Source of the DNA: Gammaproteobacteria bacterium
GTDB taxonomy: Bacteria > Pseudomonadota > Gammaproteobacteria > Pseudomonadales > Pseudohongiellaceae
Assembly (NCBI GenBank): GCA_030832825.1
Contig: JAURIJ010000003.1
Coordinates: 62,001-126,000, forward strand
Direction: 5' to 3'
Length of the DNA stretch: 64,000 nt
Below, in pieces: positions 1-64,000 of the stretch (position 1 is its first letter; every line of letters starts with the position of its first letter). A program made the translations under genes and the position numbers. The notes beneath the pieces were generated by a model, which saw nothing but the letters and a program-made list of their open reading frames with translations, ran no database searches and was not told the DNA's origin.

Positions 1-360
1 AAGTTCGGCTGCGGCATCGCGGCCTGCGGTGCCTGCACGGTCATCGTCAACGGCAATCCGGTGCGCAGCTGCGTCACCCCGGTGAGTGCCATCGAAGGCG
101 CCGAGATCACCACCATCGAAGGTCTGGCCGTGAACGCGGCCGGCGGCCTCACACCGGTGCAGCAGGCCTGGATCGAGCATCAGGTGCCGCAGTGCGGCTA
201 CTGCCAGTCCGGCATGATCATGGCCGTGTCCGCCCTGCTGGCGACGAATCCTGCGCCCAGCGATGCCGAGATCGACGGCGCGATCACCAATGTCTGCCGC
301 TGCGGCACCTACCCGCGCATCCGCAGCGCCATCCGTTCCCTCACCGGCGCCACCGCCTGA
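1..360 (+). CDS. (2Fe-2S)-binding small subunit of a molybdenum hydroxylase (IorA-like), 5' truncated
   Basis: This is the C-terminal 119 residues of a small iron-sulfur subunit; the frame is open from base 1, so the start lies outside the window. It shows the end of a plant-ferredoxin-type 2Fe-2S site ([11 protein letters not shown]) followed by the second, helical 2Fe-2S domain with CGYCQSG and CRCGTY. This pattern is standard for the small subunits of isoquinoline 1-oxidoreductase, aldehyde oxidase and xanthine dehydrogenase families, which pass electrons from the molybdenum centre. The next gene, 17 bases downstream, encodes the matching large subunit, so the two form one enzyme. The family is clear; the substrate is not, and isoquinoline is only the name of the family prototype. 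Confidence 0.93.
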
Positions 361-377
361 GCCACTAGGAGCCCGCC

Positions 378-2594
378 ATGCCAATGAATCGACGTCGCTT
401 TCTGCTGGGCACTGCCATTGTCGGCGGCGGCCTGCTGCTGGGCTATGCCAGCACACGCCCGAGCAAGCATCAGCAAGCCAATGCCACGCTTGCCGGAAAT
501 GCCGCACCGTTCCTGACCACGTGGTTGAGAATTGCTCCCGACAATACCGTCACCGTGCTCGTGCCGCACTCCGAGATGGGGCAGGGCGTGCTGACGGCGC
601 TGCCGATGATGGCCGCCGACGAACTGGATGCCGACTGGAATCTGGTGCACGTCGAGCAGGCGCCGGCCACGGACCTCTTCGCCAATGGCGTGCTGGTGAA
701 AGGTTTCGCCACCTCACTCGGCGTCAGCATCCCCGGCTTTCTGGATGGCCTGGCCACGTCTGCCACCATGAAAGTGGCTGAAATCATGAACATGCAGATC
801 ACCGGCGGCAGCAGCTCCGTGCGCTTCACCGGCGAGCAGGGCATGCGGGTGGCGGGCGCAGCGGCCAGGAAGATGCTGCTGCAGGCAGCGGCGCAGCAGC
901 TGGAAGTGCCCGAATCCGAGCTGAGCACGCGACTCAGCCACGTGCATCACGAGGCCAGTGGCCGCTCCCTGAGCTACGGCGAACTGGCCAGTGCGGCAGC
1001 GCAGTTCGAGCCACCTGCCAACCCCGTGTTGAAGCGGCCGGAACAGTACACGCTGATGGGTCGACCCATCCCGCGTATCGACATCCCGGCCAAGGTGGAT
1101 GGCACGGCGCCCTTCGGCATCGATGCGCGCCCCGCCGGCATGCTCTATGCGGCCGTGAAGACGGCCCCGGTGTTCGGCAGCCGCCTCGCCTCGGTGGACA
1201 GTGCCAGCGCGCTGCAGCGGCGCGGCGTGGTGCGGGTGGTCGAGTTGGATGACGCCGTGGCCGTGGTGGCCGACAATTACTGGCGGGCACGCCAGGCACT
1301 GGATGCCATGGCCGTGAGCTTCGATTCAACAGCCAACGATGCCGTGACCACGCAGTCGATCTTCGCGCAATATGACCAGGCGCTGCAGGGCGAGCTGAGC
1401 GAGGACGTCGAGAAGGGCGACACCCCGGCGGCCATCTCCGCCGCCAATAGCGTCGTGGAAGCCACCTACCGCGTGCCCTATCTCGCGCATGCCGCGATGG
1501 AGCCGATGAACTGCACGGTGCATTTCCACGACGGACGCTGCGATGTGTGGACTGGCACCCAGGACAACCTTGGCATTCGCGGCCGCGTCGCAAGCCTGTC
1601 CGGTCTGGACGAGAACGCCGTGACGGTGCACGCGCACTATCTGGGTGGCGGCTTCGGCCGGCGCCTGCCCAATGCCACCAACACCATCGACCAGGCCACC
1701 CGCATCGCCATGCAGTTCGATGTCCCGGTGAAGACGGTATGGAGCCGCGAGGACGACATGCAGCAGGACTATTACCGTCCTGCCGTGACCAGCCGCTTCC
1801 GCGCCGGCTTCGATGCCGCGGGGCAGCTCACGGCCTGGGAGAACCACTACATCGGCAAGAACGAACCGGCCGAAGCCGCGCACACTCCCTACAGCATCCC
1901 GAACCAGTCCATTGCCTACGCCGACAGCCCGACGCACATCCCCTTCGGCGCCTGGCGCAGCGTGGCGCATTCGCAACACACCTTTTTCCTCGAATCCTTC
2001 GTGGACGAACTGGCCCACCATGCCGGGCAGAACCCTTACCAGTTCCGCCTCAACCTTCTGGCAGACAAACCGCGCCATGCCGCCGTGCTCAAGGCGGCGG
2101 CCGAGCGGGCCGGCTGGGATGGCAATCTGCCGGCCGGGCGGGCGCGGGGCATCGCGCTGCAGGAAAGCTTCGGCAGCATCGTCGCCCAGGTAGCGGAAGT
2201 GTCCATCGGGGAGGCGGGCGAGGTGCGTGTGCATCGGGTGACCTGTGCCATCGACTGCGGCAGGGCCGTCAACCCGGACACGGTGCGTTCACAGGCGGAA
2301 AGCGGCGTGATCTTCGGTCTCACGGCCGCGCTGTATGGCGAGATCACCATCGACAAGGGCGCTGTCGTGCAGCGCAACTTCAACGATTACGAGATGTTGC
2401 GCCTGCGCGAATCGCCCGAGATCGATGTGGTGACGATTGAATCCGGCGCCGCGCTCGGCGGCCTGGGCGAGCCGGCCACGCCGCCGATAGCGGCAGCGGT
2501 GGCCAATGCCCTGTACATCCTGACGGGGCAGCGCGTGCGCGAACTGCCTCTGAAGAACTACCGGTTCACCGCGGCGCCGTCCGAACGCGCCTGA
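378..2594 (+). CDS. Molybdopterin-binding large subunit of a molybdenum hydroxylase (IorB/aldehyde dehydrogenase type)
   Basis: The protein has 738 residues and begins with a twin-arginine signal (NRRRFLLG followed by a hydrophobic stretch), so it is probably exported folded with its cofactor to the periplasm. The body matches the IorB-type xanthine dehydrogenase family: GGGFGRRLP and AWRSVAHSQ contact the molybdopterin, and GLGEPATPP near the C-terminus carries the catalytic glutamate of the family. The start is set by AGGAG nine bases upstream of the ATG. It follows the 2Fe-2S subunit in an operon. The 3' end overlaps the convergent redoxin-fusion gene by 37 bp. It probably oxidises an aldehyde or N-heteroaromatic substrate; the exact substrate cannot be read from sequence. 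Confidence 0.9.
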   Translation: MPMNRRRFLLGTAIVGGGLLLGYASTRPSKHQQANATLAGNAAPFLTTWLRIAPDNTVTVLVPHSEMGQGVLTALPMMAADELDADWNLVHVEQAPATDLFANGVLVKGFATSLGVSIPGFLDGLATSATMKVAEIMNMQITGGSSSVRFTGEQGMRVAGAAARKMLLQAAAQQLEVPESELSTRLSHVHHEASGRSLSYGELASAAAQFEPPANPVLKRPEQYTLMGRPIPRIDIPAKVDGTAPFGIDARPAGMLYAAVKTAPVFGSRLASVDSASALQRRGVVRVVELDDAVAVVADNYWRARQALDAMAVSFDSTANDAVTTQSIFAQYDQALQGELSEDVEKGDTPAAISAANSVVEATYRVPYLAHAAMEPMNCTVHFHDGRCDVWTGTQDNLGIRGRVASLSGLDENAVTVHAHYLGGGFGRRLPNATNTIDQATRIAMQFDVPVKTVWSREDDMQQDYYRPAVTSRFRAGFDAAGQLTAWENHYIGKNEPAEAAHTPYSIPNQSIAYADSPTHIPFGAWRSVAHSQHTFFLESFVDELAHHAGQNPYQFRLNLLADKPRHAAVLKAAAERAGWDGNLPAGRARGIALQESFGSIVAQVAEVSIGEAGEVRVHRVTCAIDCGRAVNPDTVRSQAESGVIFGLTAALYGEITIDKGAVVQRNFNDYEMLRLRESPEIDVVTIESGAALGGLGEPATPPIAAAVANALYILTGQRVRELPLKNYRFTAAPSERA

Positions 2595-4546
2595 GCCTGT
2601 CGCTGGGTGCTCATCAGTTGATGGAACTCGGCGAATTCCAGCCCGCCTGACTTGTCCTTGTCGAGCACGACGAAGGCCATGGCCAGGCGCTGGCGGGCGC
2701 GCTCCGGCATCTCGTCCAGCACGATCCTGCCATCCTGGTTGGTATCCATGAAGCCCATGCTGAGGCTGGTCACGTACTCCTGCCGATCGATCTGCTGCAC
2801 GTCGTCCTCTTTGTTCGCATAGCGGAAGGACACCCCGCCATAGAGCATCTCCTCCCAGGTCTGCTCCCCGAAGCTCACTTGCGCCGTCGCATCCGGATTG
2901 CTCGGATTGTTGGTGGAATTGTCATACACCATGCTGTGGATCAGCCGTGTGCCGGCCGGGGCGTAGAGCGGCTCCTCCAGCTGAAAGTAGCGCTGCCAAT
3001 TGAAATCGTAGTGCGGCACGGACAGCAGCAGCTCCTCGCGGCCATCGGGATAGATCACGGTGAAGCTGGCGCTGCGCCCGCGGTAATGCGCGTGGGGGAA
3101 CAGGCTGTAGATCACCGCATCCTTCTGGAACTGGTAATAGGCGCGCTCCTCGTCCTGACCTTCCCCCGGCGGAATCTCGATATCCACATTGAGGATGGCG
3201 TAGTGCTGCAGGGTGTACTCGGGTGGCTCGTCGGCGAAGTACAGCCCGATGCGGGTCTGGTCCACGGTTTCACGGCCGTAGGTGGTGTAGTGCATCTGGC
3301 TGAAGAAGGTGGCGCCTGCCGGCACCAGGATGCCCGTGCTCTCGGGATACTCGTAGATCTCATTGCCCGGAACGAAGGTCATCAACTGGGACTGTAGCAG
3401 GGCATCCCCAATTGGCGTGCCAAGGTCGATCTCCAACGGCTCGTCGCGCAGGCCGAAAGTGGCGATGGCGTGATGCAGCACCTGGCGATCACTGGGAACG
3501 ATCTGCACGGCGCGCACCCAGACATCGTGATCGAGCGGGTTGTCGACACTCAGGATCTGATAGTCCAGCGTGCCGGTGGCGGGCACGGAGTAGGCCGGCA
3601 GGTCGACGATCAGATCGGGCTCGCCCAGCTCCCAGGCATTGTCGGGCTCGACCACCGCCAGCAGCGGGTCTTCGCCCTCGCCGCGCGGCGCTCCCGCATC
3701 GATCCAGCGCACCAGCGTCTGCGCCTGCTCGATGCTCAGGCTCATGTCGTGCTTGAAGCGATTGACCTGCGGGTCGGCATGCCAGGGCGGCATGCGCTTG
3801 GTGAGAATCACTTCGCGAATCATGGGCGAGAAGCCCTGCACCATCTGATGGCTGTTCATGGCCCAGGGTCCGATGCCACCGGGGCGGTGGCAGCTGGCAC
3901 ATTTTTCCACGAGCAGGGGAGCGATCTCGGAGGCATAGCCTGGCACACGCACGGCAACGGCCACCGGCAGTGCGTCGAATCCGGCATCGGTGGCTGGCGT
4001 GCGTCGCGCCTGCGCCAGAGGCCCGCCCTTGAGCAGTGCGTCCAGCGCCTGGGCGAGGTAGTTCTCTCCGGTACCATCCGCCTGCGCCGTCGCTGGCCCC
4101 TGATACACGATCTCCCAGCGCGCCGGGTCGATCACCAGGACTTCGCCGGCATGCTGCAGGCCCAGAGTCGCGGTGACGAGGCCGCCCTCATCGAGCAGCA
4201 ACGGCGCCGCGATGCCTTGCGACTGTCTGCTCGCCACGGCCGCCTCGCGCGTGAGGGCCGCTTCGGCGTTGATCAGGAAAAAGGGGATCTGGCGTGACGC
4301 ATGGCGGGCAATCTCGTCTTCCACCCGCGCGGCGGCGCTCGCCACCGCAGGAGAATCGGTGCGGTGGCTCATCAACACCACGGCATCGGCGTCGCGCTGG
4401 TAATGCAGCTTCACGGCCTGACCGCGATCATCCAGCAACAGGAAATCCGGCGCCTCGGCGGCAAGGACGGGCAGCGCCGCAGGGATGGAAACGGCCAGTA
4501 ACAGCGCGACACGCAGCCGACGCAGCAAAAGACAATGCAGGGACAT
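2558..4546 (-). CDS. Exported multidomain protein: redoxin, cytochrome c motif, copper-monooxygenase-like region, EF-hands
   Basis: I place the start at the ATG at 4546, after GGAGG and before a signal peptide (hydrophobic stretch ending near VLAAEA); the ORF-track start 21 codons upstream lacks such support. The 662-residue protein has, in order, a redoxin/thioredoxin-like domain (about 30-180), a haem c motif CASCHRP near residue 220, a long beta-rich region resembling ascorbate-dependent type II copper monooxygenases (about 310-580, with HH, HxH-type pairs and QMHYTTYG), and two EF-hand loops near the C-terminus (DTNQDGRIVLDE and DKDKSGGLEFAE). Families of this architecture are uncharacterised. 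It lies downstream of oxyR in the same direction with a 130 bp gap, so a redox-stress role is an inference. The monooxygenase reaction is also inferred. Confidence 0.75.
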   Translation of the reverse strand: MSLHCLLLRRLRVALLLAVSIPAALPVLAAEAPDFLLLDDRGQAVKLHYQRDADAVVLMSHRTDSPAVASAAARVEDEIARHASRQIPFFLINAEAALTREAAVASRQSQGIAAPLLLDEGGLVTATLGLQHAGEVLVIDPARWEIVYQGPATAQADGTGENYLAQALDALLKGGPLAQARRTPATDAGFDALPVAVAVRVPGYASEIAPLLVEKCASCHRPGGIGPWAMNSHQMVQGFSPMIREVILTKRMPPWHADPQVNRFKHDMSLSIEQAQTLVRWIDAGAPRGEGEDPLLAVVEPDNAWELGEPDLIVDLPAYSVPATGTLDYQILSVDNPLDHDVWVRAVQIVPSDRQVLHHAIATFGLRDEPLEIDLGTPIGDALLQSQLMTFVPGNEIYEYPESTGILVPAGATFFSQMHYTTYGRETVDQTRIGLYFADEPPEYTLQHYAILNVDIEIPPGEGQDEERAYYQFQKDAVIYSLFPHAHYRGRSASFTVIYPDGREELLLSVPHYDFNWQRYFQLEEPLYAPAGTRLIHSMVYDNSTNNPSNPDATAQVSFGEQTWEEMLYGGVSFRYANKEDDVQQIDRQEYVTSLSMGFMDTNQDGRIVLDEMPERARQRLAMAFVVLDKDKSGGLEFAEFHQLMSTQRQAQARSDGAAVNR

Positions 4547-4559
4547 GAAAGCCTCCGGA

Positions 4560-4586
4560 ATGCGGGCATTGACAGACAGCCCGCAT
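4560..4586 (-). promoter_or_regulatory. Perfect 8-bp hairpin directly upstream of the redoxin-fusion Shine-Dalgarno
   Basis: ATGCGGGC and GCCCGCAT form a perfect 8-bp stem around an 11-base loop, ending only a few bases before the GGAGG ribosome binding site of the gene starting at 4546. It could insulate or modulate translation in an oxyR read-through transcript, or end some of that transcript. There is no U-run, so it is not a standard intrinsic terminator. Function is inferred from position only. Confidence 0.4.
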
Positions 4587-4676
4587 GGTAATGCTTCGCA
4601 TGGGCACAATGAACGCTGGCAAGCGGTGCCACAATGCTTTTGCAGAATCTGCGCACAGATTCCAGTTTTCGCTCAG

Positions 4677-5600
4677 CTACGAGGCGTCATCGGCGGCCTT
4701 GCCGGAGAGATAGTTCTGCTTGATGAATTCCCCCAGCAGCTCGAATTCCTGACCCCGCGTGCTGGCGCGGCGCCAGACCAGCCCGATTTCCCGAAAGCTG
4801 TCCTTGTCCAGTGCCGTGGTCTTGATGCGGGTGTTCTTCAGCAGGGCGGAGCCGATGGCCATTTCCGGAAGATAGGTCACCCCGAGATCGGCATCGACCA
4901 TCTGTACCAGGGTCAGCAGACTGGTGGCCGTGATGTCGCTCACCTTGTCGGCATTGGTGATGCTGCAGGCAGACAGGGCGTGATCGCGCAGACAGTGGCC
5001 GTCTTCCAGCAGCAGGATGCTGTCCTCGGGCAAGTCACTGACCTGACGCGCGTCCTTGGGCACCAGCGCGCTCTTGGCCTGATGGGCCAGATAGAAGCGA
5101 TCCTTGAACAGGGGCAGTTCGCTCACATTGCGCAGATCGTAGGGCAGAGCGATCAGGATGATGTCGAGTTCGCCATCCATCAAATGCGCGTAGACACGCT
5201 CGGTGAGGTCTTCCTTCAGGTAGAGCTTGAGATCGGGATAGGCCTTGCGCAGTGCCGGCAGCAGACGCGGCAGCAGGAACGGGGCAATCGTCGGGATCAC
5301 GCCAAGCTTGAGCTGCCCGGTCAAGGGTTGCTGATTGCCCTGCGCGATGTCGACCAGTTCCTCGAGATCGCGCAGCACCTGACGCGCCCGCACGGCGATC
5401 TGCCGCCCCAGATTCGTGACGGTGACATTCTTGTTGGTGCGATCCACGAGCTGGATGTTGAGCGTGCTCTCCAGCTCTCGAATGGCCACGCTGAAAGCTG
5501 GCTGGGAAACGAAGCAGGCCTCGGCCGCCTTGCCGAAGTGCCCGATCTGGTCCAGGGCAACGAAGTAACGCAGCTGCTTGGTGGTGGGCAGATGTTGCAT
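4677..5600 (-). CDS. oxyR: Hydrogen-peroxide-sensing LysR-type regulator OxyR
   Basis: This 307-residue protein is a full-length OxyR. It has an N-terminal winged helix-turn-helix (FGKAAEACFVSQPAFSVAIRE) and the sensor segment EDGHCLRDHALSAC. There C203 and C212 are spaced as are the peroxidatic C199 and resolving C208 of E. coli OxyR. Oxidation to the disulfide activates transcription of peroxide defence genes such as ahpCF, which also lies in this window (39.3-41.6 kb). The divergent 277 bp region upstream holds a strong candidate OxyR operator and an apparent small RNA unit. The gene is followed, in the same direction, by the redoxin-fusion gene. Confidence 0.95.
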   Translation of the reverse strand: MQHLPTTKQLRYFVALDQIGHFGKAAEACFVSQPAFSVAIRELESTLNIQLVDRTNKNVTVTNLGRQIAVRARQVLRDLEELVDIAQGNQQPLTGQLKLGVIPTIAPFLLPRLLPALRKAYPDLKLYLKEDLTERVYAHLMDGELDIILIALPYDLRNVSELPLFKDRFYLAHQAKSALVPKDARQVSDLPEDSILLLEDGHCLRDHALSACSITNADKVSDITATSLLTLVQMVDADLGVTYLPEMAIGSALLKNTRIKTTALDKDSFREIGLVWRRASTRGQEFELLGEFIKQNYLSGKAADDAS

Positions 5601-5635
5601 GACAGGCTCCTGTGCGATGGGTTTGCCGAAGGCTA

Positions 5636-5672
5636 ATCGACTTTCAATATCGTCGCAATAGCTTTAATCCAT
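5636..5672. promoter_or_regulatory. Candidate OxyR operator in the oxyR divergent region
   Basis: Four quarter-sites occur at the exact OxyR spacing of 4-7-4-7-4-7-4 bases: ATCG, ATAT, ATAG and CCAT, against the consensus ATAG, CTAT, ATAG, CTAT (13 of 16 positions). The inner T and A of the second half (ATAGCTTTAATCCAT) also match. The site ends two bases before the weak -35 region of the candidate small RNA promoter, the usual placement for OxyR activation, and lies 36 bases upstream of the oxyR start codon, which suits autoregulation. Confidence 0.6.
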
Positions 5673-5673
5673 T

Positions 5674-5702
5674 TCCTGTATGAATCCGGACGGGCCTATG
5701 AT
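5674..5702 (+). promoter_or_regulatory. Candidate sigma-70 promoter of the oxyR-divergent RNA
   Basis: A good -10 element TATGAT (5697-5702) is preceded, with 17-bp spacing, by a poor -35 (TCCTGT). A weak -35 next to the OxyR operator fits an activator-dependent promoter. Predicted start of transcription is near 5709. Confidence 0.45.
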
Positions 5703-5708
5703 CGCGCC

Positions 5709-5790
5709 ATGTGTTGAGGAACACCGCAAGCATACGAGTGACAGGCCCTTGCCGGAGCACGCTACCCCATGGAGTGCTCCGGTTTTTTTT
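5709..5790 (+). ncRNA. Candidate OxyR-dependent small RNA (about 82 nt), in the genomic position of OxyS
   Basis: The segment from the predicted start to the end of a strong intrinsic terminator looks like a complete bacterial small RNA. It has a 5' hairpin (GUGUU-GAGG-AACAC, 5711-5724), a roughly 27-nt unstructured linker, and a terminator stem with eight U residues. It is transcribed divergently from oxyR, as OxyS is in enterobacteria, and an OxyR-type operator sits directly upstream of its promoter. No sequence similarity to E. coli OxyS is claimed. The alternative is a 5' attenuator for the downstream NnrU-like gene; an ORF frame also runs through it, but high GC explains that. Confidence 0.5.
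5752..5790 (+). terminator. Strong Rho-independent terminator of the oxyR-divergent RNA
   Basis: CCGGAGCAC and GTGCTCCGG form a perfect 9-bp stem with a 13-base loop, followed at once by TTTTTTTT. It stands in front of, not behind, an annotated gene on the + strand. So it must end either an independent small RNA or a leader transcript. Confidence 0.85.
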
Positions 5791-5877
5791 GCCTGCGATA
5801 TACATCGATTCGGCGCCATAGTATCTTCGCCCGCCACACTCGGGAGCCGGTCACCCCGGCCGGATACGGACAAGACA

Positions 5878-6438
5878 GTGATCCTCTTGATACTCGGACT
5901 GGCACTGTGCTTCGGTGCACAGGCGGCCTGCACAGGCGAACGCGGCCGGACACTGGCACAGGCGCTGGGACGTCTTCGCCAGCTCGCCCTGGTCACTGCT
6001 GCAGCGATAGTCGGGAGCACCCTGGTGATTGCCGGCAAGAGCAGCGCCGCGTTCATCCAGATCTGGGTGCCCGCGTTCCCTCTGCGCGACAAGACCAATC
6101 TCGTGATGATTGCCGCGTGCATCGCGTTCGCTGCCGGCCTGCTGCCGGATTCACACACACGCGTACTCGTTCGTCACCCCTTGCTTGTCGGTCTGGCACT
6201 GGCGGGCATTGCCCATCTGCTCTCGAATGGGGATCTCGCTTCAATGGTGCTCTTCGGTTTGCCGACGTTGTGGGTGCTGCTGCAAGTGGTCGTGCGCGAG
6301 CGCAAGGGCCTGGCCACGCCAGGGGAGCCTGGACTGCAATGGGACGTCGCGGCAATCCTGCTGGGCATGATTGCCTACGGTGGACTTTTGGTGTTTCATG
6401 GGCCCCTGTTCGGGTTTGCGCTGACAGGTCCGTTATAG
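5878..6438 (+). CDS. NnrU-like integral membrane protein
   Basis: The ORF track begins at 5680, but residues before ILLILGLALCFGAQ have no family match and would run through the terminator. I therefore prefer the GTG at 5878 (186 residues), although its ribosome binding site is weak. The protein has about five membrane helices and NnrU-family signatures: an N-terminal ILGLALCFGAQ helix and the RHPLLVGLALAGIAHLLSNGDLASMVLFG block (quoted here in part: HLLSNGDLASMVLFG). NnrU proteins were named for association with nitrite/nitric oxide reduction in rhizobia, but the biochemical role is unknown. No denitrification genes are nearby. Confidence 0.75.
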   Translation: MILLILGLALCFGAQAACTGERGRTLAQALGRLRQLALVTAAAIVGSTLVIAGKSSAAFIQIWVPAFPLRDKTNLVMIAACIAFAAGLLPDSHTRVLVRHPLLVGLALAGIAHLLSNGDLASMVLFGLPTLWVLLQVVVRERKGLATPGEPGLQWDVAAILLGMIAYGGLLVFHGPLFGFALTGPL

Positions 6439-6465
6439 GACGGGGCCGGAGGGGGATGCCAGATC

Positions 6466-6930
6466 ATGCAAATTCAGGTGGTGAAGTTCACGCGTTTGTT
6501 GACGCGCACAACCGGCGTCATGGCCATGGCGCTGAGCTTGCCCGCACACATACTCGCCCAGCCCGGCAGTGCACAGGCGGCGCCGCAATGGTCAGGCATA
6601 TGGAACGCCGAAGGCAGTCTTCTGACTCTCAGGGTCACCCATCAGAACGATCAGTTGAATGTAGAACCCCTCGTGACCATGGGCTACGAATGGCGCAACA
6701 GCGTCGGGGAAATCAGAGGCAACAGCGCCACGCTCGATGTCGAATACCAGGGAGTTGTGGCGCGGGTGCTGGTGCAACTGGGCAACGACAACACCGCCAT
6801 GGTGCGCGCGCTGAGTTGCCAGCCGGACTACCATGTTGTTTGCGCCCTGGTCCAGAACCAGCAGGCGCTCTTCCGCAGGACAGGCTCGGCGAACGCCCAG
6901 TCGGGTGTCACGGGTTCCGCCACCAACTGA
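6466..6930 (+). CDS. Small exported protein of unknown function
   Basis: This 154-residue ORF begins 27 bases after the NnrU-like gene, possibly in one transcript. A signal peptide is visible (hydrophobic GVMAMALSLPAHILA with a processing site near SAQAA). The rest looks like a small beta-rich secreted domain (SGIWNAEGSLLTLRV, then alternating hydrophobic strands) with two cysteines about ten residues apart (LSCQPDYHVVCAL) that could form a disulfide. I do not recognise a family. Codon use matches its neighbours. Confidence 0.65.
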   Translation: MQIQVVKFTRLLTRTTGVMAMALSLPAHILAQPGSAQAAPQWSGIWNAEGSLLTLRVTHQNDQLNVEPLVTMGYEWRNSVGEIRGNSATLDVEYQGVVARVLVQLGNDNTAMVRALSCQPDYHVVCALVQNQQALFRRTGSANAQSGVTGSATN

Positions 6931-6931
6931 C

Positions 6932-6957
6932 GCGGCCCGACGCTGGCGTCAGGCCGC
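6932..6957. terminator. Bidirectional hairpin between convergent genes
   Basis: GCGGCC/GGCCGC and GACGC/GCGTC form a near-continuous stem just after the stop of the exported protein gene and just before the clpP stop on the other strand. There is no T-run in either direction, so it may act as an mRNA 3' stabiliser or a weak terminator. Confidence 0.5.
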
Positions 6958-6963
6958 AATGCC

Positions 6964-7554
6964 TCAACCCAATTCAGACATGTTCATGATCCTGCGGCCG
7001 ACGATGCCGTACTCGATCGCCTCTTCCACTGTCATCCAGTAGTCCCGATCCGTATCCCGCGCGACTCGCTCCAGCGGCTGTCCCGTTTCGTTGGCGATGA
7101 GACGATTGATGCGCTCGCGCATCTTGATGATCTGCTCGGCCTGAATCTTGATGTCCGAGGCGCGACCGCGCGAACCGCCCGAGGGCTGATGCACGAGAAA
7201 CCGCGTGTTGGGCAAACTGAAGCGGTTCTCCTTCTTCGCAGCCAGATAGATCGTGGTGGCGGCGCTGGCGACCCAGCCGGTGCCCACCACACGCACTTCG
7301 GGCTTGATGAACTTGATCATGTCGTACACGACGTCGCCCGACTCCACATGCCCGCCCGGCGAGCTGATGTAGAGGGTGATCGGCTCATCGCCGGCGGCGG
7401 CCAGGGCCAGCAGCTTCTCCGTGACGGAGCGCGCGAGCCTTTCGTCGATCTCGCCGAAGATCGTGATCGAGCGTGACTTGAAGAGCTTCTCGTCGATGAA
7501 GCGGCTCGTGGGCGCTTCGACAACCGGCTGTTCGGGGGATTCATTCGCGTGCAT
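6964..7554 (-). CDS. ClpP-family serine protease subunit (orphan paralogue)
   Basis: The 196-residue protein has the ClpP fold signatures and full catalytic triad: Ser98 in WVASAAT, His122 in FLVHQPSGG and Asp171 in DTDRDYW, at the same positions as in mature E. coli ClpP. The flanking residues differ from housekeeping ClpP (ASA rather than ASMG, HQPSGGSRGRASD rather than HQPLGG.QGQATD). It is not next to tig or clpX but 17 bp downstream of an RND exporter gene in the same direction. It is therefore probably a second, specialised ClpP that either forms a mixed barrel or works with a different partner. GGAG precedes the ATG. Confidence 0.85.
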   Translation of the reverse strand: MHANESPEQPVVEAPTSRFIDEKLFKSRSITIFGEIDERLARSVTEKLLALAAAGDEPITLYISSPGGHVESGDVVYDMIKFIKPEVRVVGTGWVASAATTIYLAAKKENRFSLPNTRFLVHQPSGGSRGRASDIKIQAEQIIKMRERINRLIANETGQPLERVARDTDRDYWMTVEEAIEYGIVGRRIMNMSELG

Positions 7555-7571
7555 AGACTACTCCAGTAGTT

Positions 7572-10034
7572 TCAGGAACCGGCGTGCGTTTCCCTGCCCA
7601 GCGGCTTGAAGGCGATCAGCAGCTGCGGCAGAAGGGTCAGCGCGCCCAGAAGGGCGACCATCATGGCGATGCTGGTGAGCAGGCCGAAGACAATGGTGGG
7701 GATGAAATTCGACAAGACCAGGATCGAGAAGCCCGCCACCACCGTCATGGTGGTGAAGTACATGGCCCGCGCGATGCTGTCATGGCAATGGAACATCGTG
7801 GCGCGATAGCTGCCAAGCCGATGAAACTCGTGCTGGAAGCGATGCATGTAGTGGATGGTATTGTCGACGCCGATGCCCACGGCGATGGCCGCGATGGTGA
7901 TGGTCATGATGTCCAGCGGAATGCCCAGCCAGCCCATCAGCCCCAGCACCAGCAGCGCGGCGATGATGTTGGGAATGATGCAGAGCACGGCGATGCGCAC
8001 CGAGCGGAACAGGAACAGGAACATGATCATGATGGCGAACAGCACCACCCCAAGGGTCAGGATCTGGGACTGGTACAGGCTCTGCAGCACATTGTTGTAC
8101 AGCACCAGGATGCCGGTGACGCGCACCTGATCGGCCGCATAGCCGAACTCTTCCTGCAGTCCGCGCTGGATGCCATTGATCAAGTCGTTGCGATTCAGGT
8201 TCTCGTCCGACTCGATCACGCGCACATTGAAGCGCACCTCGTTGTCGGCCACGGACACGAAGGGGGTGAGCACGGAACTCTTCAAGGTTTCGGGGATGCG
8301 GGAATACAGCAGGGCCCAGACGAAACTGTCCACCGGCGCGTCATTGTTCAGCTTCTCTGCCAAGTGGATGACGGAGCCGAAGGACAGCACCTTGCCCGTC
8401 TGGGCGTTGTTGTCCAGATAGTCGTGAATGCGCTTGATCTCGTCCATGCGCGCGCCGGTGAACCAGTAGGCGTCGTTGGGCTCTTCCTCGAAGCCGTCAT
8501 CGAAACCATCGTCGAATTCATCCTCGACCACGGGCAGCGTCACAACGACATCCAGTGACAGCGTGCCGCCCAGTTTCTCGTCGAAGAGCTTCATGCCCTG
8601 ATGGATCTCGGTGTCTTCGCTGAAATACTCGATGAAGCTGTTCTCGACCTTCAACCGCATCAGCCCGACGACACTGAAGACGAATACCGCGCCGGAAATC
8701 CAGAGCACCTTGTTGCCGAGTCGGTCAGTGACCCGCGCCAGCGCCGAGGTCAATGCGGAAGAACTCTGGTGCTGATAGACCGTCTCATCCTTGCTGAACA
8801 GAGACATCAACGCGGGGAACAGCGTGAACACCACCAGCAGCGCCGTCAGCACCCCCATCACCATGATCCAGCCGAAGGAGATGATGGGCGAAATGCCGCT
8901 GGTGAGCAGCGAGGCGAAGGCCACGATGGTGGTGAGCGCGGTGTAGAGACAGGGCTTCCACATGGAGATCACGGCATGGCGCAGCAGCTTGCCATGTTCG
9001 GTGTGACGCCGGGTGGCGCGCAGCTGGCGATAGCGCACGATCAGATGCACCGTCAGCGAGATGGTGGTGATCAGTAGCAGCGACATGAAGTTGGAAGACA
9101 CCACGGTGACTCGCCAGTCCATCAGCCCCAGAATGCCCACCACGATGACACTTGCCACAGCACAGCAGGCCAGCGGCAGGAAAATCCAGCGCAGCCGACG
9201 GAAGATCATGCCCAGCGCCAAGACAATGAAAGCGAACACGCCCAGACTGAACGTGGCGAGATCGTTCTGCACGAAGGTGACCATGTCATCGGCGATCATG
9301 GGCGCACCACCGAGGTAGAGCGTGCCGCTCTGCTGGTAGCCTGTCAGGATGCTGCGAATCTGCCGGATGTCCTCGTGGCGCTGCTCGGCCGTCAGGGTGC
9401 TGTAGGCGTCGAATTCGGCGCTCACCCGCGCCAGTTCCCCGGCCTCCTCGGGGCTCAGCCCCTCGGCATTGCGCTTGCGGCGCAAGTCTTCGCGCGCCTG
9501 AATCAGGGCATGGTACTGCTCGTCACGGGCGAAGCTCACCAGCAGCGCGGCGGTCTGGCCGTCCGGGCTGATGATGGCGTTGCTGAACACCGGGCTGGTG
9601 ATCAGCTCTTCCCGGGCGGCGGCCAGGTCGATGCCAGGGGTCAGCACCGTGTCGTAATTCTCGGAGATGCTCAACAGCTCGGTGTCGCCGAAGATCGGCA
9701 CATTCAGAAGGCTGTCCACCGACTCCACGCGCTCGATGCCGAGCAGCTCCTCGCGCAGTGCGGCGAGCACCTCGAACGACTCGGGGCTGAACAAGTCGGC
9801 CGTGGGCGTGTAGGCAATGGTGACGGCATCGCGCGTGCCGTAGCGATTGTTGACCTGACGCGAGAACTCCAGCTCCTCGTCGCCTTCCATCAGCAGAGAG
9901 TCCGCAGAGGCATCCAGACGGAAGTACTGGGCGTACCAGCCGAAGACAGCGGTGACCACCAGGAGCAGGAAAATCACCAAGACAGGGCGTCCGAAGACGA
10001 GCCTGGTGTAGAGACGGGCGAATGAGGAGCGCAT
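7572..10034 (-). CDS. RND superfamily exporter, MMPL/HpnN-like
   Basis: The start is placed at the ATG at 10034 (AGGGAA nine bases upstream), giving 820 residues. A first membrane helix (PVLVIFLLLVVTAVFGW) is followed by a large periplasmic domain and a block of five helices. The second half repeats this with another periplasmic domain and five helices, including GVGVDNTIHYMHRF-type residues (AVGIGVDNTIHYM). This two-repeat layout is that of Patched/MMPL/HpnN-type RND proteins, which move hydrophobic molecules such as lipids or hopanoids. There is no adjacent membrane fusion protein or outer-membrane channel, so it is not a tripartite drug pump by context. A stretch of Asp/Glu (DEFDDGFDDGFEEE) lies in the second periplasmic loop. 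Confidence 0.85.
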   Translation of the reverse strand: MRSSFARLYTRLVFGRPVLVIFLLLVVTAVFGWYAQYFRLDASADSLLMEGDEELEFSRQVNNRYGTRDAVTIAYTPTADLFSPESFEVLAALREELLGIERVESVDSLLNVPIFGDTELLSISENYDTVLTPGIDLAAAREELITSPVFSNAIISPDGQTAALLVSFARDEQYHALIQAREDLRRKRNAEGLSPEEAGELARVSAEFDAYSTLTAEQRHEDIRQIRSILTGYQQSGTLYLGGAPMIADDMVTFVQNDLATFSLGVFAFIVLALGMIFRRLRWIFLPLACCAVASVIVVGILGLMDWRVTVVSSNFMSLLLITTISLTVHLIVRYRQLRATRRHTEHGKLLRHAVISMWKPCLYTALTTIVAFASLLTSGISPIISFGWIMVMGVLTALLVVFTLFPALMSLFSKDETVYQHQSSSALTSALARVTDRLGNKVLWISGAVFVFSVVGLMRLKVENSFIEYFSEDTEIHQGMKLFDEKLGGTLSLDVVVTLPVVEDEFDDGFDDGFEEEPNDAYWFTGARMDEIKRIHDYLDNNAQTGKVLSFGSVIHLAEKLNNDAPVDSFVWALLYSRIPETLKSSVLTPFVSVADNEVRFNVRVIESDENLNRNDLINGIQRGLQEEFGYAADQVRVTGILVLYNNVLQSLYQSQILTLGVVLFAIMIMFLFLFRSVRIAVLCIIPNIIAALLVLGLMGWLGIPLDIMTITIAAIAVGIGVDNTIHYMHRFQHEFHRLGSYRATMFHCHDSIARAMYFTTMTVVAGFSILVLSNFIPTIVFGLLTSIAMMVALLGALTLLPQLLIAFKPLGRETHAGS

Positions 10035-10387
10035 GGTGTTCCCTGAAAATGAGCAGCGGCCAACTATACCGTGTTGGCCGAGGGCTTGCACCCCGCAAAG
10101 CCGCGCGGTGAGCGCCCGACAGGGGCTTTCCAGTGTTTCGCGATGACTTGCGCCATGTGCGCAAAAATTGTTTTAAATCAAAGAGTTTTCCGGCAGTCTG
10201 GACTCACAATTAGTCACAATGTCTGGCTTGCAGGAGCGCTGGATGCTTGATTACAGTGGCGACATGGGATCAGTCAGGGTATGTTCCCGCCCCTGACGCG
10301 AGAATCCCGAAGATGTGACGAGTGCCGGGGGTGCCGCCTTGTCAGGACAGGGAACACAGTGGTCGTGAAGAAGAGGAGTGAGCAGTG
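10035..10387. promoter_or_regulatory. Divergent regulatory region with an FNR/Anr-like box and an inverted repeat
   Basis: This 353-bp gap separates the divergent RND exporter and redoxin genes. It contains TTGTTTTAAATCAA at 10168-10181, which matches the FNR/Anr consensus TTGAT-N4-ATCAA at nine of ten positions. Just beside it is an inverted repeat TTGCGC-CATGT-GCGCAA (10148-10164). No convincing sigma-70 promoter could be assigned to either gene. Oxygen-responsive control of one or both genes is an inference. Confidence 0.4.
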
Positions 10388-11002
10388 ATGAACAAGATTG
10401 CCGGACTGGTTGCAGGAACCCTGATGTCAGCGATGCTGTCCCTCAGCGCAATGGCGGATGATTTCCTCAAGCCCATCAAGGACTTCACCCTGGTGGACCA
10501 TCTGGGCGTGACACATTCGCTGGCCGAATATGCCGACAAGGACTACATCGTGATGTACATCCACGGCTCGGGCTGTCCGATTGCCCGTCTGTCGGTGCCC
10601 GAATACCAGCAGATCACCCAGACCTACAAGGACCAGAACATCGAGTTCCTGATGCTCAACTCCTTCATCCAGGACGACATGGCGCGCATCCAGAAGGAAG
10701 CTGAGGAATTCAACATCGAGTTCCCGATCCTCAAGGATGAAGACCAGACCGTGGCCAAGTCACTCGGCGTGGAACGCACTGCCGAAGTGTTCGTGATCGA
10801 CCCGCGTACCCGTGAAGTGCACTTCCGCGGCCCGATCAACGATGCTCTGGGCTACGAGAGCCAGCGCAATCAGGCGGACAACCACTACCTGACCGATGCC
10901 CTGGAAACCATCCTGGCCGGCGGCGAGGTGAACATGGACGACATCCCCGATTCCAAGGGCTGCCTGGTGGGTTTCTTCCACCCGGCCGTGACAGGGCTGT
11001 AA
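10388..11002 (+). CDS. Exported redoxin (thioredoxin-fold) protein
   Basis: GTG at 10385 and ATG at 10388 are both possible; GGAG spacing favours the ATG. The 204-residue product has a signal peptide (ends SLSAMADD) and an AhpC/TSA-like redoxin domain with a single active-site-type cysteine in HGSGCPIARLS, where classical thioredoxins have CxxC. A second cysteine lies in the C-terminal motif DSKGCLV. The two cysteines could make a peroxidatic/resolving pair, which is inference. It resembles the N-terminal domain of the redoxin fusion at 2558-4546. A periplasmic thiol-based redox role is likely. Confidence 0.8.
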   Translation: MNKIAGLVAGTLMSAMLSLSAMADDFLKPIKDFTLVDHLGVTHSLAEYADKDYIVMYIHGSGCPIARLSVPEYQQITQTYKDQNIEFLMLNSFIQDDMARIQKEAEEFNIEFPILKDEDQTVAKSLGVERTAEVFVIDPRTREVHFRGPINDALGYESQRNQADNHYLTDALETILAGGEVNMDDIPDSKGCLVGFFHPAVTGL

Positions 11003-11048
11003 GCCAACACAGCCAGGCCCGGAACTCAGCGGGCGGCGCACAAACACA

Positions 11049-11080
11049 AAGGGCCCTGCGTGTGAACGCAAGGCCCTTTT
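11049..11080. terminator. Bidirectional terminator between redoxin and fpr
   Basis: AAGGGCC-C-TGCGT and ACGCA-A-GGCCCTT form a 12-bp stem with one mismatch and a GTGA loop, followed by TTTT on the + strand. It lies between the convergent redoxin and fpr genes. Confidence 0.75.
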
Positions 11081-11122
11081 GCTTTGGCTTCGAGACAGCG
11101 CAGGCGCTCGCACGCACGCCTG

Positions 11123-11893
11123 TCAATCGACGAAGGCGCGCTCGATCACGTACTCGGCCTTGATGCCCTGGCGGGATTCGCCGAAACCCCACTCATTGAG
11201 GATGCGGCTGATGTCCTTGAGCATGGCGGAACTGCCGCACAGCATGAAGCGATCGTCTTCCTTGCAGGCCTGTGGCAGGCCGATGTCGGAGAAAAGCTTG
11301 CCGCTGACCATCAGATCGGTGATGCGGCCGGTATAGACGAAGTCTTCGCGGGTGACGGTGGGGTAATAGATCAACTGCTCGCGCACCTGCTCGCCGAAGA
11401 ACTCGTTCTGCGGCAGCTCCTGGCTGATGTAGTCACGGTAAGCCAGGTCGATGATGCGGCGCACGCCGTGCACAAGGATCACCTTCTCGAAGCGCTCGTA
11501 GACTTCCGGGTCCCGGATGATGCTCATGAACGGCGCCAGCCCGGTGCCGGTGCCCAGCAGGTACAGATGACGCCCGGGCAGCAGGTGGTCGGCCACCAGG
11601 GTGCCGGTGGGCTTGCTGCTGATCAGCAGTTCGTCGCCGACGCGGATGTTCTGCAGGCGCGAGGTCAGCGGACCGTCGGGCACCTTGATGCTGAAGAACT
11701 CCAGCTCTTCCTCGTAATTGGCGCTGGCAATGCTGTAGGCACGCATCAGGGGCTTGCCCTCGACTTCCATGCCCACCATCACGAAATGCCCATTCTCGAA
11801 ACGCAGGGACTTGTCGCGCGTGGTGGTGAAGCTGAAGAGGGACTCATTCCAGTGGTGCACGCTGGTTACGCTTTGCTTGGAGACTGCCGCCAT
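11123..11893 (-). CDS. fpr: Ferredoxin-NADP(+) reductase
   Basis: The 256-residue protein is a bacterial-type Fpr. It has the FAD-binding RAYSIAS motif, the NADP-binding GTGTGLAPFMSIIR block and the short C-terminus (ending AFVD) of the subclass found in Pseudomonas and Azotobacter. It transfers electrons between NADPH and ferredoxin or flavodoxin, and in pseudomonads it supports the response to superoxide. The gene is divergent from a FinR-like LysR regulator, the same arrangement that controls fpr in Pseudomonas putida. A promoter candidate is listed separately. Confidence 0.93.
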   Translation of the reverse strand: MAAVSKQSVTSVHHWNESLFSFTTTRDKSLRFENGHFVMVGMEVEGKPLMRAYSIASANYEEELEFFSIKVPDGPLTSRLQNIRVGDELLISSKPTGTLVADHLLPGRHLYLLGTGTGLAPFMSIIRDPEVYERFEKVILVHGVRRIIDLAYRDYISQELPQNEFFGEQVREQLIYYPTVTREDFVYTGRITDLMVSGKLFSDIGLPQACKEDDRFMLCGSSAMLKDISRILNEWGFGESRQGIKAEYVIERAFVD

Positions 11894-11960
11894 TGTGTTT
11901 CCTGCCAGTGATCAGTGAGAGAGATGCCGGGGTTGGGCGAGGCCGATTGAAGCGGGGCGC

Positions 11961-11990
11961 ATTGTAAACAAACGGTCAAGTACCTGTAAA
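11961..11990 (-). promoter_or_regulatory. Candidate fpr promoter
   Basis: Read on the minus strand, TTTACA and TACAAT are separated by 18 bases, about 68 bases upstream of the fpr ATG. This is a plausible sigma-70 promoter in the 244-bp fpr/finR intergenic region, where FinR would be expected to bind. Confidence 0.4.
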
Positions 11991-12137
11991 ACAGATAATC
12001 CCCATATCCTTGATCGGTTTTGTTGATATATCCTGCGCTCGACGCGCCCCTTGCCCGGCGCCGTGAACGGAGCGGGACGATACAGGGGCAAGTCCGTGAA
12101 TTCAAGCCGCTGGCGCCCGCGCCGGCCGGGAGCCCCC

Positions 12138-13022
12138 ATGCATTACACCCTGCGTCAGATCGAAGTGTTTCTTGCCACCGCTCACTACGAGAACGTGACC
12201 CAGGCCGCCCAGAGTCTGGCGATGTCTCAGTCTGCCGCCAGCTCGGCCCTGCAGGACCTGGAGCAACGCTTCGAGGTTCAGCTGTTCGACCGCGCCGGCA
12301 AGCGGCTGCAGCTCAATGCCCTGGGCAAATCCCTGCGGCCACGGGCGGAGGCGCTGATGGCGCAGGCTCGCGAATTCGAGCGCAGCCTGTCCCAGCATTC
12401 CGAGATCGGCGAATTGAAGGTGGGAGCCACACTGACCATCGGCAATTACCTGGCGGTGGCCATCATGGCGGACTTCATGGGCGAACACCCCGGCGCCCGG
12501 GTCAGCCTGACGGTGGAGAACACGGCGGGCATCGCCAGTCGCGTCCGCAACTTCGAACTCGACATCGGCCTGGTGGAGGGGGAGTTGCAGGACCCTGTGC
12601 TGGACGTGCTGCCCTGGCGCGAGGACGAACTGATGCTGTTCTGCTCCCCCGAACATCCGCTGGCCCGGCGCCGCGTGCTGGAGGATGCCGACCTGCTGCA
12701 GGCCCAGTGGATCGTGCGCGAGGCCGGCTCCGGCACGCGACAGGCCTTCGACCGCGCCATGCACGGCCTGCTGCCCGATCTGGACCTGCGCCTGGAGCTG
12801 CAACACACGGAAGCGATCAAGCGCGCGGTCGAGGCGAATCTCGGCATCGGCTGCCTGTCGGCCATCACCCTGCGTGACGCCATCGCTCGGGGCTCACTGG
12901 TGGCCCTGAGTGCCCCGCAGCGCGACTGGAGCCGCCGCTTCTACTTCATCCTGCACAAACAGAAATACCGCAGTGCCGGCGTGCAATCCTGGCTCGCGCT
13001 GTGCCGGCGCCATGGCGCCTGA
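12138..13022 (+). CDS. finR: LysR-type regulator, FinR-like activator of fpr
   Basis: I start at the ATG at 12138 (GGGAG upstream); the ORF-track start 29 codons earlier has no family similarity. The 294-residue protein has a LysR helix-turn-helix (NVTQAAQSLAMSQSAASSALQDLE) and an effector domain with GATLTIGNYLA, EAGSGTRQAFD and HTEAIKRAVEANLGIGC, as in the FinR/YeiE branch. Together with its position divergent from fpr this identifies it as FinR with good confidence. In P. putida FinR is needed for induction of fpr by superoxide-generating agents. Its stop lies two bases from the stop of the convergent phosphatase gene. Confidence 0.85.
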   Translation: MHYTLRQIEVFLATAHYENVTQAAQSLAMSQSAASSALQDLEQRFEVQLFDRAGKRLQLNALGKSLRPRAEALMAQAREFERSLSQHSEIGELKVGATLTIGNYLAVAIMADFMGEHPGARVSLTVENTAGIASRVRNFELDIGLVEGELQDPVLDVLPWREDELMLFCSPEHPLARRRVLEDADLLQAQWIVREAGSGTRQAFDRAMHGLLPDLDLRLELQHTEAIKRAVEANLGIGCLSAITLRDAIARGSLVALSAPQRDWSRRFYFILHKQKYRSAGVQSWLALCRRHGA

Positions 13023-13024
13023 GC

Positions 13025-13843
13025 TCAGTCGTTGACGCTGGCATCGGCCCGATTCAGCAGCTCATGCAGCTGCGGGAACAGCGCGGCATTCGCCACCAGG
13101 ATGTCCTGATCGTGAAACTCCGGACTGACCCCCGCGGGCACCGGCTTGAAATGCCCGTAGCGGGCGCCGGCCTCGCGCGCAATGAGCTGGGCGGCAGCGA
13201 AGTCCCACAGACTCAGATTCTCGTAGTAGCCATCCAGCCGGCCCATGGCCACCCAGCAGATGTCCAGCGAGGCGGCGCCCAGACGCCGAATGTCTGCGCA
13301 CTCCTGCAGCACCAGCGCCAGACGCCGCACGATCGGCCGCATGTCACCCTTGATGTAGGGGAAGCCGGTGGCCACGATGGCGCGGCGCAGCTCCGTCTTG
13401 GTGGCGACCTTGATCGGACTGTCGTTGAGCCAGGCGCCGCCGCCCACCACGGCGTGGAAGGTCTCGTTCACGAAGGGATTGCAGACCACGCCACAGAGCA
13501 CACGGCCCTGCTCGGCATAGGCGATGGAGACCGCGCTCTGGAAGTGCCCCTGGGCGTAGTTCACCGTGCCGTCGATCGGGTCGATGATCCACAGCGGGCC
13601 CTGCCAGGCGGACAGATCCTGCATGGTCGGCGCCGATTCCTCCGCCAGGATGCGATGTCCGGGGAAGCGCTCGCGGATGGCATCGCAGATGAACTGATCG
13701 GCCTTGAGATCGGCGTGGGTGACCAGCTCGGTGCCGCCCTTGTAGGCGGTGCTCAGGCCCTGGGCGGCCAGCCGTTCGTGGCGAATGAGCTCGCCGGCGG
13801 CTTCGGCGAGAGTGCGGGTGAAGGCGGGGATATCGGGATGCAT
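13025..13843 (-). CDS. Inositol monophosphatase family phosphatase
   Basis: This 272-residue protein carries all three family signatures: LAEES (metal-binding Glu), WIIDPIDGTVNY and WDFAAAQLIAREAG. Members hydrolyse inositol-1-phosphate or related small phosphates such as PAP or fructose-1,6-bisphosphate with Mg2+. The gene is divergent from the DprE1/DprE2/HAD-UbiA operon, with a 161-bp gap. It could supply a phosphatase step there (decaprenyl-phosphoryl-5-phosphoribose dephosphorylation), but the fused HAD domain is the better candidate, so I regard the neighbourhood as suggestive only. Confidence 0.88.
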   Translation of the reverse strand: MHPDIPAFTRTLAEAAGELIRHERLAAQGLSTAYKGGTELVTHADLKADQFICDAIRERFPGHRILAEESAPTMQDLSAWQGPLWIIDPIDGTVNYAQGHFQSAVSIAYAEQGRVLCGVVCNPFVNETFHAVVGGGAWLNDSPIKVATKTELRRAIVATGFPYIKGDMRPIVRRLALVLQECADIRRLGAASLDICWVAMGRLDGYYENLSLWDFAAAQLIAREAGARYGHFKPVPAGVSPEFHDQDILVANAALFPQLHELLNRADASVND

Positions 13844-14004
13844 GGCGGTGTCCGGCTGTGAGGAGGCGCGCAGTATAGCAGCGCCGCTCCCGCGGCAGCA
13901 GACCGACGGATGACGGCGCTGCGCCGGGCGGAGTATCCTGCGCGCATGTTGATATCACCCCAGCCTGCACACCCCCTGCTGCGCTCCCCACGGCGAGTCT
14001 GTCC

Positions 14005-15315
14005 ATGAAACTGCACTCCTGGGGCCGCTACCCCATCACAGACAGTCAGCCGCATGCCCCGCGCACGCCGGCCGCCATCGCCGCCCTGCTGCGCCACCGC
14101 GATGCCGCCCCCGCCAGCCTGATCGCACGCGGCCTCGGGCGCAGCTACGGCGACAGCGCCCTGGCCGCCGAAGTCATCCAGACCCAGGCGCTCGATCATC
14201 TGCTGAGTTTCGACGAGAGCAGCGGCGAACTGCGCTGTGCCGCCGGGGTCAGCCTGGACCAGCTGCTGCAGGTCTTCCTGCCCCGAGGCTGGATGCTGCC
14301 GGTGGTGCCTGGCACCCGCTTTGTCAGCGTGGGCGGCGCCATCGCCAGCGATGTGCATGGCAAGAATCATCATGTGGCCGGCACCTTCGGCCAGCATGTC
14401 ACGCGGCTTTCCCTGCTGCAGGCCTCAGGCAAGGTGGTGGAATGCACACCCGAACAGCACCGCGATCTGTTCAATGCCACCTGCGGCGGCATGGGCCTGA
14501 CGGGCATCATCCTGGACGCCACGCTGCGGCTGCAGCGCGTGCCTGGCTCGGCGATCCTGCAGCAGAGCCTGCGCAGCGCCAATCTGGAGGAAGTCGTCGC
14601 ACAGTTCGAGGAGCACGCCGCCGCCACCTATTCCGTGGCCTGGCTGGACTGCCTGGCGCGCGGCAGCGCACTCGGCCGGGCCCTGCTCTATCTGGGCGAA
14701 CACGCACAGGACGGCCGCTATCTTGCGCCTCGCCCAGGCCGCCTGAGCATCCCGTTCGATGCGCCCGCGTTCCTGCTCAACCGCTTCAGCATGAGCGCCT
14801 TCAACGCCCTGTATTACCAGCGGCGCGTGGACCCGCAGGCCCGCCAGCGGCTGGAGGCGGACAGCTACTTCTTCCCGCTGGACGGCATCGCGCACTGGAA
14901 CCGGCTCTACGGCAGGCGCGGCTTCCTGCAGTATCAGTGCGTCATTCCCCAGGACGCCGCGCTGCCGGGCATCCGCCGCGTGCTGCAGGCCAGCGGCGCG
15001 GCAGGCAAGGGTTCCTTCCTCTCGGTGCTGAAGAAGTTCGGCCCTGGCAATGCGCACTGGCTGTCGTTCCCGCTGGAGGGCTACACCCTCGCGCTGGACT
15101 TCAAGCACGAGCCTTCGCTGCTGCCGCTGCTGGACGAGCTCGACCGCATCGTGCTGGACCACGGCGGCCGCCTGTATCTGGCCAAGGATGCCCGCATGAG
15201 CGCGGACACCTTCCGCCGCAGCTACCCCCGCTGGGAAGCGCTGCGGGCGCTGCGGCTTGCAAGCGGCGCGGATCGTCTGTTCAATTCGCTGCAGTCGCAG
15301 CGCCTGGGCCTGTGA
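14005..15315 (+). CDS. DprE1-like FAD-dependent polyprenyl-phosphoryl-ribose 2'-oxidase
   Basis: The 436-residue protein is a VAO-type FAD oxidoreductase. The N-terminal FAD domain shows SWGRYP, ARGLGRSYGDSA and PVVPGTRFVSVGGAIASDVHGKNHH (quoted in part: SVGGAIASDVHGKNHH), matching mycobacterial DprE1, and the C-terminal substrate domain ends with the KDARMSAD-type segment. DprE1 oxidises C2' of decaprenylphosphoryl-beta-D-ribose to the keto form. The next genes encode the DprE2-like reductase (19 bp gap) and a HAD-UbiA fusion, completing the epimerisation pathway to the arabinose donor. Confidence 0.9.
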   Translation: MKLHSWGRYPITDSQPHAPRTPAAIAALLRHRDAAPASLIARGLGRSYGDSALAAEVIQTQALDHLLSFDESSGELRCAAGVSLDQLLQVFLPRGWMLPVVPGTRFVSVGGAIASDVHGKNHHVAGTFGQHVTRLSLLQASGKVVECTPEQHRDLFNATCGGMGLTGIILDATLRLQRVPGSAILQQSLRSANLEEVVAQFEEHAAATYSVAWLDCLARGSALGRALLYLGEHAQDGRYLAPRPGRLSIPFDAPAFLLNRFSMSAFNALYYQRRVDPQARQRLEADSYFFPLDGIAHWNRLYGRRGFLQYQCVIPQDAALPGIRRVLQASGAAGKGSFLSVLKKFGPGNAHWLSFPLEGYTLALDFKHEPSLLPLLDELDRIVLDHGGRLYLAKDARMSADTFRRSYPRWEALRALRLASGADRLFNSLQSQRLGL

Positions 15316-15334
15316 GCCGCCTTTTGGAGAACGC

Positions 15335-16072
15335 ATGAAGAACATCCTGATCATCGGGGCCAACTCGGCCATCGCCAAGGCGGTGGCCCGTGCCTGTGCC
15401 GAGGAGCATGCCCGGCTGTTCCTGCTGGCCCGGGACAGCGCCCTGCTGGCGCAGCAGAAGCAGGATCTGGAGATTCGCGGTGCCGCTGCGGTGGACTATG
15501 CCCCGCTGGATGTCACGCATTTCAGCCTGCACGAGGCCGTGCTGGAGCAGGCGCTGGACACCCTGGGCAGCATCGATCTGGCCGTGATCTGTCATGGCAG
15601 CCTGCCCGATCAGGCACGGTGCGCCGAGCACTTCGACGCCGCGCTGGAGCAATTCAACATCAACGCCCTCAGCACGATCTCCCTGCTCACCCTGCTCGGC
15701 AATCACATGAGCGCGCGCAAGCAGGGCTGCATTGCCGTGGTGACCTCGGTGGCAGGGGATCGCGGCCGCCCGTCGAACTATGTGTACGGCGCCGCGAAGG
15801 GCATGGTGTCCCAGTATCTGCAGGGCCTGCGCGGTCGGCTGTTTCATCACGGCGTGCATGTGGTCGATGTGCGCCCCGGCTTCGTCGACACACCGATGAC
15901 GGTGCATCTGCGCAAGGGTCCGTTGTGGAGCTCGCCCGAGCGCATTGCGCATTGTCTGCTCGAGGGAGTGCGCCAGCGACGCCACACCGTCTATGCCCCG
16001 GGCTACTGGCGGCTGATCATGGCCGTGGTGCGCGCCATCCCCGATGCCCTCTTCAAGCGCCTGCCGCTCTGA
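15335..16072 (+). CDS. DprE2-like short-chain dehydrogenase/reductase
   Basis: The start is the ATG at 15335 after GGAG; the upstream part of the track ORF overlaps dprE1. The 245-residue SDR has an N-terminal nucleotide-binding motif (IIGANSAIAKAVAR) and the catalytic Ser and YxxxK (YGAAKG, with Ser in VVTSVAG). The pairing with a DprE1-like gene indicates it reduces the 2'-keto intermediate with NAD(P)H to give polyprenyl-phosphoryl-D-arabinose. It is translationally close to both neighbours (19 and 22 bp). Confidence 0.88.
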   Translation: MKNILIIGANSAIAKAVARACAEEHARLFLLARDSALLAQQKQDLEIRGAAAVDYAPLDVTHFSLHEAVLEQALDTLGSIDLAVICHGSLPDQARCAEHFDAALEQFNINALSTISLLTLLGNHMSARKQGCIAVVTSVAGDRGRPSNYVYGAAKGMVSQYLQGLRGRLFHHGVHVVDVRPGFVDTPMTVHLRKGPLWSSPERIAHCLLEGVRQRRHTVYAPGYWRLIMAVVRAIPDALFKRLPL

Positions 16073-16094
16073 GCCCAGCCCACAGGACCTCGTC

Positions 16095-17561
16095 ATGAGC
16101 CACAGCCCGGTACCCGAGGATCGCACTGCCCTGCCGCTGTATGTGGACCTCGACGGCACGCTGCTGCGCAGTGACCTGCTGCTGGAATCCTTTCTGGAAC
16201 TGATCAAGCGAAACCTGTTCTACCTGCTGCTGATTCCCCTGTGGCTGCTGCGCGGCAAGGCGGCGTTGAAGCGGGAGATCGCCGGCCGGGTGCAGCTGCG
16301 CGTCGACCTGCTGCCGTGGAATACCGGCCTGCTGGCCTACCTTCAGGAGCAGAAAGCCAAAGGACGCCGCCTCGTGCTGATCTCGGCGTCCGATCAACTG
16401 CTCGTGGATGCCGTGGCCGCCCATCTTGATACCTTCGACGCGGCCATCGGCAGCGACGGCGAGCACAACTGCGGCGGGACGGCCAAGCAGCAGCGCATCG
16501 CCGCCGAGGCGCCTCACTACGTGTATGCAGGAGATCGTGCGGTGGATCTCGAGGTCTGGCGCCATGCCGCGGCGGCCATCCCGGTGGACGTGTCGCCAGC
16601 CCTGCGCCAGCAGCTCGCCGCAATGGTGCCGATCGAAGTGGAATTCACGCGCCAGGGCAGTCGCTGGCGCGCGGCCCTGCGTGCCCTGCGCCTGCATCAG
16701 TGGTTGAAGAACCTGTTGCTCCTGCTGCCGCTGGCCCTGGCCCATGAACTCGGCAACAGTGCGCTGCTGCTGCAGGCGCTGCTCGCGTTCGTGAGCTTCG
16801 GCCTGTGCGCGTCCAGCGTCTATGTGCTCAATGATCTGCTTGATCTGCCCAGCGACCGGGCGCATCACAGCAAGCATCGGCGCCCCTTCGCGAGCGGCGA
16901 GCTGCCGCTGCTGCACGGCCTGCTCCTCAGCCCGCTGCTGCTGGTGCTGGCCTTCGCGCTTGCCAGCACCCTGCCAGTCGCCTTTGTGGGCGCACTGGCG
17001 CTCTACTATTTCTGCACAGGTCTCTACAGCTTCGTGCTCAAGCGCATCATGCTGGTGGATGTGATCGTGCTGGCGGGGCTGTACACGCTGCGCATCATTG
17101 CCGGTGCGGCGGCGGTCGGCGTCGCGCTGTCGTTCTGGCTGCTGGCCTTCTCGATGTTCCTGTTCTTCAGCCTCGCGGTGGTCAAGCGCTACACGGAACT
17201 GGATTACCTGCAGAAGGCTGGCTTCGCGCAGTCGCAGGGGCGGGGGTATCTGGCGCAGGACCTGCCGATGATGGCCCTGTTCGGCAGCACGAGTGCGCTG
17301 ATGTCGGTGATGGTGTTCGCGCTTTACATCAACAACGAGGACACGCGCAGTCAGTACGCCACGCCAGAACTGCTGTGGCTGCTGTGTCCTCTACTGCTCT
17401 ATCTGATCACGCGCATCTGGCTGCTGGCCGCGCGCGGGCAGCTGGCCGAGGACCCGATCGTCTACGCCATCCGGGACCACACCAGTCAGGCGCTGATGCT
17501 GGTGGGAGCCATCCTGCTGTGGCTGGCGATCCTGGACTGGCGCGTCATGCTCGCGCTATAG
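16095..17561 (+). CDS. HAD phosphatase-UbiA prenyltransferase fusion (polyprenyl-phosphate phosphoribosyltransferase)
   Basis: The ATG at 16095 gives 488 residues. Residues about 12-190 form a HAD domain with YVDLDGTLLRS, the motif II serine (LISAS) and YAGDRAVDLEVW. Residues about 200-488 form a UbiA-type membrane enzyme with roughly eight helices and the NDLLDLPSDRAHH prenyl-diphosphate motif. LKRIMLVDVIVLAG is typical of DPPR synthase (Rv3806c type), which joins phosphoribose from PRPP to polyprenyl phosphate. The fused HAD domain probably removes the 5-phosphate, the step done by a separate protein in mycobacteria. That split of labour is inferred. The stop overlaps the convergent pirin gene by 6 bp. 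Confidence 0.88.
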   Translation: MSHSPVPEDRTALPLYVDLDGTLLRSDLLLESFLELIKRNLFYLLLIPLWLLRGKAALKREIAGRVQLRVDLLPWNTGLLAYLQEQKAKGRRLVLISASDQLLVDAVAAHLDTFDAAIGSDGEHNCGGTAKQQRIAAEAPHYVYAGDRAVDLEVWRHAAAAIPVDVSPALRQQLAAMVPIEVEFTRQGSRWRAALRALRLHQWLKNLLLLLPLALAHELGNSALLLQALLAFVSFGLCASSVYVLNDLLDLPSDRAHHSKHRRPFASGELPLLHGLLLSPLLLVLAFALASTLPVAFVGALALYYFCTGLYSFVLKRIMLVDVIVLAGLYTLRIIAGAAAVGVALSFWLLAFSMFLFFSLAVVKRYTELDYLQKAGFAQSQGRGYLAQDLPMMALFGSTSALMSVMVFALYINNEDTRSQYATPELLWLLCPLLLYLITRIWLLAARGQLAEDPIVYAIRDHTSQALMLVGAILLWLAILDWRVMLAL

Positions 17562-18413
17562 GCCTGGCAGCGGCATCCAGTCCGTCTCTCTCGGCACCAG
17601 CGTGAAGCGCTGGGCCTGCCAGTCCTGCCCTGCCTGCTTCACCTTTTCCAGACTGGACGACACAAAATTCCAGTGCACATGACGCTGCCCGGGCAGTGGC
17701 TCGCCGCCCAGCACAATGGCGCGGCAGCCCGCCGGTCCGGCCTGCACTTGCAGCGCATCTCCCTCGATCTGCAGGTGGAAACCCGGTACCGACTGCGCAT
17801 TCACCGTCGCCTCCCCCTCGGCCAGATACACTGCGAGTTCCTGCCCGGGGCAGTGCAGCGCAATCTGCGCCCCCGCCTGCAGCTGCAGATCGAGAAAGGT
17901 GGTGGGAGAGTGCGCGCGCACTGGGGACTGCAGGCCGAGCGCGCTGCCGATCAGCACGCGCAGGGTGCCGCCGGGGATCTGCGTCTCGGGAATGGCCGAG
18001 GCAGGATAGTGGGCAAAGTCGGGGGCCATGTCTTGCTGGGCGGTCGGCAGGGCGAGCCAGGTCTGCATGCCGTGCACGGCGATGCCTTGCTCGCGGATAT
18101 CCGCCGGCATGCGCTCGGAGTGCACGATGCCACGGCCGGCCGTCATCAGGTTGATGGCGCCAGGCTCGATGCGCTGCACCGTGCCCAGGGAGTCGCGGTG
18201 CATCATCGCGCCGCTGAACAGATAGGTCACGGTGGCGAGCCCGATGTGCGGATGCTGACGCACATCGCCGGCGGTGCCACCAGGCGCGAACAGCGCGGGG
18301 CCCATGTGGTCGACGAAGATGAAGGGGCCGACACGCTGCTGCAGGCGTGATGGAAGCAGACGGCGGACGGGAAAGCCGATATCGGAGGTGCGCGGACTGA
18401 TCTGCAGGGACAT
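17556..18413 (-). CDS. Pirin family protein
   Basis: I start at the ATG at 18413, which has GGGAG eight bases upstream, seven codons inside the ORF-track start. The 285-residue bicupin has the pirin metal-site residues HPHIGLATVTY and the MTAGRGIVHSE motif. Pirins bind Fe and some have quercetin 2,3-dioxygenase activity or act as redox-sensing partners of transcription factors. A second pirin of the same length lies at 30237-31094 but differs in sequence. The function here is unknown. Confidence 0.85.
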   Translation of the reverse strand: MSLQISPRTSDIGFPVRRLLPSRLQQRVGPFIFVDHMGPALFAPGGTAGDVRQHPHIGLATVTYLFSGAMMHRDSLGTVQRIEPGAINLMTAGRGIVHSERMPADIREQGIAVHGMQTWLALPTAQQDMAPDFAHYPASAIPETQIPGGTLRVLIGSALGLQSPVRAHSPTTFLDLQLQAGAQIALHCPGQELAVYLAEGEATVNAQSVPGFHLQIEGDALQVQAGPAGCRAIVLGGEPLPGQRHVHWNFVSSSLEKVKQAGQDWQAQRFTLVPRETDWMPLPGL

Positions 18414-18443
18414 GGGTCGGGACTCCCGTGCCATGACGGCGCT

Positions 18444-19307
18444 TCAGAGGTGCTCGGCAAGGTGCTGCGCGTGGAAGCGCAGATGCTCCTCGATGAAACT
18501 GGCGATGTAGAAATAGCTGTGGTCATAGCCTGCGCGGCGCCGGTAATCCATGGTCACGCCAGCCTGTGCAGCGGCCTCCAGCAGACGCTCGGGCTGCAAC
18601 TGCACGGCCAGGAACGCATCGGCATCGCCCTGGTCAAGCAGCAGCGGCAGTGGACAGCCATGGCGCGCCAGCAGCAGGCTGGCGTCGTATTGCGCCCAGG
18701 CCTCGCGGTCCTCGCCCAGATACTGGGTGAAGGCCTTCACGCCCCAGGGGCAGGTCAAAGGCGCGACAATCGGCGCGAAGGCCGACACGCTGCGAAAGCG
18801 TTGCGGATTGCGCAGAGCCAGCACCAGGGCGCCGTGTCCGCCCATGGAGTGCCCGCTGATGGCCCGACGCTGCGGGTCGACGGGCAGAGCCGGCTCGAGC
18901 AGTGCGGGCAGTTCCTCCAGCACATAGTCATACATGCGTTAGTGCGCCGACCAGGGCGCCTCGGTCGCATTCACATAGAAGCCGGCCCCAAGACCCAGAT
19001 CCCATTCGCCTTCGCCGGCGCGGGCAACGCCGTCACCGCGCGGGCTGGTGTCCGGCGCCACCACGATCAACCCCAGCTCGGCGGCGATGCGCTGGGCACC
19101 GGCCTTCTGCACGAAGTTCTCGTCGGTGCAGGTAAGCCCCGACAGCCAGTACAGCACGGGCAGCCGGACTGCCGCATCGGCGACGAGCGCCTGGGGCGGC
19201 AGGAACACGCTGACGCGCATGGCGCAGTCCAGGCTGCGGCTGTGATGCTGGTAGCGCCGTTGTTCGCCGCCGAAGCAGCGCACGCGGGAAAGGATCTCTA
19301 GATTCAT
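18444..19307 (-). pseudogene. frmB: S-formylglutathione hydrolase interrupted by an in-frame stop
   Basis: Two adjacent minus-strand ORFs (18939-19307 and 18444-18935) lie in the same frame and together make one 287-codon esterase. The N-terminal half has CFGGEQRRYQHHS and WLSGLTCTDENF. The C-terminal half holds the catalytic serine (SGHSMGGHG), aspartate (DQGDADAF) and histidine (YDHSYFYI). The break is a TAA at 18939-18941 where the family has Tyr in H-Y-R-M-Y-D-Y, a one-base change from TAC or TAT. It is either a recent nonsense mutation or a sequencing error. No class III alcohol dehydrogenase (frmA) is adjacent, so glutathione-dependent formaldehyde oxidation is not complete here. Confidence 0.85.
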
Positions 19308-19344
19308 GGGGGATTCCAGCAGTGCGTGGACGTGGAACGGGCGT

Positions 19345-22300
19345 TCAGGTCAGGGCCTTGGCTTCGACGATGTCCTGCAGCCGGGCCACGGATTTCTCTA
19401 GCGCACCCTTGGCTTCGGCATCGTGGGACACCTTGGACAACACGAAATACGCCGTGCGGGCCACCTGGCGCCAGCGCGGGTTGCTGGGCAGCTTGTCGAT
19501 GGACAGATAGCGGTTCATGGAGCGCGTGCGCAGACGACCGTTGTCGATGCTGACGCTCCAGATGCGGCTCTTCTCGGCCAGGTCGATGATCGATTCGCCG
19601 GTGACCTTCTGCCAGTAGTAGTGGCAGTCCTGCATCAATTTCACCAAGGCCTCGCGGTACTGCTGTTCGTCATCGGCATCCGAGGGCAGCGCCCCCGAGA
19701 GGCTCTGGATGATCTTGTCAACGTTCTCCAGATCGGCGAACAGGTGGCGGTGCGTCTGCAGGTCCTCGGGCGTGATGCGGGCGAGGTATTCGCTCAGCAC
19801 CTGGGTGCGCTCGACGTTGCGGTTGATCTGGTCGATCAGATGCGGCAGCGAGGCTTCCACCAGATTCTCGTCATCGCCCAGACCGGCCGGCTGCACGCGC
19901 TGGAACATCAGCAGGTAGAACTCCTGGTCCAGACTCAGCGGCAGTACGCACAGTCGCACGGGCGCGGCGGCGTCCTCGTCTTCATCCGGCTGGCGGATGG
20001 TGAAGGTGAAATAGATGGGATTGTCGGGCGAGGAAATCACGTTCTCCCGGAAGGGGAAGCCGATCACCTCGGACACACCCTGACAGATGGTTTCCAGGCG
20101 CTCGGACAGCACGCTGACCGGGCCGTCCTGGAAATCCTCGGCCGGCAGTTTCAGCAGCGTTTCTGCCGCCTTGTTGATATAGGCGATCTGTCCGGTCTCG
20201 CCGATGGAGATCAGCGCATCGCCTGTCACGTCCAGCATCTTCGCCAACCGCGTCTCGCGCTCGCGCAGTTTCTTCTCGGTTTCCTGGTACTTGTCGAGCT
20301 GCCACGCGAGGCGCTGGTTCTCCTGCCGGATCTCCAACAGGTGCAGCATCTCGAACTGCTTGCCCACGCGCACCTTCAGCTCTTCCTTGCTGAAGGGCTT
20401 GCTGATGTAGTCGTTGGCGCCCAGGCTCAGGCCCTTGACCAGATCCTCCACCCGGTTCTTCGCGGTCAGGATGACGATGGGCAGCTCGTCCATGCTGTAT
20501 TTCTCGCGGATGCGCTGACACAGCTCGAAGCCGGTCATGATGGGCATCATCAGATCGAGGATCACCAGATCGGGCTTGTCATGCTGCAGCATCATCAGCG
20601 CATCGTGGCCGCTCAGGGCGCTGTCGATCTCGTAGGGGCCGGACAGATGCTCCTTGACGATGCGCACATTGAGGAACTCGTCGTCCACCACCAGGATCTT
20701 GCGGCGGCGGCCCGGCAGCAGGGGCGCCTGACCGATCACCTGCTCGCCACTCTCGCGGCGATTGCGGCGATCCACGATGGGCGGCGTGCTTTCCAGAATG
20801 GCGTTGAGCTTCGCGCCCGCTTCCTTCTCGAGCTTCTTCTGCACCTTGCTGTTGCTGGCGGTGAGGCGATCCTTTTCCGTCTGCAACGGCAAGTCGAAGA
20901 AGAAGGTCGAGCCCTCGCCGGGGGAGCTGCGCAGCGTGATCTCGGTGCCATGCAGTTCCACCAGCTTCTGGGAGATGGACAGCCCCAGCCCCGTGCCGCC
21001 TTCCTCGCGGCTGGCGGCGGCATCCACCTGATAGAAGCGGTTAAAGATGCGTGACTGCTGATCCTCGGAAATGCCGATGCCGGTGTCGCGCACCATGACC
21101 CGGGCGTCAATGTCGATGATCTCGATGGATACTGCTACCCAGCCGCGCTGGGTGAACTTGATGGCATTGGACACCAGGTTGAAGAGGATCTGCTGCAGGC
21201 GGTCCTCGTCGCCCAGCACCAGCACCGGTTCGGCCGGGAAGCTCTCGGCCAGCTGGATGGGCTTGTCGCCGATCAGCGGGCGGCACATCTTATTGACGAG
21301 GATGCAGATGTTCTTCAGGTCCACCGGCTTCTTGTGCAGCTCCAGATGGCCGTTCTTGATGGCGGAGAAGTCGATGACATCGTTCACCAGATTCGCCAGC
21401 CGCTGACCGCTGATGCGGATCATGTTGAGGTTCTCGCGCGCGCTCTCATCCAGCGAGGCGGCGCTCTTCTCCAGGATGATCTCCGACAGCCCGATGATAC
21501 CGGTGAGCGGCGTGCGCAGCTCGTGGGAGACGTTGGCGATGAACTCTTCCTTGACGTCGTCGGCCTTCTGCAGCGCCTCGATCTTGAGCTGGTTCGCCTT
21601 GAGCATGTCCTCCTGCACCAGGCTGTATTCCTTGAGCAGGGAGTTGATGCGATCGCCCAGGCCGAAGGAGAGCACCACCAGCGCCAGCGCGGTGCCGTAC
21701 TGGAAACTGTGGTAGCTGAGCAGTGGCGGCAGGTTGACGCCCATGCGCTGCACGATCTCGATGAGGATGCCGGTGATGAGCACCGACCACGCGCCCAGCA
21801 GGAACTGCGCCGGCCGGTAGCCTTTGCGGGCCGTCTGCACGGCGGCCAGGCTGACCAGCACCACAATCACCAGCACGAACAGGTTCATCACCAGCACCAG
21901 GAAGCCATAGGGGGCCACGATGGCGATGAGGGCATAGGCCAGGGCGGCCATGCTCATGACACGGAAAGCCTTGTCCAGGCGCGCGTCGTGGCGCTCGAGC
22001 GTGATGAAGCTGCGCACGAACTGCAGCCCGGCGGCACAGGCCAGAGCAATGAAGGTCATGACGCTGCGGTTGGCCCAGTAGGGGTTGTCCGGCCAGAAGT
22101 ACTGGAAGGCGAGCCCTTGGAAGGAGAACGAGAACAAGCCGCCGGCCACCAGGAAGAACACGTAGTGCAGGTAGATCACTTCGCGGGTGGAGAACCAGAA
22201 GAAGAGGCTGTACAGCGCCACCACCGCGAGGATCCCGTAGTAGAGGCCGATCCAGAAGAATTCGGTCTTGGAGGATTCCTGGAAGTCCTGCAGGCTGGTG

Positions 22301-22821
22301 AGCGTGAGCGGGAACTGCACCGAGCCCTTGGATTCGGCTCGCACGTAAAGCGTCTGGGTCTGGCCCGGCAGGGCCTCGAAGTTGAAGATGATGGCGTGGT
22401 GGTCGAGGTCACGTCCGTGGAAGGGCAGGGTGTCACCGGCGCTTTTCTGCACCCATTGGCCGGCGGCATCGCGGTACCAGAAGTCGAGGCGGTCGAGACT
22501 GGCGAACTTCATTTTCAGCAGCCATGTCTGCGGCGCCGTGAAGCGGTTGCTGACGTCGATGGCGGCCCACCAGGCGGAGGCGGTGTAGCCCAGGGTGGGA
22601 AAGCCGGGCTGCTCCCAGACCAGCCCGTCGCTGGCCAGCGCGGCGATGGCCTCGTCCAGCGTGAGCGAGGCACGCGGGTCCTCGAGCAGGCGCAGACTGC
22701 TGCCCGGTTCCAGTTCCCCCTGGCCAGCTTCCAGCGGCAGCGCCGCGAAGGCCGTCCCTGAACACATCCCCGCAAGCAGGACACAGAGCGACAGCCACAT
22801 GCATCGAAGTTTTTGCAACAT
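19345..22821 (-). CDS. 7TMR-DISM hybrid sensor histidine kinase with receiver and PAS domains
   Basis: With the start at 22821 the protein has 1158 residues and a signal peptide. Domains in order: periplasmic 7TMR-DISMED2 (about 30-180); seven membrane helices (about 190-390); a coiled coil; HisKA with SHELRTPL (about 440); HATPase_c with N-box LFNLVSNAIKFT and G-boxes DTGIGIS and GGTGLGLS; a receiver domain with phospho-acceptor in VILDLMMP and the conserved lysine in SKPF (about 690-810); a second coiled coil; a PAS domain (about 840-950); and an uncharacterised helical C-terminal region. DISM receptors are thought to bind carbohydrate-like or lipid ligands. No partner response regulator is adjacent. 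It follows the direction of the frmB remnant but is probably separate. Confidence 0.9.
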   Translation of the reverse strand: MLQKLRCMWLSLCVLLAGMCSGTAFAALPLEAGQGELEPGSSLRLLEDPRASLTLDEAIAALASDGLVWEQPGFPTLGYTASAWWAAIDVSNRFTAPQTWLLKMKFASLDRLDFWYRDAAGQWVQKSAGDTLPFHGRDLDHHAIIFNFEALPGQTQTLYVRAESKGSVQFPLTLTSLQDFQESSKTEFFWIGLYYGILAVVALYSLFFWFSTREVIYLHYVFFLVAGGLFSFSFQGLAFQYFWPDNPYWANRSVMTFIALACAAGLQFVRSFITLERHDARLDKAFRVMSMAALAYALIAIVAPYGFLVLVMNLFVLVIVVLVSLAAVQTARKGYRPAQFLLGAWSVLITGILIEIVQRMGVNLPPLLSYHSFQYGTALALVVLSFGLGDRINSLLKEYSLVQEDMLKANQLKIEALQKADDVKEEFIANVSHELRTPLTGIIGLSEIILEKSAASLDESARENLNMIRISGQRLANLVNDVIDFSAIKNGHLELHKKPVDLKNICILVNKMCRPLIGDKPIQLAESFPAEPVLVLGDEDRLQQILFNLVSNAIKFTQRGWVAVSIEIIDIDARVMVRDTGIGISEDQQSRIFNRFYQVDAAASREEGGTGLGLSISQKLVELHGTEITLRSSPGEGSTFFFDLPLQTEKDRLTASNSKVQKKLEKEAGAKLNAILESTPPIVDRRNRRESGEQVIGQAPLLPGRRRKILVVDDEFLNVRIVKEHLSGPYEIDSALSGHDALMMLQHDKPDLVILDLMMPIMTGFELCQRIREKYSMDELPIVILTAKNRVEDLVKGLSLGANDYISKPFSKEELKVRVGKQFEMLHLLEIRQENQRLAWQLDKYQETEKKLRERETRLAKMLDVTGDALISIGETGQIAYINKAAETLLKLPAEDFQDGPVSVLSERLETICQGVSEVIGFPFRENVISSPDNPIYFTFTIRQPDEDEDAAAPVRLCVLPLSLDQEFYLLMFQRVQPAGLGDDENLVEASLPHLIDQINRNVERTQVLSEYLARITPEDLQTHRHLFADLENVDKIIQSLSGALPSDADDEQQYREALVKLMQDCHYYWQKVTGESIIDLAEKSRIWSVSIDNGRLRTRSMNRYLSIDKLPSNPRWRQVARTAYFVLSKVSHDAEAKGALEKSVARLQDIVEAKALT

Positions 22822-23014
22822 TTCTCGTTGTTGAGCCGGCGACCTGCACGGCATCGTGCGGACTGCCCGACTAGGAGTGTGCCGGGATCATATCGGCTTT
22901 GAATTGCACCGGCAATCCGGACATAATCGCCCTCAAAGAGCCTCTGGCGCGCGCCGCGCCCCCTGCGAAGGCCATCGGAAAATCATAATAATCATACGCT
23001 TGCAGAGGTTGCCC

Positions 23015-24610
23015 ATGCTCAGTCGCTCCGTGCCTGCCTGCACACGCAAAGCCTGCACTCTTCTGTTGACCGCCCTTTTTGTTCCCCTGCTCCATGCTCA
23101 ACCCCTGACCGGGACCCCTTGGTTCGGTGTGTCGCTGCCGCCCGCCTTCACCAGTGACGGCGCTCCCGCCATCGTCGGCGAGCGCGGCCCGGTGCCGGCA
23201 CAGGTGCCGCAAGGCGAAGAAGTGTGGACGGAATTCGCGGGCGCGCGCCTGTGGCAGGACCTGGAGCAGATTGTCGCGTTCTCCCACGCCAGTCGAGATC
23301 AGCGCGAGATCGGCAGCGGGCAGCTGTGGGGGCGCATCGCCGGCTTCGACTCGGCGCGCGCCACGGTGGAATGGATGCTCGAACAGTACCGCGCCGCCGG
23401 CATCACAGGCACGGAACTGCAGGAATTCCAGATGGATGAAGGTGACACCTTCTGGCTGCCGCTGGCCTGGGAACTGCGGCTGAAGGCCGACCCTGCCTTC
23501 GGCGTGGGCAGCGAGGACATCGTGCTGCAGACGGCCATGCCGCTGGCGCCCTCCGCCCTCGAGACCGGGGAACTGCAAGGCACGCTGGTCTATGTCGGCA
23601 CCGCCAGTCCGGCGGAGCTGGCCCACATCGACGTGCGCGGCCGGATCGCCGTGCAGCAGGTCACCCCCCAGGCTCACATGGTGTTCGAGCGCGAACCCAC
23701 CGTGCCGCGTGCCCGCAATCTGTTCGAGCGCGGCGCCATCGCCGTCATCAACATCGTGGACCAGCCCGGCAACGAGCGCGCCATGGACTTCAGCCACTGC
23801 GGCGGCCCCTGCTTCAACGTGGGCGGCCGCGACGGCCTGTTCCTCGAGAGCGTGCTGAGCAAAGCGGCCGAGGCCGGCCTGACGCAGGGCGTGCGCGCCG
23901 AGGTGCTGCTGGAAGCGGGCTTCTATTCCAATCTCATTGCGCAGAACGGCGTGGCCCTGCTGCCCGGCCGCGACAGTGACGAGATCATCGTGCTCAATGC
24001 CCATGTCGACGCCTGGTTCGACGGCGCCGGCGACAACGGCGACGGCATGGCCGTGCAACTGGCCCTGGCCCGGCATTTCGTCAGGCCAGAGAACCGCCCG
24101 TCGCGCACCCTGGTGTTCGTCGCCAGTGCAGGACATCACACCAGCGGCCTCAACGGCCCGGCCAACTTCGTGCGCATGAACCCCGGCCTGGCCGCCAACA
24201 CCGTGCTGACGGTGAACATCGAGCATGTGGCCCAGCGCAATGTCTCGCCGGCGCGCAGCCTGTTTGAGGACGGCTACCGCGAATTCAGCGCCGACTCGGT
24301 CGAGGCGCCCATCGTGGCTGGCATCACCAACAGCGCGCCCTTCCTGCAGAATCTTGTCAGCGAAGGCGTGACGCGCTACGGCACCAATTTCATGTCCGGC
24401 AATTCCACCATGGCCAGCGGCGAAGGCGGCGGCTACCGGGGCATCGACGCGCCGATCGTGACCTTCATGCAGGCGCCGCCGCTGTACCACACCAGCGGCG
24501 AGGACATCGATGCCATTTCCGCGCCTGGTCTGGAGCGCATGGCGCGCTTCCTGGCCTTCTTCGTGAAGGCCGTGGATCAGGCGCCGCGCGCGCAGATCGA
24601 CCCGCGCTGA
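23015..24610 (+). CDS. M28-family metallopeptidase-like protein with PA domain and altered active site
   Basis: The start is the ATG at 23015, with AGAGG upstream and a signal peptide ending near LLHAQP; the 531-residue product is exported. It has an M28 core with an inserted protease-associated (PA) domain (about 190-320). Metal-site elements are present: NAHVDAWFDG, AGDNGDG, NIEHVA and YHTSGED. However, the position of the usual Glu-Glu pair (catalytic base and zinc ligand) reads AGHHTSGLNG, that is His-His. It may therefore be a non-peptidase or use altered chemistry. It is divergent from the hybrid kinase gene. Confidence 0.8.
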   Translation: MLSRSVPACTRKACTLLLTALFVPLLHAQPLTGTPWFGVSLPPAFTSDGAPAIVGERGPVPAQVPQGEEVWTEFAGARLWQDLEQIVAFSHASRDQREIGSGQLWGRIAGFDSARATVEWMLEQYRAAGITGTELQEFQMDEGDTFWLPLAWELRLKADPAFGVGSEDIVLQTAMPLAPSALETGELQGTLVYVGTASPAELAHIDVRGRIAVQQVTPQAHMVFEREPTVPRARNLFERGAIAVINIVDQPGNERAMDFSHCGGPCFNVGGRDGLFLESVLSKAAEAGLTQGVRAEVLLEAGFYSNLIAQNGVALLPGRDSDEIIVLNAHVDAWFDGAGDNGDGMAVQLALARHFVRPENRPSRTLVFVASAGHHTSGLNGPANFVRMNPGLAANTVLTVNIEHVAQRNVSPARSLFEDGYREFSADSVEAPIVAGITNSAPFLQNLVSEGVTRYGTNFMSGNSTMASGEGGGYRGIDAPIVTFMQAPPLYHTSGEDIDAISAPGLERMARFLAFFVKAVDQAPRAQIDPR

Positions 24611-24696
24611 AAGCCGTGGGTATAATCGGGCCCGACCGTCGCCCGCGCCTTGCCGAACACCCGTTTGCCCAATGACAACAACATGTGAGGATCATC

Positions 24697-25167
24697 ATGA
24701 TTGACCGTCTGCTGCACGCCACGTCCCTGCCGCGTCTGCGTGCCTTTCCCCTGCTGCTGGGACTGCTGTCCCTGTTCATCGGCGCCAGCGTTCTGCAGGC
24801 CGCCGAGATGGGCAATTCCCTGCGCGGCCGGCTCTCGCCCATGCCAGTGACGCCCCAGACCGTGCGCACCATCACCGGGGAAGGCGAAGTGCGCGCCGTG
24901 CTCAACGGCACCACGCTGACGGTGAGCGGCAACTACACCGGCATGAGTTCCGCGGCCACCATGGCGCACATCCATCAGGGGCCGAAGGCCATTCCCGGGC
25001 CGGTGGTGCTGCGCCTGGATGTCTCCGGCGGCAATGCCGGCACGATCAGCGGCACCCTGACACTCACCCCCGAGCTGATCGAGGCCCTGCATGCCGAGGC
25101 CCTGTATGTGCAGATCCACAGCGAGACCAATCCCGAAGGCGAACTGCGCGGCTGGCTGATGCACTGA
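24697..25167 (+). CDS. Exported CHRD domain protein
   Basis: The ATG at 24697 follows GAGGA, so the GTG at 24685 in the ORF track is not needed. The 156-residue protein has a signal peptide and a CHRD domain, recognised by AHIHQGP and the C-terminal [19 protein letters not shown] pattern ([15 protein letters not shown]). CHRD domains are secreted immunoglobulin-like folds of unknown function in bacteria. It lies 86 bp after the M28 gene and 59 bp before the PQQ dehydrogenase in the same direction, so co-transcription is possible. Confidence 0.88.
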
Positions 25168-25226
25168 CCGTGCGCCAGACCGCGTCCCGATTCCGACCCA
25201 TGACAGCGATTTCAACAGGTGCGTCC

Positions 25227-27368
25227 ATGAACAGCAAAAGACTGACACAGAAGCAGATTCTCACCGGCTCCGCCCTGCTCGGCGCCATGATCGCCGCCTG
25301 CGCGGCACCCGCCAGCGCCCAGAGCCAGGGCGTGTTCACGGCGGCCCAGGCCACCGCCGGCGCCGGGCTCTACCAGAGCACCTGCGCGGCCTGCCATGGC
25401 GCCGACCTGCGCGGCACTCCCGCAGCGCCGATGCTGTCGGGCGAAGGCTTCCTGACCAGCTGGGGCGGACGCAGTGCGGGCGAGCTGTTCCGCACCATCA
25501 AGTCATCCATGCCGCCGGGCGCCGCCACGCCGCTGCCTGACGCCACCGTGGGCAACATCGTCGCCCATATCCTGCAGACCAATGGCGCTCAGGCAGGTGC
25601 CCAGCCGCTGAATGTCGACACCTCTGTCACCATCGCCGCTGCCGTGGGCATGTCGGCCGCCCAGGTGCCGTCCGGTGCCACCGCGGCCGCTGCGCCGGCG
25701 CCGGCCCAGGCGCCTGCCGAGCCGCAGGCCCCGGTCGGCCTCGTGGTCTCCGGCACCGTGGAAGAGTTCACACCGCTCACCGCCGAGATGATGCGCAACC
25801 CCGACCCGGCCGACTGGCCCATGTTCCGCGGCAACTACCAGGCCTGGAGCTACAGCGCGCTGGATCAGGTGAACCGCGAGAACGTCGGCGACCTGCAGCT
25901 GGCCTGGGTGTGGAACATGCATGAAGGCGCCTCCGAGCCCGCGCCGCTGGTCTACGGCGGCATCATGTACCTGATCAACACCAGCAACATCCTGCAGGCC
26001 CTGGACGCCGCCACCGGCGAGCTGATCTGGGAGCACCACGGCGGCTCCGCCACCCGCGAGGACATGCGCAACATCGCCATCTACAACGACAAGATCATCC
26101 AGGCCACCACGGACGCGCGTCTGCTGGCTCTGGACGCCCGCACCGGGCAGAAGATCTGGGAAGTGGTGGTGGCCGACCGCAGCAAGGGCTTCGAGAACTC
26201 CTCAGGCCCGATCGTGGCCGACGGCAAGGTGATTCTCGGCATGGCCGGCTGTGCCCGCTACATCGAGGAGAATTGCTACATGACCGCGCATGACGCCGAC
26301 ACCGGCGAGCGCCTGTGGGAGTTCGACACCATCGCCGACGCCGACGAGCCCGGTGGCGACACCTGGGGCGGGCTGGACGGCATCTACCGCAAGGGCGGCG
26401 AGACCTGGATCGCCGGCAGCTACGACCCGGACCTGCGCCTGACCTACTGGGGCACCGCCCAGGCCAAGCCCTGGGTGCCGGTCAGCCGCCACATGAGCAT
26501 CGAGGATGAAGGGCTCTACACCAACTCCACCATCGCCCTGAACATCGACACGGGCCTGCTGGAATGGCATTTCCAGCACGTGCCGGCCGAGGCACTGGAC
26601 CTGGACGAAGTGTTCGAGCGCGTGCTGGTGGACATCGACGGCCGCAAGACGGTGATGTCCCTGGGCAAGCACGGCATCCTGTGGAAGAACGACCGCGTCA
26701 CCGGCGAATTCCTGGGCTATGTCGAGACGGTGTTCCAGAACACCTTCACGCATATCGACCCGGTCACCGGGGCGGTCACCTACCGCGATGACATCAAGAA
26801 CGCCCAGATCGACGAGTGGACCTCGGCCTGCCCGAGCAGCGCCGGAGGCAAGGACTGGCATTCCATGAGCTATCACGCGCCGAGCGGCCTGATGGTGGCT
26901 CCATTGAGCCAGACCTGTCTGGAGAACGCCGCACGCGCCATCGAGCTGGCACCGGGCTCCGGGGGCGTGGGCGCGAGCCGCCGCTTCTTCGAGATGCCGG
27001 GTTCCGACGGCAATGTGGGCAAGCTGGGCGCCTACGATGTGCGCACCATGCAGGAAGTGTGGAGCTATGAGCAGCGTGCGACCTTCCTGACCGGCGTGCT
27101 GACCACGGCGGGCGATCTGGCCTTCGTGGGCGATCTGGACCGTCGCTTCCGCGCCTTCGATGTGCGCACGGGCGAGATCCTCTGGGAAACGCGTCTGGGC
27201 ACGGCGGTGCAGGGGCATCCGCTGACCTTCAGCGTGGACGGCAAGCAGTACATCGCCGTGACCACGGCCAATGGCGGCACCAGCCCGCGCATGGTGCCCT
27301 CGGTGGTGACGCCGGAGATCACCTATCCGTCGACGGGCAATGCGGTGTATGTGTTCAGTCTGAACTGA
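25227..27368 (+). CDS. PQQ-dependent dehydrogenase with N-terminal cytochrome c (quinohaemoprotein)
   Basis: The ATG at 25227 precedes a signal peptide (ends APASAQ); the product has 713 residues. A c-type haem domain comes first ([11 protein letters not shown] near residue 52), then an Ala/Pro-rich linker, then an eight-bladed PQQ beta-propeller with repeated W-docking motifs ([36 protein letters not shown]) and [12 protein letters not shown]. These enzymes oxidise alcohols or sugars in the periplasm and pass electrons to haem. The haem is N-terminal rather than C-terminal as in type II alcohol dehydrogenases. The vicinal-cysteine disulfide of methanol dehydrogenases is not present in its usual form. 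Substrate unknown; no pqq biosynthesis genes are seen here. Confidence 0.85.
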
Positions 27369-27378
27369 TCTCTTCCTG

Positions 27379-27402
27379 CCCCCTCAGCCCTGGCTGAGGG
27401 GG
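27379..27402. terminator. Hairpin between the convergent PQQ dehydrogenase and SLC13 genes
   Basis: CCCCCTCAGC and GCTGAGGGGG form a perfect 10-bp stem with a CCTG loop. It includes the last codons and stop of the minus-strand transporter. There is no T-run, so it is a strong hairpin rather than a classical intrinsic terminator. Confidence 0.55.
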
Positions 27403-29159
27403 TAGAGCAGGAGCAGCACGGCGACCGTGGCCACCCCGATCACGATGTTCATCGGCACGCCGATGCGCACGAAATCACTGAAACGATACCCCCCCGGTCC
27501 ATACACCATCAGATTGGTCTGATAGCCCAGCGGCGTCGCGAAACTGGCCGACGCGGCCATCATCACCGCGATCATGAAGGGCTCCGGGTCCAGCCCCGCC
27601 TGGCCGGTCATGGCCAGCACGATGGGCACCATGATCACGGCGGCGGCATTGTTGGTGATGGTCTCGGTCATCAGCGACACGGCGGCATAGGTCAGCAGCA
27701 GCATCAGCCACGGCCGGCCACCACTCAAGCCCACGATGTTCTCGGCCAGGAAGGCCGCCACGCCGGTCTTTTCCAGCGCCGCCCCCAACGCGAACGACGC
27801 AGCGATGGTGATCAGCACGGTCAGGTCCAGACTCTTCTCCGCCTGACTCACCGACAGACAGCCCGTCACCAGCATGGCCCCAGCGCCCAGCAGCGAGGCG
27901 TTGAGCATGCTCACCACATCCAGCCCGGCCGCCAGCACCAGCGTCAGCAGGATGCCCCAGGACAGCAGGGCCTTGCTGTGGCGCGGCTGCACCGTGTCCA
28001 GGTCATTGATCACCAGGAAATCCTTGTTGTACTTCTGCCGGCTGACGAACACCGGGCGCGCCTCCAGCAGCAGGGTGTCGCCGGGCTTGATGATGATGTT
28101 GCCCAGATTGCCCGCCACCCGCTCGCCATTGCGGGCCACGGCCAGCACGATGGCGCCGTAGCGATCATGAAAGCGTGAGCTGCGGATGGTCTCGCCGATG
28201 GACGAGCAGGACTGCGACACGACCACTTCCACCAGACGACGCTCGGCGCGGTCTTCCGACAGCGCGGCCTTGGCCGGGTTGATGGACGCCACGATGCCGT
28301 GAATGCGCAACAGGTCGGAGATCGCTTCCGTCTCGCCCGCAAACACCAGACGGTCCCCGCCACGCAGAATTTCCTCCGAGGGCACGGCCGTCACGATGCT
28401 GTCGCGGCGGTCGATCTCCACCAGATAGACCCGCTCCAGATTGCGCAGCCCCGCCTGTTCCACGGTGAGCCCCACCAGCGGGCCGTGCGGGTCGATGGCC
28501 ACCTCCAGGGTGAATTCGCGCATATTGTCGAAGGGCTTGCTCTCGCGGCGGTCCGGCAGCAGTTTCGGCACGGCCACCAGCATGAACAGCACGCCTATGA
28601 TGGCCACGGGCAACCCGACCGGCGTGATGGCGAACAGCGAGAAGCCCTGTTCCCCCGTCAGCGCCTGGTACTGGCCGTTCACCACCAGGTTGGTGCTGGT
28701 GCCGATCAGCGTCACGGTGCCGCCGAGAATGGCGCCATAACTCAGGGGAATCATGAGCTTGGACGGCGCGACATTGATGCGCCGGCACCAGGCATTGATG
28801 GCCGGAATCATGGTGGCCACCACGGGCGTGTTGTTGAGGAAGGCGCTCAGCGGCAGCACGGGCAGGAACAGGCGCAGCATGGCGGTGTGGGCGTTGCGGG
28901 GCCGGCCCAGCAATTTGTTGACCAGCAGGTCGATGCCGCCGGAGGCATGCAGGCCCGACGCCACGACGAACATCGCCGCCACCGTGATCAGCCCCGCATT
29001 GGCGAAGCCTCCCAGGGCCTCGGACGCCGTGAGCACTCCGGTGGCACTGAGAATGGTCAGCGCCGCCATCAAGACGAAATGCGGCACGAGCCGCGTGAAC
29101 ACCAGCAACAGCACGGCACCCAAGGTGAGCGCCATCGACAACCAGCCCTGCCAATCCAT
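27384..29159 (-). CDS. SLC13/DASS-type transporter with two cytoplasmic TrkA-C (RCK) domains
   Basis: The ATG at 29159 (a GTG three codons upstream is also possible) gives 591 residues. Two blocks of membrane helices flank a cytoplasmic insert (about 200-390) that holds two TrkA-C/RCK_C domains (HGPLVGLTVEQAGLRN and SIGETIRSS regions). Each membrane half ends with a substrate-site motif (FLNNTPVVA with GTSTNLVVNG; TNNAAAVIM with GYQTNLMVY). This layout belongs to the SLC13-related permeases often annotated for sulfate or organic anions. The substrate is not predictable. Confidence 0.88.
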   Translation of the reverse strand: MDWQGWLSMALTLGAVLLLVFTRLVPHFVLMAALTILSATGVLTASEALGGFANAGLITVAAMFVVASGLHASGGIDLLVNKLLGRPRNAHTAMLRLFLPVLPLSAFLNNTPVVATMIPAINAWCRRINVAPSKLMIPLSYGAILGGTVTLIGTSTNLVVNGQYQALTGEQGFSLFAITPVGLPVAIIGVLFMLVAVPKLLPDRRESKPFDNMREFTLEVAIDPHGPLVGLTVEQAGLRNLERVYLVEIDRRDSIVTAVPSEEILRGGDRLVFAGETEAISDLLRIHGIVASINPAKAALSEDRAERRLVEVVVSQSCSSIGETIRSSRFHDRYGAIVLAVARNGERVAGNLGNIIIKPGDTLLLEARPVFVSRQKYNKDFLVINDLDTVQPRHSKALLSWGILLTLVLAAGLDVVSMLNASLLGAGAMLVTGCLSVSQAEKSLDLTVLITIAASFALGAALEKTGVAAFLAENIVGLSGGRPWLMLLLTYAAVSLMTETITNNAAAVIMVPIVLAMTGQAGLDPEPFMIAVMMAASASFATPLGYQTNLMVYGPGGYRFSDFVRIGVPMNIVIGVATVAVLLLLYPLSQG

Positions 29160-29370
29160 ACCTTCCACCTGCCTGATTTCAACGTGGGCCGGATTATAGG
29201 CAGGCCTCTTTATTCTAAAAAAGAATATGTGGCGATATGCTTATGCCGTTTTAATCAAACCTCAGCGGGGGTGACGTCGCCACGGAGGTGTGGCTTATAC
29301 TCGACCGCGAACCCGCCGCGCTCGCCGCCCGGCGCCGCCCCGTGCCCCCAACAAGAACAAGGAGCTTTCC

Positions 29371-30243
29371 ATGCACACGCCTCACACTGGCCGCAAGACC
29401 CTGCTCGCCCTCAGTCTGCTTGCAGGCACTTCCTTCCTCGGCAGCGCCTGGGCCCAGACCGACTACAGCACCGTGGAAGTGATTCCGCACCAGGTGCGCG
29501 ATGGCATCTATTACCTGCAGGGCGCCGGCGGCCATGTCGGTCTGTCCGTGGGGGAAGACGGCGTGGTGATGATCGACGATCAGTTCGCGCCGCTCACCGA
29601 GAAGCTCATGGCGGCGATCCGCACGCTCAGCGACGGCCCCATCCGCTTCCTCATCAACACCCATGTGCACGGTGACCACGTGGGCGGCAACGAGAACATC
29701 GGCCGCCTGGGCATCCCCATCGTGGCGCGGGACGAAGTGCGCGTGCGCATGCAGGCCCAGTACCCGGGCGTGGCGCTGCCGGTGCTGACCTTCAATGACG
29801 AGATCTCGGTGTATCTGAATGGCGAGGAGATCAGTGCCGTGCCCCTGCCGCCGGCGCACACCGACGGGGACAGCATGATCGTGTTCCGGGGTTCCAACGT
29901 GATCCATTCCGGTGACGTCTACCGCACGGGCGCCTACCCGATCATCGACACGAACAATGGCGGCACCCTGGAGGGCACCTTCGGGGCGCTGGGCATGATC
30001 ATCGCCGCCGCCGGCCCCGACACGCTGATCGTGCCGGGACACGGCGAGGTGTCGGACCGCGCCGACGTGATCGCCTTCCGCGACATGGTGGAAGACATCG
30101 TCAACAAGGTGCGCCCGCTGGTGGCCAGCGGCATGACCTACGAGCAGATCGCGGCCACCACTCCCACGGCGGCCTACGATGCAGTGCATGGGAACCCGGA
30201 GCGCTTCCTGCGCGCCGTGTACTCGGAGCTGGGCGGTCAGTGA
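29371..30243 (+). CDS. Exported MBL-fold metallohydrolase
   Basis: The start at 29371 has an ideal AAGGAG six bases upstream and opens with a signal peptide ending GSAWAQT; the product has 290 residues. It has the metallo-beta-lactamase metal motif HVHGDH, followed by further ligands in PPAHTDGDS and VPGHGEV. It belongs to the periplasmic MBL hydrolases related to SoxH and quinoprotein-relay-type enzymes. No beta-lactamase activity is implied. The last 7 bp overlap the convergent pirin gene. Confidence 0.87.
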   Translation: MHTPHTGRKTLLALSLLAGTSFLGSAWAQTDYSTVEVIPHQVRDGIYYLQGAGGHVGLSVGEDGVVMIDDQFAPLTEKLMAAIRTLSDGPIRFLINTHVHGDHVGGNENIGRLGIPIVARDEVRVRMQAQYPGVALPVLTFNDEISVYLNGEEISAVPLPPAHTDGDSMIVFRGSNVIHSGDVYRTGAYPIIDTNNGGTLEGTFGALGMIIAAAGPDTLIVPGHGEVSDRADVIAFRDMVEDIVNKVRPLVASGMTYEQIAATTPTAAYDAVHGNPERFLRAVYSELGGQ

Positions 30244-31094
30244 GCCTGACGCCGGGTGAGCGTGCCGTTGCGATAGTCAGTCAGTGCCTGCTCGATCTCT
30301 TCGCGCGTGTTCATCACGAAGGGACCGTAGTGCACGATGGGCTCGCGCAGCGGCCGCCCGGCAATCAGCAACAGCTTCGCCGGCCCCTCGGCCGCGATCT
30401 CCACGGCGCCCTGTCGGGACAGTCGCACCATGCGTGACTTCTCGACCCGGGTGCCGCCCACCAGGGCGCTGCCCTCGTAGACATACACCAGCACCGTATC
30501 GCCCTCCGGCACCGCGAAGCTTTCCGCGTAGGCGCCGTTGTCCACCACGATGTCCAGATACAGCGGCTCGGTCACCGGGCGCGTGATGTGCCCGCGCACC
30601 GGGCCCAGCGAGCCCTGCACCGCGCCCGCGATGGCCTTGATGTGCCCGGTCGGGCGGCGCAGCACGGGGATGTCCGCCGCCGGCACGTCGCTGTAGGACG
30701 CCGGCTGCATCTTGTCCTTCGCCGCCAGGTTCAGCCACAGCTGGAAGCCGCGCATGCGGCCTTCCTTCTGCTGCGGCATCTCCGAGTGAATCACGCCGGA
30801 GCCGGCCGTCATCCACTGCACATCGCCATTGCGCAACTCGCCCACATTGCCCATGTGATCGCGGTGCTGCATGTGACCGTCGAGCATGTAGGTGACCGTC
30901 TCGAAGCCGCGATGCGGGTGCGAGGGGAAACCGCCGATGTAGTCACTGGCAGACTGGCTGCCGAACTCATCCAGCATCAGGAACGGGTCGAAGCGCGACA
31001 GGTCCTGCCCGCCGAAGACCCGCATCAGGCGCACGCCGTCTCCGTCGGAGGTGGGGCGTGCCACCAGCATCTCTTCCACACGTCGTGCACTCAT
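30237..31094 (-). CDS. Pirin family protein (azoR-linked)
   Basis: Starting at the ATG at 31094 (GGAG upstream), the 285-residue bicupin carries HPHRGFETVTYM and MTAGSGVIHSEM, closer to canonical pirin than the paralogue at 17556-18413. It is directly downstream of azoR (4-base gap), a common pairing controlled by a divergent LysR regulator, which is also present here. Together they probably respond to quinones or other electrophiles. The enzymatic activity, perhaps quercetinase-like, is not established. Confidence 0.88.
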   Translation of the reverse strand: MSARRVEEMLVARPTSDGDGVRLMRVFGGQDLSRFDPFLMLDEFGSQSASDYIGGFPSHPHRGFETVTYMLDGHMQHRDHMGNVGELRNGDVQWMTAGSGVIHSEMPQQKEGRMRGFQLWLNLAAKDKMQPASYSDVPAADIPVLRRPTGHIKAIAGAVQGSLGPVRGHITRPVTEPLYLDIVVDNGAYAESFAVPEGDTVLVYVYEGSALVGGTRVEKSRMVRLSRQGAVEIAAEGPAKLLLIAGRPLREPIVHYGPFVMNTREEIEQALTDYRNGTLTRRQAH

Positions 31095-31098
31095 GGGG

Positions 31099-31722
31099 TC
31101 ACTCCTTGGTTGCCGCCAGCAGGGCGGCGATCTGGTTGCGAGCCTTCTGCAGGCCCTCGGCCCGGGCACTTTCGCCCATGTTCAGGCCGCCTGCAACGAC
31201 GAATTCCACGTCCGTCAGCCCAAGGAAGCCCAGGAAGGTGCGCAGCCAGGGGCGCACATGGTCGGTGCCGCCTTCCTCGTGGATGCCTCCCGAGGCGATC
31301 ACCACATAGACCTTCTTCTGGCCCGCCAAGCCCACCGCGCCCTTGTCGGTGTACTTGAAGGTCACGCCGGCGCGGGCCACATGATCCGCCCAGGAGCGCA
31401 GCATGGCCGGCACGGAGAAATTGTAGGTCGGCACGCCCAGCACCAGCACGTCGGCGGCCTTGAGCTCGGCGATCAGGGCGTCGGAGAACGCCACCTTTTG
31501 CGCCTGCTCCTCGCTGCGTTCCTCGGCCGGGGTGAACAGCGCGCCCAGCCAGGCATTGTCGAGATAGGGAATCGGCGTCTGCGCGAAGTCGCGCGCCTGC
31601 ACCTGCAGGCTGGCGTCGGCCGCCGTGAGTCCGGCAATCAGCTCGTGACTCAGCTGGGTGGAAACACCCTGCTTGCCATGGGCGTCGAAGAGGGAGGAAG
31701 TGATGTGAAGCAGCGTGCGCAT
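31099..31722 (-). CDS. azoR: FMN-dependent NADH:quinone oxidoreductase/azoreductase
   Basis: The 207-residue protein is an AzoR-type flavodoxin-fold enzyme. It has the N-terminal phosphate loop region (ITSSLFDAHGKQGVSTQLS), the FMN contact PTYNFSVPAMLRSWADHV (quoted: PTYNFSVPAMLR) and ASGGIHEEGG. AzoR reduces quinones and azo compounds by two electrons at the expense of NADH and helps resist thiol-specific stress. It is first in an operon with a pirin and divergent from a LysR-type gene. Confidence 0.92.
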   Translation of the reverse strand: MRTLLHITSSLFDAHGKQGVSTQLSHELIAGLTAADASLQVQARDFAQTPIPYLDNAWLGALFTPAEERSEEQAQKVAFSDALIAELKAADVLVLGVPTYNFSVPAMLRSWADHVARAGVTFKYTDKGAVGLAGQKKVYVVIASGGIHEEGGTDHVRPWLRTFLGFLGLTDVEFVVAGGLNMGESARAEGLQKARNQIAALLAATKE

Positions 31723-31849
31723 TGTCGTGTCCTTGCGCCACTCTGGGCGCTGTCAGGGAAGATGCGCTCATAGTAGGTGGGAAAAGCTGATTGATTGATG
31801 CAATATTCACCGCCAACCAATCGACAAATTAGATCAAGAGACCACGCCC

Positions 31850-32785
31850 ATGCCCACGCCCCGCATCTCCCTCGACCAATGGGCCGCCTTCAAGGCCGTC
31901 GTCGACGCAGGCTCCTTTTCCCTGGCCGCCGAGGCGCTCAACAAGAGCCAGTCCAGTGTCAGCTATGCCATCGCCCGCCTGCAGGAACAGCTGCCGCGAC
32001 CGGTGCTGACGCTGAAGGGGCGCCGCGCGGTGCTGACGGAAGAAGGCAAGGTGCTCTACCGCCGCGCCACCGAGCTGCTGCGCCATGCCGAGGTCACCGA
32101 GGACTTCGCCCGCATCAGCGCCCAGGGGCTGGAGGCCGAGGTGCGCATCGCCGTCGACCTGCTGCTGGACGTGCGGCTGATCCTGCCGGCGCTCGACAGC
32201 CTCTCCACGCACTACCCCTTCACCCGCGTGCGCATCCTGGAGACCTCGCTGTCCGGCACCGAGGAGGCGCTGCTGGAGAAGAAGGCCGAGATCGTCATTG
32301 GCAGTCAGGTGCCCGTGGGCCACATGGGCACGCCGGTGAAGCAGATCCGCATGATCCCCGTGGCCCACCCCTCGCACCCGTTGTTCAGCCAGCGCGAGAA
32401 GGTGGAGTGCCGCGAGACGGCCGCGCTGGGCAACCCGGACGGCATCACGGAATGGGACCTGAAGGCGGCGCGGCAGATCGTGCTGCGCGACTCAGGCGCG
32501 CGGCGCGAACAGAACGCCGGCTGGCTGGGCTCGGAGCAGCGCTGGACAGTGAGCCATTTCGCCAGCAGCCTGAAGATCCTGCGCGCCGGGCTCGCCTTCG
32601 CCTTCCTGCCGGAAGACTGGGTGGCCGAGGACCTGCGCGCGGGCACGCTGCGGCAGTTGCCACTGGCCGACGGCGGCGAGCGCGTGATCATGCTGCATCT
32701 GATGCTGAGCAATCGGGAGACGGTGGGGCCGGCGACGCGGCTGCTGGCGGAGGAGTTGGTGCAGTGCTTGCGCCGCAGCGCCTGA
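31850..32785 (+). CDS. LysR-type regulator divergent from azoR-pirin
   Basis: The 311-residue protein has a LysR helix-turn-helix (FSLAAEALNKSQSSVSYAIARLQ) and a type 2 periplasmic-binding-like effector domain. It is divergent from azoR-pirin with a 127-bp gap. That gap holds an AT-rich stretch with GATTG and CAATC arms, suitable for LysR binding, so it probably controls that operon. Its TGA stop is immediately followed by the stop (TCA on this strand) of the convergent AraC-type gene, so the two genes abut with no spacer. Effector unknown. Confidence 0.87.
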   Translation: MPTPRISLDQWAAFKAVVDAGSFSLAAEALNKSQSSVSYAIARLQEQLPRPVLTLKGRRAVLTEEGKVLYRRATELLRHAEVTEDFARISAQGLEAEVRIAVDLLLDVRLILPALDSLSTHYPFTRVRILETSLSGTEEALLEKKAEIVIGSQVPVGHMGTPVKQIRMIPVAHPSHPLFSQREKVECRETAALGNPDGITEWDLKAARQIVLRDSGARREQNAGWLGSEQRWTVSHFASSLKILRAGLAFAFLPEDWVAEDLRAGTLRQLPLADGGERVIMLHLMLSNRETVGPATRLLAEELVQCLRRSA

Positions 32786-33880
32786 TCACTGCTCCTGCAA
32801 GGCTCGGCGGCGGAACTCCGTGGGCGTCTGCTGCTTGGCCTGGCGGAAGGCGTTGTTGAAGGGCGTGATGGACTGATAGCCCACCGTGAGCGCGATGGTG
32901 AGCACGGGCAGATGGCGCTGGGCCGGGTCGGCCAGCATCTCGCTGGCGTCGCGGATGCGGTACTCGTGCAGCAGGGCGTTGAAGTTGCGGTAGCCCAGAT
33001 GCTTGTTGATGAGCGCGCGCAGCCGGTATTCGGGCAGCTCCAGTTTTGCGGCCAGGCCCGCGATGGTCAGGCCGTGCTCGCGGTACACCCGCTCCTGCTC
33101 GAACACCTTGCGGAAACGCCGCACATCGCCCTGCAGCGCCTCCTGTGCCGGCTCGGGCGGCACGAAGGGCGTGACCTTGAGCAGCACCTTGCCCAGGCCG
33201 ACATAGTCCACCTGCAGCAGGGCGACCAGCGTGCCCAGGGTGACCAGGGCGATCACTCCGGTGATGAAGGTGTGCACCTGGGCGTAGCGCGCCGAGGCAC
33301 TGCTGAGCAGGTAGTTCTCCAGGAACACCACCAGCAGGATCAGACCGCCCTGCACGATGATGATCACCCAGCGCAGGAAGCGCCGCGTCTCCACCAGGTC
33401 ATTGCTCCAGCCGCGGGCACACCAGAACACCGCGAACACCGCGAAAAACAGCTGGATGAAATCAGGCAGCGGACCAATGAGGAACTGGGAGAGCGAGGTG
33501 TCGGCCTCGATGGACAGAAAGATGGACGGCCGGTAGGAGCGGTAATTCAGATGGTCCAGCAGCAGCTGCACAGCCAGCAGCGCGATGAGCGCGCGGGGCA
33601 CGCGCTGGTTGTCCTGAAAGACATGGAAGCAGTAGAGCGTGAACACGCCGGGAATGCTGTTGGCGCCGAGGTTCAGCACCACGCCCCAGGCGCCGGGGCT
33701 CAGCCGCAGGGCCGGGTCGGCGTGGGCGAGCGACATGCCATTGATCAGGTAGCAGACGATGCCCAGCGCCAGCACCAGGAACAGCCGGGCGCCGACATCC
33801 TGGGGCTGGGCCTTCAGATAGCCGAGCGCCAGCATCAGGATGGAGAAGATGGCGAGCAACTGGGCGCTGAAGAGTAGCAA
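32786..33880 (-). CDS. AraC-family regulator with an N-terminal membrane domain
   Basis: The open frame begins with TTG at 33880, preceded by GAGGTG at good spacing, so I accept TTG as the start (364 residues). The first about 230 residues contain seven predicted membrane helices. They are followed by a cytoplasmic AraC-type DNA-binding domain with two helix-turn-helix units (LTIAGLAAKLELPEYRLRALIN and VLTIALTVGYQSITPFNNAFRQ, quoted as TVGYQSITPFNNAFRQ). Such proteins may sense membrane-soluble or periplasmic signals directly. The target genes are unknown. Confidence 0.85.
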   Translation of the reverse strand: MLLFSAQLLAIFSILMLALGYLKAQPQDVGARLFLVLALGIVCYLINGMSLAHADPALRLSPGAWGVVLNLGANSIPGVFTLYCFHVFQDNQRVPRALIALLAVQLLLDHLNYRSYRPSIFLSIEADTSLSQFLIGPLPDFIQLFFAVFAVFWCARGWSNDLVETRRFLRWVIIIVQGGLILLVVFLENYLLSSASARYAQVHTFITGVIALVTLGTLVALLQVDYVGLGKVLLKVTPFVPPEPAQEALQGDVRRFRKVFEQERVYREHGLTIAGLAAKLELPEYRLRALINKHLGYRNFNALLHEYRIRDASEMLADPAQRHLPVLTIALTVGYQSITPFNNAFRQAKQQTPTEFRRRALQEQ

Positions 33881-34046
33881 GGGTCACCTCACGGAATGCG
33901 TGGCCGTCATCTAAGCACAGGACGCCCCGGCCCCTCAATGCGAGCGCCGCCAAACCCGACCAGACGCCGGAATCTGCGTCGTTCCGTCACGGCGACGCCC
34001 TGACGTAGAATGCCAGCTGCCATTCATTGCCTGCAGGCCTGTGCCC

Positions 34047-35072
34047 ATGTCTCCCATTCTGTCGACATCTCGTTTCCTCACGCCCGCCGGCCTCGTGCTC
34101 TCCGTGTTCGCCACCCTGCTGGGCAGCAGCCCTGTGCAGGCCCAGAGCGCCAGCATCGACGCCTGTCTGCGCGAGGAAGTCACGCGGCCGGAGAACAATG
34201 CCCGCACAGTGGCAGAACTGCGCACGCGCTGCGCCGAACGCGAGCCCACCCGCGAGGCGGTGGATGCCCTGATCGCCGACTCGGTGGCGACGATTCCCGT
34301 GCCCGCGTCCACCCAGCCCCTGCGACTGGAGCAGGCGCCGCAGAACACTTTCTTCCAGCCCTACAAGAACAACTACATCGTGTTCGGCTCGCTGCACAAC
34401 GACGACGGCAGCCCGCCCTTCAGCGGCGAGAACCTCGACATCCAGTTCCAGCTGGGCATGAAGTTCAGCCTGTTCCCGCAGGTGCCCGAGCTGGCCGCGC
34501 TGGCGCCGGTGAAGTTCGGCTACTCGCAGCGCTCCTGGTGGGACATCGCCGAATCCTCCGCGCCGTTCAAGGAGCACAACTACAACCCGGAGATCTTCTG
34601 GGACTTCACCGAGGCACTGGCGCGCCCCAGCGATCGCGTGCGCCTGCACCTGTTCGACTACGCCGGCTTCGAGCATCAGTCCAACGGCCTGGACGGCCCC
34701 GAGTCGCGCAGCTGGGACAGGGTCTACGCTCAGCGTGAGCTGCGCTTCAGCGAGGCCTGGAGCTGGACGTTGAAGTACTGGCACGTGCTGAACCCCGGCG
34801 CGTTCAACGAGGACATCGAGGACTATCTGGGGCAGGCCGAAATCACCACCCACTTCGACCTGAACAACTGGGCGCGAGTGGACGTGAAGACCACGAAGGG
34901 CCACGAGACCAGCACCATCAACTACCAGGTGGACCTGATCCTGCCGCTCTCGCGCTGGGTGAACAGCCGCTTCATGCTGAGCTACTACAACGGCTACGGT
35001 GAAGCGCTCATCAGCTACAACCGCAAGACGACAAGTCTGCGCGCGGGCTTCCACTTCCCGCTGGGTTTCTGA
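34047..35072 (+). CDS. pldA: Outer-membrane phospholipase A
   Basis: The 341-residue protein has a signal peptide (ends SPVQAQS) and a 12-strand beta-barrel domain. The OMPLA active-site motif is complete: GFEHQSNG followed by SRSWDRVY, giving the catalytic His, Ser and Asn region. The C-terminus ends in aromatic GF, as outer-membrane barrels do. OMPLA is a calcium-dependent phospholipase that degrades misplaced phospholipids in the outer leaflet. The start could also be the GTG at 34041; the ATG at 34047 is used. Confidence 0.92.
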   Translation: MSPILSTSRFLTPAGLVLSVFATLLGSSPVQAQSASIDACLREEVTRPENNARTVAELRTRCAEREPTREAVDALIADSVATIPVPASTQPLRLEQAPQNTFFQPYKNNYIVFGSLHNDDGSPPFSGENLDIQFQLGMKFSLFPQVPELAALAPVKFGYSQRSWWDIAESSAPFKEHNYNPEIFWDFTEALARPSDRVRLHLFDYAGFEHQSNGLDGPESRSWDRVYAQRELRFSEAWSWTLKYWHVLNPGAFNEDIEDYLGQAEITTHFDLNNWARVDVKTTKGHETSTINYQVDLILPLSRWVNSRFMLSYYNGYGEALISYNRKTTSLRAGFHFPLGF

Positions 35073-35164
35073 GGGCAGGCCGGGCGGAAACGGTTGTCAG
35101 CCCAACGACGCCCGCATTACCCTTGCAGGCCCCAAGACAAGAACAAGACATCAGGAGACCAACG

Positions 35165-36451
35165 ATGCCCGCCCCGTTTCGCAAGACCCTTCTCGCCCTG
35201 CTGCTCACCGGCCTCGGCACCACGGCCGGCGCCGCCCCCGGCACAGTCGCCTTCGTGGGCGGCCGCGTGATTGACGGCACCGGCGCACCCGCCATCGAGA
35301 ACGCCGTGCTGGTAAGCACCGACGGCCGCATCGTGGCGGTGGGGCCGGCCGCCAGCACGCCGATTCCCGAGGGGGCACAGCGCGTCGATGTCAGCGGCAA
35401 GACGCTGATGCCGGGGCTGATCAATGCCCACGGCCATGTGGGCGATGTGCTCGGTCTGGAGACGGGCCACTACGACCGCGGCAATGTGCTGCGCCAGCTG
35501 GCCGTGTATGCGCGCTACGGCGTGACCACGGTGAACAGCCTGGGTGACGATCAGTACGAAGGCTTCGAGATCCGCAACGACACCAACCCGCTGTTCATCA
35601 ATCACTCGCGGCTGCTGGTGGCCGGGCCGGTACTGGCGCCGGAGACGGTGGCGCAGGCCGTGCGTGCGGTGAACGGGGTGGCGGATCAGAGCGTCAACTT
35701 CATCAAGATCCGCGTGGACGACAATCTGGGCCGCACGGCCAAGATGGCGCCGGAGATCTACACCGCCATCGCCCAGGAGGCCGAGCGTCGCGGCGTGCCC
35801 CTGGCCGTGCACACCTACACCCTGGCCGACACCAAGGCCACGCTGGCCGCCGGCGCCGACCTGGTGGCCCACAGCGTGCGGGACGAACCGGTGGATGCCG
35901 CATTCATCGACGCGATGAAGGCCGCGGATGTCTGCTACATCCCCACGCTGACGCGGGAACTGTCCACCTTCGTCTACGAGAGCGAGCCCGCGTTCTTCAG
36001 CGACCCGTTCTTCCTGCGCGAGGCCGACCCGGCCGTGCTCGCCACCCTGCGTGAACCCGAGCGGCAGCAGCGCATGCGCGACAACCCCTCGGCCCAGCAC
36101 TACAAGAACAATGCGCTGCCCATGGCCATGCGCAATCTGAAGGCGCTGCAGGACGCCGGGGTGAAGGTGGCGATGGGCACGGATTCCGGGCCGCCCGCGC
36201 GCTTCCAGGGCTATTTCGAGCATCTGGAGATGAGCATGATGGTGGAGGCGGGGCTGAGTCCGATGCAGGTGCTGCAGTCGGCCACCCAGGTGGCGGCACA
36301 GTGTCTGGGCCTGAACTACCTGGGCACGCTGGAGCCGGGCAAGTGGGCGGATGTGCTGGTGCTCGACCGCAACCCGCTGGAGAACATCGACAACACGCGC
36401 TCGCTGAGTCAGGTGTGGATCGCCGGCAACCCGGTGCCGACGGCGCCCTGA
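35165..36451 (+). CDS. Exported amidohydrolase (imidazolonepropionase-like)
   Basis: The ATG at 35165 follows AGGAGA and opens with a signal peptide (ends TTAGAAPG); the product has 428 residues. It is a metal-dependent amidohydrolase: the MPGLINAHGH strand-one motif, metal-binding HTYTLAD and HSVRDEP histidines, and MGTDSG near the end. The C-terminal beta domain has GTLEPGKWADVLVLDRNP. Secreted members hydrolyse peptides or cyclic amides such as Xaa-Pro dipeptides. The substrate is unknown. It ends 7 bp from the convergent FG-GAP lipoprotein gene. Confidence 0.87.
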   Translation: MPAPFRKTLLALLLTGLGTTAGAAPGTVAFVGGRVIDGTGAPAIENAVLVSTDGRIVAVGPAASTPIPEGAQRVDVSGKTLMPGLINAHGHVGDVLGLETGHYDRGNVLRQLAVYARYGVTTVNSLGDDQYEGFEIRNDTNPLFINHSRLLVAGPVLAPETVAQAVRAVNGVADQSVNFIKIRVDDNLGRTAKMAPEIYTAIAQEAERRGVPLAVHTYTLADTKATLAAGADLVAHSVRDEPVDAAFIDAMKAADVCYIPTLTRELSTFVYESEPAFFSDPFFLREADPAVLATLREPERQQRMRDNPSAQHYKNNALPMAMRNLKALQDAGVKVAMGTDSGPPARFQGYFEHLEMSMMVEAGLSPMQVLQSATQVAAQCLGLNYLGTLEPGKWADVLVLDRNPLENIDNTRSLSQVWIAGNPVPTAP

Positions 36452-36457
36452 GCGCGC

Positions 36458-37654
36458 TCAGCGGCCTTCGTTCTGGAACAGCACCACGTTGCCGGTGCTG
36501 CTGCCGATGGCCACCACGTCCAGGTGGCCATCGCCCGTGAAGTCCTCCACCAGCAGGCCGGACACGGCCACGCGGCTGGCGTTCAGCGAGGTCATCGCCC
36601 ACTGGCCCGTTTCGGGCAGATGCCGAAGGGCAAACAGACCGAACGGCGCGGAGCGGTACCCCACCAGGATCTCGTCATTGCCATCATTGTTGAAATCGGC
36701 CATGCGCAGGGCGTGCGCGCCCTGAAACTGGGTGTCGATCACCTCGCGGGACCACAGCTCGCCATCCACTCCAGCCTGCCGGTACATCACCACTTCATTG
36801 CCATGCCAGGGCTCCACCGCGGCCAGGACGCGCTCGCCGTAAAGCCGGCCCATGGCCACCTCGCTGCTGCCCGTGGCCGGACGCACGCCGGGCTTGCCCT
36901 CACCCAGGCGGATGCGACTCACGAACAGGCCGTCGAAGCCCAGCTGAAACAACTCCACGCCGCTGAAGCTCGCGGTGAGCAGATCCTCCCGGCCGTCGTC
37001 GTTCCAGTCGACCACTTCCAGCCCGTGGGCCATTTCCAGCGCGCGGTCGATGATGACCCAGGGCCAGTGCCCGCGCGGCTCGGCCGGTATTGCATAGGCC
37101 CGCATCTGGGCGCCTCCGGCATACTCGGGCGCGGTGGCGCCCACGCCGATGATGGGCAGCACGATCAGCTCCTCACGGCTGTCGCCCTGCACATCGGCCC
37201 AGCGCACACGGTGGGCGGTGGGGAGGCGGTCGATGTCGTGGGCCTGCCACTGCTGCTGCTCACGCGGATTGCCCGGATTCTCGAACCACTGCACCAGGCC
37301 GCCGCCGGTGGAATCACTCAGACTGAACTCGCTGGCCAGCACCAGGTCGATGTCGCCGTCGCCGTCGACGTCCTGCGGCGCCGTGGCGATATTGCCCCGC
37401 GCCGTGCTGCTGATGGTGTACTTCTCCCAGCCGGGATTGCGGTACCAGACGAACTGCGCAGGATTGGTGGCCAGCGCCACGATGTCGCGCAGCCCGTCGC
37501 CGTCGATGTCGGCCGCCTCCACTGCGTAACCGCCCGGGATGGCATCGTCCAGCAGCAGGCGGTCGAAACGCGCCGCCCCGGTGGACTGACAGGCGGCCAG
37601 CACACTGCCCAGCAGGAGCAGCAGGAGAGGACGCTTGAAGTGGTGTGCGGGCAT
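36458..37654 (-). CDS. FG-GAP/VCBS repeat lipoprotein
   Basis: The start at 37654 gives 398 residues and opens with a lipoprotein signal whose lipobox reads VLAAC. The rest is a beta-propeller of FG-GAP repeats with calcium-binding-type loops: DIDGDGLRDIV, DVDGDGDIDLVLAS, DWNDDGREDLL, DFNNDGNDEILV and DFTGDGHLDVV. Such propellers are used for binding rather than catalysis. It is third in line after the multicopper-oxidase-like and cupredoxin genes (35-bp gap), so it may be a surface or periplasmic partner of those. Confidence 0.88.
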   Translation of the reverse strand: MPAHHFKRPLLLLLLGSVLAACQSTGAARFDRLLLDDAIPGGYAVEAADIDGDGLRDIVALATNPAQFVWYRNPGWEKYTISSTARGNIATAPQDVDGDGDIDLVLASEFSLSDSTGGGLVQWFENPGNPREQQQWQAHDIDRLPTAHRVRWADVQGDSREELIVLPIIGVGATAPEYAGGAQMRAYAIPAEPRGHWPWVIIDRALEMAHGLEVVDWNDDGREDLLTASFSGVELFQLGFDGLFVSRIRLGEGKPGVRPATGSSEVAMGRLYGERVLAAVEPWHGNEVVMYRQAGVDGELWSREVIDTQFQGAHALRMADFNNDGNDEILVGYRSAPFGLFALRHLPETGQWAMTSLNASRVAVSGLLVEDFTGDGHLDVVAIGSSTGNVVLFQNEGR

Positions 37655-37689
37655 GTGCAGTCTCGTCGGAGGGAGTCCGGGGCCGTTTT

Positions 37690-38385
37690 TTACTCTGTAC
37701 GCTTGTGCATCGTCAACACGAGCGAGGCACTGGTCAAGGCCATGGCCACCATCAGCACCAGCGCGCCACGCGGCAAACGAGGTGCCGGAGCCTCCACGCG
37801 CAGCCACGCCTGCATGCCCGCCGTGGCGTGGCCGGCATGGCTGCACTGCACCGGGAAGCGGGCCGCCGCGCCGGGCACGATGAAGCTGCCTGTGACCTGC
37901 TGCCCGCCATTGGCCTCCAGCAGGAACTCGCCGCCGGGATGCAGCGCCTCCGGCAGGCCCAGCAGCTGCCACTGGTGACGGATGGCATCGTCGTTGATCA
38001 AGGTGACTGTGACGCGTGCGCAGGGCGGCGCTGCATAGGCCAGCGAGTCGTAGCCATAGACCTGGCCGGCGGCGGCATGGGCCGTCCCGGCACTTACCGT
38101 GATGGCGATGTCGGCGCTCACGGCCGGGCAGCCTTCGGGCAGACGCTCCAGGTTGGCATGGCGCACCAGACCGGCGTCATCGAACCAGGGCCCGGCGACG
38201 GCGATCGGCGTGGCCTCATGCACCTGACGCTGCAGGGGCTCGGGCGTGCCCAGCGGCACCACGTCCACCCCAGGCGCGGGTTGCACCAGGGGCTGCACCC
38301 CCGAGGGCTGGGCCTGCAGGCTGCCTGCCAGCAGGGCCGCGAGCAGCGCCGGCAGGGCGCCAAGGGTCAGTGGCCATCGTCTCAT
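37690..38385 (-). CDS. Membrane-anchored cupredoxin with an intact type 1 copper site
   Basis: The ATG at 38385 overlaps the stop of the preceding gene as ATGA, indicating coupled translation. The 231-residue protein has a signal peptide, a cupredoxin domain and one C-terminal membrane helix followed by a KRTE tail. The likely type 1 copper ligands are the His of AIRHQWQ and the Cys, His and Met of VQCSHAGHATAGMQ. It resembles the final cupredoxin domain of a multicopper oxidase or a small blue copper electron carrier. Function is inferred from the copper site and its partner gene. Confidence 0.75.
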   Translation of the reverse strand: MRRWPLTLGALPALLAALLAGSLQAQPSGVQPLVQPAPGVDVVPLGTPEPLQRQVHEATPIAVAGPWFDDAGLVRHANLERLPEGCPAVSADIAITVSAGTAHAAAGQVYGYDSLAYAAPPCARVTVTLINDDAIRHQWQLLGLPEALHPGGEFLLEANGGQQVTGSFIVPGAAARFPVQCSHAGHATAGMQAWLRVEAPAPRLPRGALVLMVAMALTSASLVLTMHKRTE

Positions 38386-39254
38386 GCGGATGCTCCCGCC
38401 GTGCGGCGCCGCCGTCTGCGCGGCCAGGGCAAGCCGGCCAGTCCGGCCAGGGCCAGACCGAGAGCAAGACCGAAGGCACTCAGCTGCAGCACCTCGTCGG
38501 CACTCATCGGGTCCTCGACGCGAGTGTCCACGACGGGGGTGGCCGCAGTGATCAGGGACCACTCGGGCGTCAGCAGCGGCATCTGGCGAGCGGGCGCGTT
38601 CGGGGCAACCTGAAGCACGCCCTGCAAGCCGCGCTGCGCCAGCGCGGCATCCGCAGCCAGATAACGCGCCTCGCCCGGCTCGGGCAGCTCCACCCGATAC
38701 GTCTGGGCGCCACCGGGCGGCACGGGCTCGTGCGCGATCAGCACGCCGGCAGCATCCACGGGCGTCGCCTGCACGCCATCCACCTGCAGCTCGAGAGGCA
38801 CGGCCAGCGGGTTTTCCAGAGTGATGAGCAGGCGGTCGCCCTGCTCCAGCTGCAGCGTAGGCGAGGTGAGAGGGGTGGTATCGGCGGGCGGCTGCCACTG
38901 CCAGTGGCCCCAGGTGCGGGGCACGAAGAGCAGCGGGCCGGCGGCGGCGTCGCCGAGCGCAGCGACTTCAAGACGCAGGTGGAATTCGTCGGCGTCGCCG
39001 TCCTCATCCAGATCGGCGCCCGTGAGGAGCACGTCCGGCGCCAGACCGCTCTGCAGCAGAGTGTCGGTGGCCACGCGGTTGGTGCCGCGCAGCAGGGCCG
39101 TGCCCAGCAGGTCCGGATTGGCGTTGGGCATGGCGAGAGCGGCTGCGGGCAGGACGGGCGCGGGGCAGGCCGGGTTTAGCGTGCAAAGCAGCTGCGGCGG
39201 CCACAGCAGAACACTGCAGGCGACGCCGGAAACGAGATAGATCACTGCACGCAT
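38382..39254 (-). CDS. Multicopper-oxidase-like membrane protein lacking copper-binding histidines
   Basis: From the ATG at 39254 the product has 290 residues: a signal peptide, a beta-rich domain, and one membrane helix followed by a six-arginine tail (RRRRRR). The segment LEQGDRLLITLENPL to GLQGVLQVAP aligns by pattern with the first domain of multicopper oxidases. Where those have HWHG it reads LQVDG, and where they have YHSH it reads YLAAD, so the type 2/3 copper ligands are absent. A DLDEDGDADEF segment may bind calcium. It is coupled by ATGA overlap to the cupredoxin gene. I infer a scaffold or partner role. Confidence 0.6.
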   Translation of the reverse strand: MRAVIYLVSGVACSVLLWPPQLLCTLNPACPAPVLPAAALAMPNANPDLLGTALLRGTNRVATDTLLQSGLAPDVLLTGADLDEDGDADEFHLRLEVAALGDAAAGPLLFVPRTWGHWQWQPPADTTPLTSPTLQLEQGDRLLITLENPLAVPLELQVDGVQATPVDAAGVLIAHEPVPPGGAQTYRVELPEPGEARYLAADAALAQRGLQGVLQVAPNAPARQMPLLTPEWSLITAATPVVDTRVEDPMSADEVLQLSAFGLALGLALAGLAGLPWPRRRRRRTAGASA

Positions 39255-39317
39255 GCCGGCCTCTGCTCTTGGTCTGACGCGGTCGAGCAACGGTATCACA
39301 GCTCTGCGTGCAGAGGG

Positions 39318-40871
39318 TCAATGCCGGATCAGGTGATCGAACGCGCTCAGCGAGGCGCGCGCGCCGTCGCCCATGGCGATCACGATCTGCTTGTAGGGCA
39401 CCGTCGTCACATCGCCCGCGGCAAACACGCCCGGCACACTGGTGCGGCCCTTGCCGTCGGTGATGATCTCGCCCTGGGGCGACAGTTCCAGCGTGCCCTT
39501 GAGCCAGTCGCTGTTGGGCAGCAGGCCGATCTGCACGAACACGCCGTCCAGCGCCACCACGCAGGGGTTGCCCGACACGCGATCCTTGTAGGCGATGCCC
39601 GTCACCTTGCTGCCATCGCCCAGCACCTCGGTGGTCTGCGCGCTGGTGATCACGGTGACATTGGGCAGGCTGTTGAGCTTGCGCTGCAACACCGCATCGG
39701 CACGCAGCTGATCGGCGAATTCCAGCAGGGTGACATGGGCCACGATGCCGGCCAGGTCAATGGCCGCTTCCACGCCGGAGTTGCCGCCGCCGATCACCGC
39801 CACGCGCTTGCCCTTGAACAGCGGGCCGTCACAGTGCGGGCAATAGGCCACGCCGCGATTGCGGTATTCCTTCTCGCCCGGCACGTTCAGCTCACGCCAG
39901 CGCGCGCCGGTGGCCACGATCACCGTCTTTGCCTTCAGCGCGGCGCCGCTCTCGAAGCGGATCTCGTGCAGACCGCCTTCGTCCACCGCCGGCAGCAGGG
40001 CCGTGGCGCGCTGCAGGTTCATGATGTCGACGGCGTAATCGCGCACGTTCTCTTCCAGCGCTCGCGCCAGCTTCGGGCCTTCGGTCTCGGCCACGGAGAT
40101 CAGGTTCTCGATGCCCATGGTGTCCAGCACCTGCCCGCCGAAGCGCTCGGCGGCCACGCCGGTGCGGATACCCTTGCGGGCGGCATAGATGGCGCCTGCG
40201 GCACCGGCCGGGCCACCGCCCACCACCAGCACATCGAAGGGCGCACGGGCGTTGATCTTCTCGGCCTCGCGGAACGCGGCACCGGTGTCGATCTTCGCCA
40301 GAATCTCTTCCACGCCCATGCGGCCGGACGCGAACAACTTGCCGTTCAGATACACCGAGGGCACCGACATCACCTGACGCTCGTCGACCTCGGACTGGAA
40401 CAGCGCCCCATCAATCGCCACATGGCGAATGCCGGGGTTGAGCACCGCCATCAGGTTCAGCGCCTGCACCACATCGGGGCAGTTCTGGCATGACAGCGAG
40501 AAATAGGTCTCGAACTGGAACTCTCCTTCAATCTGCCGAATCTGCGCGATCACTTCGTCGCTCACGCGCGGCGGATGGCCGCCCACCTGCAGCAGGGCCA
40601 GCACCAGCGAGGTGAACTCGTGGCCCAGCGGAATGCCGGCGAAGCGCAGGCTGACATCGCCCTGCTTGCGATTGATGCTGAACGAGGGCACGCGTGCGTC
40701 GGTGCCATCGCTGCGCAGGGTGATCTTGTCAGTCAGGCTGGCGATCTCCTTGAGCAAGTCCCAGAGCTCGGCCGACTTGGCGCCATCGTCCAGCGAGGCG
40801 ACGATGTCGAAAGGCTGGGTGACACGTTCCAGATAAGTCTGCAATTGACTTTTCAGCGTGGGTTCAAGCAT
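39318..40871 (-). CDS. ahpF: Alkyl hydroperoxide reductase subunit F
   Basis: Starting at 40871 the protein has 517 residues, close to the usual 521. It has the tandem thioredoxin-like N-terminal domain with the CQNCPD redox pair (about residue 127) and a FAD/NADH thioredoxin-reductase-like domain with [19 protein letters not shown] (second redox pair) and [11 protein letters not shown]. AhpF passes electrons from NADH to AhpC, which reduces peroxides. It lies 142 bp downstream of ahpC; the gap holds a REP-type hairpin that may set the relative amounts of the two transcripts. OxyR control is expected. Confidence 0.96.
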
Positions 40872-40949
40872 GGACGAATTCCTTCGAGGCACTGTGAAAA
40901 TCGGGGGGACGAACGACAGGCACGAGCTGGGTTGCCAGAGCAGCCCTGG

Positions 40950-41003
40950 CCGCGAATGCTGCTCGCACTGGCGAGTCATTCGCGGGCAGGCCCGCTCCCA
41001 CAA
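40950..41003. repeat. REP/BIME-like palindromic element between ahpC and ahpF
   Basis: The segment contains CCGCGAATG and CATTCGCGG arms enclosing an inner CTCGC-ACTG-GCGAG hairpin. It is followed by GCGGGC-AG-GCCCGC within a sequence ending GCTCCCACAA. The last part strongly resembles the Pseudomonas REP core (GTGGGAGCGGGC...CCCGCGAA when read in reverse). A related copy is at 58625-58648. In this position it could stabilise the ahpC mRNA or attenuate read-through into ahpF. Confidence 0.75.
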
Positions 41004-41013
41004 CCGTCAAGCG

Positions 41014-41577
41014 TTAGATCTTGCCGACCAGGTCCAGAGACGGGGCCAGAGTGGCTTCGCCTTCTTTCCACTTGGCGGGGCAGACTTCGCCCGGGTGTGC
41101 AGCCACGTACTGGGCGGCCTTCACCTTGCGCAGCAGTTCCGCTGCATCACGGCCAATGCCGCCGGCAGTGATCTCGACGATCTGGATGCGGCCTTCCGGG
41201 TCAACCACGAAGGTGCCACGCTCGGCCAGGCCGGCTTCCTCGATCATCACACCGAAGTTGCGGCTCAGCGTGCCTGTCGGGTCGGCGACCATCGGGTACT
41301 GGATCTTGCGAATGGTGTCGGAGCTGTCGTGCCAGGCCTTGTGCGTGAAATGGGTGTCGGTGGACACGCTGTAGATCTCCACGCCACGCTTCTGGAACTC
41401 GGCATAATTGTCAGCCAGGTCGCCCAGCTCGGTGGGGCAGACGAAGGTGAAGTCAGCGGGGTAGAAGAAAATCACGGACCACTTGCCACGCAGCGTGGCG
41501 TCGGACACCTGAACAAAGGCACCATTGTGGAAGGCGGTTGCATTGAAAGGTTTCACTACGGAATTGATCAAGGACAC
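41014..41577 (-). CDS. ahpC: Alkyl hydroperoxide reductase subunit C (peroxiredoxin)
   Basis: The start is a GTG at 41577, set by AGGAG seven bases upstream, which yields 187 residues, the usual AhpC length; the ORF-track version with over 100 extra residues is wrong. The typical 2-Cys peroxiredoxin sites are present: peroxidatic Cys in DFTFVCPTE and resolving Cys in GEVCPAKW. AhpC reduces hydrogen peroxide and organic hydroperoxides in the cytoplasm and is recycled by AhpF. A well-formed promoter lies upstream. Confidence 0.96.
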
Positions 41578-41622
41578 TTGGCTACTCCTGAAAAGGCCGG
41601 GTTGTTTTGAGGGACGGCGCGC

Positions 41623-41659
41623 ATCATAAGCGATGCTCAAAATAAATACAAAATGTATT
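41623..41659 (-). promoter_or_regulatory. ahpC promoter with a palindrome over the -35 region
   Basis: On the minus strand, TTGTAT (41646-41651) and TATGAT (41623-41628) are 17 bases apart, 46 bases upstream of the ahpC start. A perfect inverted repeat AATACA-AAA-TGTATT (41645-41659) covers the -35. The region upstream is very AT-rich, with only a partial OxyR pattern (one perfect CTAT quarter-site). The palindrome could be a repressor site or part of a degenerate OxyR operator. Confidence 0.5.
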
Positions 41660-41701
41660 GTTATTTTTCTTGTAATAGTTTTTTTAAATAAAGGAGCAGG
41701 C

Positions 41702-42022
41702 ATGCTGATACGATTTTCCAGCGACGTGGCGGGCCACTTCATCATGCTGGGCGACAATGCCTTGCCCCTGTTGAGGCTGATGGGCATGAGCGGACGGGAG
41801 CAAGGGGCGGTGAGCGACGAGGACTTGCAGCAGGCGCTGCAGACCCTGCAGGCGGGCCTGCAGCGCGCGGCCGAGCTGGCCGCCCGGCCGGCGCAGGACA
41901 ACGAAGATGACGAAGGCGAGGACGTGGTGCCCGTCAGCCTGCAGCGTCGGGCGCTGCCCCTGCTGGAGATGCTGCAGCGGGCTGCCCGGGAGGACGGCTA
42001 CGTCATGTGGCAGCCGGACTGA
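41702..42022 (+). CDS. DUF1840 family protein
   Basis: The ATG at 41702 follows AAGGAG at good spacing, giving 106 residues; the upstream extension in the ORF track is AT-rich promoter sequence. The product begins [16 protein letters not shown] and ends GYVMWQPD, both typical of DUF1840, small cytoplasmic proteins of unknown function in beta- and gammaproteobacteria. The middle is helical with an acidic stretch ([11 protein letters not shown]). It is divergent from ahpC with a 124-bp gap, so the two share a regulatory region. Confidence 0.85.
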
Positions 42023-42055
42023 GATTAGCCGCCCAGCGGGCACCGCCTCGTCTGA

Positions 42056-42080
42056 GCGGTGCGGTGCGGTGCGGTGCGGT
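42056..42080. repeat. Five tandem copies of GCGGT
   Basis: GCGGT is repeated five times without a break in the intergenic region after the DUF1840 gene, about 295 bp before the TonB receptor start. Short repeats like this can change copy number by slippage. No role is evident. Confidence 0.8.
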
Positions 42081-42276
42081 GACGGCACGACGAGTGCAGA
42101 GACCTGCGGCCTGCATCAACTCCTTTGATCTCAGGAGAATTCAATTGATCGATTTTTCCGAAATTGCCGGCACGGCACATTTTGCGCGCAGCACCCGATT
42201 TAATTGGAGAGTGCGCGAAAACTTTTAATGTCACATGAATTGTGCTGCTTAATTTTTAGCCATACACTGCCACCAA

Positions 42277-42292
42277 GTGACCAATCGGTCAC
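42277..42292. promoter_or_regulatory. TetR-type operator downstream of the TonB receptor promoter
   Basis: GTGACC-AATC-GGTCAC is a perfect 6-4-6 inverted repeat, the form commonly bound by TetR-family repressors. It begins nine bases after the predicted -10 element, so a bound protein would block initiation. The cognate regulator is unknown; the only TetR gene in the window is 6.8 kb away and its own candidate operator differs. Confidence 0.5.
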
Positions 42293-42375
42293 CAACTCGA
42301 CAGTCATTGCTGAAATGCCTGCTGCTTTTTCGAAGTTTCAACGGTGATTAGACAAAAATAAAAAGAGGATCAAAA

Positions 42376-45300
42376 ATGCTTCGACCAATACCCGGCAAGC
42401 GCAAACTCATCACATCGGCCATCATTCTGGCTGGAATTTCAGTCAATTCTACCGCTCAGCAGGATGAGCCAGAAGTAGAGGAAGTCGTCGTAACGGGTTC
42501 CTACATCCGCGGCACTCCTCTCGATGCCCCCTCTCCCGTGACAACCGTCGACCGCGCTTCAATCGAAGCAGAGGGCGCCGCCCAGATCTGGGATGTCATC
42601 AAGAATCTGGAAATCAACTCAGGTTCCTTCACTAACGAAGGCGCTGGAGAGGGTGCCGGGCTGTCTGGAACTGCCAACGTCAACCTGCGCAACCTGGGTG
42701 AAAACTCCACGCTGACGCTGGTCAACGGCAAGCGCCAGGTGGCAGCCGCCACCACCACGCGCAGTGGCGGAGAGTTCGTCGATATCAATACGATTCCCCT
42801 GGTCATGGTGGAACGCGTGGAGGTGCTGACCGACGGGGGCTCCGCACTTTATGGCTCCGATGCGGTGGCGGGTGTTGTCAACGTGATCATGCGCACCGAC
42901 TTCGAAGGCCTGGAAGTGTATGGCGATGTGCAGGCGCTAGACGCCTACAAGTCTGCCCAGGACCGTACCGGCAGCGTCATCTGGGGCTGGGCCAGTGGCA
43001 GCGGGGACACGCATTTCGTGCTCTCAGCCGAGAAGTTCGAACGAGATCCAGTTGGAGTGGAACATGGGATCTTCTATGATGAGAACGTCGAATATACGGG
43101 CGTGGTCGGCGGGATAGCAAACAATGTGTCGGCCACCATGGCCAATTCCGCCTTTGGCTCACGACTCAATCCGGCCTATATCAATAGTGCGCTCACAGCG
43201 CAGAATATTGCGGAAGGCGGACCGACCACGCAGGTGCTGACGGATCCGTTATGCTCGCAGCTCAAGTCGGCAGACGGCCGTCCCTTCTTCACCGGCACCC
43301 GCACGGAGCAGCGCGGCGCCAACACGGGAAACTGTCGTGAATTCACCGAAGAATGGAATTTCATGACCGTGGGCATGGAGCGTGACAGCTTCGCCGGCGC
43401 GTTCAACCACAGCTTCACCGAAGAACACGAATTCTATTCATTCTTTCAATATTCGGATTCCAGCATTGAGCGCGCCGACTCCGGCGCCAACGGCTCCCGC
43501 GGGCCTACAGTATTCCTGGCGGCTCCGGGCTCACACGTGCCCACCTCCGCCGGCTATGCCATCGGTCAGACGGCGGAGCTGGGCTATTTTGCCAGCGCTG
43601 CCGGCCTGACCCGGCCGACCAGCATACCCAACGTCCCGAATGCGCTGGCCAATGGCGGACTCAACGTCCCCTTCTATGCTAGCGTGCAGCGCGGCAACAC
43701 CCCGCGCCAAGGGGGCAATGCCAACATGACGCACACACAGACTCTTGCGGGACAAGCCGGGGTGCGCGGCGAATTCACTGCCTTCAACGACAGAGAGTTC
43801 AACTACGACGTCAGCTACTCCTGGAGCGGTACCAGCTTCGAGCAGGACTATCAGACCTTCCAGCGCGATCGCGCGGAACTCGCCGCGAATGGTCTTGGCG
43901 GACCGGGCTGCACACCCAACGGACGTGCCGATTTCAATTTCCGCGATGCCGCCGGGCCCTTCGGCCAACGTGCCCTGAACATCTGGACGGTCAGCGGCAA
44001 CTCCTACTACAACGGCTACACCCAGACATTCTTCCCGGGATTCGTGTTCACCACCCGCGAAAGCCTTTCTCTGGCACTGACCAGCAACAACCACGGACAG
44101 GGCGGCTGCATGTTCTACAATCCGTTCCTGACCTCCATGACCAATCCGGCGCTTGCCAACAATGAAGCTCTGATGGAGTGGATGAATCCCACGGTGCGGC
44201 GCGTGGACAAGCGCAACAAGCTGGCTGTGCTGGACGCCGTCGTTTCCGGCGAGCTGCTCGAACTGCCCGGCGGCATGGCGCAATTTGCTGCCGGCGCGCA
44301 ATACAGGGAACAGAGCAACAAATCCCGTGCACCCTATCTGAATGTCCCGGGCATCCCCAACGCCATTCTGAACTGGGGCAGCAACGGCGCACCCAATACG
44401 ACGCACTATGTCAGCAACAACTTCGAATGCTCCTATTGCGCATTCACTTACGACAATGAGCGTGACGTGAGGGCGGTGTTTGCCGAGCTGTCTCTGCCCT
44501 TCATCGAGAATGTTGAGACCCAGCTGGCTGTGCGCTACGAGGATTACGGTGGCAACATCGGGGCTGGTCTGACCCCGAAGATAGCCTTGAGCTGGCGCCC
44601 CGTCGACTCACTGCTGGTGCGTGGCTCATTTTCCCAGTCTTTCCGCGCCCCCAACGTTGGCGTCGTGGAAGAAGGCCTGGAGTCCTCCAGCAATACATTC
44701 CGCGACCCCCTGCGCAACCAGGCTGTGCGCGCCGGCATGCTGCCGCCGACCAACGACAATGCTCTCGCCAACTTCACCTATACCCTCGGAGGACCTGCGC
44801 CGGATGTGGGCAACGAGCATGCCGACACATTCAGCACGGGCTTCATCTGGACGCCCGGCGGGGCCCTGGAGGGCCTGAGTGTGAACGCCGATGTGTGGCG
44901 CTTCGAACTCTCGGACAAGGTGTTGCCGCAACCGGGCATTTCTGCGATTGCCAAGGAAATCGAGCTGTTCAAGCAGGCCGCGGCGAACCCGGCCAACTAT
45001 GTGCTCAACGGCACCATCCCAGCGACGCGAACAGGCCCATGGGCAGCCATGGCGCAGTACACGCCCTGCGACCCGCGCGCCCTGGCGTCCCAGTACGGTA
45101 ACGACCCGGCAACACAAGGTGTCGTCGGTGGCGTCACCGGCTATCGTAACGTGGTGGCAGGCTCGCGCCTGGACTGCGTGGTCAACCCCGCGGCTTACCA
45201 GATCGAAGGGGTGGTGCGGACATTCGGTGTCAACACCGGTGCCCTGACCACCACGCGTCTGAGCACCATCAACGCCGGCAACATCACAGCCGATGGTATC

Positions 45301-45843
45301 GATCTCAAACTGGGCTACCAGTGGGAGAACTCCCTGGGCCGCTTCCGCCTGGCAGCGGAGTACACCCACGTGCGTCAGTACACGCTGGCTGACGTCCCGG
45401 GACTGGAGCTGGGTCTGCTCGAAACAGGGGTCTTCGACGCAGCCGGCACCACAGGGGATGGCAATCTCGTGCGCTCACTGCCGGACAACAAGGGCAATCT
45501 CAGCCTGGCCTGGATGCGAGGGAAGCATGGCTTCTCGATCATCACGCGGATGATCGGCTCCTATCGCGACATCGCCTACGACAACACGTACGCCACCGCA
45601 AACGACGCGGTACGCTCGGTGATGCGCAAGGAAATCGACAGCTACCAGAGCTGGGACCTGCAGTACAACTACACGCATCAGTGGGCGAACGATGCACTCG
45701 GCACCACGATCGTGACGGTCGGAGCGCTGGACGCGTTCAACGCCGACATCCCCTACCGTGAGTCCGGCAATATCAACTACGATGCGGGCGTCTTCGACGG
45801 CAGGGGTAGACGTCTGTACGCACGCGTCCTGTTGCAGTTGTAA
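42376..45843 (+). CDS. TonB-dependent outer-membrane receptor
   Basis: The 1155-residue protein starts with a signal peptide (ends VNSTAQQ), then a TonB-box-like EEVVVTGSYIRG and a plug domain (about 55-170, with NLRNLGENSTLTLVNGKR and GGSALYGSDAVAGVVNVIM, quoted as LYGSDAVAGVVNVIM). A long 22-strand barrel follows, ending GRRLYARVLLQL. It resembles the large receptors of Xanthomonadales, Caulobacter and marine gammaproteobacteria that take up oligosaccharides, peptides or other nutrients. There is no adjacent TonB/ExbBD or degradative enzyme set to name the ligand. A TetR-type operator lies over its promoter. Confidence 0.92.
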   Translation: MLRPIPGKRKLITSAIILAGISVNSTAQQDEPEVEEVVVTGSYIRGTPLDAPSPVTTVDRASIEAEGAAQIWDVIKNLEINSGSFTNEGAGEGAGLSGTANVNLRNLGENSTLTLVNGKRQVAAATTTRSGGEFVDINTIPLVMVERVEVLTDGGSALYGSDAVAGVVNVIMRTDFEGLEVYGDVQALDAYKSAQDRTGSVIWGWASGSGDTHFVLSAEKFERDPVGVEHGIFYDENVEYTGVVGGIANNVSATMANSAFGSRLNPAYINSALTAQNIAEGGPTTQVLTDPLCSQLKSADGRPFFTGTRTEQRGANTGNCREFTEEWNFMTVGMERDSFAGAFNHSFTEEHEFYSFFQYSDSSIERADSGANGSRGPTVFLAAPGSHVPTSAGYAIGQTAELGYFASAAGLTRPTSIPNVPNALANGGLNVPFYASVQRGNTPRQGGNANMTHTQTLAGQAGVRGEFTAFNDREFNYDVSYSWSGTSFEQDYQTFQRDRAELAANGLGGPGCTPNGRADFNFRDAAGPFGQRALNIWTVSGNSYYNGYTQTFFPGFVFTTRESLSLALTSNNHGQGGCMFYNPFLTSMTNPALANNEALMEWMNPTVRRVDKRNKLAVLDAVVSGELLELPGGMAQFAAGAQYREQSNKSRAPYLNVPGIPNAILNWGSNGAPNTTHYVSNNFECSYCAFTYDNERDVRAVFAELSLPFIENVETQLAVRYEDYGGNIGAGLTPKIALSWRPVDSLLVRGSFSQSFRAPNVGVVEEGLESSSNTFRDPLRNQAVRAGMLPPTNDNALANFTYTLGGPAPDVGNEHADTFSTGFIWTPGGALEGLSVNADVWRFELSDKVLPQPGISAIAKEIELFKQAAANPANYVLNGTIPATRTGPWAAMAQYTPCDPRALASQYGNDPATQGVVGGVTGYRNVVAGSRLDCVVNPAAYQIEGVVRTFGVNTGALTTTRLSTINAGNITADGIDLKLGYQWENSLGRFRLAAEYTHVRQYTLADVPGLELGLLETGVFDAAGTTGDGNLVRSLPDNKGNLSLAWMRGKHGFSIITRMIGSYRDIAYDNTYATANDAVRSVMRKEIDSYQSWDLQYNYTHQWANDALGTTIVTVGALDAFNADIPYRESGNINYDAGVFDGRGRRLYARVLLQL

Positions 45844-45848
45844 TGAAT

Positions 45849-45884
45849 GCAGCGGGGTTCTGCGTCATGACAGAGCCCCGCTGC
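45849..45884. terminator. Long hairpin between convergent TonB receptor and DUF5916 genes
   Basis: GCAGCGGGG pairs with CCCCGCTGC, and the stem continues through TTCTG/CAGAG (one G-T pair) to a 14-bp stem with an 8-base loop. It starts five bases after the receptor stop. There is no T-run. It probably protects or ends transcripts from both sides. Confidence 0.55.
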
Positions 45885-45911
45885 TGCAAGACAGTTCCGA
45901 TGGCTCCCGCC

Positions 45912-48152
45912 TCAAAAGCGGAAGGTGTACTTGAACTTCACGCTCAGGTCGGAGCTGGCGGAGTGGAAGGAATTGTCCTTGTCCTTGTCCTGCAGGTTGT
46001 AGTTCAGCACGATGAAGCCCTCCTGGCCGGCGCGCGGAATCCACTGCAGGCGCGTGTTCACGCCCACTTCCTCGGACAGATTGTCGTACTGCACCAGCGA
46101 TACCCAGTAGAGCGTGGACGAGAACGCTACCTGGGTGGAGAGCGAGGTGAGCCGAGTGATGAAGTCGCCCTGGGGCAGCGCGATGTCGTTCCAGTCATAG
46201 CTCATGGACATCACGAAATAACGCGACTGCGTCCATGACAGCGAGCCGTTCAGGTTCTTGCGCTTGCCGTTGTAGAAATCCCCCTGAGTCATGCTCAGAC
46301 GCCCGGAGAACTCGCGCTGCCCGGCGGTGTTGAAGGCCACGGTGCTCTCGTTGAAGGAGTAGCTGCCGGGCTGGATCAGCACACGCCGGTCCGGCGCGTT
46401 GTAGACGGCAAAGGCATTGCGCACCACTTCCTTGTTGGTCTGGTAGCCGACGCTCAGGCGGTCGCGGGTATTGGTATCGAGCTCCAGCAGACGGAAGGCC
46501 AGCACCTGGCTCTGCAGCCCGCCGCCGATCACGTTCACCTTCTGCGCATCAATGCCCGAGTAGGCCGTCTGCAGGAAGCTGTCGCGGAAGAAATGCGTGT
46601 AGCCCACATCGGCCGTGTAGTCCTGGATATTGGCGCGGTTGATGTAGCCCATGGCCGGATTGAAATTGGCCTGCACTTCCTTGAAGCCCACGCCGCCGCG
46701 CAGGCCGCTGTTGTTGGGCGAGCGCAGGGCCAGGCCCCAGGCGCCGTCATCGCCGGAGAGCCCGGGGGTGTCCGAGCGCTGGAACCAGGCGTCGGCCTCG
46801 AGGGTCTGGCCGCCGGCCAGACGCGTGTTCTGGTAGCGGAAATCCAGGCCGTACACGGAGTTGTCGCGGTTGGAGGTCGGGTCCCCGTCGGTGAAGATCA
46901 TGCCCACGCTGGACTCGGCCAGCACATTGGCTGACAGCCGGCCGATGAACAGATTCGAGGCATCCACCGCGCCGAACTCGTCCTGCTTGATGGCCAGGGT
47001 GCCGATGTTCCAGCGCCCCACGCGGCCGCTGATGCGCCCGCCGTACTCGATGTCCACCGGCGCGCCCGTCTGGCTCAGGCCCAGCTTGCGCGAGAAGTAG
47101 GGCCGCGCGTTCTCCCGTGCCGCGCGGGATTCGGCGCTGTTGCCGAAGCCGCCGCCGATGCTGCCGAACTGGAACAGGTCGGAGTCGTTCAGGAAGAAGT
47201 CGCGCTTCTCCGGGAAGAACAAGTTGAAGCGGGTCAGGTTCACCTGGCGGTTGTCCACCTCGGTGGCCGAGAAGTCGGTGTTGATGGTGAGCGCCGCGTT
47301 CAGCGAGGGCGTCAGGCGGTAGAAGGCGTCCAGCGACGGGTCGGTCTGCGAGTCATGGGTGTTCAGCGTGAAGTTCTTGCTGCGGCTGGTGCTGAACGAG
47401 GGCACCAGGTCCAGGCCCACGCCCTGATCCATGCCCTGCAGGCCCGTCACCAGCCCCGAGATGCTGGGGTTGTAGGTGCGGTTGTAGCTGACCCAGGCCA
47501 TTTCCTCGCCACGGCGGCGGATGCCACGGCCGAAGTTGAAGCCCCAGGTGTCGATGCTCGGGTCGAAGGGCAGGGACTTGAAGGGGATCTCCAGCTCGGC
47601 GATCCAGCTGTTGCCGTCGACGCTGGTGGCGGTGTCCCAGATGGTGTTCCACTCGATCTGGAAGGAGTTCACGCTGGTGTAGAGCGCCTCGTGGCGCGCG
47701 GCGTTGAGGTTGGTCTCGAAGCGGTAGCCGGTGCGCTTGGTGTTGAACGGGTCGAGAATCACCACCAGGCGGTCGTCCGAGCCCATGCCCTGGCCGTGGC
47801 GAATCACCGGGGCGGCAATCAGGTGGGGCTCGCTGTCATACATGCGGGCGGCGATGTACATGGCGTCGTCGTCATAGACCACGTAGACCTCGGTGCGCTC
47901 GCTGGGCTCGGTCTGATTGCCGGGACGGATCTGGTGGAAATCGGTGATCGGCTCGGCCTGCTGCCACACGGCATCGTCCATGCGGCCATCAATGACGGGC
48001 GGGGTGTCCACGCGCACGGCGCGCACCTGTTTCTGGGCAAGCACCGGCGTGGTGCTCACTTCCTGGGCCGAGGCGCTGCCGGCCAGGGCAATGGCCGCCG
48101 CGAGGGAAACGGAAAACCCGGCAGGGCCGGTGCGCAAGGGGCGTCGAGTCAT
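45912..48152 (-). CDS. DUF5916 outer-membrane protein with CBM9-like N-terminal domain
   Basis: I use the ATG at 48152 (AGGACA upstream), which is followed by a signal peptide (ends GSASAQEV); the product has 746 residues. Residues about 40-240 form a CBM9-like domain (PVIDGRMDDAVWQQAEP, ELEIPFKSLPF, WGFNFGR). The remainder is a predicted beta-barrel (DUF5916) with FNLFFPEKRDFFLNDSDLF and a C-terminal aromatic YTFRF. Such proteins sit near TonB receptors and peptidases in Xanthomonadales and Shewanella relatives and are thought to act in outer-membrane uptake or processing. Function unproven. It is convergent with the receptor gene. Confidence 0.88.
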   Translation of the reverse strand: MTRRPLRTGPAGFSVSLAAAIALAGSASAQEVSTTPVLAQKQVRAVRVDTPPVIDGRMDDAVWQQAEPITDFHQIRPGNQTEPSERTEVYVVYDDDAMYIAARMYDSEPHLIAAPVIRHGQGMGSDDRLVVILDPFNTKRTGYRFETNLNAARHEALYTSVNSFQIEWNTIWDTATSVDGNSWIAELEIPFKSLPFDPSIDTWGFNFGRGIRRRGEEMAWVSYNRTYNPSISGLVTGLQGMDQGVGLDLVPSFSTSRSKNFTLNTHDSQTDPSLDAFYRLTPSLNAALTINTDFSATEVDNRQVNLTRFNLFFPEKRDFFLNDSDLFQFGSIGGGFGNSAESRAARENARPYFSRKLGLSQTGAPVDIEYGGRISGRVGRWNIGTLAIKQDEFGAVDASNLFIGRLSANVLAESSVGMIFTDGDPTSNRDNSVYGLDFRYQNTRLAGGQTLEADAWFQRSDTPGLSGDDGAWGLALRSPNNSGLRGGVGFKEVQANFNPAMGYINRANIQDYTADVGYTHFFRDSFLQTAYSGIDAQKVNVIGGGLQSQVLAFRLLELDTNTRDRLSVGYQTNKEVVRNAFAVYNAPDRRVLIQPGSYSFNESTVAFNTAGQREFSGRLSMTQGDFYNGKRKNLNGSLSWTQSRYFVMSMSYDWNDIALPQGDFITRLTSLSTQVAFSSTLYWVSLVQYDNLSEEVGVNTRLQWIPRAGQEGFIVLNYNLQDKDKDNSFHSASSDLSVKFKYTFRF

Positions 48153-48203
48153 TGGTGGAATGTCCTGGATTGGAAAGGGCGAAAGTGTAGAGCAAGCGCG
48201 AAA

Positions 48204-48230
48204 GTGAACGGTCAATGGCGGCCCGTTCAC
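48204..48230. promoter_or_regulatory. Perfect 8-bp inverted repeat upstream of the DUF5916 gene
   Basis: GTGAACGG and CCGTTCAC are separated by 11 bases and lie 52-78 bases upstream of the start codon at 48152. The arm length and centre spacing (19 bases) would suit a dimeric regulator. The ORF-track start of the gene falls inside it, which is another reason to prefer the downstream ATG. Confidence 0.45.
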
Positions 48231-48279
48231 TGTTGCACTAGTACGGGAAGGCCGAATTTTTCTTGCAGGTTTCGGCCCG

Positions 48280-48963
48280 TCAATCCTGCGCGTAACGCCA
48301 CATGCCCACTCCGAGCGCGATCATCCAAATCGGCAAGAGCACATTATTGACGTCCGCAATCCATTGCACGTCTTGCACAATATTGCGCAAGGCCCCGACG
48401 AAGAACATGGCCGCAAAGGCGGTGCCACCCCAAAACATCCAGGCCGGGTATTTTCTTTGTGCCTGCATGGAAAATGCGGTCAACAGGAAAAAGCCCGCAA
48501 GCAAGGTTTCACCGAGAAACTCGCCTATGTAATTGCCCAGATACACATTCAGACCATCAAAGACCACCGCCAGCGCCGCTTGGACAGCCGGATCCGCGCC
48601 GGAATAGGCGCTTGCGAGCTCCCAGTGCACACTGGGCCAGCGCATTAGTCCAAGGCACATGGAAAGACTAGCAATGCCAGCCAAAACCAAGGCAAGGGTC
48701 ATGCGTGGGCGACTATCAGGACTTGCCGCCCACGCCCCTACGGCACCTGGAATCAGCAGCAGCGGCAGAACAGCGTAAAGGGCCCACACAGCACGCATGG
48801 TCGCACCGCCCTCGCGTAACTGCGGCAGCACCTCGGACGCCTGCCCCTGCAGGACATCGGGATAGTTGAAGCGAATCGCGAGATAGCTGAAAACCCCCAC
48901 AAACGCTACGGCTCCACACACCAGGGCCAAGCCACCCAATCGCATCATTGTACGTTGCGGCAT
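48280..48963 (-). CDS. DUF4386-like integral membrane protein
   Basis: The 227-residue protein starts at an ATG with GGGAG eight bases upstream. It has about six membrane helices (for example GGLALVCGAVAFVGVFSYLA and AVWALYAVLPLLLIPGAVGAW, the latter quoted only as LYAVLPLLLIPGAVG) with no charged catalytic motifs. The pattern fits the DUF4386 family of unknown function. It is divergent from the TetR gene with a 116-bp gap and could be a target of that regulator. Confidence 0.65.
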   Translation of the reverse strand: MPQRTMMRLGGLALVCGAVAFVGVFSYLAIRFNYPDVLQGQASEVLPQLREGGATMRAVWALYAVLPLLLIPGAVGAWAASPDSRPRMTLALVLAGIASLSMCLGLMRWPSVHWELASAYSGADPAVQAALAVVFDGLNVYLGNYIGEFLGETLLAGFFLLTAFSMQAQRKYPAWMFWGGTAFAAMFFVGALRNIVQDVQWIADVNNVLLPIWMIALGVGMWRYAQD

Positions 48964-49043
48964 CGACGAACTCCCGACAAAAGAACTTCAGATGGAAGGC
49001 AATGTATCCCACAGCAATCAGACAAGCACGTGCAAAGGCACCC

Positions 49044-49073
49044 TTGACGACAAAACCGACCAGTTGGTATGTT
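49044..49073 (+). promoter_or_regulatory. Self-regulated TetR promoter with operator in the spacer
   Basis: TTGACG (49044-49049) and TATGTT (49068-49073) are 18 bases apart. The spacer carries the palindrome ACCAGTTGGT (49059-49068), a typical TetR-family operator core. Transcription would start at or within a base or two of the ATG at 49080. There is no Shine-Dalgarno sequence, so the mRNA is probably leaderless. Confidence 0.5.
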
Positions 49074-49079
49074 CCAGCC

Positions 49080-49781
49080 ATGAGCACACAGCCCCCCTCC
49101 AACCCGCCCGCCGAGAATGCCCGCACCCGCCTGCTGAACGCGGCGCTGCGCCTCATCCGCGAGAAAGGCTATGGCGCCACCACCGTGGACGAACTGTGCG
49201 CGGCGGCCGGCGTCACCAAGGGCGGCTTCTTCCATCACTTCAAGAGCAAGGAAGCGCTGGGCGTGGCGGCGGCCGAGCACTGGTCGACGATGACCGGAGG
49301 TCTGTTTGCCGGCGCGCCGTATCACCAGCCGGAAGACCCGTTGGCGCGCGTGCTGGCCTACATCGACTTTCGCAGCGCGCTGATCGACGGCCCGGTGCCG
49401 GAGTTCACCTGCCTGGCAGGCACCCTGGTGCAGGAAGTGCACAGCAGCAGCCCAGCCATTCGCGACGCCTGCGCCGATTCCATCTTCGGCCACGCTGCCA
49501 CACTCGAACAGGACATCGCGCAGGCCATGCAGCGCTACGGCACCCCGCCCGGTCTGCACGCCGCGGCCCTCGCCCGTCACACTCAGGCGGTGCTGCAGGG
49601 CGGGTTCATTTTGGCCAAGGCTGCGGGCGAGCCCGAGGCGGCCAGAGCGGTAGCGCGCGAGACGGCCGCCCATCTCAAGCGCTACGTGCAATTGCTGTTT
49701 CCCACTTACCAATCGCAGGACCCCGCCCCAAACCAAGACCCACCGACCGACCTACAACAACATTCCCCGCAAGGAGCCTGA
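49080..49781 (+). CDS. TetR-family transcriptional regulator
   Basis: The ATG at 49080 opens a 233-residue protein with a TetR helix-turn-helix (GATTVDELCAAAGVTKGGFFHHFKSKEAL, quoted as AAAGVTKGGFFHHFKSK). The C-terminal ligand-binding domain contains FTCLAGTLVQEVH, as in the YcdC/AcnR-like group. The protein ends in a polar tail (QDPAPNQDPPTDLQQH). It is the first gene of an operon with DUF1428, VOC, a micro-ORF and SRPBCC genes, which it probably represses. The ORF-track start at 48948 lies inside the divergent gene and is rejected. Confidence 0.88.
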   Translation: MSTQPPSNPPAENARTRLLNAALRLIREKGYGATTVDELCAAAGVTKGGFFHHFKSKEALGVAAAEHWSTMTGGLFAGAPYHQPEDPLARVLAYIDFRSALIDGPVPEFTCLAGTLVQEVHSSSPAIRDACADSIFGHAATLEQDIAQAMQRYGTPPGLHAAALARHTQAVLQGGFILAKAAGEPEAARAVARETAAHLKRYVQLLFPTYQSQDPAPNQDPPTDLQQHSPQGA

Positions 49782-49783
49782 GC

Positions 49784-50164
49784 ATGTCCTATTTCGATGG
49801 ATTCGTGATTCCCGTGCCTTCCGCCAACAAGGAAGCCTACCGCCGCGTGGCGGCCGCCATGGCCCCCGTCTTAATGGACTACGGCGCGATCCGCGTCGTG
49901 GAAACCTGGAACGACGATGTGAAGCCCGGCAAGATCAATGATTTCAGAACGGCCGTGATTGCCGAACCCGCCGAGGAAGTGGTGTTCTCGTTCGTGGAAT
50001 GGCCGTCCAAGGAAGTGCGCGACGCCGCTCACGCCCGAATGATGGACGACCCACGCATGGAGCAGGCCGAGATGCCCTTCTCGGGCCAGCGCCTGATCTA
50101 CGGCGGCTTTGCCTCGCTGGTGGACACCCTGCACGACGCGCCCGCGGCGCCCGGGACGGTGTGA
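49784..50164 (+). CDS. DUF1428 family protein
   Basis: The ORF track hides this gene inside a longer frame (48992-50164). The true ATG at 49784 follows AAGGAG and lies two bases after the TetR stop. The 126-residue product starts MSYFDGFVIPVPSANKEAY and contains FSFVEWPSKEVRDAA and RMEQAEMPFSGQRLIYGGF (quoted: MPFSGQRLIYGGF), all hallmarks of DUF1428, a dimeric alpha/beta-barrel (ferredoxin-like) fold of unknown activity. The family is often next to VOC and SRPBCC genes, as here. Confidence 0.9.
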   Translation: MSYFDGFVIPVPSANKEAYRRVAAAMAPVLMDYGAIRVVETWNDDVKPGKINDFRTAVIAEPAEEVVFSFVEWPSKEVRDAAHARMMDDPRMEQAEMPFSGQRLIYGGFASLVDTLHDAPAAPGTV

Positions 50165-50165
50165 G

Positions 50166-50954
50166 ATGGGTGATAAGCACGGCGATTTCATCTGGTACGA
50201 ACTGCTGACCACCGACCCGGACGCCGCCCAGCGCTTCTACAGCGACGTGGTGGGCTGGGACTTCGCGCCCTCGGGCATGCCCGGCGGGGATTACCGTTTC
50301 TTCAGCTACGCCGGTCAGGGCATCGGCGGCATGCTGCACATCACGCCCGAGGACTGCGCCAAGGGCGCCCGCTCGGCCTGGCTGGGCTATATCGGTGTGA
50401 ATGATGTGGACGCTTCCACCGCGTCGATCGGCGCTGCCGGCGGCACGGTGCTGATTCCGCCCACCGACATTCCCGGCGTGGGCCGCTTCGCCATGGTCAC
50501 CGACCCGCAGGGGCACCCGTTCTACCTGATGCGCGGCAGCTCGCCCGAGGCGAGCCACTCGTTCTCCATGGACGGCGTCGGCCACTGCGTGTGGAACGAA
50601 CTCAATGCCCGCGAGCACAAGGCCATGCTGGCGTTCTATGGCGAGCAGTTCGGCTGGCAGAGCGGCGACTTCATGGACATGGGCGCGATGGGCGAGTACC
50701 GCTTCATCACCCAGAACGGCGTCACCATCGGCGCCATGATGACCGTGGTGCCCGGCACGCAGGACCCGCAGTGGTCGTATTACTTCATGGTGGCCGACAT
50801 CGACGCGGCCGCCGCGAAGATCCTGGCCGGCGGCGGGCAGATCCTGCACGGGCCCTCGGAAGTGCCAGGCAATCTGTTCATGGTGGCCGGCCTCGACCCG
50901 CTGGGCACCTCGTTCGCCATCGTCGGCCAGCGCCACGCAGGGGGTGCCGCATGA
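50166..50954 (+). CDS. Two-domain VOC (glyoxalase/bleomycin-resistance fold) protein
   Basis: The ATG at 50166 is one base after the DUF1428 stop. The 262-residue protein has two VOC domains (about 5-125 and 135-258), each starting with a WYEL/WNEL-type strand and an AxxFYxxxFGW motif (AQRFYSDVVGWDF; MLAFYGEQFGWQS). These proteins bind metal or small hydrophobic ligands, and some detoxify electrophiles or antibiotics. Its stop overlaps the start of the micro-ORF (ATGATG). Substrate unknown. Confidence 0.9.
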   Translation: MGDKHGDFIWYELLTTDPDAAQRFYSDVVGWDFAPSGMPGGDYRFFSYAGQGIGGMLHITPEDCAKGARSAWLGYIGVNDVDASTASIGAAGGTVLIPPTDIPGVGRFAMVTDPQGHPFYLMRGSSPEASHSFSMDGVGHCVWNELNAREHKAMLAFYGEQFGWQSGDFMDMGAMGEYRFITQNGVTIGAMMTVVPGTQDPQWSYYFMVADIDAAAAKILAGGGQILHGPSEVPGNLFMVAGLDPLGTSFAIVGQRHAGGAA

Positions 50955-51016
50955 TGAGCATGAAGAAACTGGACATCGCCGCCCTGGAAGCGGCTTACCA
51001 AGGAGACCTGGCATGA
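50951..51016 (+). CDS. 21-codon micro-ORF coupled to its neighbours
   Basis: This very short ORF reads MMSMKKLDIAALEAAYQGDLA. Its ATG overlaps the VOC stop and its stop overlaps the SRPBCC start as ATGA. The SRPBCC ribosome binding site (AAGGAG) lies inside it. It could be a real small protein, a translational relay that couples VOC to SRPBCC, or a chance frame. The predicted peptide is a short amphipathic helix. It is not in the ORF track because of its size. Confidence 0.35.
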   Translation: MMSMKKLDIAALEAAYQGDLA

Positions 51017-51489
51017 GCCGGACAGCAGAGAACGGCTTTGAGATCAGCATCGAGCGCTACATCGACGCGCCCCCCCACATCGTCTGGAGCGTGTGGGTGG
51101 AACGCCTGGAGGAATGGTTCTGCCCCAAGCCCTGGACCACGGAACTGATCGCCATGGACCTGCGGCCGGGCGGGCGCAGCGCGATGATGCTGCGCGGCCC
51201 CAACGGCGAGGGCGGCGAATTGCTGGAGGGCGTCTATCTGGAAGTGATTCCCGGCCGCTTGATCGTGAATACCGATGCCTTCCACGCCGGCTGGATTCCG
51301 AAGAAACCCTTCATGACCGGCTTCTGGGAAATGCTTCCGGAAGGCAAGGGCACCCGCTACCGGGCCGGCGCGCGCCACTGGGATGAAGCGGCCATGAAAC
51401 AGCACGACGAGATGGGCTTCGTGCCCGGCTGGTCGGCGGTGGCGGATCAGCTGGCAGCGCTGGCGGAAGCGGAAGCGAAGGGCGGCTGA
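51013..51489 (+). CDS. SRPBCC (AHSA1-like) domain protein
   Basis: The ATG at 51013 follows AAGGAG and gives 158 residues. The START/AHSA1-like fold is recognised by SIERYIDAPPHIVWSVWV, the W-F-C-P segment EEWFCPKPW, DLRPGGRSAMMLRGP and a C-terminal GWSAVADQLAAL helix. Proteins of this family bind hydrophobic ligands in a cavity. It is the last gene in the TetR-DUF1428-VOC cluster, which looks like a small detoxification or xenobiotic-response operon. The biochemical target is unknown. Confidence 0.9.
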   Translation: MSRTAENGFEISIERYIDAPPHIVWSVWVERLEEWFCPKPWTTELIAMDLRPGGRSAMMLRGPNGEGGELLEGVYLEVIPGRLIVNTDAFHAGWIPKKPFMTGFWEMLPEGKGTRYRAGARHWDEAAMKQHDEMGFVPGWSAVADQLAALAEAEAKGG

Positions 51490-51499
51490 GGAGCGGCGC

Positions 51500-52207
51500 T
51501 CAGAACAGACTCGCCACCCGCACCTCGTCAATCAGCTCCGGGCCATCATGGCGCACGCTGTTGACCCGCGTGCTCACCGGCCAGGCGCGGAATTCCTCGC
51601 GGGACCGGCTGATCAGCGCCTGCACCTGCTGCGCGCTGGTGGCGGGCGACAGCCAGGCGTCGAAATCCTGCTCGCGCAGCACCACCGGCATACGGTGATG
51701 GAGATGCGCGATGCCCGGTGCCGCCTCGCGCGACAGCAGCGCACAGGAGAGCAGCGGCTCGGCCCCGGGCCGCTCCCACACCGCCCACAGGCCGGCGAAG
51801 GCGATCACCTCGTCCTCGGCGCTGGAGAAGAAATACGGCTGCCGCACCTGGCGGCCGGACTCGCTGCGCACCAGCTGCTGTTCATTCCACTCGTACCAGC
51901 CCCGCGCCGGCAACAGACAGCGCATGCTGCGCAGGCTCTGCCGCCAGGTGGGTTTCTCCGCGGCCTCTTCCGAGCGCGCGTTGAAGGTCAGCGCCGGCAG
52001 GGTGTCCTTGCTCCACCAGGCGGGCACCAGGCCCCAGCGCGCGCCCGTCAGCACGATGGCCCCGTCGGCATCGCGCACGATGATGGGCACCACGGTGGTG
52101 GGCGCGACATTGAACAGGGGCTGGGCCCAGCCCAGCCAATTGCTGCGATCGATGCGCCAGAACTGCTCCAGCGCGAGCTGGTCGGGGGGAACGTAGCGGC
52201 CACACAT
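51500..52207 (-). CDS. yedK: SOS response-associated peptidase-fold protein (YedK/HMCES)
   Basis: The long ORF-track entry hides the true start at 52207: ATG-TGT, preceded by AGGAG. The 235-residue protein begins MCGRYV, so after Met removal Cys2 is N-terminal, as needed to form a thiazolidine link with abasic sites in single-stranded DNA. Other SRAP motifs are present: FNVAPTT, RWGLVPAWW, FNARSE, RCLLPARGWYEW and HHRMPVVL. The protein shields abasic sites during replication. It lies 17 bp downstream of marC in the same direction. Confidence 0.93.
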   Translation of the reverse strand: MCGRYVPPDQLALEQFWRIDRSNWLGWAQPLFNVAPTTVVPIIVRDADGAIVLTGARWGLVPAWWSKDTLPALTFNARSEEAAEKPTWRQSLRSMRCLLPARGWYEWNEQQLVRSESGRQVRQPYFFSSAEDEVIAFAGLWAVWERPGAEPLLSCALLSREAAPGIAHLHHRMPVVLREQDFDAWLSPATSAQQVQALISRSREEFRAWPVSTRVNSVRHDGPELIDEVRVASLF

Positions 52208-52224
52208 CGGCGTCGGACTCCTGC

Positions 52225-52857
52225 TCAGGCCAGATCGGGGAACAGGCCCTTCACGCCATTGGCGATGATCTCGATGGCGATGGCCGCCAGGATCAGGCCC
52301 ATGATGCGGGCGAACACGTTCACCGCCGTCTGGCTGAGGATCTGGGAGATGTACTTGACCGAGCGGAACGCCAGGTAGAGCAGCGCGCACACCAGCACGA
52401 TCACCAGGGCCACGAGGGAATAGTGCAGCAGGCTGGCCTCGCGGTGGGCATAGAGGATGACGGTGGAGATCGCCCCCGGCCCCGCCAGCAGGGGAATGGC
52501 CAGCGGCACCACGGCGATGGAGCTCATGTGCTCGCTCTCCAGCGCCTCTTCGTTGGTGCGTTTCACGTCGGTGGTGCGGGCATGCATCATCGAGATCGCC
52601 ATCAGCAGGATCAGGATGCCCCCCGCCACACGAAAGGAGCTGATGGTGATGCCGAAGAATTCCAGGATGGCCTCGCCCAGCAGCAGCGCCGCCATGAGGA
52701 TCAGGAACACCGCCCAGGTGGTGGTGCGGTAGATCAGGCGGCGGTCCTTGTCGTTCAGGCCGGTGGTGAGGGAGATGAAGATGGGCACGGCGCCGATCGG
52801 GTTCACGATGGCGATCAGGCCGATCAGCATCTTGGTGTATTCGGTGTACTCGATCAT
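52225..52857 (-). CDS. MarC family membrane protein
   Basis: The ATG at 52857 overlaps the stop of the upstream LysE-type gene as ATGA. The 210-residue protein has six predicted helices and MarC signatures: IAIVNPIGAVPIF, GGILILLMAISMM and IPLLAGPGAIST. MarC proteins are inner-membrane proteins of unknown function; the early link to multiple antibiotic resistance has not held up. The pairing with LysE suggests a two-gene membrane operon. Confidence 0.92.
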   Translation of the reverse strand: MIEYTEYTKMLIGLIAIVNPIGAVPIFISLTTGLNDKDRRLIYRTTTWAVFLILMAALLLGEAILEFFGITISSFRVAGGILILLMAISMMHARTTDVKRTNEEALESEHMSSIAVVPLAIPLLAGPGAISTVILYAHREASLLHYSLVALVIVLVCALLYLAFRSVKYISQILSQTAVNVFARIMGLILAAIAIEIIANGVKGLFPDLA

Positions 52858-53438
52858 GCCAGCCACCCCTGCAGCACACGCCAGAGAATCACGCCCGCGA
52901 AGCCCGCCAGCACCACGCTGGAAAGCCGGTTCAGGCGCCGTTCGTGGCCTGCCCCGGCCGCGGCGCCAATCAGCACGCCCAGCAGCAGCCAGCCCAGCGC
53001 CACCAGCGCGATGATGCCCGCGAGCGCCAGCAGATACCAGTGCAGCGCGGCATCGTCCCGCGGCAGGATGCTGAAGGCCAGCACGAAGGCCTTGGGATTG
53101 AACAGCGTCACCATGAACACTCGACTCGGGGTGATGCGCGCGCCTGCAGTCCGTGCGCCCGCCGCCGTCTGCCACAGGCGCCAGGCCAGCACGAGCAGGT
53201 AGGCCGCCACCACCATCGCCACGGCATTGCCCAGCCAGGGCAGGGCAGCCAGCACGGTCTGCAGCACGGTCAGCAGCAGCCCGATGGCCAGGCTGTAGGC
53301 CGTGAGCGCCGCCAGCGCGAGCAGCAGGGCGCGCCGGGCACCGAGCGTGGCGGCGCCCAGACAGATCAGGGCATTGGTCGGGCCAGGCGCTGCCAACAGG
53401 ATGAGGGCGGCCAGGGCGAAGCCAAGAGGGTCTGTCAT
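52854..53438 (-). CDS. LysE/RhtB family exporter
   Basis: The 194-residue protein has about five or six membrane helices and LysE-family features: ILLAAPGPTNALICLGAATLG near the N-terminus (quoted: LLAAPGPTNALICLG) and VTLFNPKAFVLAF in the middle. Family members export amino acids such as lysine, homoserine or threonine, or related small metabolites. Substrate unknown. It is translationally coupled to marC downstream. Confidence 0.87.
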   Translation of the reverse strand: MTDPLGFALAALILLAAPGPTNALICLGAATLGARRALLLALAALTAYSLAIGLLLTVLQTVLAALPWLGNAVAMVVAAYLLVLAWRLWQTAAGARTAGARITPSRVFMVTLFNPKAFVLAFSILPRDDAALHWYLLALAGIIALVALGWLLLGVLIGAAAGAGHERRLNRLSSVVLAGFAGVILWRVLQGWLA

Positions 53439-53644
53439 TCGTTCACGCCTTACTCACGCTCGCCATGCTCCCGTCACCTGCGTGACCTGTTGTGTTGCCG
53501 CTTGCCAAAGTGCGCGCGATTCTCGCACACATCGCTGCAAACCAGTGATTGCATGGCCTGCGGGCACTGCCTACCATGGAGAAAAGCCTGTGCGTCGCCG
53601 TTCACGGCGGCCTGCGGCACGACAACGAGAAGAGGACCTTCACC

Positions 53645-55402
53645 ATGGCCCGCACCCCCGCCCCTGCCGACTGGCAGGACGACCTGCGCCCGCTGCCCGC
53701 CAGCAGCTGGAACTTCGACACCGCCGCCCACCTGCTCGAGCGCGCCGGCTTCGGCGGCACGCCGCAGCAGATCCAGGCCCTGGCGGACATGGGCAGCGTC
53801 GGCGCCGTGCGGCATCTGGTGCACTTCCAGAATGTCGACAACCACCACCTGCCGCCCTTCGAACACTCCGGCCTGCACGACCCGGGCCTCGAACCCTTCC
53901 CGCCCAGCCGCCCCGCCGTCACCGAGATGGCCAAGGCCACCGGCCAGGCGCTGGGCATCCAGGTGAAGGCCGGGGGCAATCGTCCGCTGCAGCCCATCGT
54001 CAACAAGTTCTTCTACTGGCTGCGCGCCAGCGTGCTGGAGACTGACCGCGTGGCGTGGTGGTGGGCCAATCGCATGGTGGCCAGCAATGCCCCGCTGCAG
54101 GAGAAGATGGCGCTGTTCTGGCACGGTCATTTCGCCGTGAACGAGAGCAAGGTGCGCGACTACCGCAAGCTGCTCAACGAGCTGCTGCTGTTCCAGGCCG
54201 AGGGCACCGGCAACTTCGGCACCCTGATGCAGGCCGTGGCGAAAGACCCGGCGATGCTCTCCTTCCTCGATGCCGGCGTGAACGTGAAGGGCGCGCCCAA
54301 CGAGAACTTCGCCCGCGAGATCATGGAGCTGTTCACCATGGGCGTGGGCCACTACAGCGAGACGGACATCCGCGAGGCCGCCCGCGCCTTCACCGGCTGG
54401 AACTACGTCGATCTGGACTTCGTGGTGAATGCCGACCAGCACGATGACGGCGAGAAGCACTTCCTCGGCCGCAGCGGCGCGTTCACCGGCGAGGACATCA
54501 TCGACATCATCCTGGAACAACCGGTCACCGCCGAGCACATCGCCGGCAAGCTCTACCGCTTCTTCGTGCGCGAGGAACTGAGCCCGGCCGTGCGCACCCA
54601 GCTGGGCAATGTGCTGCGCGAGGCCGACTACGAGATCGCGCCGCTGCTGGAAACGCTGTTCCTCTCCCGCGACTTCTACAGCAACCCGTCCGTGGGTACG
54701 CAGATCAAGAGCCCGGTGCAGCTGGCCGTGTCCACCTACCGCCGCATGGGCCTGCACGAAGCGCCCGGCGTGCCCGACTTCAACCGCGCCACCGGCGTCC
54801 TGGGCCAGGCCCTGTTCCGTCCGCCCACCGTGGCCGGCTGGGCAGGAGGCCGCAGCTGGATGACGCCGGGCCTGTTGCTGGAGCGTGGCAACTTCGCCCG
54901 CGACATCCTGTTCCCCGACATCAACTTCCTGCCCTCCGACCGCTACAACAATGGCGAGGACATTCGCGGCGTGGCCGAGCGCATCCGTCAAGGCATGGAC
55001 ATCACCAATGCCACCCAGCCCGCGCTGGGCGAGGGCGCGATCATGGCCGAATCAAACCTGCTGGCCGACCGCGACGAGGACTTCAACACCCGCTACGGCA
55101 GCTTCCGTGGCTGGCAGATGGCCATCGAGCGGGTGAAGCCGGTGCCACGCCACTTCGCGCGCATGAACTTCAGCGCGATGGTCACCGAGGCCGGCCTGAG
55201 CACCACCGAGCAGGTGGTGGACCATTTCATCGCCCGCTTCCTGCGGGTGGAGCCAGGCGCAGCAGCGCGGCAGCAGATGATCGCGTTTCTGGACACGGAG
55301 CTGGGCACCCGCGACATCGCCCGCGCCGAGAGCTACATGGAGGACGGCCTGCGCATGCTGCTGCACGTCGTCATGAGTCAGCCGGAGTATCAACTGGCGT
55401 GA
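53645..55402 (+). CDS. DUF1800 family protein
   Basis: The ATG at 53645 has GAGGA upstream and gives 585 residues; the earlier ORF-track start lacks support. It is a DUF1800 protein: AAHLLERAGFGGTP, MALFWHGHFAV, NENFAREIMELFTMG and YRFFVREEL in order, then RPPTVAGWAGGRSWM. No typical signal peptide is seen. DUF1800 is nearly always followed by a Tat-exported DUF1501 gene, as here (22-bp gap). The pair's function is unknown. Confidence 0.92.
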   Translation: MARTPAPADWQDDLRPLPASSWNFDTAAHLLERAGFGGTPQQIQALADMGSVGAVRHLVHFQNVDNHHLPPFEHSGLHDPGLEPFPPSRPAVTEMAKATGQALGIQVKAGGNRPLQPIVNKFFYWLRASVLETDRVAWWWANRMVASNAPLQEKMALFWHGHFAVNESKVRDYRKLLNELLLFQAEGTGNFGTLMQAVAKDPAMLSFLDAGVNVKGAPNENFAREIMELFTMGVGHYSETDIREAARAFTGWNYVDLDFVVNADQHDDGEKHFLGRSGAFTGEDIIDIILEQPVTAEHIAGKLYRFFVREELSPAVRTQLGNVLREADYEIAPLLETLFLSRDFYSNPSVGTQIKSPVQLAVSTYRRMGLHEAPGVPDFNRATGVLGQALFRPPTVAGWAGGRSWMTPGLLLERGNFARDILFPDINFLPSDRYNNGEDIRGVAERIRQGMDITNATQPALGEGAIMAESNLLADRDEDFNTRYGSFRGWQMAIERVKPVPRHFARMNFSAMVTEAGLSTTEQVVDHFIARFLRVEPGAAARQQMIAFLDTELGTRDIARAESYMEDGLRMLLHVVMSQPEYQLA

Positions 55403-55424
55403 TCGCGCACAGAGGACATCAAGC

Positions 55425-56666
55425 ATGAAGAACACCACGGCGCACCGCGCCACCCTCACCCGCCGCGCCCTGATGAAAGGCGGACTCGCCGGCCTCGGCC
55501 TCACCAGCCTTGGCCTGCTGCCCGCCACCCTGGCCCGCGCCGCGCAGAGCGTGGCGGCGCAGGCGGCGGCCAATGGCAAGATCCTGGTGATCCTGGAACT
55601 CTCGGGCGGCAATGACGGGCTCAACACCGTGGTGCCCTACGCCGACGACGCCTATTACCGCGCCCGCCCCGGCATCGGCCTGCCGAAGGAGCGTCTGCGC
55701 CTTCTTGATGACCACTTCGGGCTGAACCCCGGCATGGCGGGCTTCGAGCGGCTGTACAAGGAAGGCCAGCTGGCCATCGTGCACGGCTGCGGCTACGAGA
55801 ACCCGTCCTACTCGCACTTCACCTCCATGGCCTGGTGGCACACGGCCGCGCCGAACAGCGGCGAGGAATACGGCTGGGTGGGCCGCCTGGCCGATGCCGT
55901 GGCGCCCGAGGCGCCGGCGAACTATCTGGTGAACATCGCCGCGCAGCAGTCGCTGGCGGTGCGCAGCCTGCGCCATGTGCCGGTGGTGTTCGACGACCCG
56001 AACCGTTTCCTGCGCGAGGCCTTCTTCGAGGAGAAGGACGTGCTGGCCGCCGTGCACGACGACGCCCCGGTGAGCAACGACGCGCAGCGTTTCATGCAGG
56101 ACATCGCGCGCAGCGCCAGCGACGCCTCGGCCCTGGTGCGCGAGGCCTGGGCGAAGTACGACTCGCCGGTGGACTACGGCATTGCCAGTCTCGACCTGCC
56201 CAAGGTGGTGGCGCTGCTGGATTCGGGCATGCCGACGAAGATGTTCTACGTGGCCTACAACAACAACGCGTTTGACACACATGTGTTCCAGAACGATCTG
56301 CACCAGCGCCTGCTGACCTACACCTCGGACGCAGTGTCAGCTTTCATGCTGGACCTGGAGCGCATCGGCCGCGCCGACGACGTGGTGATGCTGGTGTTCT
56401 CGGAGTTCGGCCGCCGCGTGGCGGAAAATGTGAGCCTGGGCACCGATCATGGCGCGGCGAACGTGATGTTCGTGGTAGGCAAGAGCGTGAAGGGCGGGCA
56501 TTACGGCGAGGTGCCGAGTCTCACGTCGTTGACCGAGGGCGGCAACCTGCAGTACACCACGGACTTCCGCAAGGTCTATCAGAGCATGATCACGGGCTGG
56601 CTGGGTCACCCTGACGCGGCGGGCATCCTGAAGGGCGACTTCGGCAGCTTTGATCTGTTTGTGTAG
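55425..56666 (+). CDS. DUF1501 family Tat-exported protein
   Basis: The 413-residue protein has a twin-arginine signal (LTRRALMKGGLAG) and the DUF1501 core, an alkaline-phosphatase/sulfatase-like fold: ILELSGGNDGLNTVVPY, GYENPSYSHFTSMAWWHT (quoted: NPSYSHFTSM), AYNNNAFDTH and SEFGRRVAENVSLGTDHG (quoted: FSEFGRRV, GTDHGAAN). The D/H residues of the metal site are retained. It forms a two-gene unit with DUF1800. A hairpin (TTGGAG...CTCCAA, 56671-56691) lies directly after the stop. Confidence 0.92.
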   Translation: MKNTTAHRATLTRRALMKGGLAGLGLTSLGLLPATLARAAQSVAAQAAANGKILVILELSGGNDGLNTVVPYADDAYYRARPGIGLPKERLRLLDDHFGLNPGMAGFERLYKEGQLAIVHGCGYENPSYSHFTSMAWWHTAAPNSGEEYGWVGRLADAVAPEAPANYLVNIAAQQSLAVRSLRHVPVVFDDPNRFLREAFFEEKDVLAAVHDDAPVSNDAQRFMQDIARSASDASALVREAWAKYDSPVDYGIASLDLPKVVALLDSGMPTKMFYVAYNNNAFDTHVFQNDLHQRLLTYTSDAVSAFMLDLERIGRADDVVMLVFSEFGRRVAENVSLGTDHGAANVMFVVGKSVKGGHYGEVPSLTSLTEGGNLQYTTDFRKVYQSMITGWLGHPDAAGILKGDFGSFDLFV

Positions 56667-56906
56667 CGAGTTGGAGATTCCAGGCCTCCAATCGCGTCTC
56701 GTGGTTGTTTCGTTCCGCGCTGCCGCATCTCGGTCACACGCCGTTCGCTGGCACCAGACAAGGCGCTGACGGCGGCGCGGGGCCGGGTCGAAGCAAACAC
56801 CACAGCAGGTTCGCTTGTAAGCGCCTGCACCGCCCCCGCACAATACCCCCATGTCCGCGACCGCCCCGCCGTCGCCCACTTCGTCAATGCTCACGAGAGC
56901 TCCCGC

Positions 56907-58607
56907 ATGCGCCCACGCAAACCGCTCTACATTTCCTACGCCGGCCCCACCCTGCTCGAGACGCCCCTGCTGAACAAGGGCTCCGCCTTCGACGAACGCG
57001 AACGTATCGCCTTCAACCTGCTCGGCCTGCTGCCGCCGCGCTACGAAAGCATCGAGGAACAGACCGAGCGCGCCTACGGCCAGTACTGCAGTTTCGAGGA
57101 GCCCATCAACAAGCACATCTATCTGCGCGCGGTGCAGGACACCAACGAGACCCTGTTCTTTCGCCTGCTGCGCGAACACCTCGTCGAGATGCTGCCCATC
57201 ATCTACACGCCCACCGTGGGCGACGCCTGCGAGCACTTCTCCGACATCTACCGCCGCGCCCGCGGCCTGTTCGTGTCCTGGAGCGAGCGCGAGCACATGG
57301 CCGACATCCTGCAGAGCGTGACCAAGGACAAGGTGCGCGTGATCGTGGTGACCGACGGCGAACGCGTGCTGGGCCTGGGCGACCAGGGCATCGGCGGCAT
57401 GGGCATCTCCATCGGCAAGCTCTCGCTCTACACCGCCTGCGGCGGCATCAGCCCGGCCTACACCCTGCCCGTCACGCTCGACGTGGGCACCGACAACCCG
57501 CAGCTGCTGGCCGACCCGCTCTACATGGGCCTGCGTCAGCCCCGCGTGCGCGAAGAGGACTACACCGCCTTCGTCGACCAGTTCATCGCCGCCGCCACCG
57601 AACGCTGGCCGGGCGTGCTGATCCAGTTCGAGGACTTCGCCCAGCCCAATGCCATGCCGCTGCTGCAGCGCTACCGCGACAAGCTGTGCTGCTTCAACGA
57701 CGACATCCAGGGCACAGCGGCCGTGTGCGTGGGCACCCTGCTGGCGGCCTGTCGCAAGAAGGGCGAGCGGCTGCGCGACCAGCGCGTCGTGATCCTGGGC
57801 GCCGGTTCGGCCGGCTGCGGCATCGCCGAATCCATCATTGCGGCCATGATCGCCGAGGGGCTGGACGCTGCCCAGGCACGCGCGCAACTGTTCATGGTGG
57901 ATCGCTTCGGGCTCGTCACCGACGGCATGCCGGGCTTGATGGACTTCCAGCAGCGGCTGGCGCAGCCGCCCGGCGTGCTGCCTGGCTGGCAGGCTACCGA
58001 GGCCGCGCCCTGGCCCACGCTGCTGGACGTGGTGCGGCATGCCGGAGCGGGCGTGCTGCTGGGCGTATCGGGCAAGCCGGGGCTGTTCACCGAGGAGGTC
58101 ATCCGCACCCTGCATGCCGGGTGTCCGCGCCCCATCGTCATGCCGCTGAGCAATCCATCCCGACAGGTGGAAGCGCACCCGGCGCAGGTGCTGGCGTGGA
58201 CGCAGGGCGAGGCGCTGGTGGCCACGGGCAGCCCCTTCGGCAAGGTGGAGTTTGCCGGGCGCGAATACGCCATCGCCCAGTGCAACAACAGTTACATCTT
58301 CCCGGGCATCGGCCTGGGAGTGCTGGCCACGCGGGCCACGCGGGTGACGGACGAGATGCTGATGGCGGCGAGTCTGTGCTTGGCGCAGGCGGCGCCACTG
58401 ACGCCGGACAACACGGCCTCGCTGCTGCCGCCGCTCACGGACTTGCCGCTGCTCAGCCGCCGCATCGCCTTCGAGGTGGGCCGGGTGGCGCAGTGGCAGG
58501 GCCATGCGCTGGAGATGCCGGACGAGGTGTTGCAGGACACCATCGAGGGGATGTTCTGGGAGCCCGAGTACCGGGAGTATCGGCGCATCGCCTCGCGGGC
58601 GAGGTAG
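56907..58607 (+). CDS. maeA: NAD-dependent malic enzyme
   Basis: The 566-residue protein is a full-length malic enzyme of the E. coli SfcA/MaeA (eukaryotic-like) type. Motifs are [33 protein letters not shown] (quoted: GERILGLGDQG-type [10 protein letters not shown]), [22 protein letters not shown] with the metal-binding Asp pair, and the nucleotide site [13 protein letters not shown]. It converts malate to pyruvate and CO2 with reduction of NAD+. It stands alone; a 240-bp gap upstream has no obvious gene. Confidence 0.95.
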
Positions 58608-58624
58608 TGTGGAAGCCCCAAGCC

Positions 58625-58648
58625 TGTGGAAGCGGGCCGGCCCGCGAA
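58625..58648. repeat. REP-like palindrome
   Basis: GCGGGCCGGCCCGC is a perfect 14-bp palindrome within GTGGAAGC...GCGAAC. It matches the element between ahpC and ahpF (GTGGGAGC...GCGAATG in reverse) at most positions, indicating a repeat family in this genome. Confidence 0.75.
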
Positions 58649-58686
58649 CAAGCCTGCAGGCACTCCTTTCTTGCAGATTCTGCCCG

Positions 58687-58825
58687 GCAGCGGGAGGCCG
58701 CCCTCGCGTTCTGCGGCTGACCCGCACTCATCCTGAGTACCCTCATTTCGCCGGGAGCCTCGGTCTCCCGGCTCACTCGGTGCGGGTCTTTCATGCCGCT
58801 GAACGCGAGGGCGGCCTCCCACTGC
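58687..58825. repeat. Long inverted repeat (25-bp arms, one mismatch) with nested stems
   Basis: The outer arms (58687-58711 and 58801-58825) match over 25 bp with one mismatch and read GGGAGGCCGCCCTCGCGTTC on one side. Inside are GCGGC/GCCGC, GACCCGCAC/GTGCGGGTC and CCGGGAG/CTCCCGG pairs, so nearly the whole 139 bp can fold into one branched or cruciform-like hairpin. It has no coding potential; the minus-strand ORFs across it are shadows. It may be a MITE-like element. Confidence 0.7.
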
Positions 58826-58925
58826 CTGGATTTTTGCCAGCGAAGGGCGGGGTGGAGTCTGGCAGTTCGCGTGCCAGCCCGCTCCCTCAGGCAGAGCTGG
58901 CTCCCACACTCAGAGTGGTTCGCGG

Positions 58926-59234
58926 CTACCAGCGAATCATGGTCGCCTGTTTGCCGAGGATGGGGACCGAGAAGACATCGGCGGCGCGGGTGTCGGCCAG
59001 CGCCTGACACACGTGCAGGGGCAGCAGATGCTCTTCGCGCGGGTGACAGTAGCGGGCATGGGGCGCCTGCTCCCAGTGCTGCAGGCGTTCGCGGCGCTGG
59101 GCAGGGTTCAGCGCAGGGTTGCCGCAGGTGTCCTGCAGCCAGGCCTCGAAGGCCAGGTTCATGGCGCGGGTCTCGGGCGTGTCGGGGCAGGGGTAGCGAA
59201 TGGCGTAGGACGCGGGGGCGTGAGCGCTGTGCAT
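58926..59234 (-). pseudogene. C-terminal remnant of a LigB-type (4,5-DOPA) extradiol dioxygenase
   Basis: This 102-codon ORF matches the end of the DODA/YgiD family: FEAWLQD, RRERLQHWEQAPHARYCHPREEHLLPL (quoted: HPREEHLLPLHV) and FSVPILGKQATMIRW. About 150 upstream residues, including most metal ligands, are missing, yet the ATG at 59234 has a perfect AGGAGGT ribosome binding site at good spacing. An internal deletion that fused the original translation start to the C-terminal part would explain this. It is likely non-functional as a dioxygenase. Confidence 0.65.
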
Positions 59235-59387
59235 GAGGGGTACCTCCTGAAGTCGGGCAGGGCGCCAGCCTAGCACGCCACGCGCCGAGTGGCGCAGCGC
59301 TGGCGGCCGGCCGGTCTGCAAGGCCAACAGTCCAGCGCCGGTCCCCGCACGTACTCAGGCAATCAGGTTCAACACAGGAGCAACACC

Positions 59388-59801
59388 ATGGGTGGCAGGA
59401 TACTGCTGTGGCTTTCAGGCTTCGTCTTCATCGGCTACGGGCTGCTGGGCATCGCGGCACCGGGCGTGCCGGCGGGCTTTGCCGGGCTGGTGATGAGCAA
59501 TGGCGATGCCTATGCCGAGATCAGCTCGATGTACGGCGGCCTGCAGACGGGCCTTGGGGTGTTCTGCCTGCTGGCCACCCTGCGCCCGGCGTTCTACCGG
59601 GGCGGGCTGGCCGTGCTGGTGCTGGGCATCGGCGGCGTGGGGCTGACGCGCCTGCTGGGCGGGGCGATGGCGCCCGATCCGACGACGTTCTACACCTGGG
59701 GCGCCACGGCCTATGAACTGGCTACGGCGACCCTCGCCGCCCTGGCCTGGCGCGTGGACCTGGTGGAGGAGCGGCTCAGAAACTCGAGCCCGGCTGCGTG
59801 A
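59388..59801 (+). CDS. DUF4345-like small membrane protein
   Basis: The ATG at 59388 follows AGGAG and gives 137 residues. Four membrane helices are predicted (ILLWLSGFVFIGYGLLGI onward), with the family-like segment AEISSMYGGLQTGLGVFCL. The pattern fits DUF4345, of unknown function. The 3' end overlaps the convergent DUF924 gene by 26 bp. Confidence 0.75.
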   Translation: MGGRILLWLSGFVFIGYGLLGIAAPGVPAGFAGLVMSNGDAYAEISSMYGGLQTGLGVFCLLATLRPAFYRGGLAVLVLGIGGVGLTRLLGGAMAPDPTTFYTWGATAYELATATLAALAWRVDLVEERLRNSSPAA

Positions 59802-60309
59802 GGAACTCGGCCTCCTGCACCGTGGACTCGCGCCCCAGAATGGCGTTGCGGTGCGGGTAGCGGCCGAAACGGTCGATGATCGCCTTGTGGCGCAGCTCGA
59901 AGTCCAGATTGCCGGGGGCATGCTGGCGGAACAGGAATTCCGCCTGCACATGGATCACGGCCGATTCGCTGTGCATATAGGGCATCAGCAGGAACGCCCG
60001 GCCGGCCGGACGCACCTCGGGCAGCACGCCCGCCGCGACGGCTTCCTGGGCGAGGGCGAGGGCCATCGGGTCCTGGGCGAAGGCGCGGGGCGTGCCGCGG
60101 TGAATATTGCGCGAGAACTGGTCCAGCACCAGGATCTCGGCCAGCCGACCCTCGGGCTCGGCGCGCCAGCCGTAGAGCTCGCCCTGCGCCGCACGGCGCA
60201 ACAGGGTGCCAAAGCGCTGGGTGAGCAGCGCATCGAAGGCCGAGTCCACCTGCCACCATTGTTTGGGACTGATCTCCTCGAACCAGAATGTCAGCACGTC
60301 GTTCTGCAT
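59776..60309 (-). CDS. DUF924 family protein
   Basis: The 177-residue protein has the DUF924 signatures VLTFWFEEISPKQWW, ILVLDQFSRNIHRGTPRAFAQD (quoted: LDQFSRNIHRGT) and LMPYMHSES. The C-terminal segment reads DRFGRYPHRNAILGR. The fold is all-helical, TPR-like, and the function is unknown. The gene begins four bases after the stop of the LpqC-type esterase gene, so the two are probably co-transcribed. Confidence 0.92.
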   Translation of the reverse strand: MQNDVLTFWFEEISPKQWWQVDSAFDALLTQRFGTLLRRAAQGELYGWRAEPEGRLAEILVLDQFSRNIHRGTPRAFAQDPMALALAQEAVAAGVLPEVRPAGRAFLLMPYMHSESAVIHVQAEFLFRQHAPGNLDFELRHKAIIDRFGRYPHRNAILGRESTVQEAEFLTQPGSSF

Positions 60310-60313
60310 TGTC

Positions 60314-61339
60314 TCAGCGCTCCTGCAGGCGGCCGCCGGCCGCGCGATTCATCATGCCCACCAGCGTCTCCACGATGCGGGGCTCCAGCCCCTCGGTGTG
60401 GCCCTTGTCCATGCGCACCACATCGGCGATGACGCGGCCGTCGGCACAATTCGGATACTCGTACACCTGCGCCACCCCGGGCCGGGGCAGCAATCCCCAC
60501 TCCTTCGTGCCGGGGTTCTGACTGCCGCTGTCGTGGGTGCGGCCGGGCTCGGTGTCCACCACATCCTCCAGACGCACGCGGGCGGCGCATTGGTATTTCG
60601 TGGCGAGGGTCGAGGTGTCGGGCAGCGAGGCGATCTCGTGTTCGCCGATGGCGAAGAGATGCGAGAACGCGCAGTCCGGTTCCGCCGGCGCAGTCGCCGC
60701 CACGGCCGGGGCCGCACCAGCGCCAGCGGCGGGCGTTGGCGCTGGTGTTGCGCCGGCCTGCGCCGGGCGGCCGGCATTGGGGGAGCGCGGGGCGGCCCCG
60801 CCGAGACGCCCGCCGGAGAGACTCAGGAAGCCGTCCACCTTGTCGGCGAAGAAGGGCGTGCACACCAGCCGGCGCGAGGTCAGCCCGCCCTGGGAGTGGC
60901 CGGCCAGCCAGAAGGCTTTCACGTTCTGCGCGCCCACGGCGTCGATCACCGCGGTGACCACATTGTGCAGATAGGCGTCGTCCTCCTCGCGCCAGCGGCG
61001 GGCGGGGGAATGCGGCGTGGCCACCACGAGGCGGTACTTCTCCTTGAGTTCCCAGGCAGGGAAGTAAGCACGCTGGTAGCGTTCGTTGGAGCCCGCGCCA
61101 TGCAGGTTGAGGATGACCAGCACCGGCTCGCCCGCCTGCAGGTCGCAGGGGTAGTCCAGCACGAAACTGCGGCCAGTGCCGGGCTCGGCGATGGGCTGCT
61201 CCGCATTGCCGGTGCAGCTGCCGTCGAGCAGAGTGATGCCCGACTGGGCCTGAGTGGCGGGGCTGCCGCCCAGTGCGAGCAGACTCAACAGCAGAGCGGG
61301 CAAGGCGCGAACGCGAGAGAGGGCATGCGGGCGGGTCAT
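60314..61339 (-). CDS. Exported alpha/beta-hydrolase (LpqC/polyhydroxybutyrate depolymerase-like esterase)
   Basis: The start at 61339 (GGGAG upstream) gives 341 residues with a signal peptide (ends SPATQAQS). It is an alpha/beta-hydrolase: oxyanion region LNLHGAGSNE, nucleophile elbow LAGHSQGG and a late histidine in MDKGHTEGL. An Ala/Pro-rich insert (about residues 200-235, rich in AGAGAAP) breaks the core and may be a flexible loop. Conserved cysteines suggest a secreted disulfide-bonded enzyme. Substrate unknown. Confidence 0.8.
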   Translation of the reverse strand: MTRPHALSRVRALPALLLSLLALGGSPATQAQSGITLLDGSCTGNAEQPIAEPGTGRSFVLDYPCDLQAGEPVLVILNLHGAGSNERYQRAYFPAWELKEKYRLVVATPHSPARRWREEDDAYLHNVVTAVIDAVGAQNVKAFWLAGHSQGGLTSRRLVCTPFFADKVDGFLSLSGGRLGGAAPRSPNAGRPAQAGATPAPTPAAGAGAAPAVAATAPAEPDCAFSHLFAIGEHEIASLPDTSTLATKYQCAARVRLEDVVDTEPGRTHDSGSQNPGTKEWGLLPRPGVAQVYEYPNCADGRVIADVVRMDKGHTEGLEPRIVETLVGMMNRAAGGRLQER

Positions 61340-61546
61340 GTCTGGAGCTCCCTTGAAGGATGTGGGCCGGCCGGCCCGGGCAGTGCTCATCTTCGCCGGC
61401 GCCGGCACGCGGGACAAGCAGCTCTGCCGAAACGACTGTTCTGCCTGCCGTGTCGGCGCCCCGGTGCGTCAGCGCCAGACCAGGGTACACCGGTGGCGCT
61501 CGTTCGTAGACCTGCAGCGGCAAGCCGGCTACTCTAGGCCTCAGTT

Positions 61547-61570
61547 CAACCACCTTCACAACCACCTTCA
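61547..61570. repeat. Two tandem copies of a 12-bp unit upstream of the SRPBCC gene
   Basis: CAACCACCTTCA occurs twice in a row, followed by CAACAACAAG, just before the ribosome binding site of the gene at 61590. No function is evident. Confidence 0.75.
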
Positions 61571-61589
61571 CAACAACAAGGACATCACC

Positions 61590-62087
61590 ATGAAATACCG
61601 TCTCAGCGCCCTGCTTGCGGCGCCCGCCTTCGTGCTTTCCACCGCTGCGCTGGCAGCCCCCGAATACGTCACCGTCAAGATGGAGATCGACGTGGCCCGC
61701 TCCGCCGAGGAGGCCTGGGCCAAGGTGGGCGATTACTGCGACATCACCGAATGGCTGGGGCTGGAGTGCGCGATCAGCTCGGGCGACGGCGGCATCGGCA
61801 CCGTGCGCGTGCTGGGCGGCGGCCGCATCACCGAGGTGATGGTGGCACAGACGCCGCTCTCCTACGGCTACACTCAGCCCGCTGTGGAAGGCCAGTTCTA
61901 CAACCTTTACCACGGCTTCATGGAAGCGCGCCCCACCGGGCCGAACAGTTCGACGCTGTATTACACCCTGGTGCTGGATGTCTCCAACCTGGCCGACCAG
62001 GCCGCCAAGGACGCGGACATTACCCGTCGCCGCGCCACCTTCGAACGCGCCCTGGGCGCCATGAAGGGGATCGTTGAACAGCAGTGA
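61590..62087 (+). CDS. Exported SRPBCC family protein
   Basis: The ATG at 61590 follows AAGGA. The 165-residue product has a signal peptide (ends TAALAAPE) and a polyketide-cyclase/dehydrase-type SRPBCC fold (VARSAEEAWAKVGDYCDITEW, quoted: EEAWAKVGDYCDITEW). Two cysteines (GDYCD and LECAI) could form a disulfide. This type is common in proteobacteria as a ligand-binding or membrane-linked protein of unknown role. Its stop overlaps a possible GTG start of the next gene. Confidence 0.85.
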   Translation: MKYRLSALLAAPAFVLSTAALAAPEYVTVKMEIDVARSAEEAWAKVGDYCDITEWLGLECAISSGDGGIGTVRVLGGGRITEVMVAQTPLSYGYTQPAVEGQFYNLYHGFMEARPTGPNSSTLYYTLVLDVSNLADQAAKDADITRRRATFERALGAMKGIVEQQ

Positions 62088-62092
62088 TCGGC

Positions 62093-63133
62093 ATGACCTA
62101 CCATCCGCCATTCACGCTCACTCCCGCCATAGCCAACCGATGCGCCCGGATTGCCGAGCGCATCGGGCGTCTCTCTGTCTTGGAGGAACAGGCACGATCC
62201 GTGCGCCTGCGCAGACTCAACCGGATCCGTTCGATTCATGGCTCGCTCGCCATCGAGGGCAACACGCTCAGCGAAGAGCAGATCACCGCGCTGTTGGATG
62301 GCAAGCGCGTGCTGGCACCGCCGCGCGAGGTTCAGGAAGCCCACAACGCCATCGCCACCTATGAGCGTTTGCCACACTGGCTGCCGCACCGGGAGGCGGA
62401 CCTGCTGGACGCGCACCGCTGCCTGATGACCGGACTGCTGCACGACGCGGGCCGCTACCGGCGTGGCGGTGTCGGGGTGATGGCCGGCAAGCAGGTGCTG
62501 CACATGGCCCCTCCAGCCAGTCGCGTGCCGATCCTGATGCGCCAGCTCTTGCAGTGGACGGCGCAGACGGATGCTCATCCGCTGGTGGCCAGCAGCGTGT
62601 TTCACTACGAATTCGAATTCATCCATCCATTCGCCGACGGCAACGGGCGCATGGGGCGGCTCTGGCAAACCCTGCTGCTGAGCAAGTGGCAGTCCTTGTT
62701 CGCTTATCTGCCAGTGGAGAGCATGGTTCACCGCCACCAGAGCGACTACTACGACGCCATTCATCAGAGCACCGCGGACGCCGATGCGGCGGCCTTTGTG
62801 GACTTCATGCTGGGCATGATTCTGGAAGCCGTCGATGCTGTCGCCGAAGTCCCAGGCGTGTCTGAGCCCACCCCTCATGTGACCCCGCAAGTCACCCCCC
62901 ATGTGAGCGCGAACGCCACTTCTCCCGTGGAGCGGCTGCTTGACGTGCTGCAAGGCGACATGAGCCGGGACACCTTGATGTCCCGACTCGGCCTGAGCGA
63001 CCGCAAGTCCTTCACGGAGCGCTTTCTGCGACCTGCCCTGCAGCAGGGCCTCATTGAAATGACGCGCCCCGACGCTCCACGCAGCAGGCTGCAATGCTAC
63101 CGACGCAGCAGCAGCGAGCCGGCGCAGACCTGA
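62093..63133 (+). CDS. Class II Fic family protein (putative AMPylator)
   Basis: The ATG at 62093 gives 346 residues. The catalytic Fic motif is intact: HPFADGNGRMGR. An N-terminal inhibitory helix SIHGSLAIEGN matches the (S/T)xxxE(G/N) motif of class II Fic proteins, so activity is probably self-inhibited. The C-terminal part has a short repeat TPHVTPQVTPHV, seen in many Fic proteins as a linker, followed by a winged-helix domain. It would transfer AMP from ATP to a protein target, which is unknown. No separate antitoxin is adjacent. Confidence 0.9.
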   Translation: MTYHPPFTLTPAIANRCARIAERIGRLSVLEEQARSVRLRRLNRIRSIHGSLAIEGNTLSEEQITALLDGKRVLAPPREVQEAHNAIATYERLPHWLPHREADLLDAHRCLMTGLLHDAGRYRRGGVGVMAGKQVLHMAPPASRVPILMRQLLQWTAQTDAHPLVASSVFHYEFEFIHPFADGNGRMGRLWQTLLLSKWQSLFAYLPVESMVHRHQSDYYDAIHQSTADADAAAFVDFMLGMILEAVDAVAEVPGVSEPTPHVTPQVTPHVSANATSPVERLLDVLQGDMSRDTLMSRLGLSDRKSFTERFLRPALQQGLIEMTRPDAPRSRLQCYRRSSSEPAQT

Positions 63134-63223
63134 CTGGCACAGAGAATGGACAAGACACCGGCAGCCCCCTATGCTCCGGGCGAAGAGACTCCCTGAAGAC
63201 AACAACAAGACAGGAGATCCACC

Positions 63224-64000
63224 ATGGCTTACTCCCTGATTGGCAAGGACTACACCCCGCCCGACATCCGCGCCAAGGTCACCGGCGCGGCGAAGTATGC
63301 CGAGGACTTCAAGGTGGACGGCATGGTGCATTGCCGCCTGCTCACCAGTCCCATCCCGCATGCGCGGGTGCTGAGCATCGACACCTCCGAGGCGCTCCAG
63401 ATTCCCGGCGTGGTGGGCATCCTCACCGCCGACGAGGTGCCGCGCCTGCCCGGGGTGGAACGCCAGATCCTGACCAATGAACCTGTCTATGTGGGCGAGC
63501 CCATCCTGGCGGTGGCCGCCGTCGACGAGAAGACGGCCGAGGACGCCATCGCCGCCATCACGCTTCAGTTCGAACGCCTGCCCTTCAGCGTCGACCCGCT
63601 GGAGAGCCTGCGACCCGCCGGCGCCCATGCCCGCGTGGGCGGCAATGTGCCCAGCGCCTCGCTGGTGGAAGGCAGCACCGAGAACGACTCGCTGCGCCCC
63701 GATGTGCAGGCCGTGCACTGGAGCGAGGACGAATTCGCGGAACTGCAGCAGGGGCGCCTGCCCCAGGGCACGCCGTCGGAAGAGTGGCAGGTGGGCGACA
63801 TCGACGCCGGCTTCGCGCAGGCGGCCTATGTGCTGGACGAGAGCTTCGTCACCGCCAGCAATGCCCACCACTCCATGGAGCCGCGCTCAGCCATGGCCTA
63901 CTGGGAAAACGGCAAGTGTTTCCTCTACGGCTCCAGTCAGAGCCAGAGCTTCCCGGTGCCGAGCATCGCGGGCTACATCGGCATCCCGCCGTCCGATCTG
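63224..64000 (+). CDS. Molybdopterin-binding subunit of a second molybdenum hydroxylase, 3' truncated by window
   Basis: The ORF track does not list this gene because it runs off the window, but the frame is open from the ATG at 63224 (AGGAG upstream) to base 64000, giving the first 259 residues. It begins MAYSLIGKDYTPPDIRAKVTG, the standard N-terminal domain of xanthine dehydrogenase/CO dehydrogenase large subunits. It has VGEPILAVAAVDEKTAEDA and ends with NAHHSMEPRSAMAYWENG (quoted: AHHSMEPRSAMAYW). There is no signal peptide, so unlike the IorB-type protein at 378-2594 it is cytoplasmic. Substrate unknown. Confidence 0.9.
   Translation, partial: MAYSLIGKDYTPPDIRAKVTGAAKYAEDFKVDGMVHCRLLTSPIPHARVLSIDTSEALQIPGVVGILTADEVPRLPGVERQILTNEPVYVGEPILAVAAVDEKTAEDAIAAITLQFERLPFSVDPLESLRPAGAHARVGGNVPSASLVEGSTENDSLRPDVQAVHWSEDEFAELQQGRLPQGTPSEEWQVGDIDAGFAQAAYVLDESFVTASNAHHSMEPRSAMAYWENGKCFLYGSSQSQSFPVPSIAGYIGIPPSDL

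Follow-up and report, generated by a model that had tools for sequence, protein, structure and literature searches.

A putative OxyR-controlled small RNA gene divergent from oxyR in Pseudohongiellaceae

Organization of the oxyR locus

The DNA analysed here, a stretch of 64 kb referred to as the window, is part of a 2.7 Mb draft genome of an uncultured bacterium. Its oxyR gene (4677..5600, minus strand) encodes a LysR-type peroxide sensor of 307 aa with the Pfam domains HTH_1 and LysR_substrate, and the redox cysteines lie within EDGHCLRDHALSAC, where both are conserved in relatives. The top NCBIfam family was OxyR PRK11151, at 231 bits against an equivalog cut-off of 329 and thus below it. Solved structures matched by the product were mostly OxyR proteins, with 7l4s at the top (E 6e-67), and the combination of LysR-type domains with two redox cysteines identifies it as an OxyR. 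Its nearest relatives are found in Gammaproteobacteria/Pseudomonadales metagenome assemblies and then in Pseudohongiella species, which points to Pseudohongiellaceae as the probable family of the host.

Divergently from oxyR, a small RNA of about 82 nt is predicted at 5709..5790 (plus strand). As an earlier sequence-only reading of this DNA had pointed out, its terminator comes before any plus-strand gene; the next one, at about 5878..6438 and outside the RNA, encodes an NnrU-family protein (PF07298, E 2.5e-26). Beyond it, the segment 6466-6930 encodes a small protein of secreted type that matches no Pfam or NCBIfam family and stays close to oxyR in each of the three genera considered below.

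Operator and promoter

A 37-bp OxyR-type operator is predicted at 5636..5672 (plus strand) from its consensus match. It consists of two 15-bp dyads separated by a 7-bp spacer, ATCGACTTTCAATAT-CGTCGCA-ATAGCTTTAATCCAT. Scoring was carried out with ATAGnTnnnAnCTAT-N7-ATAGnTnnnAnCTAT (20 specified positions), which we take to be the OxyR consensus. The site agrees at 15 of these positions and is the top site in the 64 kb on both strands, the next best reaching 13, while the oxyS operator of E. coli K-12, scored with the same consensus as a positive control, reaches 16/20. The operator proposed by the sequence-only reading was retained, together with the promoter that it had placed directly afterwards, with a good -10 and a weak -35. 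The -10 element TATGAT (5697..5702, plus strand) follows 24 nt past the operator; the distance is 23 nt in E. coli oxyS and in the majority of Pseudohongiella loci. The weak -35 lies at about 5674-5679. Overlapping the -35 region, a conserved extension of the operator (5673..5683, plus strand) reads TTCCTGTAT in the window and TTTTATCTAT in Pseudohongiella.

The region upstream of oxyR was aligned from 25 loci, in which a recurring order was found: operator, -10, GGAA(GG) box, CCCTT or CCCTCTT, and terminator. Conservation in this alignment tracks function. Mean column identity is 79% in the operator, 82% in its extension, 74% in the -10 box and 88% in CCCTT, against 48% in the promoter spacer.

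The joint second-best match to the consensus in the window (13/20) is at 11991-12027, upstream of the minus-strand gene 11123-11893, whose product resembles ferredoxin-NADP reductase by eye. Judged by its sequence, this match may bind OxyR or some other regulator of the LysR type.

Structure of the predicted RNA

The RNA would start near 5709, and its predicted Pseudohongiella homologues are roughly 77-125 nt long. Two conserved elements within it are functional candidates on the evidence of the alignments, namely the GGAA(GG) box and the C-rich stretch that precedes the terminator. The purine box (5716..5723, plus strand) reads TGAGGAAC in the window and GGAAGG in most relatives; GGAA occurs in almost every homologue, often within CAGGA. 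The C-rich stretch CCCTT (5746..5750, plus strand), which adjoins the terminator and takes the form CCCTCTT in Pseudohongiella, is the most conserved element besides the terminator, its CCCT columns being 92-100% identical over the 25 loci. It is unpaired in most predicted folds and is proposed as a target-pairing seed.

The intrinsic terminator (5752..5790, plus strand) has a C-rich loop and a perfect stem of 9 bp, CCGGAGCAC..GTGCTCCGG (5752-5782), followed by eight T residues (5783-5790). Its fold of -20.9 kcal/mol has a z of -5.35 and none of 200 shuffles was as good, in accordance with the terminator described by the sequence-only reading. A fixed-rule terminator scan missed 5752-5790, probably because the loop exceeds 8 nt. 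Seven of the nine modelled pairs are altered on both sides in a compensatory manner. Covariation in the helix amounts to 0.474 versus 0.195 in shuffles, a value reached by none of the 500 shuffles and none of the slid controls, and two-sided changes occupy 38 cells versus 11 expected from shuffles; the signal is destroyed when the partner strand is slid. The consensus structure contains the terminator only, as the one conserved helix.

The 5' hairpin GUGUU-GAGG-AACAC, also put forward in the sequence-only reading, fared less well. It is possible to draw it, but the fold of 5709-5750 does not surpass those of shuffles (z +0.55). In L042, the closest relative, the hairpin is disrupted (GTATTGAGAGACAC), and it is absent outside L043 and L044, so that no conserved fold was found in the 5' part. 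Pairing between the purine box and CCCTT was also considered and is unsupported, every shuffle doing equally well.

Conservation and distribution

A covariance search in related genomes, which the sequence-only reading had named as a check, did recover relatives with a covarying terminator. The model (R1) was built from 23 cores and searched in 137 genomes of the family and 295 of the order. Among the 137 Pseudohongiellaceae genomes, 25 had a match at E below 1e-8, and a further genome had one at 5e-4 beside oxyR. All 26 homologues are divergent from an OxyR orthologue (74-100% identical), and the genomes with the unit span three Pseudohongiellaceae genera, including cultured Pseudohongiella. 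The 295 order genomes yielded only weak extra matches, and those inspected resemble ordinary GC-rich terminators.

Losses also occur within the family. G011 and G013 have kept the operator and lack the RNA, L063 has lost the terminator, and L059 (P. nitratireducens) has lost the 5' half while keeping CCCTCTT and the terminator. The RNA therefore appears to be dispensable. Two of the loci surveyed come from metagenome bins whose record titles name Klebsiella pneumoniae (L044) and Rhodoferax (L063); these oxyR loci are of Pseudohongiellaceae type and the titles look misassigned.

A probable independent small RNA gene and competing readings

Taken from its sequence, the locus very probably holds a peroxide-switched small regulatory RNA gene adjoining oxyR. 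The best explanation, held with high confidence, is that of an independent OxyR-controlled sRNA gene, the Pseudohongiellaceae counterpart of OxyS, which would be activated by peroxide, bound by Hfq and repress mRNAs via its C-rich seed. This is also the reading at which the sequence-only account had arrived, and it is strengthened by the finding that the covariance model matches relatives always divergently from oxyR. The gene anatomy, its conservation, its divergence from oxyR, the terminator covariation and the independence from downstream genes are visible in the sequences themselves. Several observations speak against it nevertheless, including the partial fit of the operator to the consensus (15/20), the losses in G011, G013, L063 and L059, the 5' part without a conserved fold and the unconvincing target searches.

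A LysR-type regulator usually controls itself by binding in the divergent region, and the operator may accordingly serve oxyR autoregulation only, the divergent transcript being short, terminated and functionless. The two genomes with an operator and no RNA would fit such an arrangement. It is nonetheless unlikely, for the C-rich stretch and the compensatory changes in the terminator are retained across three genera in which the adjacent spacer has drifted.

The near-universal GGAA, with its frequent CAGGA context, raises the question whether the RNA acts mainly by binding a CsrA/RsmA-type protein via a GGA box. Such action is quite improbable, since the box is single and lies outside any conserved hairpin loop, and L042 and L059 have lost it while retaining the C-rich stretch.

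The transcript could also be the 5' leader of the NnrU-family gene with the hairpin as an attenuator, given that the two are on the same strand and that the terminator is about 90 bp from the gene in the window. Comparison of the genera makes this very improbable. In the genus of the window an NnrU-like gene comes next on this strand, whereas Pseudohongiella and L057 have a different small secreted-type protein there, and in L045 the remnant of an opposite-strand gene intervenes between the RNA and the downstream gene. Downstream genes have promoter-like stretches of their own, and that of the NnrU-family gene, read by eye, is common to relatives. Moreover, the terminator is the sole consensus structure, and an alternative antiterminator pairing is unsupported. 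That GGAAGG looks like a ribosome-binding site lends hardly any credence to a short encoded peptide, as no conserved start codon or frame follows the box and most frames remain open through the terminator. An independent sRNA gene rather than an mRNA leader is indicated, because the downstream genes vary by genus and no reading frame within the RNA is conserved across homologues.

Proposed mode of action and target searches

Transcription, activation by OxyR, use of Hfq, the seed and the targets are what we infer for this sRNA gene. Peroxide would oxidise OxyR bound at about 5636-5683, and the oxidised protein would bring in RNA polymerase at the -10 (5697) in spite of the weak -35. The RNA, beginning near 5709, would end in the U-tract at 5790, and its U-tail and terminator may load Hfq, which is encoded in the genome (E 8e-29). 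The exposed C-rich stretch (GGCCCUU in the window, UCCCUCUU in Pseudohongiella) could then pair with purine-rich ribosome-binding sites and repress the mRNAs. Its mostly unpaired state in the predicted folds would suit pairing with such sites. The GGAA(GG) box may provide a second point of contact, either with a different RNA or with a protein.

Searches for recurrent seed-complementary sites before ATG in two genera gave no convincing target. The complement of an 8-mer seed had 48 matches versus about 41 for a reversed-pattern control (own tally). Two or three genes with recurrent complements, named by eye as encoding an SDR protein, a small membrane protein and an RND-adaptor-like protein, were not convincing. 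A 7-nt segment of the RNA, GACAGGC, is complementary to the start region of oxyR in the window and L042; as this complementarity is absent from L043, L045 and L065, it was discounted.

Relation to OxyS and other known systems

OxyS is a textbook stress sRNA with three stem-loops. The sequence-only reading had likened the position of the RNA to that of enterobacterial OxyS, and the likeness is borne out by the location beside oxyR in all 26 homologues, with the E. coli locus as a control. Both RNAs (OxyS is RF00035) are divergent from oxyR and have an OxyR-type operator, a terminator with a U-tail and C-rich stretches; in the window, sequence match and spacing place the putative operator upstream of the promoter, and the distance from operator to -10 is 23-24 nt in the two systems. 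They differ in that the window RNA has about 82 nt and one conserved hairpin, whereas OxyS has about 110 nt and three. The RF00035 model matched nothing in 5580-5880 at E up to 5, nor in 18 relatives up to 2, while E. coli oxyS gave 139.5 bits as a positive control; R1 in turn does not match the E. coli oxyS locus. Neither model matching the other's RNA, the Pseudohongiellaceae RNA is not in the OxyS family. It is a counterpart of OxyS in position and probably also in function, and could still share an origin with it and have diverged past recognition.

In line with the earlier statement that OxyS is not known outside enterobacteria, a survey placed all 603 OxyS homologues within the enterobacterial clade (PMC5793797). 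Within the literature collection covered, phrase searches turned up no OxyR-dependent or OxyS-like sRNA outside enterobacteria, although this does not prove that there is none. Outgroups whose OxyR is roughly 58-66% identical carry at the divergent position dps and then a peroxiredoxin gene (L069) or a peroxiredoxin gene (L072), as named by eye from the translations. The oxyR-dps region of L069 has an operator-like stretch and a -10 in the same geometry as the window, which supports OxyR activation of the RNA. In these pairs the promoter drives an antioxidant protein gene, whereas in the window it is predicted to drive a small RNA, suggesting that the sRNA sits at a position held elsewhere by an antioxidant gene. 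It seems somewhat favoured that an OxyR-driven sRNA without sequence relationship to OxyS evolved separately in Pseudohongiellaceae, and that the combination of OxyR and a divergent sRNA has more than one origin, the sRNA here taking the place beside oxyR that dps or peroxiredoxin genes occupy in other gammaproteobacteria. A conserved, sequence-unrelated counterpart in another order would, if true, make this pairing a recurrent design, and the cultured Pseudohongiella strains would offer a second system in which to study the tasks of such an RNA during peroxide stress.

No Rfam family was matched at gathering or relaxed thresholds. ErsA/Pseudomon-1 of Pseudomonas (RF01719) is similar in having a C-rich loop in the terminator and a T-rich end with GCC after it, and differs in locus and regulator; it scored 14.7 bits in the window and at most 24.9 (L085) among the homologues scanned, against a cut-off of 50, the resemblance lying mainly in the terminator. 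Another RNA-like element, with GGAAGGTTTTGCAAGACGGTGCCTACCTTTGGCCGATCG and a terminator, is common to G009, G011 and G013; it lies away from oxyR (L186 at about 290-380, L185 on the minus strand, L106 and L107) and is weakly similar to R1.
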